IMG/VR virus record: IMGVR_UViG_3300021437_000029
Span: 1-48,173 of that record
From: a virus
Length of the DNA stretch: 48,173 nt
Strand: one strand, 5' to 3'
The position numbers and the translations under genes are program-made. Numbering within the stretch: position 1 is the stretch's first letter; each line of letters starts with the position of its first letter. Under the pieces are notes generated by a model. It saw nothing but the letters and a program-made list of their open reading frames with translations. It was not told where the DNA came from and searched no databases. Below are positions 1-48,173 of this stretch, in pieces.

Positions 1-126
1 TTCCTTTATGATTTCCTAGGGGCTGGGCAAACACGGTTACAGAAACGGCTGCCGAAAAAGTATGGTCCGCGTTCAGCCGACAAGAAAGTGCTTAAGCTTA
101 TTCGTGAACAGCACAATCCGTTCATC
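1..126. repeat. Left copy of terminal direct repeat (contig overlap)
   Basis: These 126 bases recur exactly at 48047-48172, at the other end of the window. The next base differs (G at 127, A at 48173). The polymerase reading frame continues perfectly from one copy into the other, so the repeat most simply marks closure of a circular or circularly permuted assembly. A true short terminal repeat is less likely because it would lie inside an essential gene. Confidence 0.9.
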
Positions 127-1491
127 GACAACTTCATCGATCGTATGGAACGTTATGACAAGCCGAATACCATTTTGTCCTATTTCGGAAAATGGGGCAA
201 ATTCACATATAAGGACACAGGCTGTGCACTTGAATGGCTGAATGCATGCGGTACTGAAACAGGCCGTATGTCATCGGGGCATTCACAGTTCTGGTGCGGA
301 GGCAACGGACAGAACATTTCCGGTAAGTTGCGTGAATGGTTCTATGCGCATCGTGACTACATTCTTCTTGACATCGACTATTCGGCATCTGATGATCGTT
401 GGGTTGCATACGATAGTGAAGACCCGGTGAAGATGGACCTTGTCGAAAGTGGCAAAGATCCGCATTGCTTCCATGCAGCTATGTTCTTCGGCTATGATTA
501 TGAAGAATTGAAAGCAGGCCATGACAACGAAGAAGCATGGGTTGATGCCGAGGAAATTGGTATTCGTTGGATCGTGAAGAAGGTCGGGCATGGCAAGAAC
601 TATGATGCACAGCCACCTACCATCTATGATACGATGGGCCGCAAGGGTGTTGTTCATGCCGCAATTGCCATGGGCTACAAAGATGCCGCAGGTTGGTCAA
701 CAGAAAAGTTGTTGAAAATTTGCGAGTTGCTTTGCAAGAAATATGACGACCCGAAGATTGGGTTGTATCGCCGGCTAATTCCATGGCGGCGTGAGATTGT
801 GAATAAGGTCATTAAGGATGGTGGCCGCATGACCAACCCGTTCGGTTTCACTCGTGTGTTCATGGAAGATTTGAATTCTGCTGCAACTCATCGAACGATT
901 GCCGCACAGGTCGGTCAAGGTGACACTGCCGGTAATGCTAACCGCGCTTTGCTCGAAATCTATTTTCGTGGTGTGTGCGACACACATTGCTACTTCCGTA
1001 AACAAGTCCATGATAGTTTCACTTTCCTCATCCACAAGGACTATATCTCGGAGAAGGTTGCGCAGATTAAGGAAATCATGGAACGTAAGATTTTGCTCCG
1101 TGATCGTTGGGTGCGCATTCCCACGGATGCCAAGGTTGGTTTGGTCTGGGGAAAGCATATGCTTTCGTGGACGCCTGAGGTCACCTATGACGACATCGTC
1201 GAGTTTACGAAAAAGCGTTTCGGTCGACTTCCGGGTACCCCGATTTCAGAAGTCATCTCAAAGGAAAAATTGGTACCTTTGAGTTCCATCGTCAAACCGA
1301 ATACTGGTACGGGGACGATGGCCAGTGAAGAAGTCGAAGAAAATATAGCCTTCGATGAGCATGCAACTTTCGATATCAATGCGTTTGCTAGTTTTCTGGA
1401 TAGCGCTTCGATCGGCTCCGCTGCCACAGAAAGCATTGACGAAGACCAAGAAGCTGATCTTTCACTTCTCGATGCATCAGAAGGAGAATAA
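1..1491 (+). CDS. polA: Family A DNA polymerase, C-terminal part (gene wraps around the contig ends)
   Basis: This is the palm and fingers half of a Pol I-like replicative DNA polymerase. The frame is open from base 1 and joins the N-terminal half at 46787-48173, giving a protein of about 916 aa. Numbering from the ATG at 46787, motif A is DYSASDDRWVAY with the catalytic Asp at 546. The O-helix (motif B) begins at R609 with K613 and Y621. Motif C is QVHDSF with the catalytic Asp at 758. A conserved region with QGDTAGNANRAL lies between B and C. There is no 5'-3' exonuclease domain, as is usual in phages. Odd residues: motif C has HDS instead of HDE, motif A has Asp where Glu is usual, and His617 sits where E. 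coli Phe762 aligns. About 150 residues follow motif C and look disordered and acidic. A strong ribosome site for the next gene begins inside the last codons. Confidence 0.93.
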   Translation, partial: FLYDFLGAGQTRLQKRLPKKYGPRSADKKVLKLIREQHNPFIDNFIDRMERYDKPNTILSYFGKWGKFTYKDTGCALEWLNACGTETGRMSSGHSQFWCGGNGQNISGKLREWFYAHRDYILLDIDYSASDDRWVAYDSEDPVKMDLVESGKDPHCFHAAMFFGYDYEELKAGHDNEEAWVDAEEIGIRWIVKKVGHGKNYDAQPPTIYDTMGRKGVVHAAIAMGYKDAAGWSTEKLLKICELLCKKYDDPKIGLYRRLIPWRREIVNKVIKDGGRMTNPFGFTRVFMEDLNSAATHRTIAAQVGQGDTAGNANRALLEIYFRGVCDTHCYFRKQVHDSFTFLIHKDYISEKVAQIKEIMERKILLRDRWVRIPTDAKVGLVWGKHMLSWTPEVTYDDIVEFTKKRFGRLPGTPISEVISKEKLVPLSSIVKPNTGTGTMASEEVEENIAFDEHATFDINAFASFLDSASIGSAATESIDEDQEADLSLLDASEGE

Positions 1492-1493
1492 CA

Positions 1494-1739
1494 ATGGCTT
1501 ATTCCATTACGGTGGCGCCGTTCACCAATATCGCGGCGTTCTCGGGCACGACGGGTGCCATTCAGGCCACCACGAAAGCGGGCCTCATCACGACGCTCAA
1601 CAGCTTTCGTGCTCTGGTCGTGCAGGCTGACGGTGCGGCTCCGGCCAAACCGGACTTCATTTTCGTGAACAAGTATGTCGCTGACAAGCTGGCCGCGGAA
1701 ATCGATGCCATCACTGCCGCCGTCACCGCGCACGCGTAA
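1494..1739 (+). CDS. Small 81-aa protein of unknown function with distinctive codon use
   Basis: The gene starts two bases after the polymerase stop and has a strong AGGAG ribosome site. The product is 81 aa, rich in Ala, Thr and Val, with few charged residues in the first half (GTTGAIQATTKAGLITTL) and a helical-looking C-terminus (VADKLAAEIDAITAAVTAHA). No membrane segment or signal peptide is convincing. I do not recognise the family. Codons are strongly biased to GCG, GGC, ACG and CTC, unlike the polymerase before it but like the major capsid gene, which hints at high expression. A strong terminator follows at 1819-1862. It could be an abundant DNA-associated or virion-decoration protein, but that is a guess. 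Confidence 0.8.
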   Translation: MAYSITVAPFTNIAAFSGTTGAIQATTKAGLITTLNSFRALVVQADGAAPAKPDFIFVNKYVADKLAAEIDAITAAVTAHA

Positions 1740-1818
1740 CCGGCATTCGGTATGACAAGCCGGGAGCACAAGTTGTGGCACTGGGTCAAGGCCTCAGTTC
1801 GCTACATACGGTAAGGTT

Positions 1819-1862
1819 GGCCCGTGGGTCAGTTAAATAACCCCAGCCCACGGGCCTTTAAT
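1819..1862 (+). terminator. Rho-independent terminator after the 81-aa gene
   Basis: A perfect 10-bp stem pairs 1819-1828 with 1847-1856 around an 18-nt loop and is followed by a TTTAATT tract. It lies between the 81-aa gene and the next gene, so it should cut polymerase-operon transcripts here, with read-through serving the kinase and helicase. Confidence 0.75.
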
Positions 1863-1875
1863 TGGAGGAAGTATC

Positions 1876-2151
1876 ATGATTATCGGAATTCCCTTCGCGG
1901 GAGAGAAGGAATTTAACACTGCTGAGTCCTTTGCCAAGGCTCTGGTGGATAGCAATCCGTACACGGCAAAATCAATCCGCGCCGATTTGATGGCCAACAC
2001 TGACGAATTGCGAACGGTATTGCGCAATCCTTCGTCGGACTGTATGATTGTCATATTCGATCGATGGATCGATGCACAGGCCAAGCGTTCGGAAAAGACT
2101 TTCCGCAACGTAATCGAGGATAATTTCGGCTACATCGTGGAGGTTCGGTGA
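1876..2151 (+). CDS. Hypothetical protein, 91 aa
   Basis: The start ATG follows a GGAGG ribosome site (around 1863-1867). The product is a soluble mixed alpha/beta protein of 91 aa with the segment SDCMIVIFDRWIDAQAKR in its second half. No known motif is recognised. The stop codon overlaps the ATG of the dNMP kinase by one base (TGATG), so the two are translationally coupled. A link to nucleotide metabolism can only be inferred from position. Confidence 0.75.
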   Translation: MIIGIPFAGEKEFNTAESFAKALVDSNPYTAKSIRADLMANTDELRTVLRNPSSDCMIVIFDRWIDAQAKRSEKTFRNVIEDNFGYIVEVR

Positions 2152-2888
2152 TGGCAGACGAACCTAAATCACCTTCGATGTTTTCCATAGAGCCGATGGT
2201 GCAGATCGGTGACCAGTGCTATGCAAGCATGCCGTATGTCATCGGGCTGGCTGGTCATAAGGGCGCAGGCAAGAGCACACTGGCCCAGAAGTTCACCAGC
2301 TTCACCACAGTACCCTTGTCCTATGAGGTGAAGGCTATGGTGAAAGGTTTTCTTCGTTCACTTGGCTTTTCTTGGAAGGTGATTGAAGAATATTCGTTGC
2401 CCGAGGACAAGGAAAAAGAAATTCCTGGTCTGGCCGAACTCGCTTTTCACTCCGACATGGACCGTGCACAGTCAGGCCGGATTTTGTCCATGCGATATCT
2501 CTGGACAACGTTGGGCACGGAGTGGGGACGTGACATGGTCGGACCGGATATTTGGGTTTCTCAGACTAATGCAGCCATCACAAATATCCGCAATCATGGT
2601 GGTCGTTGTCTCATCGACGGTATTCGGTTTCAAGAAGAAATCGATTTGATAAAACGGTGGAATGGCGTCATCATCTGGGTGAACGATGGCTTCCCGCATT
2701 ATCAGTGGGTGGAAAGTCAGGGCCACAAAAGCGAAAAGTATATGGGGCCGGACTTGGCTGATTACGTCTACGACGGCTACAGGGTACAGCGCGATCAAGG
2801 CAAGGAATTCGATCGGCTTCTTAGCTGGCTGTGGCGCCATGGCCTTTCAGCGCCAACAGTATTACCTGAGTCAGTCCCTCAGAAATGA
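2151..2888 (+). CDS. Deoxynucleoside monophosphate kinase
   Basis: A phage dNMP kinase, which phosphorylates deoxynucleoside monophosphates with ATP to feed DNA synthesis. The 245-aa product (from ATG 2151; a GTG three bases earlier is possible) has a canonical P-loop GHKGAGKS at residues 35-42. The family signature YLWTTLGTEWGRD, followed by VGPDIWV, lies in the middle and the IDGIRFQEEIDLI acidic segment follows; both resemble phage dNMP kinases of the T4 gp1/T5 type. A short N-terminal extension of about 30 residues precedes the core. The gene sits downstream of the polymerase in the replication convoy, which fits. Adenylate kinase-like specificity is an alternative. Confidence 0.85.
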   Translation: MADEPKSPSMFSIEPMVQIGDQCYASMPYVIGLAGHKGAGKSTLAQKFTSFTTVPLSYEVKAMVKGFLRSLGFSWKVIEEYSLPEDKEKEIPGLAELAFHSDMDRAQSGRILSMRYLWTTLGTEWGRDMVGPDIWVSQTNAAITNIRNHGGRCLIDGIRFQEEIDLIKRWNGVIIWVNDGFPHYQWVESQGHKSEKYMGPDLADYVYDGYRVQRDQGKEFDRLLSWLWRHGLSAPTVLPESVPQK

Positions 2889-2929
2889 CAGAGTAAGTGT
2901 TGCTGGAACACTAAGTACTGCGGGGAATT

Positions 2930-4324
2930 ATGGAATTAAAAGAAACGCATCCCATTTTGGCGCGATACCTTAGGTATACGCGTAACACAGAAAGCCCGGC
3001 GCTATTTCATTCGTGGGCTTTCTTGAGTGGGGTAAGCGCAGCATTAGGCCGCCGTTGTTGGTACAAGTTTGGCACGTATGTCACATTGCCGAATATGTTC
3101 GTTGTACTCTGTGGCCCGCCTTCACTGCGCAAAAGTTCAGCCATCAATCCTGTTCGTAGTTTGTTGCAGGGAACTACCGGTGTTCGCTTTGCGCCAAGTG
3201 ACACCGGTGGCCAGCGCCAAGGCTTGATCGAAGCTATGCTCGGCGAGAATGAAAAGCTTGAGGATAGCGAGGACGACAAACAGATTGAAGTAATGCTTGC
3301 GAAAGCCGGTTCTGTTGGTGAATTGTTTGAGGAAAAAGTAATCAATACCTTGAATAATTATTCGCTTGACTCGCGCGATCCTAACTCCATGTTCATTAGT
3401 GCGCCAAATCTATCATCAGTTATCGGCGAAAATAACTCAGCACTTTTGACTTTTATGCAGCAACTTTACGATGGTGAGGATTATTCGTATCATTTGAAAA
3501 ATAGTGTTCGACTTTTGAAGGACTCAGTTCTTGGAATGCTTGCAGGCACAACAGCATCAGCATTCGCGCAAAGTATCCAGAGCCCGGTGATGGGCCAGGA
3601 CTTCATGGCTCGTTGCATTTTCGTGTATGCTGATGAGCAGAAAATAAGGAAAATTCCGCGTCCTTCGTTGAATGAAGAGATGCGGCCAGAGTTTGCTAAA
3701 ATTTTCGAACGGGTGTACAATGAACTTAGTGGAGAATTTTCGGAGACATCTTCGGCGGCGAAACTTCTTGATGAAATTTACGTTAGGGGCGTGTCATTGC
3801 TCGACACGCGTTTTGTTCATTATGTGCAGCGCCGACAGACGCATCTGCAGAAGGTCAGTATGGCTTTGGCAGCGTCTCGCTGTAGCCTTGTTATTGACGA
3901 GTGCGATGTGGTTGCTGCTGATGCCATGCTATCTCTTACCGAAGATGGAATGCCTTATGCATTGGGTGAATACGGTCTTGCAAAGCTTAGTGCTGCCAAA
4001 GCCAAGCTCTCCGAAATGTTGTGCTCGACAGTGGAAGGCATCCCTGTTGAAACGGTATTCACTATAATGTCGAAAGACATGAAGCCGCAAGAATGCGAGA
4101 TGGCAATTCGTGAATTGGAATTGGCCAATCGCATTCGGTACGTAGACATTCCACATATTGGCCGGTGCGTGATCGGTGTATCTTCGACGGATGCCGCGCG
4201 GAATAGAAAACGCAAAGCATCTGCAACCCATCTATTCCAGCAAGAAGCAGAAGCAAAAGCAGCCAAGCGGCAAGCTGCCATGGACGGGTTGGAAAAAGAC
4301 AACGTCATTCCATTAAGCAAATAG
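2930..4324 (+). CDS. DUF3987-like P-loop ATPase, putative replicative helicase
   Basis: The 464-aa protein resembles DUF3987/YfjI-type phage ATPases, which often serve as replication helicases. Its N-terminus has the family pattern: FHSWAFLSGVSAALGRRCW, then LPNMFVVLCGPPSLRKSS. The P-loop GPPSLRKS (residues 62-69) has Arg where the standard motif has Gly. A central region (NSALLTFMQQLYDGEDY and DFMARCIFVY) matches the way these proteins continue. The basic C-terminus is rich in Ala, Lys and Gln. It is the last gene of the rightward convoy, 41 nt after the kinase. No primase domain is visible here or elsewhere in the window, so priming may rely on the host or on an unrecognised protein. Helicase activity is inferred from family and context. 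Confidence 0.7.
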   Translation: MELKETHPILARYLRYTRNTESPALFHSWAFLSGVSAALGRRCWYKFGTYVTLPNMFVVLCGPPSLRKSSAINPVRSLLQGTTGVRFAPSDTGGQRQGLIEAMLGENEKLEDSEDDKQIEVMLAKAGSVGELFEEKVINTLNNYSLDSRDPNSMFISAPNLSSVIGENNSALLTFMQQLYDGEDYSYHLKNSVRLLKDSVLGMLAGTTASAFAQSIQSPVMGQDFMARCIFVYADEQKIRKIPRPSLNEEMRPEFAKIFERVYNELSGEFSETSSAAKLLDEIYVRGVSLLDTRFVHYVQRRQTHLQKVSMALAASRCSLVIDECDVVAADAMLSLTEDGMPYALGEYGLAKLSAAKAKLSEMLCSTVEGIPVETVFTIMSKDMKPQECEMAIRELELANRIRYVDIPHIGRCVIGVSSTDAARNRKRKASATHLFQQEAEAKAAKRQAAMDGLEKDNVIPLSK

Positions 4325-4333
4325 ATAAAAGAA

Positions 4334-4361
4334 TGGCCCGGGCTGTCCGCAACCCGGGCCA
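4334..4361 (-). terminator. GC-rich hairpin between the two convergent operons
   Basis: A perfect 9-bp stem (TGGCCCGGG at 4334-4342 with CCCGGGCCA at 4353-4361) with a 10-nt loop. On the minus strand it is followed by a T-rich run (ATTCTTTTAT), so it can terminate the leftward late operon. On the plus strand the downstream T-tract is weak, but the hairpin may still help end the rightward operon at 4324. Confidence 0.7.
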
Positions 4362-4389
4362 AGTTATAGGACTCACACCCCAGGAAGAA

Positions 4390-7300
4390 TTACCTTCCCG
4401 AGCTCGTATCTTGCAGGTCAGGTGAAACCGGTTCAATATCCGAATTGTCCGGTTCTTTTTGCATCGCTGCAAGCATATTCTGGAATTCAATTCCCTGTGC
4501 TGAACTCATCAAGGATCGCAATTTTAGCGAGGTCTTTGATTGAGTAGCTGTGATGGTATTATTGCGGAGCCAATTACCGAATTCCGCCGGATCACCACCA
4601 GACCTCGTATAATCATACACGGCCTTTTGCATATCAGCAATTCCATAATTGCCAGAACGGATCATGGCCCGAGTACGCTGGTTCAGTTCCTGCCGAAGTC
4701 CGGACTGATTGGCATCCACAATCTTTTGCTGATAGTATGCATCCTGCAGCGCACGTTCCTGCGAAGGCACGGAGCCAGCCAAAGTTGCGGCAAGATGCAT
4801 GAAGTCCATGGTACCATTAGCGATGACCTGCCCGGATTTATCCGTTGCACTATTGGCCGCCATGTCCATCACATTTTTGATGAAGCGGTTGGTGGAATAA
4901 TGCGACAAGATTTCCTCCTGTTGCTGCAGAGAGAACCCATTCAAGAAGTTGCTGGCCGTTTGCTGCATGATGTTGCCCATGTTAGTGATGAGCTGGATGG
5001 GCGGCAACTTGTTGGCATCATACAGATAGGTAAGAGGTGTCGGTGTAACTCCGGCATATGAACCAACTGTTGGCATGTATTTAGACATGTCAACAGAACC
5101 GCGTGAATACAGAGCAATGCCGTCCTGCCCGAAAAGACGAGGAATGTTGGACACGGAACCATGAAGTAAAAGCTCACTGGCCATCGGCGGAAGGTTCCGG
5201 TTTATTCTACCCTCGAGTGTGTCGCTCTGTATTCCATCCGAGCCGATGTACTGGTTCCATGCATTCCAGCCCGGAAGCCCTGCAGCACCGAACACCGAAC
5301 CCTGCAGAGCGAATTGCGTTCCAATGGCCCGTACGTCTCGGTTTTCCACATAGGAAAGTAACCGGCGATAGTAGTTGAACATATAGGTCTGGAAAGCACC
5401 GAGTGGCATACCCAATGCACCTTGGAAAATGCCCGGTTTGTTTTGCGGCGAATAGTTGCCGATGACTTGGTTCACCAAATGCTGGGCGAAGATGAATTGA
5501 TTGCGCTCATCCTGATAGCCGATCATATCCTTGGCCATAGAGTAGCCAATGCCCCACACGATTTTACGCGAATGGGTTTCGGATTTATCGGCCAGCATCG
5601 ATGCAGCATTGATAAAATTGTCAAGGCCACTTTTGGTGCCAGTTTTTTCCTGCGAAAGAATTCGATCGATGGAGGTGTATTCCGGATCGAGCATGCCCAT
5701 TGCGGCCGCTCGGTTCATTGGCTCGGTAAGCGAACCGTCGAATTCATGCTTGAACCCTTGAGCTAGCGCTTTCATTGGGGAGAAAGCAAAGTTGCCATTG
5801 GAGTCAAGGCGGCCTAGGTCCATACCGAAAGCACCATTGCGCGCCATGAAATCCGCATCAGCTTCTCCGGGGCGCCGGCGCATCGAAGCAACCACAGCAG
5901 GAAGAACGGTAGCGACACCCAAGTAGTTGAGCAAAGGTGTACCACCATTAAGCATGCGAATTGCCAAGGCATTGGAGACTTTGGAAACTTCGGCTAAAGT
6001 CGCACGAGTTGTCCACGGTGCTTGTGGCTTGTAAGTGCTTTCGAGCCATTGAGCCACGTTATTGAATGGAGAATACGCTTGGGCTTTTGCCATGTACTGC
6101 GCATATTCTTTGGGCTCGATGTTCTTTTTCAAGAAACTTTGCAGCTCTTCTCCGGCCGCACCTTTCAGGCCAGTCCATGCATTATAGGCCACGGAAAGCA
6201 GAGCATCGGTGGTGTTCTCGATTTTTCCGTAGAGCTGAGCCATAGTGCCATTAGGATTGCGCGTTGACCGCGAATAAGCCGTGGCAACATAGCGGTCAAA
6301 AATGTTGTATTCTTTGAGGAAGCCAGATTCCGGAGTAACCGAAGCAGCCATACGTGCATAGTTCAGTTGCGGCTCAAGCAGCAAAGCGCGAGCACGTGTG
6401 CCAACGGCAAGGTAATTGTTGGTGAGGCTTTTCACCATATCCAAGTAGGATTGAGGTGTACGATCTATTTGCGTTTCAATCAAGCCGCCGTGCATAGCCG
6501 AATTCTTGTTTAGAAAATCCGAATAATCCATGATGTTGAACATGGAAGCATCAGCCGCAGCTTGTCGTTGAACTGTGGCACTATTGATGGCGGTGTGGAT
6601 TTCGCCAGTCTGGTTTGTCAGAAGGTCGGAAGCATCCTTGGCCAACGACTCGTTTGTGGCCGCAGTACCGCGGCTGTAGATGTTGATGGTCTTGCCTTGC
6701 GAATTTTGCACAAACCAAGCTTTGTCCGAATAGAGTTCAGGAGCCGGAAGGTGGAAATCTCGCAGCTGAATTGGTGGCAACCCGAGCATTTGACGAATAA
6801 CGTTTGCTTCACTGCCCTGCTGCAAAGTCAAGTCCGAGAGATTTTTGGCCGCAGCACCAGCATTTTCCGAGACTTCCAGCGGAATGATATTGCCGGCATT
6901 GCGCTGTGACAAGGCCATGTCCGGCATCAACCAATCACCATTAGCGTTGGACGGCGGTATTGCGTCCTTGCCAAAATAAAGCTGAATGGCGGAAAGATTG
7001 CGCGGGTCATCCTTGTCAAGAATAAAGTGTGTAACATTCTGACCAGTATCACCAGCAACAGGAACGAAGTCCACGCTTTTCACAACGTAACCATGCCGAT
7101 ACGATTGCTGAACACGGTTCACGTCAATGGCATCCGCGATATTTTCGCGACTGGTCAAGGCCGCAGTGAACGGGGCTTGACTTTCCAGCTGCTTTGCGGT
7201 AACATTCTGGATAATCTGATCGTTGTATTGCGTGACCAGTTGCAGCGATTTCATTGTATTGTTGTATTGGTTCACACGATCGGCGTAACCCATAACGCCT

Positions 7301-9672
7301 TTGCCCATCTGTGAACCTTCGAACAAACCTTCGACGTCACGCGCCGAGTCCAAGGCCGCAATGCCGCTGATAGATGAAACGGTAGCATTCACAACCGGAG
7401 CTTGCTCGGCAGTTACGGCCGCAAGTTGTGCGACTTGATGCTGACGAAGTTGGGTAGTTTCTGCGGCAAGAAAAGAATTGGAACGCGGCAGAGTTGGGAT
7501 GTTGTCCGCATGCACCAATATGGGTTTAATATCATTCTGCATCCACATGTTGCCAGTAAGGGCCGGCTTGATGCCGGGATCAGAGATGCCCGCACTTTCA
7601 CGAACGGCTGCTTGCAAGAGGTCCACCTTGGACTCAGTGGGAGAGACACCATCGAAAATCTCCCCAAGGTCTTTAGTGCCTGATGCAGCCATATCTGAGA
7701 AGAACGAAGTCAGCGGGCTCATGCGGTCATAGGTACCAGCCGGCATATTCAAGCGCTGCAAGAATTCTTCCGGCAGCATTCCGCTTTTATTTAGCGCACG
7801 CAATGCAGTTTTCGTAACGCCACCCAGTACATTGTTGATGCCACGGCGGAATTCCTGGTAGCGTTCGTTGGTGATGTGGAGCAAAACATCGTCCATATCA
7901 TGGAAACCATCCAGCGAAATGTGGGCGTTAATGTCCGGGTTCTTTTGCCCCACGGATGCAATGAGATCGAGCTCGCGCCACGGTCGTTGCGGCGAAAGCA
8001 CAATGGAGGGTTGAACCGGAGAGGCCTTCCACGAATTGATCATCTTGCTGCCGACCGCCTGCAAGGCATCGAAATCCTCCTGCACGGGATTTTGCGGCAT
8101 CGTGATGTTAAAGTTGTGATCAATGCGGATGTCATTGCCGGCATCCGAAGTGGTGTGCAGGAATTTAACCGGCTGAATAGAGCCAGTTTGCGGAGAAGGC
8201 GTGCTCAGTCTGCGAGCCGGTGCACCCTCATCGCCCCAGAATGAACTGGTAGTATCTTGCGTTGCAGCTTTCGGAGTGAAAGAACCTGCAGTAATATCCG
8301 ACATGTCGTGGTTATCGAAGAACCGAGCGGCACGTGTGGAATAGTTATTGATGGAACCGTCGCCTTCAACAACATAGCGATAGTTGTCGAGTGCATTCAG
8401 CACTGTATCAAATTGGCCCTGCAATGCCCCGGCTTGTTCAGGAGTAATTGCCTTGCCGTGCTGCAGCAGCGTTGGGATTTCACTGCGCATAGTTTCGTTG
8501 TATGAACGCTGGTCCGCAATGTCGGCAAGAAACGAGTCTTTGTCACCAGGCAATGCAGTAAATTTCTTGGCACCGACGAAGGCCAGCGGATTATCCGTCA
8601 ACGTGTTGCGCAAGACCTGATGCTGGTCATCGGTCAGGTTAATTTTCGGCGCCATATCCAGGGGATAGGGGTCAGAAGCAACGCCATCGAATTGCTTGCG
8701 AAGCACACCATCGATTACCGAAATATCCGACGTAGCATTCGAACGATTGGTGGCCGTAAATCCTGGAGCCTGCGTAACTGCATAGCTGTCATTGCGTGCC
8801 GCAGCATACGTGGAGATACCAATGCCACGCTCGCCTGTATGGAAAGTTGTGTTGGCTAAAGTTTCTTCAAGCGGAGAGAGCGTGCGCGCGGTATCCCACA
8901 CACCACGAAAGATTTTGTTGACGGCGAACCGAGCTGCCACAAAGTCGATGCCGGATTGGAAGGCCGCACCAGCTACACCCCATTTGGCGTAGTCAGCGGT
9001 AGTCTGGTCGGAGGGCATCAAGACGCTGTTGTTGTAGAGCCCACCATAAGCAGCATCGAATACAGCGCTCTGCCGCAAACTCTCGGCAAACTGGCCTCTG
9101 TAATAGGCATTTTTCGCAGCGGAAGTTGCTGCGGAATTGAGCGTACGCCCGGTAATAATTCCAACATCTGCGCTGGCATTCGTAGCAGCATCCGTGACAC
9201 CCTGCTGTAATTGAGTAAGCCGAGTACTCGAACCAAGCAAAGCATCGGCCGTTGTACTATTCTTCAAGAAGTCACCGAAGACGCCAGTTTCGCGGGCCCA
9301 ACGTGCACCCTTGAGTACTTTCATGCCGAGAGTACCGGGGATGGCCATACCCACAATATCCGATGCGGTGCGGATGGGGGTACGGTTCCGGGCATACCAA
9401 TCGCCGAAACCTTGTGGGCCGAAGACGCTGGTCAAAGTATTACTGACATCTGAGTCCTTCAAGACTCCGACTGAAGTGCCCATAGTATCAACAAGACCAG
9501 CAGCAAGACCTGGGAGACCATATACAGCCAACCTTCCCAGTTGCTGATCTTGTTGAACTTGTTGCGAACCAAGCGTCGAAACCTGACCTGTGCCCAACGT
9601 ATTGGGTGTCGGCCCTGCAGTGTCCTCGAATTCATTTGAGTTTCCCGCATTAGGCACAAAATTATACGCCAT
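4390..9672 (-). CDS. Giant internal virion / DNA ejection protein, 1760 aa
   Basis: This is the largest gene of the phage and the last of the late operon. By size, position and composition it corresponds to the very large ejected core proteins of podoviruses (T7 gp16-like role), which help carry DNA through the cell envelope. The sequence is Ala, Asn and Gln rich, with a polar low-complexity N-terminus and long helical stretches. Hydrophobic segments occur near the N-terminus (QLGRLAVYGLPGLAAGLVDT) and in the last third (TPLLNYLGVATVLPAVVASM). No transglycosylase or other enzyme motif was recognised. The start has a clean GGAG ribosome site. The function is inferred from context and not from a domain match. 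Confidence 0.75.
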   Translation of the reverse strand: MAYNFVPNAGNSNEFEDTAGPTPNTLGTGQVSTLGSQQVQQDQQLGRLAVYGLPGLAAGLVDTMGTSVGVLKDSDVSNTLTSVFGPQGFGDWYARNRTPIRTASDIVGMAIPGTLGMKVLKGARWARETGVFGDFLKNSTTADALLGSSTRLTQLQQGVTDAATNASADVGIITGRTLNSAATSAAKNAYYRGQFAESLRQSAVFDAAYGGLYNNSVLMPSDQTTADYAKWGVAGAAFQSGIDFVAARFAVNKIFRGVWDTARTLSPLEETLANTTFHTGERGIGISTYAAARNDSYAVTQAPGFTATNRSNATSDISVIDGVLRKQFDGVASDPYPLDMAPKINLTDDQHQVLRNTLTDNPLAFVGAKKFTALPGDKDSFLADIADQRSYNETMRSEIPTLLQHGKAITPEQAGALQGQFDTVLNALDNYRYVVEGDGSINNYSTRAARFFDNHDMSDITAGSFTPKAATQDTTSSFWGDEGAPARRLSTPSPQTGSIQPVKFLHTTSDAGNDIRIDHNFNITMPQNPVQEDFDALQAVGSKMINSWKASPVQPSIVLSPQRPWRELDLIASVGQKNPDINAHISLDGFHDMDDVLLHITNERYQEFRRGINNVLGGVTKTALRALNKSGMLPEEFLQRLNMPAGTYDRMSPLTSFFSDMAASGTKDLGEIFDGVSPTESKVDLLQAAVRESAGISDPGIKPALTGNMWMQNDIKPILVHADNIPTLPRSNSFLAAETTQLRQHQVAQLAAVTAEQAPVVNATVSSISGIAALDSARDVEGLFEGSQMGKGVMGYADRVNQYNNTMKSLQLVTQYNDQIIQNVTAKQLESQAPFTAALTSRENIADAIDVNRVQQSYRHGYVVKSVDFVPVAGDTGQNVTHFILDKDDPRNLSAIQLYFGKDAIPPSNANGDWLMPDMALSQRNAGNIIPLEVSENAGAAAKNLSDLTLQQGSEANVIRQMLGLPPIQLRDFHLPAPELYSDKAWFVQNSQGKTINIYSRGTAATNESLAKDASDLLTNQTGEIHTAINSATVQRQAAADASMFNIMDYSDFLNKNSAMHGGLIETQIDRTPQSYLDMVKSLTNNYLAVGTRARALLLEPQLNYARMAASVTPESGFLKEYNIFDRYVATAYSRSTRNPNGTMAQLYGKIENTTDALLSVAYNAWTGLKGAAGEELQSFLKKNIEPKEYAQYMAKAQAYSPFNNVAQWLESTYKPQAPWTTRATLAEVSKVSNALAIRMLNGGTPLLNYLGVATVLPAVVASMRRRPGEADADFMARNGAFGMDLGRLDSNGNFAFSPMKALAQGFKHEFDGSLTEPMNRAAAMGMLDPEYTSIDRILSQEKTGTKSGLDNFINAASMLADKSETHSRKIVWGIGYSMAKDMIGYQDERNQFIFAQHLVNQVIGNYSPQNKPGIFQGALGMPLGAFQTYMFNYYRRLLSYVENRDVRAIGTQFALQGSVFGAAGLPGWNAWNQYIGSDGIQSDTLEGRINRNLPPMASELLLHGSVSNIPRLFGQDGIALYSRGSVDMSKYMPTVGSYAGVTPTPLTYLYDANKLPPIQLITNMGNIMQQTASNFLNGFSLQQQEEILSHYSTNRFIKNVMDMAANSATDKSGQVIANGTMDFMHLAATLAGSVPSQERALQDAYYQQKIVDANQSGLRQELNQRTRAMIRSGNYGIADMQKAVYDYTRSGGDPAEFGNWLRNNTITATQSKTSLKLRSLMSSAQGIEFQNMLAAMQKEPDNSDIEPVSPDLQDTSSGR

Positions 9673-9699
9673 TGTGAGTCTCCTATAGATTTATTTTTG

Positions 9700-12003
9700 T
9701 TATTGCTGTTGCATTTGATACTGTTGTTGCTGCAATTGCCGCATCTGCTGCACGGTCAATCGAGCCCCAGTAGAACTCATTACTTTGTCTTCCGAAAGTG
9801 GCTGCAATTTGTGCATGACAAACGCGTCAGCCATAGGATTGCCAACCGGTGAACCAACCATATAGGCACGGTCATGCGCCATAGCAGCTTCACTGCGTTG
9901 CACAGTTTGGCCATTGACGTCCTGACGAATGAGGTTACCCAAGTCACGTTGCGAATTTTGCGACTCTTGCAGGTAGGCATTGTAGGCGCCATTTGCACCC
10001 TCGACATAGGGAGATGCACCACCGAACAGACGCGCGGCAAGTGCATGGTCATAAACGGTCAGTTCAGGATCAGCCCCAAGGACAGGCCGTGCATTCTGGC
10101 GAACCCGGTTCAGGGCCTGCTGATACGTATTCAGGTAGACACCACGCATATTGCGGCCGCCGGGGCCATTCGCGGCAGTGGCTTCCAATTCCATCTTACC
10201 GAGGGTATCAGCCAAAACACGGGGATTGATACTGCCGGTGTTGTCGGACCAGAGGTATTGGTTTTCCGGAGCCGCAAGTTGTTTCCAGACTGGAGCGGCG
10301 CGCGGATCACTGGCCAACAATTGCATAGCTCGACGCATGGCCAATGCGCCAATCTGATTGGTGACATCGATCTTCGTCTGCTTCAACACTGCCGGATCTT
10401 GCAGTACCTGACCCATGGCCATTTGCTTGCCCTTTGTGGGGTTGGTAACCATGGTTGCGAAGATACCGCTGCCGACACCGCCTTTGAGTGAAGACGCGAC
10501 AGCATCCTCTTCGGCCTTGCGTAGACTGGCGAAGGAGTCCCGGAAAAGCGAAGTATCCGTATTACCGGGATTTACTGCAGTTGCAGCCAAGAAATTCGTG
10601 GCATCGGCGGGAGTGAAGTAACCCGTTCTTGCCGCATTAAGGAATGCTTGCTGCCCTTCCTTGGTGGGAATTTTGCCGGAAATAGCTTTAGCCGAAGCCT
10701 GCACTTGCAAGTCGGCTTGGTTCAGCATGCCATTCAACATATGCATGTCACCAAGACCCATCTGACTACCGACCTTAGGTAGGGTCTGGAATGCACGAGA
10801 CACACCGGCCAGTTTCGGATCCATACCGCCGAGGAAACTGAGCGAACTTGTCATCCCAGCAAGGCGGTCCTGCAGGGAATTGCGGTCGGCATAGTTAGCG
10901 GCAACCATATTGGAATAGTCGTTGGCCTGCTTCTGGCTCTTTACATAGGCATCTTTAGCCAAGGAAACCGGGATTTGGATTACCGTATGGTTGAACGGAT
11001 TGCGCATGGCAATGATATCAGAGCCAGCATTATCTGCCTGTTGAATTCCTGCCGCCAATTCTTCCGGGCGTAGGGTGCTTAACAACTTCGACAGATTGGC
11101 AATGCTTTTGTTCTGCTGTGCCGCATCAAAGTTATCTTTGAATTCCATACGCCGATAATTCTCGACCTGCCATACACCTTGCTCAGGGCCCTGAATTTGG
11201 GCACGTCTTGCAACTTCATTATTAGACGCATCACTGACCGTGACACGAAGAAGCTGCTGTTGTCTGTCGGTCAGGCTGGCACGATAACCCAAATCTTCTT
11301 GCAAGTATCCAAGATATTCCTTGTTCAAGTCAAGACCAGACTTGATGGCATTCATCTTGTTTTCTGCAATGCCCGCCTGCAGCGACGCGATAGTAGGTTG
11401 CGCATTGTTGACATCCATCTGCGCTTGAACCATCTGCGTAACATCGGATGTCCTTTGCTGCGCAGCCGCAATTCGGTTGGTTTGGTACTTGCGGTTGAAG
11501 TCAGTATCGAACATGCCGAGCAGGCCGGTGATGGCTTGCCCAGCTTCACCTAGATCACCGGGCAGCCCGGAGAACCTGTCGAGGAATTGAATTTTCGGCA
11601 GGGCGTCATCTGTGACTTCCTGCTGGTTCTGATAGGCAGTAATAATGCCATTCTGCAAAGCAGCATTCTGCTTCGTAGCGTCGATCTTAGCTTGGATGGC
11701 TGCTTCTGTCTGGGCCGTAGCCAATCCAAGCGTTTGCTGGGCGGATTGAATACCCTGATAGAAATCACCCGTACTCATCGGTGCCGGTGTTTGTGCCGAG
11801 GCATCCGGAGAACCAGAGTTTGCTACCGCAGTCGACTGTGAGATTGGCCCAGCCGGAACCATCTGATCCGCAGGTGCAGGATTAGCGGCAGCGGTCGTGG
11901 CAGTATTGTTGTATCTGGAGATAATGGTATCCAGTACATTCTGAATAGCCGTATTGCTATTATCGGATGTGAGTGCTTCAGGCTGAATTGAGGCATCGGC
12001 CAT
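9700..12003 (-). CDS. Putative internal virion protein, 767 aa
   Basis: A large Ala- and Gln-rich helical protein that begins with a disordered Ser/Pro/Ala segment and ends in a glutamine run (QQQQYQMQQQ). A segment in the first half (NKEYLGYLQEDLGYRASLTDRQQQLL) is predicted by eye to be strongly helical. It sits between a 331-aa and a 1760-aa protein in the tail end of the late operon, the place where podoviruses encode ejection proteins (T7 gp15-like role). An AGGAG ribosome site precedes the ATG. There is no recognised catalytic motif. Confidence 0.65.
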   Translation of the reverse strand: MADASIQPEALTSDNSNTAIQNVLDTIISRYNNTATTAAANPAPADQMVPAGPISQSTAVANSGSPDASAQTPAPMSTGDFYQGIQSAQQTLGLATAQTEAAIQAKIDATKQNAALQNGIITAYQNQQEVTDDALPKIQFLDRFSGLPGDLGEAGQAITGLLGMFDTDFNRKYQTNRIAAAQQRTSDVTQMVQAQMDVNNAQPTIASLQAGIAENKMNAIKSGLDLNKEYLGYLQEDLGYRASLTDRQQQLLRVTVSDASNNEVARRAQIQGPEQGVWQVENYRRMEFKDNFDAAQQNKSIANLSKLLSTLRPEELAAGIQQADNAGSDIIAMRNPFNHTVIQIPVSLAKDAYVKSQKQANDYSNMVAANYADRNSLQDRLAGMTSSLSFLGGMDPKLAGVSRAFQTLPKVGSQMGLGDMHMLNGMLNQADLQVQASAKAISGKIPTKEGQQAFLNAARTGYFTPADATNFLAATAVNPGNTDTSLFRDSFASLRKAEEDAVASSLKGGVGSGIFATMVTNPTKGKQMAMGQVLQDPAVLKQTKIDVTNQIGALAMRRAMQLLASDPRAAPVWKQLAAPENQYLWSDNTGSINPRVLADTLGKMELEATAANGPGGRNMRGVYLNTYQQALNRVRQNARPVLGADPELTVYDHALAARLFGGASPYVEGANGAYNAYLQESQNSQRDLGNLIRQDVNGQTVQRSEAAMAHDRAYMVGSPVGNPMADAFVMHKLQPLSEDKVMSSTGARLTVQQMRQLQQQQYQMQQQ

Positions 12004-12014
12004 GTTATTATCTC

Positions 12015-13010
12015 CTAGAACAGCCCGGAACTACGGCTGCCAGTGTTCGTGACCGAATTGCCGGTCTCCGTGGTATTCGATACGATCTGTTGCAGGGCAT
12101 TAATCAATTCCTGCGAAGTCGTATTCGAGCTGGTATTCGACAGCAACTGCGTAATGGCATCAGAAATCGAGGTCTGGTTCTGCGTGTCCTGCGTATTGGA
12201 CGTTGAAGTCCCCGAAGTATTCTGTGAGGTGGACTCATTGCCAGTGCTTGTAGTAGCTGTATTCCCAGACGTCGTGGACTGCGAGCCAGAAAGTGCCTGA
12301 ATTGCCGCAAGATACTGGCTAAGTCCTTGCTGTGACGCACTTGCGGCCTGTGACTCCACACCAGCAGCTGCCGATAGATCTGATACCTGCTGTTGTTGCT
12401 GCTGGTTCTGTGCATTGGCCACGACCGAAGCAATCTGCGTCGTCAAATCAGCACTAGCCGAATTGCCCAACAGCGAAGCAAATGTATTATTCGTACTGCC
12501 GATTTGACCATAAGTGGTCTGCAATCCTGCCGCCGTTTGCGAGTTGAACTGGTTCTTCAATTGGGCAATCTGTGCGGCCGTCTGTGCATCCGTATTGTTA
12601 TTGTTCGACAAGTCCTGGATTTGCTTGGCAATAGCCGACAACGAGTCCGAGTATTGATTGGTGCCATTAGCACCGCCTGACAGCGAATTAACGATATTCT
12701 GCAATTGCTGCCGCGTAGCCTCATCCAATGTGGATGTGGTTTGCTGCGACTGGCCAGTAGTCGAACCAGAAGTTGACGTCTGCCCAGTGCTTGTTTGGCT
12801 GGACGTTTGCTGGTTGCTCGATGTGCCGGTAGTTTGTGTGCTACCCGTGGTCTGCGTGCTGCCAGACTGGTTGGTACTGGAGGTTCCAGTCGTAGAACCA
12901 GTCGTGCTTTGCGTGGACGTTGTGCTACTATTCGTGTCCGTGGTGGACGTAGCATTAGTGCCGGAGCGCCCCTTTGAGCTACTACCGAAAAGATCACCAA
13001 GAAAACTCAT
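12015..13010 (-). CDS. Ser/Thr/Gln-rich low-complexity virion protein, 331 aa
   Basis: After a short start (MSFLGDLFGSSSKGR), about 85 residues are almost entirely Ser, Thr, Gly, Gln and Asn with repeats of the kind GSTQTTG. A helical middle part contains QQQQQQ, and a second Ser/Thr-rich stretch lies near the C-terminus. The ribosome site is GGAGG. Such composition fits an internal or ejected virion protein, and position next to the 767- and 1760-aa proteins supports that. A phase-variable or surface role cannot be excluded. Confidence 0.6.
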   Translation of the reverse strand: MSFLGDLFGSSSKGRSGTNATSTTDTNSSTTSTQSTTGSTTGTSSTNQSGSTQTTGSTQTTGTSSNQQTSSQTSTGQTSTSGSTTGQSQQTTSTLDEATRQQLQNIVNSLSGGANGTNQYSDSLSAIAKQIQDLSNNNNTDAQTAAQIAQLKNQFNSQTAAGLQTTYGQIGSTNNTFASLLGNSASADLTTQIASVVANAQNQQQQQQVSDLSAAAGVESQAASASQQGLSQYLAAIQALSGSQSTTSGNTATTSTGNESTSQNTSGTSTSNTQDTQNQTSISDAITQLLSNTSSNTTSQELINALQQIVSNTTETGNSVTNTGSRSSGLF

Positions 13011-13019
13011 TGTGGCCTC

Positions 13020-13742
13020 CTATAGGCAGAAAAGAGCAACGAGATATGAACCTGCACTTGATAGAGCATCGCCGAACATGCTTCCGATACCAGCACCCCC
13101 TGCCTCGCCGCCGACGGCACCGCCTAAACCTTCGGCACCACCAAGCAGGTCACCCAAACCACCAGCCTCTGCAGCACTAGATGCGCCGGCAATGCTTTCG
13201 GCCGCACCGCTACCACCCGTGAATTCCATCCCAGCACCGCCAATACCGCTAGCACCGCCGAGGAGATCGCCAAGACTGCCACCTTCTGCACTGGTACTTG
13301 CTGCATTAAAAATGGAGGAAGACGTGTCTTCAGTAGTTACGCCAATATCCGGTGAAGGGCTGCCAATGAACTGTTTGGCGTCCTTGTAGATGGACATAGC
13401 ATCTTTAATATCCTGATCCCCGGAACTGCTGTTCTGCCGGCTTTGCTGTTGCTGGGCATTCAAGGCAACTGAGGCATTTGCGGCAAGGCTATTGCTGACA
13501 AGCGAAGATGCGTGGAATGGATTACCTGCTGGAATTACGAAACCGGTGCTCGGACTAACCGAAGCACCTGACCCCGCACCAGTGCCAGAAATGTCATTTA
13601 AAGCCTTAAGCAAAGACTGTGAATTCATCTGGTTGTTTTGCTGGGTCTTGGAGTCTGCAGCAGCCGTGGCAATAGAATTAGGATCGGAGGCTACCGTTCC
13701 GCTGTTCAAGGCATCATAGATTTGCGAAAGATAATCTGCCAT
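13020..13742 (-). CDS. Gly/Ala-rich virion protein, 240 aa
   Basis: The N-terminal half is polar and Ser/Gln rich. The C-terminal half is Gly/Ala rich, with two near copies of a module built on GGSLGDLLGGASGIGGAG and GGLGDLLGGAEGLGGAVGG. The end is hydrophobic (SYLVALFCL). It lies between a tail fiber gene and the ejection-protein genes. The glycine-rich hydrophobic part resembles membrane-interacting ejection proteins, but no family was recognised. Confidence 0.55.
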   Translation of the reverse strand: MADYLSQIYDALNSGTVASDPNSIATAAADSKTQQNNQMNSQSLLKALNDISGTGAGSGASVSPSTGFVIPAGNPFHASSLVSNSLAANASVALNAQQQQSRQNSSSGDQDIKDAMSIYKDAKQFIGSPSPDIGVTTEDTSSSIFNAASTSAEGGSLGDLLGGASGIGGAGMEFTGGSGAAESIAGASSAAEAGGLGDLLGGAEGLGGAVGGEAGGAGIGSMFGDALSSAGSYLVALFCL

Positions 13743-15098
13743 TTAGTAGCCTACTGCGATATAGGTGCACAATTCCATATTTTGCGCCGCACTCCAGACG
13801 GAGAAGCCAACGGTAGAGATGCTGCTATTATCCGGAACTGGCTTGTTACGCTCTTCACTTGTGCTACCGGGCCCAGAAACACCGCCAGCCCACACGGCAA
13901 AACATTGGTGCTGGAAGCCACTATTGGCAAAGGTAACATAAGTGGATGCTGCCGATGAAGCGTAAAACGAACCCCAACGAATCTGTAATCCGCCGACGAG
14001 CCAAGCCGGAAAATCAACGCCGCCATTACCAGACATGAATGCATTGCCACCCGACTTAGCGGCGATGGCAGCTTGAACGAAGGCCGTATTAGCCGCTGCA
14101 GTAGAATTGTCACCGGCTGCACGATTGGCCACAGTTCCGTCAAAATAACCATGCAGGGTGGCATTGGTAAGGGTAAGACTGTCCAAGGTGCTGTAGTGGT
14201 TAGCACCAGCATTGACACCGGTTGTCCCTAAAATGATCTGCACAATGCCTTTGGTCAGATTGCCGGCAGTATCCAGGCCGGTAACGAATTGGGTATTCCC
14301 ATTTCCATCTGAACCGGCTGCGATTGCCTTCACGCCACCAATAGCCGCAGTAGCCGGCAGTGGAATATGCGATGCGTCAATAACACCGGTGATTGCAGCG
14401 GCCGCAAGATTGGAAGTAATTGGTGAGGCATTGCCATTCGCAAGCGCATCCAAATTCGCGGAATGTGCTTCAACATCCGTGCCGATAGCAACGCCCAAAT
14501 TCGCGCGAGCCGTCACCTTGTTGTTCAAATCGCTGAGATTGTTTGCAATCTGCAATCCGGACGACAACCGAGCGTCATTACCCTGACAAGCCGTATTCGC
14601 AGCAGTACCATACGTGACATTCAATTGCCGCGAAGTCTCGTTGTCCACATTGAGGGTGACACCGACGTTGCATACTGCAGCATTACCCAAGCCGAGATTA
14701 ACCTGTGCCGCATTAACATCTGCAAGGTCACTCAGATTGCTGGCTTTCTGCAGAAAATAACCCGTATCATGCACGGCTGCACTGTCAAGTCCAAGATTTG
14801 CCCGGGCGCTCACAACGTCCGACACGTCACTGAGATTGTTAACGCCATTCAGAAACGTGGTTTTTGGGTAAGTTGCGGCAGTGCCCAACCCAAGATTGAT
14901 CCGGGCGGTTTCTTTATCTGTCAATTCAGCGAGATTGGCATCGCCCAAAAGGAACGAATGGCCACCCGGCGTCACCCCATCATGCAATGACATGGCACTG
15001 GCGGTATCCGAATTGGTGATAACCTGCCGCGGCAATCCCACAAAAGTTGGATAGGAAGCTGAAGGAACACCGCGGAATTGAACATTTTGAACAGCCAT
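13743..15098 (-). CDS. Tail fiber protein with four LSD-ARANLGL repeats
   Basis: A 451-aa host-recognition fiber. Four repeats of about 23 residues follow the pattern xNLSDLxDxxxARxNLGLGxAA, the classic phage fiber stalk repeat. The C-terminal 100 residues (GGLQIRWGSFYAS, VTFANSGFQHQCFAVWAG, MELCTYIAVGY) resemble the gp53-like fiber tip fold, which binds the cell surface. The N-terminus (VQNVQFRGVPSASYPTFVG) is probably the attachment part. An AGGAG ribosome site precedes it. It is the second fiber gene in this genome and differs in type from the S74-containing one. Confidence 0.85.
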   Translation of the reverse strand: MAVQNVQFRGVPSASYPTFVGLPRQVITNSDTASAMSLHDGVTPGGHSFLLGDANLAELTDKETARINLGLGTAATYPKTTFLNGVNNLSDVSDVVSARANLGLDSAAVHDTGYFLQKASNLSDLADVNAAQVNLGLGNAAVCNVGVTLNVDNETSRQLNVTYGTAANTACQGNDARLSSGLQIANNLSDLNNKVTARANLGVAIGTDVEAHSANLDALANGNASPITSNLAAAAITGVIDASHIPLPATAAIGGVKAIAAGSDGNGNTQFVTGLDTAGNLTKGIVQIILGTTGVNAGANHYSTLDSLTLTNATLHGYFDGTVANRAAGDNSTAAANTAFVQAAIAAKSGGNAFMSGNGGVDFPAWLVGGLQIRWGSFYASSAASTYVTFANSGFQHQCFAVWAGGVSGPGSTSEERNKPVPDNSSISTVGFSVWSAAQNMELCTYIAVGY

Positions 15099-15108
15099 AG
15101 TGAAACTC

Positions 15109-17073
15109 CTAGTATTGGTAACCGCAGGGTTGACCGCCGACTTCCAGGGTTTTTAGATAGAAGAATTGACCTGGAGCACTCGCATTGAAATTAAGCAGAC
15201 CGTAAAGCCCAACATACTGCTGTGGGCAATAAGACGTGCTGAATTCGGTTTCTTCCACGGACATCAGTTTTTCCGTGAAGTTATTGGACTGAACGGTGGC
15301 ATCCCGGGACATCGTCAATTCTGCGTTGAACGTGTAAGCGTTAGGGGCAGAAGTCCCCCAATCTTCACTCAATTCAAACTCAACGTTGTTCCAATCTTCA
15401 TCAGGATTAGATGAGTTATTCCAATCCGTAATTTCAGCCACATCGCCGAGTGAAGCAACACCGGCCACGATTTCATCAAACTGGCAAAGTTCGGCCGCAT
15501 CTTGTTGTTTCAGGACGCGCAAAGGTCCAAGCAGAATGCTGGAGTCCATGCTTTCCTGTGCAAAATAATGTGACTTCAACTGGTACCAGTCGAACCCAAC
15601 ATCGGAGAACCAAATCTCATCGATGACTTCATAGAAGATACCTTGATCGTCCACCTGCGATGCCACCAAAGTTGACGGAACTTCCGGCGTCTGATTAGAG
15701 TAAAGAAACTCGTTCTTGTCGTAGAGACCGCTGACGACATTTTGACTGAAGAAATGGGGATCGAAATCTGAATACCACAATTCTTCTTCAACTTCGTACT
15801 CAACATCTTGTGTGAGGTGCAACTCCATCTCACCGCTATCCGGGTCAGCGGAACGCACATTCTCCGTATCCACCAAACGCTTGCTGATATGCGAGGGTGC
15901 GGGTTTGAAGTACAGAAGATTGTCAATATCCGTGGAACCTACATCTTCTTCACGATAGTAGTTCTCGGACATGCGGCGACATGATCCACGCGACGACATA
16001 TAACCAAGCCGCCACAAGCCAGTACCATCATCCAAATCAAATAGGCCGGTGAAGGTTTTATTGAAAATCCCCCACTTGCCGGTTGACAGATAGTAGACAT
16101 AGGCTTTGGCGAATTGGCCATTTGCGCCATTAGTGGAGAATGCAAGATAGATGCATTGCTCCGCATACGAATAGTGCAGCAAGACGTTACCGGGATACTT
16201 GATGCGCGTTGTCACCGGATAGTCCCGGCGCAGCGCATTACTCATTTCAATTTCCCAAGGCGTCAAGTTCACAGTCGCGGGATCAGAGTCCGTAGTGGCA
16301 ACATAGCGCAGACCATGCGCATCCAAATAGATGATGCCAGCATCCGGAACACTGCAAGCGCACGACGGTGAGTAGAGCTTGAGATCACGTGAAACAACTT
16401 TCCACACGAACACATAGACTTGATCGACTAGCGTCCCCTTCATGAGACCTTTGTCAGTTGCCACAAGCACGCCATTAGCTAAGGCGTCACAACGCAAAGG
16501 AGTACCGCCGACAAGAGAAACGCCCTGCGCGCCGGCACCAGTAGCCAGGCACGGAGTTAAATCAGATCCGTCATCCTGCGCACTCCATAAGGTGTACTGC
16601 GAGGATTGTGCAATCAACCGACCGCCGACTTCACAGACCCAGCGGATGTCATCAAACACCGGAGTGGAGACATGCCGAATGGACGGAATAGACGGGTCGT
16701 ATTCCCATAAGCCAATGGAATATTGGGAGAAATAGTATTTCTTTCCCACATACGCCACAGACCAAGGCCAACTGGAATTCGTAATCGCTACATCGAATAG
16801 CGGATAGAGGAGCTTCGACACGTTGTCAATACGGTAGATGCCTTCGGGTGTACCGAAAAACAGCTCATCGCCGCACCGAAGCTCCGTGACTTGTTGCCGC
16901 ATAGCGATTGTGAAGAAAGACGACAACCAGAAAGTATCACCAAATGCCGCACGAGGACCCTGCAAATCGACATAGAAATTGCGTCCGTCAAGAACAGTTA
17001 CCTTCTGGCACTGTCTCGGTTCACGGCCGGGGATATACCCGTCAAAATCTGTGGCGTAGATTACAGCGCTCAT
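15109..17073 (-). CDS. Tail tubular protein B-like nozzle protein
   Basis: A 654-aa beta-rich protein with repeated strand motifs (IYRIDNVSKLLYPLFDV, YFSQYSIGLWEYD, YIDAHGLRYVATTD-like) that look like the blades of a propeller. This matches podovirus nozzle proteins (T7 gp12 role), which form the tip of the short tail and gate DNA exit. The C-terminal third is acidic and strand rich, with several Trp-Tyr-Ser-Asp repeats (EELWYSDFD, EIWFSDVGFDW). It starts directly after the 170-aa gene, whose stop touches its ATG region. The assignment rests on size, fold impression and position. Confidence 0.65.
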   Translation of the reverse strand: MSAVIYATDFDGYIPGREPRQCQKVTVLDGRNFYVDLQGPRAAFGDTFWLSSFFTIAMRQQVTELRCGDELFFGTPEGIYRIDNVSKLLYPLFDVAITNSSWPWSVAYVGKKYYFSQYSIGLWEYDPSIPSIRHVSTPVFDDIRWVCEVGGRLIAQSSQYTLWSAQDDGSDLTPCLATGAGAQGVSLVGGTPLRCDALANGVLVATDKGLMKGTLVDQVYVFVWKVVSRDLKLYSPSCACSVPDAGIIYLDAHGLRYVATTDSDPATVNLTPWEIEMSNALRRDYPVTTRIKYPGNVLLHYSYAEQCIYLAFSTNGANGQFAKAYVYYLSTGKWGIFNKTFTGLFDLDDGTGLWRLGYMSSRGSCRRMSENYYREEDVGSTDIDNLLYFKPAPSHISKRLVDTENVRSADPDSGEMELHLTQDVEYEVEEELWYSDFDPHFFSQNVVSGLYDKNEFLYSNQTPEVPSTLVASQVDDQGIFYEVIDEIWFSDVGFDWYQLKSHYFAQESMDSSILLGPLRVLKQQDAAELCQFDEIVAGVASLGDVAEITDWNNSSNPDEDWNNVEFELSEDWGTSAPNAYTFNAELTMSRDATVQSNNFTEKLMSVEETEFSTSYCPQQYVGLYGLLNFNASAPGQFFYLKTLEVGGQPCGYQY

Positions 17074-17586
17074 TTAGGCCTCGGAGCCAAGTCCTCGAAT
17101 GTAGTAGGTATAGCGGCCCGGCGGCGGAACATTTTTCAACGTCTGCACCGGGGTAGACAACGGACCGGAAATTGCATAGAGTTTACCAGATGTTCCGGCG
17201 GCAACATCGCACAGGAACATCTGGGTCCACGTTTTGTTCCAGTCATCAGTGGCAGTGAAGTTCTTGGAAACGCTGCGCATACGATACGCATTACCCACGA
17301 GATCTGCGGTCCAATTGGTGCTATCCCGTGGGAACTCAATACGCGCATAACCACCAGCCGTCGGTTCAGTGGCCGCAACATCGGCCAAAGTGGTGCTGAA
17401 ATCATAAGGCAAAGAGCAGACACCCAACCAGAAGGAACTTGGAATAACCGTACCATTCTGGAAAAGCGTCTGCAAGAAAGCTAAGGCACCAGCCTGTACC
17501 ATCGTATTCTTCTTGACAAAGGTGCCAAGACCGGGAACTCCGATGGTGAATTCACCCGCCATGCTCGGAAGAAGTTCTTTCATCAT
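17074..17586 (-). CDS. Tail-region structural protein, 170 aa
   Basis: A beta-rich protein with the segment PTAGGYARIEFPRDSTNW in the middle and PPPGRYTYYIRGLGSEA at the end. Such proteins occur beside tail nozzle or fiber genes in many podoviruses. The start may be at the first or the second Met. The family is not recognised with certainty. It lies between the lysis cassette and the nozzle gene and abuts the latter. Confidence 0.55.
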   Translation of the reverse strand: MMKELLPSMAGEFTIGVPGLGTFVKKNTMVQAGALAFLQTLFQNGTVIPSSFWLGVCSLPYDFSTTLADVAATEPTAGGYARIEFPRDSTNWTADLVGNAYRMRSVSKNFTATDDWNKTWTQMFLCDVAAGTSGKLYAISGPLSTPVQTLKNVPPPGRYTYYIRGLGSEA

Positions 17587-17596
17587 AGCACCTTTG

Positions 17597-18217
17597 TTAT
17601 TTCACATCCGTGGCCGCAAAACCCTGAATTTCAAGATTTTGCTCCAATGCTTTCAGCTGACCCCTTACTTCTTGGAAACTTTTACCGAGCTGGATGTAGC
17701 CATGTTCGAGATCGCTGACTGTGACGCCGGCAGTAGCGGTGCAAGTTGTGGTTTCTGCATCAACTGCGCCGGTATCGTGGGTTTCAGTGTCGAGACTGCA
17801 AGCACCTGCGGCGTTGTCGAGCACGCGGCGCAACTGAGCATCCCCAACAAGCAAATCGGAAGAATTAGACGTCGCATCTTTGGAACCTTTCTCGATATAG
17901 GTAACCGCATTCTTCGAACGTACCTCCGCCAATTGCTTGGAAAGGGTTAGTGACTCGTTCGATTTCGTATCAGCCACCTGTTGAACTTGCTGGATTTTGT
18001 TGTTGGCATCAGCAACGGCCTTCGCCTGTACGGCTGCCTCGGTATGTGCCTGCTCCACCTGAGTTGCAGCAGATTTCATAACCTCATCCGCAGCCCAACC
18101 GGTGGCAAACACCATTCCGAGGAAGAAAGCCAGCACCGCAATGCCAACAATGACGAGCAGTTGATGCTCGGTGAGCCCGAAAAAGCCCAGCACCTTATTC
18201 AGGATCGTTGTAAACAT
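17597..18217 (-). CDS. Rz: Rz-like inner-membrane spanin
   Basis: This inner-membrane spanin subunit would span the periplasm and fuse the two membranes at the end of lysis. One N-terminal membrane segment (HQLLVIVGIAVLAFFLGMVFATGW, about residues 18-41) is followed by a long periplasmic coiled-coil-like region rich in Ala, Gln, Glu and Lys. Its ATG overlaps the holin stop codon by one base (TAATG). A second gene, the outer-membrane partner Rz1, is embedded in another frame within it at 17665-17877. At 206 aa it is somewhat longer than the typical 150-aa Rz. Topology and embedded partner together make the call firm despite no sequence match. Confidence 0.8.
   Translation of the reverse strand: MFTTILNKVLGFFGLTEHQLLVIVGIAVLAFFLGMVFATGWAADEVMKSAATQVEQAHTEAAVQAKAVADANNKIQQVQQVADTKSNESLTLSKQLAEVRSKNAVTYIEKGSKDATSNSSDLLVGDAQLRRVLDNAAGACSLDTETHDTGAVDAETTTCTATAGVTVSDLEHGYIQLGKSFQEVRGQLKALEQNLEIQGFAATDVK
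17665..17877 (-). CDS. Rz1: Rz1-like outer-membrane lipoprotein spanin, embedded in Rz
   Basis: A 70-aa protein entirely inside the Rz gene in a different frame on the same strand. It begins MRRLILPICLLGMLSCAACS, a lipoprotein signal with a lipobox at MLSC or SCAAC, and continues as a short proline-rich chain (STLKPTIPAQLMQKPQLAPLLPAS), the hallmark of o-spanins. The chosen ATG at 17877 has an AAAGG ribosome site. A start 33 bases upstream would put 11 polar residues before the signal and is less likely. Which cysteine is lipidated cannot be settled by eye. Confidence 0.85.
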   Translation of the reverse strand: MRRLILPICLLGMLSCAACSTTPQVLAVSTLKPTIPAQLMQKPQLAPLLPASQSAISNMATSSSVKVSKK

Positions 18218-18576
18218 TATTCAATTCCTCCAAGTACTCTCTTTGCGATAGCCTTGGCGAAATTCTCGGCTAACTCACCCGCGGCAGCCCCGCCAACCAA
18301 ACCGAGTGCAGCCGACAATCCGCCCAACACGACAATCGGGCAATGCATGTACTCGCAAACGCCCGCAGAAATCATCCCCAGTGCAACGGAAGTTGATAGT
18401 TCCGTAATGCACCGGCGATGATTGAACTTACCCGAACGAGGATCAGGCTGCCCAATGGCGGTCTTGAGGTCATCCGGGTAAAACCAGAAACGCGACCTAG
18501 CAACAGCACCAAAAAATGCGGCAATTGTTGCAAGACCGAACTTCGCCATCAGATCATTATACTCTGCTGTGATCAT
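18217..18576 (-). CDS. Putative holin
   Basis: A 119-aa small membrane protein between the endolysin and spanin genes, the usual place of a holin that permeabilises the inner membrane. Three hydrophobic stretches are seen: FGLATIAAFFGAVA (about 13-26), SVALGMISAGVCEYM (about 63-77) and PIVVLGGLSAALGLVGGAAAG (about 79-99). A polar loop of about 35 residues separates the first from the second. The C-terminus is basic. The stop overlaps the Rz start. The family is not recognised. Confidence 0.7.
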   Translation of the reverse strand: MITAEYNDLMAKFGLATIAAFFGAVARSRFWFYPDDLKTAIGQPDPRSGKFNHRRCITELSTSVALGMISAGVCEYMHCPIVVLGGLSAALGLVGGAAAGELAENFAKAIAKRVLGGIE

Positions 18577-18591
18577 TTCGTCCTCGGCTTA

Positions 18592-18619
18592 AATAGCTAA
18601 GCAATACCTGTTAGCTATT
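18592..18619 (-). other. Perfect 9-bp inverted repeat between endolysin and holin genes
   Basis: AATAGCTAA at 18592-18600 pairs with TTAGCTATT at 18611-18619 around a 10-nt loop. It lies in the only notable gap (84 nt) of the lysis cassette. No T-run follows on the minus strand, so it may be an RNA processing or stability element and not a strong terminator. Confidence 0.4.
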
Positions 18620-18660
18620 AGAGTAACCCGTTGACCTATGAAATGTCTTGTGTAATCAAC

Positions 18661-19200
18661 TTACGACAAGAACAAGTCATGCTCACGTTGGCGGCGTGCC
18701 GTAAGGCCTTTGTCGACAACATGCTGGCCATTGACGGTGATTTTATTCCACAGCAGGAATTCGGAAGCAGCTTTACGCATATCACCAGCATTGAAGGCCG
18801 AGAGAAGATCGGAGTCCGCGAAGTCACCCTTCTTGCCATCATGACATCCAACGCCGATGTTGTAGCAGAGCGAAAGCAGTGCCGCACCTTGTGTAGCCGT
18901 AGGCGCATGCGTAAGCAATTTCAGGATGCTGTCAAGCATATGGCTCATCGTGGACATCAACCAGCCGGTTGCTTGTGGCTCCGTGCATACCGAGTCCGTT
19001 TGTTTTACCGCTTGGCCACCGACACCCGGCACCGAAGCCGGATAGAATGTCGTACCGTAGCCGATGGTCCATTTACCCGCCGGACACAGATATGGTTTGC
19101 TTCTGAAACTTTCAGCTTGCTTGAGCAACGGCAACGTGATACGAAGAATGTCGTTGTATAACGCAGAACCCACCGGAACATTTACCGTTTTGACAACCAT
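18661..19200 (-). CDS. Endolysin, GH24 lysozyme (muramidase)
   Basis: A 179-aa peptidoglycan-cleaving lysozyme. The T4/P22-type catalytic pattern is visible: Glu30, then Cys39 and Thr45 (AESFRSKPYLCPAGKWTIGYG), which is the E-C-T variant of the E-D-T triad found in P22- and R21-like enzymes. The family motifs LCYNIGVG and LTARRQREHDLF appear in the right order. There is no N-terminal signal or SAR anchor, so release should depend on the holin. It lies between a tail fiber gene and the holin. Confidence 0.93.
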   Translation of the reverse strand: MVVKTVNVPVGSALYNDILRITLPLLKQAESFRSKPYLCPAGKWTIGYGTTFYPASVPGVGGQAVKQTDSVCTEPQATGWLMSTMSHMLDSILKLLTHAPTATQGAALLSLCYNIGVGCHDGKKGDFADSDLLSAFNAGDMRKAASEFLLWNKITVNGQHVVDKGLTARRQREHDLFLS

Positions 19201-19215
19201 TATATGGCTCCCATG

Positions 19216-21099
19216 CTAAGGTGTTGTTTGAGTTGTTGGTGTAGCACTTGTTCCAGCTGAAGTTAACGCAGCAACCGCGGCTTTAAGGTCAGAAATATCT
19301 TGTGCCATTGCGGCAATTTTGGTGTTGGCTGTGGCTAGTTCAGCATCAAGATCGGCAATCAAAGCGCCAGCACCGGCCACCAAAAATAACTGCAATTCCC
19401 CCGAATACCGTAAACCCTTGGCATATGTAGGCGAACCGTCGTCTTGCAATTGCGGTTCTGGTGAAGCGGCAGCCGGAATTCCTTCTTCCTCAGTCTCTGA
19501 TTGAAAAACAGGTGCTGCGCAGAAAATACCAAGGCGCTCAGGATCGACACCATTATCCATACAGGTTTGTTGCAACCACTCATAAATGGCACCTACATGC
19601 CAACGGGCGCGGTCTGCACCTTTCTCATTCACAGAGTCCACGAGTTGGTAGACTTTCGGGGCTTGCTTTACGGCTACTTTTGCAGCCGCTAATTCTTGCG
19701 AAGTCAAGTCACGAATATTGGTTTTCTTCGTGAGTTCCGAAGTAACCGCAAATGCTGTGACTGTATAGCCACCTGCTACTGGCTGTGAGGCCGTACCAAT
19801 ATGCTGAGCACCCGGAGCACCAGGCAGAAAGTCGCCATTGGTGCCAGAGATGGTCCATCGAACATCATATGTGTTCCCTGCTGGTGCTCCGGTACGTAAA
19901 TAAATCGTTCCTGAAACGCCAGAATTGACATAGAGACTAGCATCACCGGGCTTGCCACCAACAATACTAATGCCATGTCCTTCCGTTGCCGTACCATTCA
20001 GGGTAATGGTATTGTAATCCAAACCATCATTAACCGTCAGAACCATAGGAACCGCAGTAGTTTTCGGTTGAACTATTGCCTGGACAAGCGAGGCAGTTCC
20101 GTTATAGTCGATATTGAAACACTTAAACCAAGAGCTGTCAGTGGTTGATCCGGCAGGAGCTCGATAGATACTAAATGAATCAGAATAGGGACCCATCGAT
20201 AAGGCCCAAAAGGCTCGAGCCGCATCATCAGGCGTAATTGTGCCCAAAGGCGCCGGAACACAGTTTGCCCGTAACTGCATGTCATAATTTCCAGTTGCCT
20301 GACCACCGGGAGTCAAAATACGCCACCGTATTGCGCTAGCCGGATAGCCGAATGAGGCCGTTTCTGTAAACGATTGTGGTTGAGTCCACGCCTGAGGCAA
20401 ACTAGTGGAAGCTAACGTTCCAGAATTAGGCATGATCACATTGGCAGTAGTTCCTGCGGTTGCTGTATTGAGTTGCAAATTGCTCGGACCTGCCAATGTC
20501 AAATCATGGGCTAGCGATAGATGACCTGCAGCAAATACCATTGCAGTACCTGCAATAGTTCCGCCCAAGGAAACAGTAGTTCCAGCAATAGAAATACTCG
20601 AATTCGTTAAGAAAGAATTGTCGATCGGGGAACCTTGCCATACACCAGACGTAATGGTCCCAATTCCAGTGATATTCGGATAGTTGCCAGTAATCTGCGC
20701 ACTAGCTACTGTGCCCGTGAGATATTGCGCATCAGTTCCGGTAGCAAAGTACCCAAGTGCACCGCTAGAGCCACCATTGCTTCCGTCATTCCAACCAGAA
20801 CCAGCCACGTAGGCTATTGATTTGTCTGGCTCAACCAAACAACCGAAGCTTTTTCCGGAAGTTATATCCGTCCCATAGTACAGATGTACGAGCACATCGT
20901 CCTCACCATTATTAGTGAAGACGATTTCGTCAATCTCAATGGAATGACCGGCCTGCGGTGCTTCGATCAGAAGCCTCGAAGTTCCCGTAGTTGGCTTGTT
21001 CACGACCTGCGTGCCTTGCGTGGCTACATCCCTATAAGAGATGACCACGTCCAAAGACGCAGAAACTTCCATGTACAATCCGGTATTAGTCAGCCTCAT
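19216..21099 (-). CDS. Tail fiber or spike with C-terminal S74 intramolecular chaperone
   Basis: A 627-aa trimeric-fiber-type protein. The N-terminal part is strand rich with fiber-like repeats (ITGNYPNITGIGTITSGVWQ). From Ser454 a Peptidase_S74 chaperone module follows: SELTKKTNIRDLTSQE, then RARWHVGAIYEWLQ. In this family the chaperone cuts itself off immediately before the serine after helping the trimer fold. The last 35 residues form a helical Ala/Thr-rich tail (ANTKIAAMAQDISDLKAAVAAL), suited to trimerisation. The ATG overlaps the preceding gene's stop by four bases (ATGA). Confidence 0.88.
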   Translation of the reverse strand: MRLTNTGLYMEVSASLDVVISYRDVATQGTQVVNKPTTGTSRLLIEAPQAGHSIEIDEIVFTNNGEDDVLVHLYYGTDITSGKSFGCLVEPDKSIAYVAGSGWNDGSNGGSSGALGYFATGTDAQYLTGTVASAQITGNYPNITGIGTITSGVWQGSPIDNSFLTNSSISIAGTTVSLGGTIAGTAMVFAAGHLSLAHDLTLAGPSNLQLNTATAGTTANVIMPNSGTLASTSLPQAWTQPQSFTETASFGYPASAIRWRILTPGGQATGNYDMQLRANCVPAPLGTITPDDAARAFWALSMGPYSDSFSIYRAPAGSTTDSSWFKCFNIDYNGTASLVQAIVQPKTTAVPMVLTVNDGLDYNTITLNGTATEGHGISIVGGKPGDASLYVNSGVSGTIYLRTGAPAGNTYDVRWTISGTNGDFLPGAPGAQHIGTASQPVAGGYTVTAFAVTSELTKKTNIRDLTSQELAAAKVAVKQAPKVYQLVDSVNEKGADRARWHVGAIYEWLQQTCMDNGVDPERLGIFCAAPVFQSETEEEGIPAAASPEPQLQDDGSPTYAKGLRYSGELQLFLVAGAGALIADLDAELATANTKIAAMAQDISDLKAAVAALTSAGTSATPTTQTTP

Positions 21100-21860
21100 A
21101 GGTCGAGTGCCTCATAGTCAGAGCCATTCTTCAATGACGTGAGTGCTTTCTGGTATTGCGAGTAATACGGAGCCGATTTGGCTGTATCACCGCGTGCAGT
21201 ATACTCCATAGACATGATGCCAGAGATAAGGAAAGTGGGCCAATTGATTACGACCCAATTCGCGGAAACTGTTCGTGCCAATTCCATGGCAGCCGCATCT
21301 GCAAGTTCCGGTCCATAGTTAGTACCATCCGCCTGCAGATACATCCACGTCTGCGTATCCGTATCGTAATAGGCCGGGCGAGCTACCTGACCGGCCTGAA
21401 CAAAATCTTGTGCTTTTAGTACTGACAATACTGAAGGTTTCGGGAAATAGGCCAAAGGTTGGCGCCACCGATAATATGCGATGTTTATCGTTTCGCCGAT
21501 ACCAATTCCGCCGAAAACCAGACTGTCATCTACTGCATAGTAGATGTGGCGCTTACCGGTCTGAACTCTTCCCGGCGGCGCAAAACTTGGGGTAATATCC
21601 TGCTCTTTGTATTTGACTGCAGACATTACTCGGAAGAATGGAGGAAGTGCCCACACCATTGGAGTCATGGTGACGGGCACCTGCACTTCCACCAAATCGC
21701 GAAAATTCGCAGAATAAATCTGCGCATCGCGAATGCAATTGTTACCATAAGCCACAAATTTTGCCGCTTTACCAACACCGCCTGTGAGCACAAGGACGGT
21801 ATCGATTAGACCACTGAACGATAGTTCATTAGGCCCAGTGATAAATGGATTGACCGTCAT
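21096..21860 (-). CDS. Tail tubular protein A-like adaptor
   Basis: A 254-aa protein in the adaptor position, between head genes and the first fiber gene. It combines a strand segment (RHIYYAVDDSLVFGGIGIGETINIAYYRW) with a helical C-terminal half (ELADAAAMELARTVSANWVV, YYSQYQKALTSLK). That layout is typical of podovirus adaptors that connect portal and nozzle (T7 gp11 role). The call depends on position and fold impression, not on a clear sequence motif. Confidence 0.6.
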   Translation of the reverse strand: MTVNPFITGPNELSFSGLIDTVLVLTGGVGKAAKFVAYGNNCIRDAQIYSANFRDLVEVQVPVTMTPMVWALPPFFRVMSAVKYKEQDITPSFAPPGRVQTGKRHIYYAVDDSLVFGGIGIGETINIAYYRWRQPLAYFPKPSVLSVLKAQDFVQAGQVARPAYYDTDTQTWMYLQADGTNYGPELADAAAMELARTVSANWVVINWPTFLISGIMSMEYTARGDTAKSAPYYSQYQKALTSLKNGSDYEALDL

Positions 21861-21869
21861 TGTGATACC

Positions 21870-22361
21870 TCATTTAACGGAATGCGTGACTTCCTTCGGA
21901 TCGACTTTCGTCAAGCCAGGGATGGTAGGAACCGGTGTGGTAGGAGCAGCTGGTTGCTGAACGAACTCCGGAGGAATACCGAATGCCAGAGCCTGTTCAA
22001 TATCGCCCTCCGTGGCGGTCATCGAACCAAGCAACTGCTCAGGCAACTTCGTACCCACATTACGAGCGGGCGGAGCAGCACCACGACACACAGAACATGC
22101 AATGATTGGAGTGTTCTTGACCGCTTTGTCCATTTCATCCATCTGTTTGTCGGTCAGATGAAAGACGTAATTTTCCGAAGTCACATTACCAGAGGGCAAC
22201 GCGATGGTCAACTCTTTGTGACACGGACTGACATAAATCAAATCAGGACCTGCGGGCGCCGCAACAGGCGCTTCGGACTTATCCGTATCTTCCTTTTTCG
22301 GAGTCGCGCCAGCCTCCCGAGCTTTCAGCGAACCCTTAAGGGTATACGTGCTTTCCGTCAT
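21870..22361 (-). CDS. Head-region protein of unknown function, 163 aa
   Basis: The gene lies between the major capsid and the adaptor. Low-complexity ends (Lys/Glu/Ala rich at the start, Pro/Thr/Val rich at the end) surround a small central domain containing YVSPCHKELTIALPSGNV and ACSVC. It has a GGAGG ribosome site. A capsid decoration or head-completion role fits the position. No family is recognised. Confidence 0.6.
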   Translation of the reverse strand: MTESTYTLKGSLKAREAGATPKKEDTDKSEAPVAAPAGPDLIYVSPCHKELTIALPSGNVTSENYVFHLTDKQMDEMDKAVKNTPIIACSVCRGAAPPARNVGTKLPEQLLGSMTATEGDIEQALAFGIPPEFVQQPAAPTTPVPTIPGLTKVDPKEVTHSVK

Positions 22362-22380
22362 CTATACCTCCATGTGAATA

Positions 22381-22402
22381 GGAGGAGGCATAAACCTCCT
22401 CC
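22381..22402 (-). terminator. Hairpin just after the major capsid gene
   Basis: An 8-bp GC-rich stem (GGAGGAGG 22381-22388 with CCTCCTCC 22395-22402) and a 6-nt loop sit between the capsid gene and its downstream neighbour. No T-run follows, so it could be a leaky terminator or an mRNA-stabilising end that keeps capsid mRNA abundant. Confidence 0.4.
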
Positions 22403-22421
22403 CAACTCACCCATTGTGGCC

Positions 22422-23585
22422 TTAGCCAGCCAAGTTGATGTTCCGCAGCGCACCGGCAGTCTTCGGGCACCGGAACTCCGTGGTCATTTCCGTGGTGAAA
22501 CCGCCAGCTTTCGCATCGCGACCCGTCTCACCGACGGTGTATTCCTTCGTACGGCGCAAGTAGCAGACCGTCATGGCGCCCGGATGCAGAATGCGCAAGT
22601 CTTTCGACCACGTCGGATTTGCATTGAACATCGGGTGGGTCATGAGCGAAATCTGTCCGTACGGAGAAATCCACTGGAACACCTTCATGCCGAACGTGGT
22701 AGCGCCCGGCACGATGTTCATCGTGGTATTAGACTTGGCAATGGCATTCAGAACGCCGACGGCCGTGTTGCCGCAGAAAGCAAGACGTTCCTGCGGCTTT
22801 CCCTGGATCTGGTGCAAAAACACCGAAGACAGGAATGCATCGATCGAAGCATACGTGGATGCCGTACCGGTAGCGATATTGGTGATGTTCTGCGTGTTGT
22901 AATAGTCAACACCACCCATGGTCGCGATACGTTTGCCGCCCTGCGAAGCCACCCACCGACGACCGAACCAGAGAGTACGTTCGATGTCTTCCGCATGGGT
23001 GAAAGCAGCCTGCGCACGCGAGTTGGCCACCTTGTCGCCGGTCTTGTACGTGATGACGCTGGTCGTATTCGAAACATCCCATGCCGTACGGAAAATCTGC
23101 GTGACGTTCCAGTACGGAATGCCCTGCTCATACACGGCGGTCGGGGCTTCCGAAGCTTCCGAGAAAGCCGTGCCGATGCGCTGGATGTAGTCACCAGTGG
23201 CAATGGCCGCCGCCGAGGCACCAGTATCCTGGAAACCACGAACGACGGTCAAGGTGTTGCCAGAAACATCGGTAACGAAAATGCGTTCGCAGGTCTTCTC
23301 AACCAGATAGAACTGGCCGGGAACAACCGACGAACCATCCGTCAACGAAAGAGCCGTGGCAGCACCATTAGCCTGGGTAGCCGCAGCCGCGAGGCGCCCC
23401 GTAGAATGTTCTTCGTCGAACCACATGGTAGACCATGTGCCCGCCAAATCACGTGCCTGCATGCCCGAAGACAGGGCAAGCAAAGGAGCGGTGCCACCAG
23501 TAGTAGTCCGGAGTACCGCGGAAGCGAAATCGGGGCTGGTTTCGCCCTGAATGCCGCTATCCGAAAGAAAGACGCCTCTGATCAT
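22422..23585 (-). CDS. Major capsid protein (DUF5309-like)
   Basis: A 387-aa capsid subunit of probable HK97 fold. It resembles the DUF5309 (SU10-like) group: an N-terminal region with WSTMWFDEEHSTGRL, a strand-rich segment (FYLVEKTCERIFVTDVSGNTLTVVRG), YWNVTQIFRTAWDVSNT, then DIERTLWFGRR and IATMGGVDYYN. The end has MTTEFRCPKTAGALRNIN. Codon use is markedly biased to GC-ending codons, as expected for the most abundant virion protein. It follows the scaffold gene and is followed by a hairpin. It has an AAGGAA ribosome site. Confidence 0.85.
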   Translation of the reverse strand: MIRGVFLSDSGIQGETSPDFASAVLRTTTGGTAPLLALSSGMQARDLAGTWSTMWFDEEHSTGRLAAAATQANGAATALSLTDGSSVVPGQFYLVEKTCERIFVTDVSGNTLTVVRGFQDTGASAAAIATGDYIQRIGTAFSEASEAPTAVYEQGIPYWNVTQIFRTAWDVSNTTSVITYKTGDKVANSRAQAAFTHAEDIERTLWFGRRWVASQGGKRIATMGGVDYYNTQNITNIATGTASTYASIDAFLSSVFLHQIQGKPQERLAFCGNTAVGVLNAIAKSNTTMNIVPGATTFGMKVFQWISPYGQISLMTHPMFNANPTWSKDLRILHPGAMTVCYLRRTKEYTVGETGRDAKAGGFTTEMTTEFRCPKTAGALRNINLAG

Positions 23586-23606
23586 TTTAGTTCCTTTCCA
23601 TTAGCG

Positions 23607-24464
23607 TTAGGCACCACCGCCGAGAACGCTCATCCAATCAATCTGATCCGTGCTGGGTTGCGGACTTCCCGAATACGAACCGTTGAAGCTTGCATTCGCC
23701 GGCTGTTGCTGTTGCTGCGTAGCCTGACTCATGGCGGCGAAATAAGCACGAGTCATGCCAATTGCTGTCGGAACATCCACCCCAGTGTCGAGAGCCTTTT
23801 TCATAACGGTCTCGGCTACCGGAGCGAAAGCCGGATTTGCCGTAAAGGGCAGTGCTTGCTGCATCTGCTGCCTTGCGGCATTCCCCTCCACGAAAGTCTT
23901 GGTCTGCTGCCCGGAAGCCTGTAAGGCCTTCGAAACCGCATCCTTCACAAGTGCCCCCGATGCTTTGATGGCCGCCGTGAATGCACGTTGCTGCGCATCA
24001 TTGACAATCCGTTCGAGTGAACCGTAGTTGCCCTGCTGCAATTCCTGACGTTGCGTGTCATTCAAAGAAACGGGGGTGAGCCCCAGTTGCTGCATGACAT
24101 ATTGCTGCTGCTGTTCTACGGTTGCCACCGGTGCCGCCGCGGGGGCTGCTGCCGGGTTAGCTGGAGGGACTCCCGGTTGGGCATTCGACTGCACCGGTGG
24201 CTTCCACATACTTGCAAAAAAATCATTGAGATTACTTTTGTTATCCGCAGAAGCGGCAGCCGGTGCAGCATTCGGATTGGTGACCGTCTGCGGCTGGTTC
24301 GTACTGGCAGCCGATTGGGCCAAAAAGCCAGCACCCTGCGTGGGGGCAGCCGCGCCCGTCGAAGTCGCACCCTGTGGGGCAGCCCCAGCATTCGTCGGAA
24401 CAACCGAAGTATTTTCGATTGCCGGAAAGTCTGCCCCCGGCATGGCATTACCTACGAAGCTCAT
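23607..24464 (-). CDS. Scaffolding protein
   Basis: A 285-aa hydrophilic protein immediately before the capsid gene. The N-terminal 90 residues are Ala/Pro/Thr rich and disordered. The middle is helical and Gln/Ala rich (VATVEQQQQYVMQQLGLTP, NAARQQMQQAL). A short C-terminal part (STDQIDWMSVLGGGA) may be the capsid-binding tail. The composition and position are typical of assembly scaffolds. Its ATG follows directly on the stop of the 93-aa gene. Confidence 0.75.
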   Translation of the reverse strand: MSFVGNAMPGADFPAIENTSVVPTNAGAAPQGATSTGAAAPTQGAGFLAQSAASTNQPQTVTNPNAAPAAASADNKSNLNDFFASMWKPPVQSNAQPGVPPANPAAAPAAAPVATVEQQQQYVMQQLGLTPVSLNDTQRQELQQGNYGSLERIVNDAQQRAFTAAIKASGALVKDAVSKALQASGQQTKTFVEGNAARQQMQQALPFTANPAFAPVAETVMKKALDTGVDVPTAIGMTRAYFAAMSQATQQQQQPANASFNGSYSGSPQPSTDQIDWMSVLGGGA

Positions 24465-24746
24465 TTATTTCTCCATGTTGATGATAGAAGGAAGTAATTG
24501 CAGTTCTGCGGCCAACGTATACCACAAGTTCGCGATATCCGATGCCCTTCTTGCAGTCTTGTGCTCGTCAGACAGAAGCGAGTTATAAGCCTCCTGCCGA
24601 TAAGCGTCACCCTGTGCCTTGCAGAATTTTTGGAATGCTGCAGAAGTACAGAGTTGTTTCACCTCTGCAAGCTCCAGCTCGCTAAAGGCAGTTTCGAGAA
24701 AATCCGTAGACTCACTCGAAATCATTGATGTATATTTTTGCCCCAT
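24465..24746 (-). CDS. Small helical protein between portal and scaffold, 93 aa
   Basis: A mostly helical soluble protein (LETAFSELELAEVKQL, DAYRQEAYNSLLSDEHKTARRASDIANLWYTLAAEL). Podoviruses often carry a small gene here, sometimes a scaffold or portal assembly helper. No family is recognised. Its stop touches the start of the scaffold gene, indicating coupling. Confidence 0.65.
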   Translation of the reverse strand: MGQKYTSMISSESTDFLETAFSELELAEVKQLCTSAAFQKFCKAQGDAYRQEAYNSLLSDEHKTARRASDIANLWYTLAAELQLLPSIINMEK

Positions 24747-24755
24747 GTCAATCCT

Positions 24756-26819
24756 CTAGAAAGTTGAAGCCGGTGCCATTGCGGGTGCGATACCGGGTGC
24801 TTGTGGATTTTGCGGCATCCCCGAAGGAACTGTCGGTTGCGGAGCCGCTGGAGCATTCGCCGGAGATACACCCGACCCCTGCCCCTGCCCTTGACTTGCC
24901 GCAGCATTTTGTGCAGCCATCAATTGCTGTTGCTGTTGCTGCGAAAGCTCGAACTGAGCCAAATTCGTATCGTCGCCGGAAAGTGTGGACACATAATCCA
25001 GCAGTCGAACGATATCAATGCGCTGCACGGCCTGCGGATTTTGGCTGATATAGTTGAGCAATTCCTTGTAGGTTTCGATTAACATCAGCCTATCGATGCC
25101 GCGAATGCCCGTGCCAACCGTATACTCAACATCCTGCCCGATGAGTGAGGATGTCATTACGGTCGTAGGAGCTTTCGTAGTTTCGTCAATATAGGAAAGT
25201 TGCGGCAAATTGACGATTACGTTGTTGGCCATCATCATGACCATAGGACCCAGGCCCTGATCGTAGATGAGTTTTACCGAAACTAAATTGCGCTTATTCA
25301 GGCCTTGAGCCACCGCCGCAGCTTGGTACCGAGTGGCCCGCTCGAGTGTTGCCATTTGATTGTTGAAATCCGTTGGCGCTGCGCGTTGCATCAACTGAAG
25401 AATGGAACCCACTTGGTTCATGTAATCGCCAGTTTGCGGCACGTCCACAATTTGTTTGAAACCAGAGTCCACGCTAGGTGAATTCGTCGAAGTGCGCACG
25501 GCAATCTTGGCCGCAATCAAATCGCCCTTCGGCAACGAGCCGAATGGAATACGGGTGGGATCGTAGAGTGTGATGCCACCCAGGGCCTTTCGGACACCTG
25601 CTTGATGTGAATTCAGGGCGAACGAGGCGAACTGCGATAAGGGCAGCAACTTCTCCGACAGTGCCGGCAACCTGCGTTTCATTACATCCGGATTGGGAAC
25701 AGAACACACGACCGGTAACATACCATGGGCATCCTGCAATTGCACTGCATTAGCCAAATACATGCCGTTGACGATATCAAACCGCCATAACTGCATGCTG
25801 CCGGGTATGGAGCCAGTCGGCGCCAAGGAACCGAATTCCTTCGGGTCAATCCATCCAACATAATGGATGACTTCGAGCGCAGGGATTGAGTCACCCACGC
25901 TTGACTCAGCACCAGCCGACAGAACGGAAATCCAATCGTCAGCCGTATTCTTTTCCGTTTCGGATGTGTGCGGCGGTTCCTTGTAGAATTCGCACGTATA
26001 GCGTTTGTCCGCCCCCATACCCTCGACAAACCGGCTGGTCCAATACATCTTCTTCTGCTCTTCGGCCCGTTTCGCGCTGAAACCGGTAATAGTGTCCACC
26101 CAAGCGTAGAACTCGCCTTTGCGCGAAAGTTCCGTGGGTGTTACCGAAACATCGAAGAAGAAATTGTATGGGTCATGATGCTGCAGGATGTTGCCGCGCC
26201 AAGTCACACCGTAATCGGGCTGCACAACTCCACCGGCATTTGCTCTCAGGAGCCGTCCTTTGTGTTCTTCCCAGAAGACCGACATTGCAGCAAAGTTATA
26301 ACGCAAAGAAGAGCGTACAAATAGAAAAAGATTTTCATAATAGTTTCCACGAACAGCCGAATTGTTGAGGTGGGCGACGAGAGCATTGGCAGCATTCTGT
26401 GTAGCTGCAGGAGCAATAGCACTGAAAATGCCATTATCCGGTGCGATCATTGCAATGAACTGGGCTTCGGTATCCTCCAATTGATCCTGAGCGAAACCGA
26501 AGTTTCTGTCCACGGGCTTCACGGAAATACCAGCTTCAAGGTCCTGCAACCGCTGAAATTCCGAGTTGTCCTCATCAGGGCTAGTTCCTTTGCGAGGACG
26601 CGGCTGGCTGAACAACTGCCGATCAATACGGGCATAGCGATCGATCCGAGCATCGCGCATTTGCTTCGCCAACTTCATACGATCGATAACATGACACACC
26701 AACTTGTCGTGCATTTTGTCATCGTAGATGAAGGGCATTTCTGCGCGCAAAGTGGACGGCTTCTTATTATCCCCACCTTGCTGACTGAAATTCACAAAAT
26801 TCTTGGCCATCATTTTCAT
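24756..26819 (-). CDS. Portal protein (podovirus head-tail connector)
   Basis: The portal is a ring of subunits through which DNA is packaged and ejected. The 687-aa product lies between large terminase and scaffold and resembles podovirus head-tail connectors: an early helical part (RMKLAKQMRDARIDRYARID), the segment DPYNFFFDVSVTPTELSRKGEFYAW, and a long C-terminal helical region ending in Gln- and Pro-rich low complexity (QQQQQLMAAQNAAASQGQG). It is longer than T7 gp8 (536 aa), mainly in the tail. Three Met codons compete as start: the one at 26810 has the best distance to an AGGG ribosome site, so the true N-terminus may be three residues shorter. Confidence 0.85.
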   Translation of the reverse strand: MKMMAKNFVNFSQQGGDNKKPSTLRAEMPFIYDDKMHDKLVCHVIDRMKLAKQMRDARIDRYARIDRQLFSQPRPRKGTSPDEDNSEFQRLQDLEAGISVKPVDRNFGFAQDQLEDTEAQFIAMIAPDNGIFSAIAPAATQNAANALVAHLNNSAVRGNYYENLFLFVRSSLRYNFAAMSVFWEEHKGRLLRANAGGVVQPDYGVTWRGNILQHHDPYNFFFDVSVTPTELSRKGEFYAWVDTITGFSAKRAEEQKKMYWTSRFVEGMGADKRYTCEFYKEPPHTSETEKNTADDWISVLSAGAESSVGDSIPALEVIHYVGWIDPKEFGSLAPTGSIPGSMQLWRFDIVNGMYLANAVQLQDAHGMLPVVCSVPNPDVMKRRLPALSEKLLPLSQFASFALNSHQAGVRKALGGITLYDPTRIPFGSLPKGDLIAAKIAVRTSTNSPSVDSGFKQIVDVPQTGDYMNQVGSILQLMQRAAPTDFNNQMATLERATRYQAAAVAQGLNKRNLVSVKLIYDQGLGPMVMMMANNVIVNLPQLSYIDETTKAPTTVMTSSLIGQDVEYTVGTGIRGIDRLMLIETYKELLNYISQNPQAVQRIDIVRLLDYVSTLSGDDTNLAQFELSQQQQQQLMAAQNAAASQGQGQGSGVSPANAPAAPQPTVPSGMPQNPQAPGIAPAMAPASTF

Positions 26820-26821
26820 CC

Positions 26822-28381
26822 CTAAACAGGTGAGATTTGGTATTCATTTTCAGGTTCGGCGATATCCACATTAACATCACCATATTTTGCGGTGATCTCG
26901 TCAATGTGCTCCTTCGTCATTGTAACAGCCATGGCGCAACTATCAATGATATCATCAATGTTATTCTCTTTACGCGGATCATAGTTCACGAGCTGATTGA
27001 CGATGGCTACACTATTGTCAGATAGGAACCATTCGCCAGTTCGCAGCAAAGAACACCAAGCTCCAATACGCGTTGACTTCGGAATGTTGTGGTGCTCGAT
27101 GGGAATGATATTAAAATGCTGCCGATACTTTGCCATATAAATGCGGAATAATGTTTCCAAAACAATCTGGAAACCAGCCAATTCAATCCCCACTACGCGC
27201 GTGTGCCATTTGCGGCAAAGCGTAATAATATTGAAGAATAGTTGTTCCGGGGTAAATTTGCCTGCCATATAATCGATGGTACACCACTTTCCTTGGACCA
27301 ATGCATGCACAGAGATTGCGCGATCGTCTGACCGCTTTTTCTTGGAAATTGCGGGATCAACTGTGATGAAACAAATCTGTATATCGTAAAGCGAAACGTC
27401 GTGCACATATTTGATGGCATCCGCCGTAATCACGGAACTTTCTGCCGCGACAGGCGTATTCATCATTTCGCAATACCACGACGCAAGTTTCCCTAGCCGT
27501 CTATGCTCCATGAATTCCAATTGGATGTCTTCAAAGCTCTGGTTCTCGGGCCATAGTGGTTTCCCTTCTGGCGTAAGACAGCCGAACCGACGTCCAATCC
27601 ACATAGGTGAATTTTCCGTCAAATCATAGAGCAATGAGTTATTCGACAACATGTTGCCAAGATAGAGATGACGGTACGTCCTGCGGTCGAAGGCCTTAAG
27701 ATATGGGCCATAAAACCACGAGATCACGGCATTCTGTTGCTCAGGCGTAGACACATTGATGTTGTCCTCAATATCATCCTCAATGCCAAATTGCGGCCGA
27801 TAGTTCATAATCAAGGTACCGCGAATTTGCTGTGTCACACCGTATGCTTTTAGGATGCAATCTTTTGGCGCGAGAATTCCATCTTTGCCTGGAACATGCC
27901 ACGAGAAAACATACTGCCCATATGACTCCTGTCTAACACTGAATTTGGGGTCGCCAAAAACCTGAATGGCATTATCACCAAGAACCATCTGGATCATATC
28001 ATGGCAGTCAGCCACGGCGATTGGCCGCGAAGATGAAGTATAGGTGGTAAAGTGGAAGGATGGATTGAAAAGCCACGTGTGCAAGCCAGCAAGTTTAGCC
28101 AGCGTAGATTTTGCATAGCCACGGGGCCAGGCCAGTGCTACGTTATGCTTCGGTGGGTTAGTCATCAAGGGCCAGTTTTCACGATGAAATTCCGGCACAC
28201 AGACGTCCAAAGTATCTCCCAAGAAAAACCACTCGAAAAAATCCAGCGAATGTTCGAGCAGCAGCATCGTGTCCGAATAGGTCATGGAAGCGCATTCGCC
28301 ACCCGTACCTAGGTCACGTTCCCGCAGAAACTTGTTTTCAGCTTCCGCAATCTGTGCTCTAAACTCTTCGCCTTGTGACAT
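26822..28381 (-). CDS. terL: Terminase large subunit
   Basis: The ATP-driven DNA packaging motor and headful/concatemer nuclease. At 519 aa it has the usual two domains. The ATPase domain shows a Walker A variant PRGYAKST (residues 86-93) and a Walker B with its acidic pair at FGIEDD (198-203). The RNase H-like nuclease domain begins at ITVDPAISKKKRSDDRAI with Asp342, continues with GIE (Glu400) and ends with acidic IDDIIDS (475-481). The layout resembles the T7 gp19-type terminases of podoviruses. Its ATG overlaps the preceding stop by one base (TAATG). Confidence 0.93.
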   Translation of the reverse strand: MSQGEEFRAQIAEAENKFLRERDLGTGGECASMTYSDTMLLLEHSLDFFEWFFLGDTLDVCVPEFHRENWPLMTNPPKHNVALAWPRGYAKSTLAKLAGLHTWLFNPSFHFTTYTSSSRPIAVADCHDMIQMVLGDNAIQVFGDPKFSVRQESYGQYVFSWHVPGKDGILAPKDCILKAYGVTQQIRGTLIMNYRPQFGIEDDIEDNINVSTPEQQNAVISWFYGPYLKAFDRRTYRHLYLGNMLSNNSLLYDLTENSPMWIGRRFGCLTPEGKPLWPENQSFEDIQLEFMEHRRLGKLASWYCEMMNTPVAAESSVITADAIKYVHDVSLYDIQICFITVDPAISKKKRSDDRAISVHALVQGKWCTIDYMAGKFTPEQLFFNIITLCRKWHTRVVGIELAGFQIVLETLFRIYMAKYRQHFNIIPIEHHNIPKSTRIGAWCSLLRTGEWFLSDNSVAIVNQLVNYDPRKENNIDDIIDSCAMAVTMTKEHIDEITAKYGDVNVDIAEPENEYQISPV

Positions 28382-29313
28382 TAGTCATTATCCGAAAATG
28401 ACGAGGAAATCATCCGCACAAAATCATTTTCGATAACCATGGGGTTATCTTCCTGCGAGCCTTCCGGATCAAGCAAACGCTTGACCATATCCACTGGCGG
28501 AAGTTCCGTCTGCTTGAGCACCATGGGCGTAAGCTTCTCGCTGCTGTCATGTTGCTGAACTTTCGTCCTGCCCATATTGATGGTTCCCGCAATGATGCTC
28601 TGCCGCAAAACTGGCGGAAGCATAAGCACCACGGGGGCCGTCTGGTCAATTTGAACATGGTTCCGGCTATTGACCGGACGTTTCGCTGAGTTAGCCATTT
28701 TTGCCGCCATAAGTGCAAATTTCGGGTCGACGCCCATTTTGCCGTTGAGGGTATGAAGAACCTTGTTCCAAGCAACCTGCTCGACTTCATCCACAGTGTC
28801 AGCAATGTTGCTGTTACGTGAACTAATTTTATCGAGCTGCCGCGCTTTCTCGAAAATGTAGGTTTCCGTGCGCCGAATACAACTCAAGTCCATTGCGGTC
28901 AAAAGCAACGTGCGCTGAATGTCATCGTCAGTTACGCCATGAACCTCCAAAGAGGCCACCCGCTGGCATGTGCTGTCCTCGTACTCGCCGGAATTGGGCG
29001 TCAAATTTGATGGATCGATTTCGGCATCGACTTCGGACGTTTCCTTCTTGACTTCGCCCTTTCCTGTAACCGCTACCGGCACCCCTACCTCTGCTTTTGC
29101 CGCTTCCTTGGCCTCCAATTTTTCCTGCTCTTCTTCCGCTTCCGCCATTTCGGGCGAAATCTTCAATTGCGCGGTAATGCTTTCTTGGAATTCTCTATCC
29201 TCCAAGTTCACGCCCTTGCTTTGACCTGCTTTCAGTCCGCCTATAACACGCGCTACCATTTCTTTGCCCAAAAATTTTTGAGTTTCGTTTCGCGCTGCTA
29301 TCGCGCCTTTCAT
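28381..29313 (-). CDS. Putative terminase small subunit, 310 aa
   Basis: First gene of the late operon and directly coupled to terL, the expected place for the DNA-recognition subunit. The first 110 residues are charged and low in complexity (EMAEAEEEQEKLEAKEAAKAEV). A helical core follows (DDDIQRTLLLTAMDLSCIRRTETYIFEKARQL, DEVEQVAWNKVLHTLNGKMGVDPKFALMAAKMANSAKR), then an acidic tail. No helix-turn-helix was certain by eye. A promoter lies so close that its predicted transcript would begin about three bases before this ATG. Translation might therefore be leaderless or start at the internal Met at 29259. Confidence 0.6.
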   Translation of the reverse strand: MKGAIAARNETQKFLGKEMVARVIGGLKAGQSKGVNLEDREFQESITAQLKISPEMAEAEEEQEKLEAKEAAKAEVGVPVAVTGKGEVKKETSEVDAEIDPSNLTPNSGEYEDSTCQRVASLEVHGVTDDDIQRTLLLTAMDLSCIRRTETYIFEKARQLDKISSRNSNIADTVDEVEQVAWNKVLHTLNGKMGVDPKFALMAAKMANSAKRPVNSRNHVQIDQTAPVVLMLPPVLRQSIIAGTINMGRTKVQQHDSSEKLTPMVLKQTELPPVDMVKRLLDPEGSQEDNPMVIENDFVRMISSSFSDND

Positions 29314-29322
29314 CTGAAGGTA

Positions 29323-29351
29323 CTTCTAGCATGGAGCAAAGTTCATGTCAA
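29323..29351 (-). promoter_or_regulatory. Probable late promoter, leftward
   Basis: On the minus strand TTGACA (29351-29346) is followed by a 17-nt spacer and TAGAAG (29328-29323), preceded by TGC, an extended -10 feature. It is the only good promoter seen upstream of the 25-kb late operon. Predicted start of transcription is near 29316. Confidence 0.65.
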
Positions 29352-29648
29352 GTCTTTTCTGAAAATTTTTTCCGGTGCATCAGGGAAGAGGGATTTACTA
29401 CGGCGGCCCAGTCATTTTCGTATTGGGGACATACCCCCGCCCTGTTTGCGGCTAAGAATTACTATCATTCTAAAGCTATGCTAGCGCAGGCACGGGAGAC
29501 AGCGGGCGAGCAGGAAGGAGACGGAAGAATAGAGGCAAGGAATCGAAGGAGAAAATGCGATCACGAAAGCGTGATAGTCCTACGGTTGACACTTGTCGTG
29601 GCAATATGCAATTATAGTAGGTGGCATGAAACAAGGAGATTTGCAGCA
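29329..29648. other. Divergent intergenic region
   Basis: About 335 bases (29314-29648) separate the leftward late operon from the rightward small genes. It holds the leftward promoter at one end and a rightward promoter at the other (29586-29615). The frame of the downstream 81-aa gene stays open upstream to an ATG at 29331, which would add 106 residues, including a stretch EEGFTTAAQSFSYWG that vaguely recalls a helix-turn-helix. I consider the shorter gene more likely because of its own promoter and ribosome site. Confidence 0.5.
29586..29615 (+). promoter_or_regulatory. Probable rightward promoter
   Basis: TTGACA (29586-29591) with an 18-nt spacer and AATTAT (29610-29615) preceded by TGC. 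The predicted transcript begins around 29622, about 10 bases before the AAGGAG ribosome site of the 81-aa gene. The -10 box is imperfect; TATAGT at 29613 is an alternative but at 21 nt. Confidence 0.5.
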
Positions 29649-29894
29649 ATGAGCACGCAAGAACAGGCAAAGCCAGAAATGCAAGGCACGGAAGGCACGG
29701 CAGCGCGCACGGTCAGTTGCCGGTACATCGCGACGTTGCAGGCTTGGGTTACCATTGTCCGGTATGATAACGAGCATTACTACATTGCACGGCACCCCGA
29801 ACGGCTAGATATAGTCGGGCTTGGGATCACGACCGAAGAAGCCTGCAATGACCTTGCGCGGCATTATTTCCACCCCGGCGAGTGCTCTGAATAA
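29649..29894 (+). CDS. Small early protein of unknown function, 81 aa
   Basis: Starts at the ATG ten bases after an AAGGAG site and downstream of its own promoter. The product has a disordered N-terminus (MSTQEQAKPEMQGTEGTAA), then a compact alpha/beta domain (RYIATLQAWVTIVRYDNEHYYIARHPE, GITTEEACNDLARHYF). The second part has the look of a small regulatory or antitoxin-like fold, but no family is recognised. Confidence 0.6.
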   Translation: MSTQEQAKPEMQGTEGTAARTVSCRYIATLQAWVTIVRYDNEHYYIARHPERLDIVGLGITTEEACNDLARHYFHPGECSE

Positions 29895-30015
29895 CGTGTG
29901 AGGGTGTGCGGATAACCATTTTACGGTCGCTAAACGCGAGGAATTGGTAACGCCACCCATCACCTCCCGTAAGAACCATATAAACCACGCTCAACAAACC
30001 TGAAAGGAAATTACC

Positions 30016-30255
30016 ATGTTATACCTCGTTGATCGCTGCGCAGACGTCCCCAATAGCTGGTATAATAGCCGGAATTACCGCAAATTGGCAGTTGTGGAAA
30101 GAAATGACGGCAAAGTGCCCGAGCGCATCGAGGATACCAAGGAACAGAAGGTCATTGCCTTGGCACCTAGCGTCTACAAAGGTTATACGAACAAGTGCCA
30201 ATGGGCAATAAGAGTTAAAGAATTCGAGGCTTTAATCAAGCAAAGGACGAATTGA
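30016..30255 (+). CDS. Small early protein, 79 aa, paralogous to the 177-aa protein downstream
   Basis: Preceded by AAAGGAA. The sequence YRKLAVVERNDGKVPERI aligns with YRKLGLVIRPDGKMPRQL of the 177-aa protein at 30389, followed in both by Thr-rich then hydrophobic segments (VIALAPSVYKGY versus CLLAVDKIYCGK). This shared module of about 45 residues suggests duplication. The function is unknown. Small duplicated early genes are often host-takeover factors; that is inference. Confidence 0.65.
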   Translation: MLYLVDRCADVPNSWYNSRNYRKLAVVERNDGKVPERIEDTKEQKVIALAPSVYKGYTNKCQWAIRVKEFEALIKQRTN

Positions 30256-30356
30256 AAGCAAAGGAAAGAAAGAAGACGTCGAATAATCCGACGAACGACA
30301 GCCTATCGTCTATTAAGGAGGCCAGCGAGGTAAAGCTTGGCTGGCTTTATGAGTAG
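30252..30356 (+). CDS. Possible 34-aa gene with TTG start
   Basis: A TTG overlapping the stop of the 79-aa gene by two bases is preceded by AAAGGA at ribosome-site distance and opens a 34-codon frame ending in EASEVKLGWLYE. The downstream 133-nt gap is otherwise empty. The composition (Lys/Asn/Ser) is plausible for a small phage peptide, but nothing else supports it. Confidence 0.3.
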   Translation: MKAKERKKTSNNPTNDSLSSIKEASEVKLGWLYE

Positions 30357-30388
30357 ACGGAGAGAAGAGAAGGAAAGGAAAACAAATC

Positions 30389-30922
30389 ATGGCATTAACA
30401 CACCATGTGCTCATGAGCGCAACAAAAGGATGCGGATCGTCAAGCGGGCAATATCGTAAATTGGGCTTAGTCATTAGGCCAGACGGGAAAATGCCACGCC
30501 AATTACGCACCACACCAAAACAGACATGCTTACTGGCGGTAGACAAAATCTATTGTGGCAAAGCCGACTGGCCAAAAACATACGATACTTATATCCATGT
30601 GGAAGCAGGTACGTTGCGGCTACGCGTAGTTTTCTGCCGCTTCGCGGATGCAAGCCAATGGCAAAAATATCGACTAGGAATGCCAAAACGACCGCTAGGT
30701 ATGACACTATGGCAACATTTTATCCTACTAAAGCTTGCTTTGCAGGCCGAAGAGGACCAAAAATCCCGGTTGCAATTGGCGGGCAGGCCAGTAATTGAAG
30801 CGCTCGATGTTGTAACCAATGGGCACGACGCCGACTTTTGGATCAAGAAAATCGAGAATTTCAAGGACGACAAAGCCCTTGAACGCTCGATCAAACGCCA
30901 GCAAGCGAAAGGACTAATCTAG
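30389..30922 (+). CDS. Early protein of unknown function, 177 aa
   Basis: Preceded by a purine-rich AAGGAAAGGA leader. The N-terminal 70 residues share a module with the 79-aa protein upstream (YRKLGLVIRPDGKMP). The remaining part has a hydrophobic strand (TLRLRVVFCRFADA) and a basic helical end (KALERSIKRQQAKGLI). No catalytic motif is visible. Its TAG stop overlaps the GTG of the next frame. Confidence 0.65.
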   Translation: MALTHHVLMSATKGCGSSSGQYRKLGLVIRPDGKMPRQLRTTPKQTCLLAVDKIYCGKADWPKTYDTYIHVEAGTLRLRVVFCRFADASQWQKYRLGMPKRPLGMTLWQHFILLKLALQAEEDQKSRLQLAGRPVIEALDVVTNGHDADFWIKKIENFKDDKALERSIKRQQAKGLI

Positions 30923-31389
30923 TGGAAAAACATTCTGACTTGGATCAAAAGATCCGCGCAAGTGCAATCTCCGACGAAACAGATGACGCTGATACTGGTT
31001 TTTGCGTGCGCAAATTTCTGGTGTACCCCCAAAACCAGAAACCGTACAACAAAACCAAACACAAACCCAAAACAGCGCTAGCACGATCAGTGAAACTCAA
31101 AACATCAACCAAAGTAGCACAATCAAAGCATCCAATGAGAATGGCTCGCGTTTCGTGCTCAAAGACGGTGATACTATCATCGACGCGCGCATCCATTGAT
31201 TTGATGATTGCTACTCTGCAACTCGTGCAACGCGCCAAGCAAGAGCAAGCTGCCTTTGAGGCCAATGCCAGGCGCCAGATCATACGCCAATGGTTTTTTG
31301 ACGTTTTGGCGGCACTGGCTTTCTGTTTTTGCGTGGCGAGTATGGTTGCACTTTACGTTACCTATCGAGCTTTGACACAAGGGCTTTGA
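30922..31389 (+). CDS. Putative membrane-anchored protein, 155 aa, uncertain frame
   Basis: A GTG start overlaps the previous stop, with AAAGGA upstream. The C-terminus carries one membrane segment (VLAALAFCFCVASMVALYVTY). The middle third (30999-31199) reads less naturally in this frame, using rare ATA, CTA and TCA codons, while the frame one base back encodes a well-behaved segment ending DGDTIIDARIH. So the region may instead hold two or three short genes: one ending at 31199 and a 62-aa membrane protein from ATG 31204. A frame change by ribosome slippage or a base error is also possible. Confidence 0.4.
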   Translation: MEKHSDLDQKIRASAISDETDDADTGFCVRKFLVYPQNQKPYNKTKHKPKTALARSVKLKTSTKVAQSKHPMRMARVSCSKTVILSSTRASIDLMIATLQLVQRAKQEQAAFEANARRQIIRQWFFDVLAALAFCFCVASMVALYVTYRALTQGL

Positions 31390-31413
31390 CACCGCAAAGA
31401 CAAGTGCTAAAAT
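31386..31413 (+). promoter_or_regulatory. Probable rightward promoter
   Basis: TTGACA (31386-31391), a 16-nt spacer, then TAAAAT (31408-31413) preceded by TGC (extended -10). A near copy of the -35 region (CTTTGACAC) lies 14 bases upstream. It would drive the 170-aa gene at 31497 with a leader of about 75 bases. Confidence 0.65.
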
Positions 31414-31496
31414 AGTTTGAGCCTTTGGCTGCCATATCTTGGGCATTGGGTTCAATGAATGGCAACCAATTGGCATTTGGAGAAGGAAGTAAAGAA

Positions 31497-32009
31497 ATGA
31501 AAAGAAGCGATAAAGAAGCAATCCGCGGGTGGTTGAATGATGCCTTAAGCATGACGACATTTACGCCTTACGGACCGCCGAAGCACACAAAATATCAACC
31601 ATCACTTGTGCTTGAATTGATGTGTTGCCTCGGGTGTGGTGATGCCAAAACCATAGAATTGCCATTACCATTTCCATCGATACCAGAGACCGAATTAGAC
31701 ACCGTGTATCGTAACGACACGACGGAAGTAGAAGCTCAAGCGTTCGAGAAGCAATTTAAGAACTACCGGAAACAGATTGTCGATGCTATGGCCTTGCTCT
31801 GCATCCGTGCTCTGCAAAAGCGCTATCTGTATGGCACAACGGAAAAATTCATTGCCCAAATTGGCAACGACCTTGTGGAGGCCCGGGAAAAGAAAACGAT
31901 GTTTCAAGGTATCAACCGCATGAAACGTGCAATCGCAGAAAATGACGGCCGCACATTACTGGCTATGGCTACGAAACGAAAAGCCAAGATAATGTGCAAA
32001 AGCAAATAG
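31497..32009 (+). CDS. Early protein of unknown function, 170 aa
   Basis: The ATG at 31497 has a GAAGGAAG ribosome site; upstream starts in frame lack one. The product is helical, with a Cys cluster (LMCCLGCGDAK) near residue 45, a Pro-rich loop (LPLPFPSIPETEL) and a basic C-terminus (KRKAKIMCKSK) that could bind nucleic acid. It has its own promoter and ends at a bidirectional terminator. Function is unknown. Confidence 0.65.
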   Translation: MKRSDKEAIRGWLNDALSMTTFTPYGPPKHTKYQPSLVLELMCCLGCGDAKTIELPLPFPSIPETELDTVYRNDTTEVEAQAFEKQFKNYRKQIVDAMALLCIRALQKRYLYGTTEKFIAQIGNDLVEAREKKTMFQGINRMKRAIAENDGRTLLAMATKRKAKIMCKSK

Positions 32010-32040
32010 CTTTTGCCGCAATTTGCACCCAATAAGGCAA

Positions 32041-32073
32041 AAGAAAAGCCCGGCGATAAACCGGGCTTTTCTT
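32041..32073. terminator. Bidirectional rho-independent terminator
   Basis: A perfect 13-bp stem (AAGAAAAGCCCGG at 32041-32053 with CCGGGCTTTTCTT at 32061-32073) around a 7-nt loop. The A-rich foot becomes a T-rich end on either strand, so it ends both the rightward 170-aa gene and the leftward 290-aa gene that converge here. Confidence 0.85.
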
Positions 32074-32108
32074 TATTCAGAAAAAGGAAAGAAAGAATTG
32101 ATGCACGA

Positions 32109-32981
32109 TTATTCCACGCTACGACCGGTCGCATCGACGGGACGGTCGACGATATGACCAGTTTCCGCCCGTTTGGCGGTTTTCTTGGCGTCGCGCTTGG
32201 CAATGGCTTCGTCGGCGTCGGCAGACAGCTTGTCGATATCGAGAACGCCGACTTCTTCGTCCGCCAGTTCGGCCCGCACGATGTGACGAGACGCGAGCCA
32301 GTCGCGGAAAATCAAGTCACTCATGCCTTCCTTGCGGGCTTTGGTCGAAAGCACCTTGAGGATCAAATCCCAGTTTTCATCGGGAATGAGCGGCGCAATC
32401 GACTTCGCGGCAGCTTCCGAAATGAGGCAAGAGCGGAAAGCCGTCTTGTCCAAGACGCGGAAAGCACGAGGCGAATTCTTGCCCTGCATCGCGACCAACA
32501 CGACCGGCGCCAGAAGCTGGAACGGCCGTTCGGAGATTTTCGGCAGAACCGCGGCAATCGGCGACTGCAAACGAGCAATCGAAACGTCGGGGTTTTTCGT
32601 GTTCCGCGCGAGCGAAGTGGTCATGAGCTGGTAAGCAAAATCGGCCACCTCGGGAATGGCGAACAGCTTTTCACGCGAAGGAATTGCCACGAGGCGATAG
32701 CGATAAGGCTGTGCTTCGTCGCCGGTTTCATAGCGAGCGAGCAGAACCAAGGCGTCGTCGCCATATTCCACCGGCTTTTTCTCGCCAGTCTCGGGATCGG
32801 CCACCGAAGTGGCATCGTCCAGAAGATTGTTTTCGTCGAGCGCAGCGGCAACCTGAAAAATTCCCTCAATGGGAAATTCCAGCGAGTTGACGGAGTGTTT
32901 GCCCTTTTCACCAGTCAAGATCTTTTCGATGCGGTCCGTCTTAGTATCGACAGCCGCGGCAACAGTGCCAGCTTCGGACAT
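32109..32981 (-). CDS. Lone leftward protein of unknown function, 290 aa
   Basis: The only leftward gene outside the structural block. The ATG at 32981 has an AAAGGAA ribosome site; a further upstream Met lacks one. Its own promoter (33065-33093) and terminator (32041-32073) make it a single-gene transcript. The product is a soluble alpha/beta protein of 290 aa with an N-terminal IEKILTGEKGKHSVNSLEFPIEGIFQ, a central RPFQLLAPVVLVAMQG, and an Ala/Lys/Asp-rich C-terminus. Codon use is GC-ending, which suggests strong expression. No family is recognised. An early host-control or DNA-binding role is possible but unsupported. Confidence 0.75.
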   Translation of the reverse strand: MSEAGTVAAAVDTKTDRIEKILTGEKGKHSVNSLEFPIEGIFQVAAALDENNLLDDATSVADPETGEKKPVEYGDDALVLLARYETGDEAQPYRYRLVAIPSREKLFAIPEVADFAYQLMTTSLARNTKNPDVSIARLQSPIAAVLPKISERPFQLLAPVVLVAMQGKNSPRAFRVLDKTAFRSCLISEAAAKSIAPLIPDENWDLILKVLSTKARKEGMSDLIFRDWLASRHIVRAELADEEVGVLDIDKLSADADEAIAKRDAKKTAKRAETGHIVDRPVDATGRSVE

Positions 32982-33064
32982 AATGTGTGTTCCTTTGCAA
33001 AAGATGCGGATGCGCCGCACAGCGCGTCGTCGAAGATTTGAAAACCTTCAATCGACAATCTTGC

Positions 33065-33093
33065 TTTCTACGCGGCTTCGCGAAAAATGTCAA
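33065..33093 (-). promoter_or_regulatory. Promoter of the leftward 290-aa gene
   Basis: On the minus strand TTGACA (33093-33088), a 17-nt spacer and TAGAAA (33070-33065). The predicted leader to the ATG is about 75 bases. The -35 box is perfect and the -10 box resembles that of the late promoter at 29323. Confidence 0.65.
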
Positions 33094-33194
33094 TAGAAAA
33101 ATGCGGCGAAAAAGCCAATGGTCAAAAAATCGAAAACGAAAAAATCATCGAAATTTTGCGTGTAATAACTTGTGTAATTGTAGGAAAAGCCTTA

Positions 33195-33378
33195 GATAAC
33201 AGAAGACATTGCACATTTCACCGAAAAATGCCCCCCCTTTTCAAAAATCCCCCTTGGCTAACCTCCCTATAAGCAAAGAATTCGTGAAGTAATTTTCTTG
33301 TAATCTTCTGAAATAGCAAAATCCAAATTTAGAAAGGGGGTCACTTTTTTTCTGTTATCTGTAATGTCTTCTGTTATC
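33195..33378. repeat. Inverted repeat pair with iteron-like TCTGTTATC boxes
   Basis: GATAACAGAAGACATT (33195-33210) is exactly reverse-complemented at 33363-33378. The similarity extends inward imperfectly: GAAAAATG then a C-run then TTTT on the left matches GAAAAAAAGTGA then CCCCC then TTT on the right when inverted. TCTGTTATC also recurs in direct orientation at 33351-33359 and 33370-33378, 19 bases apart. The spacing would place them on nearly the same helix face. This looks like binding sites for a regulator or initiator. Confidence 0.6.
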
Positions 33379-33527
33379 CTATGAACATGTATACCTGTTT
33401 ACTTAGTACATAATACGTGTTTAGTGGCATTTTTAAAGGTAGGGTAATTAAGCAATAACCCCTTGTTTTTACAGGCAAATGCAAGAAGGTGCGGCAATAT
33501 GTCGCAGGATAATTTCTCTTTTCTCTA

Positions 33528-33556
33528 TTGCTTTCTTTGCGGCAAACAGGTAGAAA
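33528..33556 (+). promoter_or_regulatory. Weak candidate promoter of the replication convoy
   Basis: TTGCTT (33528-33533), a 17-nt spacer, TAGAAA (33551-33556). It overlaps a 9-bp inverted repeat (GCTTTCTTT 33530-33538 with AAAGAAAGC 33554-33562). The predicted leader to the 33585 ATG is about 22 bases. Both boxes are only partly matched. Confidence 0.35.
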
Positions 33557-33584
33557 GAAAGCTTGAAATTATGGGGCGCTGCAA

Positions 33585-35555
33585 ATGACAAGCTTTGCAG
33601 ATTATAAAAGACGATCGGCTGGCATTCATCGGATTGTTGGCGAAACTGCTAGCAAAGATGCTGGCAAAGCATTTTCGGCTCTGTTGCCCGGGAATTATTT
33701 GCTGCCGCAAAATTCCAAAATTGGCGGCCTTGCGAAGCCCAACGAAAAACAATTGGTTGCCATTAATCAGAAAACTGAAAGCCAAACGCAAAGACCAGTT
33801 GAAACGCAACCCGCGCATGGCTTGCCCTATAATTCAAGCAACTCTGGCCGCCCGGAAAATCAACTGGCGCAATGGTCCGGAATAACTGCCGAGCAAGCTA
33901 AGCTTTCGTCATTGCCTGCCGTTTTTGCAGAACCGGCCGTACGGCAACCGATTGTGGATGAAACAAATGCCAAGCAGGAAATGTCGGTTGACCAGTTTTC
34001 ACCGCAATTGGCAGAAGAAGCCAGTAATGAAATTGGCGATAACGAAGAAGAAGAAAAGCCGGAAACTCCCTGCCCCACGGATTTTCTTGAGAATGAAATT
34101 TCTCTCGCCCTTGCAGGAATTCCTGCTTCGCTTGATGAAACTGACTGGCTTTCGGTCGATTGTGTGATTTGCCGCAAAACGGGCAAGGTTCTTGGCCGCA
34201 TGGGGCGCACCAGTTCCGAAGATGACACCGGCGAAGCCACGGAAATTTCCGAAGCCGACGAATGCGAATTATTCGCGGAACGCATGGCAACACCCTTTGC
34301 TTCCATTAGCCTCTCGTGGCTTCATGATGATAGCGAAGCCTTGGATGATTTGCAGCGCGATGAACCAGAGGCTTATGCAGCTTTCACCCTCGCGAAGCTT
34401 TGCCAGATGCAGCGCAACGTCCTATCCAATGGCGAGCGCAAGCTTGTTGCCGCAAAATTCAGCGCCGAGGCTGGAATGCCTAATGATCCACAAAGCCTTT
34501 GGACGCTAGCACGTGCTCGCAAATGGCTTGATATTACGCCCGAAGAAACTCTTGAAGAACTGAATGAGCTTCTTTGCCGGTGTGTCGCCATTGGTCCTAG
34601 CTTTGCCCGCACATTTCAGCAACTCGTGAACCGCCAGAGCAAGAAGCGCTTTCTTTCGACCTTGCCTCGTGACGTGTTGCCCGAACACATTTACTGCCCC
34701 GACTGGCTGGCACGCCACGCCCAAAATGGCAAGCTCGTTCCCCTGCTTCGTCAAGCCTATTCAGATGCATTAGCTTCTACGCTTTCCGGCCAGCGTGCCG
34801 CTCGAATTGGCAAACGCCTATATGGCGAAAGCAAAGGCACCTCGCCGCTTACTGCTGCACAAGGCCCATCTTCTATCCGCGGCCAGCGTAAGGCTTCCAA
34901 AGCTCTGAAAATGGCAAATGACTTTGCTGTACTTTTTGCCGAATTCGGCATAGGTCAAGGTTTCCTTCAACCGAAGCAAGAGGTTAGCTATGAGGCGAAA
35001 ATTCAGGCCGCGCAGGAACAGCGCAAAGCAATCCTTGCGTCTCTCGCAAAAAAGACTGCCGAGGGTGCTGTTCGCGCTTGGACTGACGCTTTCGTACCTT
35101 CGGAGCCAATGCCGGACGAAGAAGACGCCGCAAGCTCAACGCGCATTGCGGAAGCATCTGCGACTTCTTGCGAAATTCCCGGAATTCGTGTTAACGAGGA
35201 CATGACTTTAGACGAAAGCGCCTTGCTTGATGCATTGAATTCGCTTTCACTCGAAGATTTGGAGGCCGCCGAGGATTTAGACGAAGGCCGAGAAATTTCT
35301 CGTTTCGTTCCGAGCGACGAAGGTGTTGCACTGCCTTATGGTTCTTCTTCCGCCGATCAAGAGGACGATGACGAATTGCTTGCGCCACTTTCCGAACCCA
35401 CGTGGTCTAAGTCCAAACCCAAGCAAAAGACGTCGCGCTTCGCTTTCTCGGACGACGAAATGGCTTCGCTTGACGGGCTGTTTCATGAAGTCCCAGATGA
35501 CTCGGACGAAGTCGAAATTCGCCGCAATGGCGAGAATTCCTACAAGAAACTTTAA
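33585..35555 (+). CDS. First gene of the replication convoy, 656 aa, unknown function
   Basis: The product has three parts: an Asn/Gln/Pro-rich disordered N-terminus of about 130 residues, a middle domain from about 160 to 500, and an acidic Glu/Asp/Ser-rich C-terminus. The middle has a lone CVIC pair (Cys193, Cys196), the helical stretch GERKLVAAKFSAEAG, and the basic segment LSGQRAARIGKRLYGESKG. No helicase, primase or polymerase motif was found. Its place before the RecD-like helicase, 11 bases upstream, and next to the candidate origin makes an initiator or DNA-binding role reasonable, but this is inference only. It deserves profile searches as the possible missing primase. Confidence 0.7.
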   Translation: MTSFADYKRRSAGIHRIVGETASKDAGKAFSALLPGNYLLPQNSKIGGLAKPNEKQLVAINQKTESQTQRPVETQPAHGLPYNSSNSGRPENQLAQWSGITAEQAKLSSLPAVFAEPAVRQPIVDETNAKQEMSVDQFSPQLAEEASNEIGDNEEEEKPETPCPTDFLENEISLALAGIPASLDETDWLSVDCVICRKTGKVLGRMGRTSSEDDTGEATEISEADECELFAERMATPFASISLSWLHDDSEALDDLQRDEPEAYAAFTLAKLCQMQRNVLSNGERKLVAAKFSAEAGMPNDPQSLWTLARARKWLDITPEETLEELNELLCRCVAIGPSFARTFQQLVNRQSKKRFLSTLPRDVLPEHIYCPDWLARHAQNGKLVPLLRQAYSDALASTLSGQRAARIGKRLYGESKGTSPLTAAQGPSSIRGQRKASKALKMANDFAVLFAEFGIGQGFLQPKQEVSYEAKIQAAQEQRKAILASLAKKTAEGAVRAWTDAFVPSEPMPDEEDAASSTRIAEASATSCEIPGIRVNEDMTLDESALLDALNSLSLEDLEAAEDLDEGREISRFVPSDEGVALPYGSSSADQEDDDELLAPLSEPTWSKSKPKQKTSRFAFSDDEMASLDGLFHEVPDDSDEVEIRRNGENSYKKL

Positions 35556-35566
35556 GAGGCAACGAA

Positions 35567-37624
35567 ATGTCACTATTGGATGAATTCAAGCAGGCACAAG
35601 CCCAAGCCGGTATCGGAAAAAGTGCAGGTGTATCTCCGAAGCTGCACGTGTTGAAGCCTCTTATTGCAAAGCCCGTGGCGGCGAAGCCGTTGAAGCCTGC
35701 GAAGTCCGCACCGCCCAAAAATTTCACCTTGCGCGGTACTGGCCTCACTCAGAAGATTTTGCAGAAAGACGCGGCCGCTGCCGTCCGTGTGTTCGAGAAG
35801 GACAAGCTCGCGGATGCGGAAGCCAATGAGGCTATTGACGCGCAAAGCAATGCTATTGCCGAGACCATGGAAAGCATTGCCGCGGAAACTCAAAATATCT
35901 CCGGCCTGACACTTGATGCATCGCAGTTGCGCGCATTGGAAGGCTTGCTTACTAACCGTTGCTCTGTCCTTATTGGCGCGGCAGGTACCGGCAAGACCAC
36001 TTTGCTGCATCGTGCACTTGATAGCATACTTCTGGAAACCGCTGCCCATTCTTATCAAACGGGCGAAGTGGCAACGGAAGCCGATGCACACACCGCCGCT
36101 GCCGCCTCCATTGCTATTGCCGCATTTACTGGCCGAGCTTCGCAGCAAGCACGCCGCGTTCTTCCGGCGGAATTCTCGCAAAACGTTTCAACCATCCACG
36201 CGATGCTTGGTTTTCACCCGGAATATACTGAGAAAAGCGTTGACTCGTTGATCGACAAAGGCCGGTCTATTGTTACAAAAACTGTGCAATTCGTTCCTGA
36301 ATACACCGCCGATCACAAATTGCCTTTCAGCTTCATTATCATCGACGAAGCCTCTATGGTTCCCGTTCCGCTATGGAAGCAAATCGTGGATGCGTGCCGC
36401 CCGGATACTCGTTTCATTCTTATTGGCGATATTCACCAATTGCCGCCAGTCGGGAGCAAGAGCGTTTTAGGTTTTGCCTTGGCAAAGTGGCCGGTTTTCG
36501 AACTGACTGAAATTCATCGTCAGGCGAAGGGCAATCCCATTATCCGCAATGCGCATCATATCCTGCATGGCGAATTCCCGGAAAGCGTGAAGCACTTCTA
36601 CATCGTGGGTGCTTCTGGCGGTGCGAAGGACAAAACTGGGAAAGCTTTACGCATTCCCGCCGGTGCTACTCAGGTGCAGCATTTCTTCTTGCGTCAACTC
36701 ATTCAGATGCACTCGCGCGGTTTATACGATCCATTGCGTGATGCCGTCATTGTGCCGAAGAAGACACCCAATTCGCCACTTTCCACCGTCAATTTGAACA
36801 ATTACCTCGTGCCGATGATGAACCCGCCGCGCAAGGTTGAGGGGCAGAATGTCATTCTCAACCCGCGTACGCCCATCCATACCGGCACTGGTATTGTGCA
36901 TTTTGCCGTGGGTGACAAGGTCATGATAACTGCCAATATCAACACCCACGTGCCGCCGATCACTAACGGACAGACTGGGATTGTTGAACGTATTGCCGTC
37001 AATCTGAATTACGATCAAGATAGGGGTGGCGCACAGTTCGGTAAGGACGGCATTGAAAGCGGTAACGTCTCTGCCGCGGATGCGCCCGACAGTGGCATTG
37101 ATTTAGGTGCGGCTTTGGAAGAGCTTGCCTCCGATGCACTCGATGATTTTTCTGTCTCCACCGGCGAGGACGAAAGCGAGAACGAAAAGCCTGACAATGA
37201 GCCGGAAGAGCAACGCCAAGCTTCGCACACCATGACAATTCGGTTTGATAATGGTGATAGCTTCACGTCGCACACCGCGGGTGACTTTGCGAAGGTGACC
37301 TTCGGATATGCCATTACGTGCCATAAGGCGCAAGGTGGCGAATACCCGAACGTCTTCATTCTCTGCCATTCCTCGGACTACGCCGGTCATTTGCTCACAC
37401 GTGAGTGGCTTTACACAGCCGTCACACGTGCTCGCGAAAACTGCTTCCTGTATTGCGATGATAAGGGACTTGCGAAAGCTTTGTCCGAACAGAAAATCAT
37501 CGGCAATACCTTGGAGGACAAAATCCGTTCATTCCAAGTTTACTCCGGTTCTTCGGGCCGCGAAAATCAAGCTGTGCTTCCTGACAATGTTGTCCTTGAT
37601 CGCAGCGCAAGCCGGTATCTCTAA
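35567..37624 (+). CDS. RecD-like SF1B DNA helicase
   Basis: A 685-aa helicase that moves on single-stranded DNA 5'-3' by family precedent. The core begins near residue 117. Motif I is GAAGTGKT (137-144), motif II IIIDEAS (257-263), motif III GDIHQLPPVG (287-296), followed by FELTEIHRQ. C-terminal motifs are VTFGYAITCHKAQGGEYP and YTAVTRARE, the latter including the arginine finger. An acidic insertion of about 80 residues (LEELASDALDDFSVSTGEDES) interrupts the second RecA fold. The N-terminal 110 residues are basic and unrecognised. It may act in recombination with the Cas4-like nuclease or at the fork. Confidence 0.9.
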   Translation: MSLLDEFKQAQAQAGIGKSAGVSPKLHVLKPLIAKPVAAKPLKPAKSAPPKNFTLRGTGLTQKILQKDAAAAVRVFEKDKLADAEANEAIDAQSNAIAETMESIAAETQNISGLTLDASQLRALEGLLTNRCSVLIGAAGTGKTTLLHRALDSILLETAAHSYQTGEVATEADAHTAAAASIAIAAFTGRASQQARRVLPAEFSQNVSTIHAMLGFHPEYTEKSVDSLIDKGRSIVTKTVQFVPEYTADHKLPFSFIIIDEASMVPVPLWKQIVDACRPDTRFILIGDIHQLPPVGSKSVLGFALAKWPVFELTEIHRQAKGNPIIRNAHHILHGEFPESVKHFYIVGASGGAKDKTGKALRIPAGATQVQHFFLRQLIQMHSRGLYDPLRDAVIVPKKTPNSPLSTVNLNNYLVPMMNPPRKVEGQNVILNPRTPIHTGTGIVHFAVGDKVMITANINTHVPPITNGQTGIVERIAVNLNYDQDRGGAQFGKDGIESGNVSAADAPDSGIDLGAALEELASDALDDFSVSTGEDESENEKPDNEPEEQRQASHTMTIRFDNGDSFTSHTAGDFAKVTFGYAITCHKAQGGEYPNVFILCHSSDYAGHLLTREWLYTAVTRARENCFLYCDDKGLAKALSEQKIIGNTLEDKIRSFQVYSGSSGRENQAVLPDNVVLDRSASRYL

Positions 37625-37661
37625 CCTCAACGGGTGTAACCCAAAAACAGGACGTTTGAAA

Positions 37662-38015
37662 ATGCTGTACGTAGTCGCAATTGATTTCATGAATGCCCGC
37701 ATGTATACGGCTCACGTGGCAAAGGGAGCGAATGCAGCTATTGCACAAGCTTCTGGTTTGGTTCGATTGTATCCGCCGCCGGATAATGCCTTTCACTTGT
37801 GCATTCCTGACTTGACCATTTCCATTCGTGATGCACACCGTTTCAATGAATACGCGGCTGTTATGGCAGCATGTAACCGGCTCAACGCTAATTTGGAGGC
37901 GTGGCATGTCAAGGCGCGAGCGAAGCCGGTGGCGTATGACATTGGCAATGGTTTGACTGAACCGTGCACTGGCAAGGATCGGTACGCGTTCTCGCCGGAA
38001 ACCTTTGAGGGTTAA
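37662..38015 (+). CDS. Hypothetical protein, 117 aa
   Basis: The ATG at 37662 begins MLYVVAIDFMNARMYTAHVAKG. The protein is alpha/beta with a Pro-rich loop (RLYPPPDNAFHLC) and several cysteines. Longer upstream frame extensions overlap the helicase gene and lack a ribosome site. The function is unknown; it lies in a string of small genes after the helicase. Confidence 0.65.
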   Translation: MLYVVAIDFMNARMYTAHVAKGANAAIAQASGLVRLYPPPDNAFHLCIPDLTISIRDAHRFNEYAAVMAACNRLNANLEAWHVKARAKPVAYDIGNGLTEPCTGKDRYAFSPETFEG

Positions 38016-38019
38016 AGCC

Positions 38020-38304
38020 ATGTGGGTTATCCGCTATCGTGGCTACTGGCCGCCTGAGAAGGTATCTAGGACCGTCAGTGCTTCTATGCCAATGGAAGCC
38101 GGTGAATACGGTATGTGGTCAACGCTCACACGACGCGAGCTTGCCGAGGATTTGCATTGCGGCGGAAGTCAACGTGTTGTCTATGAAATGTTCGACACAC
38201 GTGAAGCGGCCGATGCCTATCTCCAAGGTACTCTATTGCGTGACTTGCGCTCTACGGGTAATGACGTCTATTGGCATTTCAAGATTGAGCAATTGAAGGA
38301 CTAG
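38020..38304 (+). CDS. Hypothetical protein, 94 aa
   Basis: Starts five bases after the previous stop with a GAGGG site. It has a beta-alpha start (MWVIRYRGYWPPEKV) and a helical second half (FDTREAADAYLQGTLLRDL). The pattern is like small single-domain phage proteins. No motif identifies a function. Confidence 0.65.
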   Translation: MWVIRYRGYWPPEKVSRTVSASMPMEAGEYGMWSTLTRRELAEDLHCGGSQRVVYEMFDTREAADAYLQGTLLRDLRSTGNDVYWHFKIEQLKD

Positions 38305-38309
38305 CACAA

Positions 38310-39251
38310 ATGCCTAACCCGCAATTGCGCAGTGTAGTGAATGCTACACTGCTTGCACTCATGCGCACCCCGCTAGACGTGCCGCTGAAAATCACGTGCA
38401 ACGTAGGTGAAGGCCAGAACCTTTTGCTTTCGATGCGGGTGAAGCTATCGCGCGAACGTCAACACGCGGAAAAAGCTGGGGTGAAATTCACGGATTTTTA
38501 TCTAGCTAACCTTGCGATTGAAACTAATCCCAAAAATCCCAGCGAGGAATTCTTGTTCTGTGTGCGGACGTTGACGAAGAAAGGACGTCGCGAAGAGTAC
38601 TCGTTCTTGCGAGAAATGCATTCCGTTATGTGGCGTGATCGTCATGCATTGCTTGACAAAATGGAACGTGACTCAGTTGCGGCCACAAACTTCAAGCGTG
38701 ACGACGTCCGAACAAAGCAAGATGATTTGCTTGCCAAGAAAAATGCAGCGACCTTCAATGCCATTGTGTTTGTAGAAGGTGTGCGAAAATCCTATGAAAT
38801 AGCGACAGGTGAAGAAAATGCAGCAACTCAAATCACTGGTGACACCAGCGAAGAAACCGTTAACGCCTTTAGTTCCTATGAAGACGACTTTGACGAGTCA
38901 AGCGGCGCAAGCGAACCAAGCTCCGGTAACGGCAAAGCCGTTGAATACGTCACAACCCCTACCGGCAAATACCGGGTTATCACACCCGATGAACGCGACA
39001 CCGAACGTTACGGTTCCGGCCGCGAATTCGACGGCGACAACCCCTTCGGAAACCTCCTTGACGAAGCCGACTCCGAACGAGAACAAAACGGAAACGAAAA
39101 CGGGATCGTCTCTGCTATCCCGCTTCAAGGCGTACCAAGCTCAAGCAGTGGCAGCGCAACCTCCGGCAGTTCAAGTACCGGCCCCAGCCAAACAGCCGCC
39201 AGTGGTCCGCAAAACAGCTCTGGCAAGTGGTCTAGGTTCATCCACCGCTGA
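38310..39251 (+). CDS. Hypothetical protein, 313 aa, overlapping the next gene in another frame
   Basis: The first 170 residues form a convincing domain (LKITCNVGEGQNLLLSMRVKLSRERQHAEKA, FTDFYLANLAIETN, EEFLFCVRTLTKKGRREEYSF). The remaining 143 residues are acidic and Ser/Gly rich and lie over the first half of the next gene in a different frame. In that stretch nearly every codon ends in C, unlike upstream. Function unknown. The gene is either dual-coding with its neighbour, or the two are joined by a frame change into one product. Confidence 0.65.
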   Translation: MPNPQLRSVVNATLLALMRTPLDVPLKITCNVGEGQNLLLSMRVKLSRERQHAEKAGVKFTDFYLANLAIETNPKNPSEEFLFCVRTLTKKGRREEYSFLREMHSVMWRDRHALLDKMERDSVAATNFKRDDVRTKQDDLLAKKNAATFNAIVFVEGVRKSYEIATGEENAATQITGDTSEETVNAFSSYEDDFDESSGASEPSSGNGKAVEYVTTPTGKYRVITPDERDTERYGSGREFDGDNPFGNLLDEADSEREQNGNENGIVSAIPLQGVPSSSSGSATSGSSSTGPSQTAASGPQNSSGKWSRFIHR

Positions 39252-39639
39252 ACTGGCCGCGTCAGTTGTCTCGCGTACTATCCCGGAAGAATTCGCTAAG
39301 AACGAAGATGCGAAGGATCTGTGTGCGGCTTTCGATGAATTGCGGCAATCCTTGGACGATCCTGAAATGCTGGGGCAGCAATTGCGCAACCTCATGCTCA
39401 TGATGAAACAGCACCCCGAGTTGTATGCGGTTGTAACGGACGACGATTTTGATGTTGCCGCGCAAGCCGCAAGCGTGGTGCTGCAAAAGGCTCGCATGGT
39501 CAAGACGGAACGCAAGACGAAACGCACCGCCCGCGTTGAAGCCGTCGATGAAATGACACAAATGCTGCAAGATGCTGGCATTTCGGATGCATCGGGTGCC
39601 GAAGACATTAGCAATTTCTTCGGCAGTATGAAAATCTAA
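38818..39639 (+). CDS. Hypothetical protein, 273 aa, starts inside the preceding gene
   Basis: The ATG at 38818 (or a GTG nine bases earlier) follows AGGTGAAG. The first 145 residues are a Pro/Ala/Thr/Lys-rich linker overlapping the previous gene. The non-overlapping C-terminal domain (DLCAAFDELRQSLDDPEMLGQQLRNLMLMMKQHPELYAVVTDDDFDVAAQAASVVLQKARM) is helical and well formed. A C-terminal tail SGAEDISNFFGSMKI ends it. The function is unknown. Codon use in this frame is typical for the phage (CCG, ACG, GCG, TTG). The gene ends 13 bases before the Cas4-like nuclease. Confidence 0.65.
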   Translation: MQQLKSLVTPAKKPLTPLVPMKTTLTSQAAQANQAPVTAKPLNTSQPLPANTGLSHPMNATPNVTVPAANSTATTPSETSLTKPTPNENKTETKTGSSLLSRFKAYQAQAVAAQPPAVQVPAPAKQPPVVRKTALASGLGSSTAELAASVVSRTIPEEFAKNEDAKDLCAAFDELRQSLDDPEMLGQQLRNLMLMMKQHPELYAVVTDDDFDVAAQAASVVLQKARMVKTERKTKRTARVEAVDEMTQMLQDAGISDASGAEDISNFFGSMKI

Positions 39640-39652
39640 GGAGGCATTCACC

Positions 39653-40684
39653 ATGCCTGTACTCAAAATGCTTTCCGTGCAAGAACAAATTGCGGAGAAT
39701 GAGCGGCTTTATTACGAAAGCCCTCTTATTCTCTCGCATTCATTGCGCGGTGTGCTGAATGGTTGTCAGCGCAAATACGAATTCGCCTCACGTTTTCGTG
39801 CAACCGGCCAAACCGAAGATGAATACGCCGCTGATTGCGGTACGGCTTTGCATATTGGCGTTCAAGCTTTCACAAAAACCCGTGACTACAACACGGCCCT
39901 TTTTGAATTCATGCGCAACTTTCCCTACGAGACCGAATTCGGTTCTACGAATGGTGACATGCTTTCTACGTCGCAATTGCGCTCACGGCAGGTGCGTTCA
40001 TTCGAGGCGTGCATTGCCGTGTTCGACAAAATCGTAACCGAATTCAATTGGGACCGTTACGAAATTGCCACGTTTGAAATTACGAATTCGCGTGGCGAAA
40101 AGCAGGTAGTGGATGGAATTGAAATTTCATTTGCTATCGAAATGCTAAACACGGGCATAAATCTGCCGGTGTTTTTTATGGGCCACATTGACTTGATCCT
40201 TCGCGACACGCGCAATGGCGAGCTTGTGGTTTTCGACATTAAGACGACGCGCAAACAACTCACGGAAGCGCGCTGGACTTACGATCAACAGACGCGACCT
40301 TACGGTTTGGTTATCTCCGCGCTTACTGGTCAAGAGATAACGCATTTCAGCACGCACTATTTGGCCGCATACATCGACGTCATGGAGCCGCAATGCACGG
40401 ACTTTGAAATTCTGTGCACGGAACGTGAGATTGCTGATTGGGTTTATGGCATTGCCGAGGACATTCACATCCTTAGGCGGAGCCTTAACCGCGGCCTATG
40501 GCTTCGTACAAGCAGCGGCTCACAATGCGTGTCTTACAATTCCACTTGCAAGTTTTATCAGCATTGCAGCATGCGAGACGTCGCGCTTCTGGCTTCATTA
40601 CTTGAGCGGCCAGAGGACGACAAATTCTATAACCCCGACAAGGCACTGGTGCACAGTAGCCTAGACATGAAGGAGTTTATGTGA
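39653..40684 (+). CDS. Cas4/RecB-like PD-(D/E)XK nuclease with probable Fe-S cluster
   Basis: A 343-aa single-strand exonuclease of the PD-(D/E)XK superfamily. The active-site pattern is GTALHIGV (His67), then Glu142, GHIDL (Asp180), DIK (Asp195, Lys197) and a QQTRPYG motif (Gln213 to Gly218). Four cysteines, Cys38 (NGCQRKYEF), Cys292, Cys299 and Cys305, have the one-plus-three spacing of the Fe-S cluster in Cas4 and AddB. A strong AAGGAGG site precedes the ATG. Next to a ligase, a Sak4-like ATPase and a RecD-like helicase, it likely processes DNA ends for recombination. There is no CRISPR array or other cas gene here. Confidence 0.88.
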   Translation: MPVLKMLSVQEQIAENERLYYESPLILSHSLRGVLNGCQRKYEFASRFRATGQTEDEYAADCGTALHIGVQAFTKTRDYNTALFEFMRNFPYETEFGSTNGDMLSTSQLRSRQVRSFEACIAVFDKIVTEFNWDRYEIATFEITNSRGEKQVVDGIEISFAIEMLNTGINLPVFFMGHIDLILRDTRNGELVVFDIKTTRKQLTEARWTYDQQTRPYGLVISALTGQEITHFSTHYLAAYIDVMEPQCTDFEILCTEREIADWVYGIAEDIHILRRSLNRGLWLRTSSGSQCVSYNSTCKFYQHCSMRDVALLASLLERPEDDKFYNPDKALVHSSLDMKEFM

Positions 40685-41001
40685 TGTGTCAACTTCATTA
40701 TACTATGCGGGATTTCTTGGCTACCAAGATTGCACCGCATATGAATGACGCCAACATTCCGATTAGCCAAGAAGCCCTATTCTTGTGGCCGTATTATAGC
40801 GGTGAATTCCCGGCCGTTGACTGGCCTGCAACTGGGGTTGAGTCGCCCGAACGCTTTGCTTCGCGGCTTAATTGGTCAATTGCTCGTGCAATTCGTCAGG
40901 CTTTCATGACTGGCTTCTTGGCCGCCGAGTTGATGTACAACAAAGGTCGGCCCAATCGTCTCGAAGAACTGGGCATCGTGGTCAACAAGGATGAGGAATA
41001 A
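40684..41001 (+). CDS. Hypothetical protein, 105 aa
   Basis: The ATG overlaps the nuclease stop by one base (TGATG). The product is soluble and helical (MRDFLATKIAPHMND, RFASRLNWSIARAIRQAFMTGFLAAEL). No family is recognised. Coupling with the nuclease suggests a shared process. Confidence 0.65.
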   Translation: MCQLHYTMRDFLATKIAPHMNDANIPISQEALFLWPYYSGEFPAVDWPATGVESPERFASRLNWSIARAIRQAFMTGFLAAELMYNKGRPNRLEELGIVVNKDEE

Positions 41002-41002
41002 C

Positions 41003-41230
41003 ATGCGCGGACTAGGAAAAATCCCCAGTCGCCGCGGCTATCGTATTTCCGCGAAGGGCTGGTTCTTCTTGGCAATAACCACTTTGTTTGTGGTGTGTGC
41101 CAACATGGCCGCTATTATCCCCTATGGTTTCACTGATGGTTGTCGGCATGGTTTCATTGCTGGCTTCGTCACGGGGTTGTATGCGGTTTTCGTGCTCATG
41201 TTCATCTTGGCTGGGAGGGAAGTAGAATGA
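41003..41230 (+). CDS. Small membrane protein, 75 aa
   Basis: I use the ATG at 41003, which has a GAGGAA site, in place of one 12 bases upstream that overlaps the previous gene. There are two hydrophobic segments, WFFLAITTLFVVCANMAAII and GFIAGFVTGLYAVFVLMFILAG, joined by a polar turn, with a basic N-terminus. The stop overlaps the ligase start (ATGA). The role is unknown; superinfection exclusion is a common role for such proteins, but that is inference. Confidence 0.65.
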   Translation: MRGLGKIPSRRGYRISAKGWFFLAITTLFVVCANMAAIIPYGFTDGCRHGFIAGFVTGLYAVFVLMFILAGREVE

Positions 41231-42291
41231 GCGGTATTTCTACACGGGATATGCATTCGTCACCGCTGGACAAACTGGCGGCGAAATACGTAGGGGTGTA
41301 TCCCGGACCGTGCAACAAGTACGGTTTGCCCCAGCCGATGAAACCGAAAGCAGGTTCGTACACATGGGACGAAATTGTCGCGGTGCTACGCCACTCGCGT
41401 TCCACTTGGTTTGTGCAGGAAAAGCTTGACGGCATTCGTGCACGTACTTTTGGCGGACACCTATGGGCAGTTTCTGGGAAACAAATTCCGAATGAGAACA
41501 TCCAAAAGATGTTCAGCGGTTTGCCCGATGGTTTGGACGGCGAGTTGCGGCTTTCCACTGGTATCGATAAGTATGGCAATCGTGTCTATGCACCGCTGCA
41601 CGAAACGAATTCCGTGGTCATGAGCAAGAAAGCTAATGCTCTGGAAATGCGATACACATTGTTCGATATGTGGACCGACAAGTATCTGCAATACAAAACC
41701 CGGGCTGGGAATTTGTGGAATATGTTCATGGACTCATACACGGTGCAATTACCAAATCTGCAATTGGTCAGCGCCATAGATTTGCAGAACCTTGAGGATA
41801 TTGATGTGGCGTTAACAAAGCTCGCTTCTTTGCGTGATCAATGGGAGCGCGAGGAATGCGAAGGTTTCATGCTTCGCCGCGGCGACTCGTACTACAAATA
41901 TGGCAGGTGCGGCAAGACGAACCCGGAATTAATTCGCTTCAAATTCTGGGATGACTTCGAGGCCAGGCTGGCTTACGTTCATCCGCAATACCACAATACG
42001 AACAACGAAGAGACCGGCGAGTACGGCAAGATGAAGCGGTCGCATTCCCAGTCTGGCATGGAAGCCATGGACACCATGGGCACGCTGGAATGCGTTATTC
42101 CGAGCACTGGTGAATTGTGCTTCATCGGTACGGGATTTTCGGACAAATTGCGCAAGCAAATCTGGGAGAAAAAAGATGAGCTGGAAAAATTTCAACCACT
42201 GGTTATGGCAAAGCGCCAAAAGTTTGGTGGCAAGGATAAGCCACGGCATCCGGTGTTTCGTTGTTTCCGTAATCCGATTGATCTATCGTAA
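41227..42291 (+). CDS. ATP-dependent DNA ligase
   Basis: A 354-aa nick-sealing enzyme. The adenylated lysine motif is EKLDGIR (Lys66 to Arg71). Motif III LDGELRL follows, then EGFMLRRGDSYYKYGRCGK (motif IV region) and IRFKFWDD (motif V). The C-terminal OB-fold shows MGTLECVIPSTGELCFIGTGF. I start at the ATG at 41227 with its GGGAGG site. The upstream in-frame extension lies over the membrane-protein gene. It belongs to the small viral ATP ligases and fits a role in lagging-strand synthesis or repair. Confidence 0.92.
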   Translation: MSGISTRDMHSSPLDKLAAKYVGVYPGPCNKYGLPQPMKPKAGSYTWDEIVAVLRHSRSTWFVQEKLDGIRARTFGGHLWAVSGKQIPNENIQKMFSGLPDGLDGELRLSTGIDKYGNRVYAPLHETNSVVMSKKANALEMRYTLFDMWTDKYLQYKTRAGNLWNMFMDSYTVQLPNLQLVSAIDLQNLEDIDVALTKLASLRDQWEREECEGFMLRRGDSYYKYGRCGKTNPELIRFKFWDDFEARLAYVHPQYHNTNNEETGEYGKMKRSHSQSGMEAMDTMGTLECVIPSTGELCFIGTGFSDKLRKQIWEKKDELEKFQPLVMAKRQKFGGKDKPRHPVFRCFRNPIDLS

Positions 42292-42451
42292 GTCACCGTG
42301 GCTAGTGGTGCTAGCCGCGTGGGCTTTCGTCGGACATGCTATCGGGCGCCCGGTGTCAACATGGGATGCGATCATAGGGATTGTTATCCTAGTCGTGCTC
42401 GGCATCATAGCCATTTTCTATATGCTCGATGCGGCTGAGTACGATGACTAA
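42176..42451 (+). CDS. Small membrane protein overlapping the ligase end, 91 aa
   Basis: Starts within the ligase gene at an ATG preceded by GGGAGAAAAAAG. The first 30 residues are basic and aromatic (MSWKNFNHWLWQSAKSLVARISHGIRC), then two hydrophobic segments (WLVVLAAWAFVGHAI and IIGIVILVVLGIIAIFYML) follow. The overlap of 116 nt with the ligase is longer than usual. Function unknown. Confidence 0.55.
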   Translation: MSWKNFNHWLWQSAKSLVARISHGIRCFVVSVIRLIYRKSPWLVVLAAWAFVGHAIGRPVSTWDAIIGIVILVVLGIIAIFYMLDAAEYDD

Positions 42452-42716
42452 ATACCCGTATGTAATTCGGGTATTTCTCGGAACACACATCGTGTTGCAG
42501 GCTGCTATGGAAATGACAAGACAAGAAGCGCGTGATTTGGATATGTCATTACGCGCACATACAGCCTGCACCACAGTCTTCGTTATGGATAAATCTGATG
42601 ACGAAGACTTAACGAAAATTTTGATGGAGAAATGCAATGACCGAGTTACCCGAAACTCCCGTTCGCAGGATCGGTTCGGATTTGCTTCGGACGGAGCCGC
42701 AACTTCTAGGACCTGA
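42444..42716 (+). CDS. Hypothetical protein, 90 aa
   Basis: The ATG overlaps the previous stop region. The product has MTKYPYVIRVFLGTHIVLQAAMEMTRQEARDLDMSLR, then TACTTVFVMDKSDDEDL. The C-terminal 27 residues are read in a frame that overlaps the next gene (42637) and look unordered. No family is recognised. Confidence 0.5.
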   Translation: MTKYPYVIRVFLGTHIVLQAAMEMTRQEARDLDMSLRAHTACTTVFVMDKSDDEDLTKILMEKCNDRVTRNSRSQDRFGFASDGAATSRT

Positions 42717-43122
42717 TGGTCGTCCGGCCGTCCGAAATCACCGCATCCCTTTCTTAAGAGATTACAAAGGGTTTAAGTGTATCGTTGAGCGCGTGTCATA
42801 CGACGCATGGACTGAACCTTTTGGCTATCTACCGCAAGAATGGCCGGCGCAAGCCCTCATGTATTACTGTATCCACGTGGCCAAAGCCATTGAGGATGCG
42901 AAAGCAAACATGCGATACGTTGGGGAGCCGATGGACGTCTTGAACGCACGGGCAATCTTCTTGTCCGTCTGTGAACTCTATGATGTTAAGCCAGATGATG
43001 CAGTGAAATTCTGGCCCGCGATTGACAAGCAGGGCAAGAAGCTTGGCCTAACGGACGATGCTGTCTTGCCGCACTGGGTGAAATTTCCCATGCGGGATAA
43101 CGTGCAAATGCAAGAACGCTAG
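42637..43122 (+). CDS. Hypothetical protein, 161 aa
   Basis: The ATG has a GGAG site and starts 80 nt inside the preceding frame. A globular alpha/beta protein with IVERVSYDAWTEPFGYLPQEWPAQAL in the middle and YDVKPDDAVKFWPAIDKQGKKLG near the end. No enzyme motif is recognised. It belongs to the block of small genes between ligase and Sak4. Confidence 0.65.
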   Translation: MTELPETPVRRIGSDLLRTEPQLLGPDGRPAVRNHRIPFLRDYKGFKCIVERVSYDAWTEPFGYLPQEWPAQALMYYCIHVAKAIEDAKANMRYVGEPMDVLNARAIFLSVCELYDVKPDDAVKFWPAIDKQGKKLGLTDDAVLPHWVKFPMRDNVQMQER

Positions 43123-43151
43123 GGTTCTGGCGTTCGTTGCGGAGAATTGAA

Positions 43152-43391
43152 ATGACTGAAACAACTTCTATGGAAGTAGTGAACCTGATTTGGCTGGTCG
43201 GCGTCATTGCCTTCATGATCATCCTGAACATGGACAACAAAGAGTCCGAAGGTGATGCATCGCGTGATGGTGCGCACTTCGTCGGTCGGATTTTGCTGGC
43301 GGTGTTCTGGCCGTTCTTGGCCTTGGCTGTAATTTGCGGCACAATGAAAGAGTTGTACACGCAAATCGCCACCCGTTCAACGAAAGGCTAA
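43152..43391 (+). CDS. Small membrane protein, 79 aa
   Basis: A GCGGAG site precedes the ATG at 43152. Two hydrophobic segments, VVNLIWLVGVIAFMIILNM (N-terminal) and ILLAVFWPFLALAVICGTM, flank an acidic loop (DNKESEGDASRDGAHF). Topology suggests an inner-membrane protein. Function unknown. Confidence 0.6.
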   Translation: MTETTSMEVVNLIWLVGVIAFMIILNMDNKESEGDASRDGAHFVGRILLAVFWPFLALAVICGTMKELYTQIATRSTKG

Positions 43392-43399
43392 CCGGTGAT

Positions 43400-43433
43400 T
43401 ACTGCTTTCGCGGAATGCTCGGAGAAAGCAGTA
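43400..43433 (+). terminator. Hairpin upstream of the Sak4 module
   Basis: A perfect 10-bp stem (TACTGCTTTC 43400-43409 with GAAAGCAGTA 43424-43433) and a 14-nt loop follow the small membrane-protein gene by eight bases. The T-run after it is missing, so its strength as a terminator is uncertain. Confidence 0.45.
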
Positions 43434-43447
43434 TTGCCCTAGGCCCT

Positions 43448-43462
43448 GCGACACTATGTCGC
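43448..43462. promoter_or_regulatory. Operator-like palindrome
   Basis: GCGACA, CTA, TGTCGC: a perfect 6-bp inverted repeat with a 3-nt centre ending one base before the -35 box at 43464. It resembles a site for a dimeric regulator, or a small RNA hairpin. Confidence 0.5.
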
Positions 43463-43463
43463 A

Positions 43464-43492
43464 TTGACAATCTAGGCTATTTGTGCTATACT
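43464..43492 (+). promoter_or_regulatory. Strong sigma70-like promoter
   Basis: TTGACA (43464-43469), a 17-nt spacer, and TATACT (43487-43492) preceded by TGC, an extended -10. It is the best promoter of the window. The predicted start near 43499 lies about 25 bases before the ATG at 43524, whose ribosome site is AAGGAG. Confidence 0.8.
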
Positions 43493-43523
43493 AGTTCCCA
43501 CGAAATCTCTAAGGAGAAAAGAT

Positions 43524-43967
43524 ATGCCTGAGACAGTTTTACCTGATACCACCGTTAACGGTGAAGCCGGGCCGAATGATGCGGTCGATGCTGAACGCAA
43601 AGAATACAAGTACTGGGGTGTCGTTATCGGTACGGGGACTGGCTGGGATATGGACCCCGATTCTATTTATTTCTACGACTTCATCCCGGCCGACCGGTTC
43701 AAGGATGTTTTCCCACCGAATTGCGTTTGCGATAGCATCACGTTCGACGAGTGGAATGGTGTGATTACCGTAGCTCCCACTGAGGGTGACATGTTCCAAG
43801 TCTCTCGTGCGGCGTTCTTTGCCAAGCTGGCATCGGTCGCCCTCGATCAGGAACTGAACTCGAAGCTCATGGCCGAAAGCTCTCAGGCACTCGAAGCCGC
43901 AAAAGCGTCGGTTGCTCAGGCTCAGGCCGATACCGCAGATTTGTTTTCTGCGGCCAAGAAGGACTAA
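43524..43967 (+). CDS. Hypothetical protein, 147 aa, first gene of the Sak4 module
   Basis: Driven by its own strong promoter. A globular acidic domain (YWGVVIGTGTGWDMDPDSIYFYDFIPADRF) is followed by a helical Ala/Gln/Lys-rich tail (LEAAKASVAQAQADTADLFSAAKKD). No family is recognised. The stop lies six bases before the Sak4-like gene, so it probably works with it; a recombination accessory role is inferred. Confidence 0.65.
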   Translation: MPETVLPDTTVNGEAGPNDAVDAERKEYKYWGVVIGTGTGWDMDPDSIYFYDFIPADRFKDVFPPNCVCDSITFDEWNGVITVAPTEGDMFQVSRAAFFAKLASVALDQELNSKLMAESSQALEAAKASVAQAQADTADLFSAAKKD

Positions 43968-43972
43968 CGTTC

Positions 43973-45016
43973 ATGTCGAACGCCTCTTCGTTTCTTTCCA
44001 ATGACAAGCGTATCCGTCTTCTTCTCTGGGGCGAACCCAAGACGAAGAAAACATGGTGGGCAATGCGAGCAGCGGAAGCTGGCTATAATGTGCTGCTCAT
44101 CGATGGCGATGATGGTGCTTGGCGTTGGCCGATTAGCGATGCTGCGATGAGCCGCATCAACATCGTGAATTGCCTTGACGATACCAATCGCAGCACGTTC
44201 AAAGACTTCATGTCGATCATGGCCCGCAACAATGCTCCGGTTCTTTGGGACAATACCACGAAGTCCGTAGCTCAGCAAACACAGCCGGAGCATTCGTATC
44301 TCTACATCGACAAGCCGAAGCTCAGTTTCCGTGACGTGATCGTTGTCGACTCGTGGAAAGCTTTGGTCTATTCGACGCTTGCCGACTTTGCGCGCAGTCA
44401 GAATATCGACATGTCGGACGCGGACAAGGTCGAATGGGATGGTTATGGTTTTGAAGGCCGGTTCTTGGACTTCATTATCAATTGGTTCCATAAGTTACCT
44501 TGCCACGTTATCGTTATCAATCACTCGTATAACTATGACAAGCGCAGCCAGCCGAAGAAAGGCTCGGGCGAAAAGTCTGTGGTGCTTTGGTCGAAAACAA
44601 TTCCGATTTCATCGTCGGCAAACCATTCGTTCTCCACCATGTCCCATTGGACTGACATCGTCTATATGGAGCGCATCAGCGAAAGTCTGGTCTACGCAAA
44701 CACGGGTGCTTCGGAAGTTCGGGCCGGTGGTTGCAGGCACTATCCTTCCAAGCAGCTGCCGTGGGATAAGCTGGGACCGGAAGAGTTTTTCCAACAGGTT
44801 TCTCCCAGCCCGACGGACGGCAAGGACTCTGAGTTCGTTCGGTACATCGAGCCGGGTTCTGAGGTTTTCGTTCCTCCCATCTACACGGAAAGTTCTTTGA
44901 GCAACCGCACTTCTCTGGTTGCCGCAAAGCCCGTGTCGATTACCGGTTCAACGAAAATCCATATCGGTGCTGTTGGCGGTCTCGGAAAGTTACCGGCCAG
45001 TCCGCTCCGGAAATAG
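43973..45016 (+). CDS. Sak4-like RecA-fold ATPase (single-strand annealing/recombination)
   Basis: A 347-aa AAA_24/Sak4-type ATPase, a phage recombinase that acts with an SSB. The P-loop WGEPKTKKT (residues 19-27) carries Lys where Gly is usual. The Walker B strand DVIVVDSW has Asp126. HVIVINHSY fits the conserved strand of this family. The C-terminal 70 residues (TDGKDSEFVRYIEP onward) are less ordered. It has an AAGGA site. The neighbour 100 bases downstream looks like an SSB, the usual Sak4 partner. Activity is inferred from the family. Confidence 0.8.
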   Translation: MSNASSFLSNDKRIRLLLWGEPKTKKTWWAMRAAEAGYNVLLIDGDDGAWRWPISDAAMSRINIVNCLDDTNRSTFKDFMSIMARNNAPVLWDNTTKSVAQQTQPEHSYLYIDKPKLSFRDVIVVDSWKALVYSTLADFARSQNIDMSDADKVEWDGYGFEGRFLDFIINWFHKLPCHVIVINHSYNYDKRSQPKKGSGEKSVVLWSKTIPISSSANHSFSTMSHWTDIVYMERISESLVYANTGASEVRAGGCRHYPSKQLPWDKLGPEEFFQQVSPSPTDGKDSEFVRYIEPGSEVFVPPIYTESSLSNRTSLVAAKPVSITGSTKIHIGAVGGLGKLPASPLRK

Positions 45017-45121
45017 AATTTGTGCAACGTCGTGTGGTTGTACAATCTTTGTTAAGCACGGCCGAGCCCGGCTAGGGCAATTGAAACTTGAAAATCAACT
45101 CAACGTCTGAAAGGACACACT

Positions 45122-45727
45122 ATGTCTGAAGAACAGAACATCGACGAATTGTTTCAACTTGGCGACAATCAGACTTCGCTCGCAAATTTGCTGGGTATGG
45201 ACATCCAGACCATCGAGGAAGTGCGTGGCGCACCGATCACTCCGTCGGGCCAGTACGAACTGACATTTGCCGCTGATGAAATTCCCGCATTCGTCTTCCA
45301 CTCGAAAGCTGATCCCGAAACCGGCGAAACCATCAATCAGTTGAAGGTCCGCATCACGGCCAAGATCACCAACATCTACAGCATCGCCGACGGCGAAGAT
45401 CCGTTGACTTGGGTCAATCGTCAGCACACGGAATTCTCCTTCCCGATCCGCAGCATTGACGAATTCAAGCAGGTTCTCGGACGCGTCAAGGCCATCGCGG
45501 TGGATGCCGGTATCATCGATCGTGCCAACCCGGGCGATGTCAACACGATGTTCCGGGCTTTTGCCGGTCGTCGTCTCGTGGCCGTCATCAACAAGCGCAT
45601 CAACACAAAGAACGGTTTCGAATCTTCACGCATCAACGAGCGCAAGGTACAGCCGGCCGAAGAAGAAGCGGCGGTGCCTGTTGCACAGGTTGCCGGTGCG
45701 GGTGATGACCCGTCTGCGGTGCAGTAA
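45122..45727 (+). CDS. Candidate single-stranded DNA-binding protein
   Basis: A 201-aa protein just after the Sak4-like ATPase. The core has the strand-rich pattern of an OB-like fold (APITPSGQYELTFAADEIPAFVF, NQLKVRITAKITNIYSI, FAGRRLVAVINKRINTKNGF) and an acidic C-terminus (PAEEEAAVPVAQVAGAGDDPSAVQ), typical of SSB-like proteins. Codons are GC-ending, which suggests an abundant product. It is followed by a strong terminator. The family is not proven by eye. Confidence 0.6.
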   Translation: MSEEQNIDELFQLGDNQTSLANLLGMDIQTIEEVRGAPITPSGQYELTFAADEIPAFVFHSKADPETGETINQLKVRITAKITNIYSIADGEDPLTWVNRQHTEFSFPIRSIDEFKQVLGRVKAIAVDAGIIDRANPGDVNTMFRAFAGRRLVAVINKRINTKNGFESSRINERKVQPAEEEAAVPVAQVAGAGDDPSAVQ

Positions 45728-45752
45728 CAATTCCATAGCTGGAGTTTAACCT

Positions 45753-45778
45753 ATGGGCGGGGAGTGATCTCCGCCCAT
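45753..45778 (+). terminator. Rho-independent terminator after the SSB-like gene
   Basis: An 11-bp stem with one G-T pair (45753-45763 with 45768-45778) and a GTGA tetraloop, followed by TCTTCT. It separates the SSB-like gene from the coiled-coil gene. Confidence 0.75.
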
Positions 45779-45801
45779 TCTTCTATAGCCGGAGATTAGC
45801 G

Positions 45802-46749
45802 ATGAAAGAAGAATATAGGGAACTGTTTGAGTTGGTAAACAAGATGTACAATGTGGTCATGAAACTGCACAATGCGGATGAAGATGCTAGCTATCGCAAG
45901 GAGTCCACGGAGTTCGACGAGAAGGCGAATGCCGAGCGCGCTATTCTGGCTGGTTGGCCGGAGTTCAAGCAGACTTCACTCGCGGCTAATAAAAATCATG
46001 AGACGCGATTGGCCGCGTTGGAAGCTGCCGTGAAAGAGCAAGGCGACAGTCTCGAAAAACTACGGGCGTATGTGAACAATACAGTAATTTCGAGATTGGC
46101 CGGGTTCGTCCGCGAAGTCACCGAGCTGAAAGAAACAACGAAGGAACAACTCCATGAATTGGCCAATCACGATCAGCGTAATGTTGCTTTGTACGAAGAG
46201 CAGGAAGAGTTCAGCGCTGATCTCGCTAAGCGTCTGAAAGAAGCGGTTGAACGCATCGACACAGGACACAACGCGCTCGATAAGCAGACAGCCAGAATGG
46301 CTGAACAACAAGAATTCTGTATGAAATTGCAGGCTACTCTGGAAGCAATCAACTTCAAGGTTAACCAGTTATCCAAACTATCTGACGATCAAGAAGGTGA
46401 TTTACGGTCATTGAAGGAATGGCGCGCGTTTACTCTGCAAGAGTTGCAGCAAAATCCTCCGGCAGAGATCAATACGGCTTCTGGCCTCGACAAGACCCAG
46501 CCAGTGCCAGCTACCCGTGAAGCTGCACTGGCTGGGTTGGACTATCCTTCGCCGGCACTGACCGTAAAGGATGTTTATCCTGGTTACGCTGATTTATCAG
46601 TCCCTGCGCCGAAAGGATTGCCGTCAATTCTCAATAAACCGAAGGATGCCCCTTACAAGATTTCACAGCCGGGCGACGTAATTTACGTAGACCTGTCAGA
46701 ACCGCTACCAGAAGGCTTACCTCCAATTCTTCCCGGCTTCATCGGATAA
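45802..46749 (+). CDS. Coiled-coil protein, 315 aa, unknown function
   Basis: An N-terminal helix (KEEYRELFELVNKMYNVVMKLHN) is followed by a long region of heptad-like leucine spacing (residues about 60-230: ETRLAALEAAVKEQGDSLEKLRAYVN, ELKETTKEQLHELANHD, RLKEAVERIDTGHNALDKQTA). The last 90 residues are Pro rich and contain two near copies of a GLP-IL element (KGLPSILNKP and EGLPPILPGF). It is likely a filament-forming or scaffold-like protein. A GGAG site precedes the ATG. It may be a structural helper of the replication complex, but this is inference. Confidence 0.6.
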   Translation: MKEEYRELFELVNKMYNVVMKLHNADEDASYRKESTEFDEKANAERAILAGWPEFKQTSLAANKNHETRLAALEAAVKEQGDSLEKLRAYVNNTVISRLAGFVREVTELKETTKEQLHELANHDQRNVALYEEQEEFSADLAKRLKEAVERIDTGHNALDKQTARMAEQQEFCMKLQATLEAINFKVNQLSKLSDDQEGDLRSLKEWRAFTLQELQQNPPAEINTASGLDKTQPVPATREAALAGLDYPSPALTVKDVYPGYADLSVPAPKGLPSILNKPKDAPYKISQPGDVIYVDLSEPLPEGLPPILPGFIG

Positions 46750-46786
46750 TCTCACCCAATAACTCTTGCGCCTGCATGGTACTATC

Positions 46787-48173
46787 ATGATCTTGTGGCT
46801 TTCGGAAAATACTTTGAGTGCGAAAATGCGCGCGGTGGTCGGTCGCTCTTTACAGCAAGCGGGCTGCCGCGATTTTCGTATGCTCTCCATTGTCTTGAGC
46901 AACTACATCCCCAGCATCATCACGCAGTCGGGGAAAGGCAAAAAGAATTTTCCGTCGCCAGAGGTGCAGCAATTGGCAAGGCGGGCGGTTGCAGAATTGG
47001 CTCAGCGTTCCCGAGCTACCTTGGTTATTTGCCAAGACTTTTTCGCACTGCGCGCATTGACGGGTGAACCACTTTCCTTGGCAAAGGCTTGTGGTTCACT
47101 CTATTGGCTTGAGGATGTGAAGGGTAAGAAGTATCCCATGATCGGGATGATGGACCCGAAATTTCAATTTCAGGGAGGCGACAATGCATACCTCGTCAAG
47201 AAAACTTTTGAGAAAATTTCACGCTGGGCTAATGGCGAACAACGTGCTGTTCCGGCATTCCAATTTACACTATGCCAAACACTGGACGACGTGCGAGCAT
47301 TTGTGGATGTCGCTAAGAGGTCCTTATTCATCGCTGAGGATATCGAAACGACAGGCCGCACGATTTCATGCTTGGGCGCAACAATGCTCATGCCAGATGG
47401 GTCAACGCAAACTTTCTGTGCCCCGCTGGTTGACAAACGGCGTGACGACAATGGTCATCGGTACTGGTCCCGAGAGGCTGAGCGTATTGTACATAGCCTA
47501 CTTCACGAAGTACAGGAGACATCTAGTACGAAGATTTTTCAAAACGGCTGGTACGATTGCGCGTATCTAGTTCGTGATGGTTTACCGCCGCGAAATTATT
47601 TCCTTGATACCATGAACATGCAGCACGCTTTGTTGAGCGAGAGCCCGAAGCGGCTGCATCAACTGGCCTCGGTGTATCTGGATTACATGGCATATTGGAA
47701 GGATGATATTAAAGGCGAACATGAAGAAAGTATGAAGATTACAGACGAAATGTATTTTCGTTTCTGGCAATACAATGGGCTCGATACCTATTACACGTTG
47801 CTGGTTGCATTGGCACAGTTGCGCGTGTTCAGGAGGAACCCATATGCATATAAGAATTATGACACGAATTTCCGGTTGTCCATCGGGCCGTGCATGGATG
47901 CGGCCCTGGGTGGCTTAAAAATTGACCAGCCTAAGTGGACACTCGACACTGGCAAGTTATTCAGGGAAGTCGACGCATACCGTGCTTCGTTGTGCCGTTT
48001 GGTTGATCCGGACTTCAATCCGAATTCCCCGCAACAGGTCGGTTATTTCCTTTATGATTTCCTAGGGGCTGGGCAAACACGGTTACAGAAACGGCTGCCG
48101 AAAAAGTATGGTCCGCGTTCAGCCGACAAGAAAGTGCTTAAGCTTATTCGTGAACAGCACAATCCGTTCATCA
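46787..48173 (+). CDS. polA: Family A DNA polymerase, N-terminal part with 3'-5' proofreading exonuclease
   Basis: Continues at base 1 of the window. The start at ATG 46787 is the first in frame after a stop at 46760; a TTG at 46766 is possible and no ribosome site is clear. The exonuclease motifs are visible: AEDIETTGR with Asp185 and Glu187 (Exo I), FQNGWYDCAYLV (Exo II) and YNGLDTYYT (Exo III). A thumb-side motif FNPNSPQQVGYFL lies just before the junction. The first 180 residues form an extra N-terminal part (QDFFALRALTGEPLSLAKACGSL). A complete proofreading polymerase with the part at 1-1491 would be about 916 aa. Confidence 0.9.
   Translation, partial: MILWLSENTLSAKMRAVVGRSLQQAGCRDFRMLSIVLSNYIPSIITQSGKGKKNFPSPEVQQLARRAVAELAQRSRATLVICQDFFALRALTGEPLSLAKACGSLYWLEDVKGKKYPMIGMMDPKFQFQGGDNAYLVKKTFEKISRWANGEQRAVPAFQFTLCQTLDDVRAFVDVAKRSLFIAEDIETTGRTISCLGATMLMPDGSTQTFCAPLVDKRRDDNGHRYWSREAERIVHSLLHEVQETSSTKIFQNGWYDCAYLVRDGLPPRNYFLDTMNMQHALLSESPKRLHQLASVYLDYMAYWKDDIKGEHEESMKITDEMYFRFWQYNGLDTYYTLLVALAQLRVFRRNPYAYKNYDTNFRLSIGPCMDAALGGLKIDQPKWTLDTGKLFREVDAYRASLCRLVDPDFNPNSPQQVGYFLYDFLGAGQTRLQKRLPKKYGPRSADKKVLKLIREQHNPFI
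48047..48172. repeat. Right copy of terminal direct repeat
   Basis: Identical to 1-126. The reading frame of the polymerase passes from this copy into the left copy without change. The last base of the window (A at 48173) differs from G at 127. Confidence 0.9.

Follow-up and report, generated by a model that had tools for sequence, protein, structure and literature searches.

Can 434 nt of a phage genome encode, in two frames of the same strand, parts of two different proteins, or is one of the two frames an accident? The question is raised by two consecutive genes, here termed X and Y, in a complete, 48,173-base virus record (the window) that is, judging by its terminase, major head protein, tail, DNA polymerase, primase, helicase, exonuclease and ligase genes, a tailed phage. 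Long same-strand overlaps in bacteria and phages have mostly been dismissed as annotation or sequencing errors and are trimmed by annotation programs. One study of prokaryotes judged every one of the 715 co-directional overlaps above 60 bp that it examined to be a misannotation, 68 of them being 3' extensions of the upstream gene (PMC2478687), and +1 same-strand overlaps in a survey of viral genomes have a median length of 14 nt, with an interquartile range of 8-26 (PMC8903798). Compared with the latter, the overlap in the window is not only far longer, but also carries compositional signs of constraint in both frames.

The two frames themselves are beyond dispute: the coordinates, lengths and overlap put forward in a sequence-only reading of this DNA were all found to be exact (Table 1). 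Called mechanically, the ORF of Y begins at GTG 38809; the ATG at 38818 is its plausible start. The same reading had considered the overlap far longer than normal gene coupling. The X frame passes over Y for 143-144 codons without a stop, which exceeds every one of 677 runs in the same relative frame of 28 other genes of the window, the longest of which spans 119. It had also placed a well-formed domain of each protein outside the overlap, in agreement with the AlphaFold2 models. These predict a confident alpha-beta-alpha-beta-beta domain for residues 1-90 of X (pLDDT ~75-92), which includes the basic helix MRVKLSRERQ, followed by a tail mostly below pLDDT 55, and they predict low confidence for residues 1-140 of Y (pLDDT ~45-60) ahead of C-terminal helices (residues 151-250, pLDDT 85-97). 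The overlap would thus begin well after the fold of X and stop at Y residue 144, where the fold of Y begins. A fold search of PDB and BFVD with the X model returned nothing at E <= 0.001. Two other regions of the window contain opposed ORFs. At 32013-33041, a minus-strand ORF of 303 aa (32109-33020) looks more gene-like than the overlying plus-strand ORF of 342 aa (phase score -1.340 vs -1.380; codon score 0.135 vs -0.026), and at 21882-23924 a plus-strand ORF of 680 aa, antisense to the major head protein gene, has poor coding scores and is probably spurious.

Table 1. Features of the X/Y locus and its flanking genes, in window coordinates.
Feature	Coordinates	Strand	Extent or basis
RecD/Dda-like helicase, upstream syntenic marker	35567..37624	+	phrog_325 E 1e-62; Pfam AAA_30, UvrD_C_2
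Gene X	38310-39251	+	313 aa
X conserved N-terminal domain, ~residues 1-112	38310..38645	+	Relatives-only profile and AlphaFold2 model
X extension outside Y, ~residues 113-169	38646..38816	+	Unmatched in relatives' X genes; codon-position signal remains X-frame
Shine-Dalgarno-like AGGTGA of Y	38807-38812	+	5 nt upstream of ATG 38818; read directly
X overprinted C-terminal tail, residues 170-313, and TGA stop	38817..39251	+	Composition, codon-position tests, model
Gene Y	38818-39639	+	273 aa, ATG start
X/Y overlap	38818-39251	+	434 nt, Y at +1 relative to X
Y start and N-terminal disordered linker, ~residues 1-142	38818..39243	+	Motif common to relatives; low pLDDT
Y C-terminal helical domain (helices within residues 143-270) and stop	39244..39639	+	Profile, family in ~80 loci, pLDDT
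PD-(D/E)XK exonuclease, downstream syntenic marker	39653..40684	+	PF12705 E 6.5e-12; directly after Y-type genes in relatives

Relatives were located through the flanking genes, with the upstream helicase as marker. Helicase and exonuclease searches led to Pseudomonas phages PaMx41/PaP2, Polaromonas phage Tiera and EBPR podovirus 3, at 20-30% identity, and a further search with the flanking genes to some 80 IMG/VR loci, the best of which shares 45% identity in the helicase. Phage and viral collections, searched with DNA and with the single proteins X, Y, exonuclease, helicase and terminase, yielded no near relative, a search of a genome collection gave bacterial RecD2-type helicases only, and an alignment of eight exonucleases contained no stretch conserved enough to serve as a query. 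The nearest group keeps the gene order helicase, X-type, Y-type and exonuclease; 16 X-type and 16 Y-type relatives were aligned and one additional locus (L099) was read, making about 17 syntenic relatives. Their X-type proteins are 103-173 aa long, each a single domain bearing the motif RMRVxLSRxR, and stop close to the Y-type start. Y-type genes occur in the ~80 related loci, and in the more distant Tiera, PaMx41 and EBPR podovirus 3 the Y-type gene is also separate. Neither X nor Y had a match above chance level in Pfam or PHROG. A profile from the 16 relatives, built without the window, scores X at 44 bits (envelope residues 3-112), and the relatives-only profile of Y scores the window protein at 46 bits; because the window did not contribute to these profiles, the family assignments are not circular, and the homology of X and of Y to genes of the relatives, and their separateness there, can be taken as demonstrated.

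Two PHROG families of PaMx41 are comparable with these proteins. The family of gp41 (phrog_14764, function not assigned) resembles Y in the helical domain, the N-terminal motif with its disordered linker and the position before the exonuclease, and may include it, the link being made not by a direct PHROG match but by iterated profiles of intermediate relatives that take in gp41. The family of gp42 (phrog_15217) is, like X, a small protein encoded directly before the Y-type gene and has a similar predicted outline by eye, with no direct match to X and a weak hhalign profile comparison (probability 5%, P 0.007). Other frames were noticed around this junction. The closest relative (L006) has a frame of ~50 aa between X and Y (10283-10432), beginning MKPKKRMMRFTLRR, and in L002 (5664-6101) Tiera_039, located between genes in the places of X and Y, ends in DDDIPF, which resembles the acidic tip found on single-strand binding proteins.

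The direction of the event, which was invisible to the sequence-only reading, emerges from this comparison. The N-terminus of Y (MQQLKSLV) agrees with the start that recurs among the Y proteins of relatives (e.g. MSTLKALLAKQR and MPSLKEMLEARK), and the motif is followed by the linker, with SSLLSRFKAYQAQ further in, and then by the helical domain, in the order seen in relatives. X residues beyond ~112 have no counterpart in the X genes of relatives. Since the X gene of relatives ends near the start of their Y gene, as expected of overprinting by 3' extension, the X tail is, on this comparison, derived and the novelty of the locus, and the Y linker ancestral. The economical reading is that the Y frame is old over the overlap and that X was extended at its 3' end by ~200 codons, 144 of them on the disordered linker of Y. 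Junctions in relatives, measured by coordinates, range from a 158-nt gap (L006) to a 74-nt overlap (L012) through overlaps of 1, 4 and 17 nt (the last in L016 and L019), the Y start of L012 being taken as ATG 13407, which carries the family N-terminal motif, instead of a later ATG, and that of L013 being uncertain by a few codons. L016, L019 and L012 present shorter extensions in the same relative frame as the window, and it is plausible that they form a series with it. No relative carrying the extension of X was found in phage and viral collections or among the IMG/VR loci, and DNA homology between the X-Y intergene and L006 was not found.

Whether the extension could have stayed open by chance was addressed with tests that are several views of one signal and not independent, and whose P values carry some selection, the case having been picked because no other overlap in the window is as long (a bias answered only in part by the control over 626 windows given below): with the Y residues fixed and codons drawn by phage usage, the probability of no stop in the X frame is 0.00035, and it is 0.0005 under a null respecting the neighbouring base, 0.0039 as a context-corrected product and 0.020 on permutation of Y's own codons. 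None of the 24 codons at which a T ending would create a stop in X ends in T, as against 21 of 119 elsewhere. Even with an open frame given, the X tail departs from expectation in its Cys content (0 vs 7.6 expected, P < 0.001), in its number of Ser, Gly, Pro and Asn residues (59 vs 42, P < 0.001) and in its net charge (-13 vs -0.3, P 0.004), and Y wobble positions, which are the first codon positions of X, contain 99 purines against 82 expected (P 0.0008). The reverse test, with X residues fixed, is uninformative (open Y frame, P 0.11). The tail, predicted to be disordered, is acidic and rich in Ser and Gly, as had been claimed; the accompanying claim that its codons end almost only in C does not hold (C 51%, A 24%, T 19%, G 6%). 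Neither are the codons of Y phage-typical within the overlap, as previously supposed: their third positions (A 30%, G 39%, C 16%, T 15%) are distorted with respect to those of the phage as a whole (A 16%, C 27%, G 27%, T 30%), which is evidence for constraint imposed by X. Compositional constraint is therefore a demonstrated property of the overlap, and by these measures the extension does not look accidental.

Codon-position scores are coding-like for both frames of the overlap (Y, -1.374; X, -1.380). Across 626 windows drawn from the phage's other genes, the X-type frame scores -1.447 on average and -1.404 at most, and none of them contains an alternative frame as coding-like as the X frame of the overlap. 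By thirds, the X signal is strong at 38818-38961 and 38962-39105 and weak at 39106-39249 (P 0.10), and the Y frame is coding in every third (P 0.014, <0.001 and 0.019). When the Y linkers of 17 relatives were scored in the X-type frame with their own codon statistics, 16 gave z values between -1.9 and 1.5, so that the X-frame signal is not a general property of such linkers; the exception (L088, a distant relative with no overlap) reaches z 2.9 at 7452-7790, with one stop in that frame. In the Y linker of L017 (14163-14594), the other alternative frame attains z 3.7, above the true frame, despite two stops. Constraint beyond the single-frame expectation is hence apparent in the single-sequence tests, less so over the last third and on codon permutation (P 0.02).

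The alternative that survives best holds that a point change, a small indel or an assembly error removed the stop of X, and that the frame is open by chance and the tail, translated or not, functionless. Overlaps of this kind are usually read in that way (PMC2478687, class iii), the X tail has no homologue, the contig stems from one metagenome assembly, and the other relative frame is open up to 186 codons in this genome. The locus also has the shape of prokaryotic stop-loss overlaps (PMC3887535; PMC2478687 class iii), with an upstream gene that exceeds its orthologues at the 3' end, a downstream gene of normal make-up and the relative phase of most long overlaps; simulations likewise make 3' extension the commoner overlap route (PMC3887535). 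Those prokaryotic cases, however, averaged 121 bp and were judged errors, whereas the extension in the window is longer and departs from the accidental-frame null. Against mere stop loss stand the ~200 stop-free codons, which reach beyond the overlap alone, and the composition of the tail. The X-frame signal, moreover, continues across 38610-38969, where an indel would shift it, which also makes a hidden indel before the overlap unlikely. The class iii shape thus lowers the prior for dual coding and the composition evidence raises it again, and a neutral or erroneous extension seems to us improbable.

It had further been suggested that programmed frameshifting, or a base error splitting one gene, makes a single protein of X and Y. 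Both frames being open, a +1 shift anywhere in the overlap would join them, and the signal is best in X up to ~38910 and in Y thereafter, a profile that one switch could also give. The coding signal of X, however, lasts until 39105 and that of Y is present from 38818 onward, a pattern not expected from a single switch point. To pass from X to Y, ribosomes must shift by +1 or -2; stops occur throughout the -1 frame, so that a -1 shift could not yield a fusion, and +1/-2 sites elsewhere in the overlap were searched non-exhaustively. RNA structure around the Y start is not notable (z 1.14), Rfam gave no match, and promoter and terminator patterns are no more numerous than chance would give. Y has its own ATG, Shine-Dalgarno-like site and N-terminal motif, its relatives start at their own ATG with that recurring motif, and X- and Y-type genes are separate in all relatives read, among which a single continuous frame, proposed as the observation that would remove dual coding, was looked for and not found. 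The one-protein option therefore goes unsupported, the data call for no fused product, and it can be given very little credence. No more credible is a Y start further downstream, with only X coding in most of the overlap: it would suit those relatives in which Y is the helical domain alone and the unsurprising openness of the Y frame given X (P 0.11), but it is at odds with the AGGTGA and the motif M..L..L.., recurrent at relatives' Y starts, that mark ATG 38818, with the want of a subsequent ATG with an obvious Shine-Dalgarno-like site before the folded domain, and with the coding signal of Y in each third.

Genuine dual coding through 3' extension of X, the part of the sequence-only reading that stood and that codon-position, codon-choice and composition tests now support better, is accordingly the reading we favour over neutral or erroneous stop loss, and we hold it to be likely. 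The locus presents two open frames with their own starts, and the X domain and Y each belong to a family. X and Y would be two distinct genes within a replication/recombination block, with translation beginning separately at the start of each; their function we infer from their position in this block and from the basic helix of X. In the ancestor, X would have ended near the Y start, as it does in relatives, and the loss of its stop would have led the frame across the intergene and 434 nt of the disordered linker of Y. Ribosomes starting at 38310 would now make the X domain with an acidic, Cys-free disordered tail, and those starting at ATG 38818 on AGGTGA would make Y with its motif, linker and helical domain. 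Disordered linkers being tolerant of changes in their sequence, selection rather than drift would have kept both readings, at least across 38818-39105, with the wobble positions of Y adjusted so as to double as first codon positions in X. The tail would probably act by touching another protein or by screening the charge of the basic helix in the X domain. As regards the linker, a segment of it (39103-39141, SSLLSRFKAYQAQA) resembles the N-terminus of the helicase (35567-35610, MSLLDEFKQAQAQA), and similar short motifs at the N-termini of relatives' helicase and Y-type proteins possibly represent a shared binding motif.

That this phage evolved de novo an acidic, disordered tail on a replication-block protein from the overprinted linker of its neighbor, in a functional 434-nt overlap kept by selection at the wobble positions of that neighbor, is on balance the more probable outcome. 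Gene callers would probably cut one of the two genes short. The case exposes the ancestral state in relatives together with coding signals in both frames, it offers a concrete target for peptide detection, and it suggests that disordered linkers can be raw material for new protein tails.
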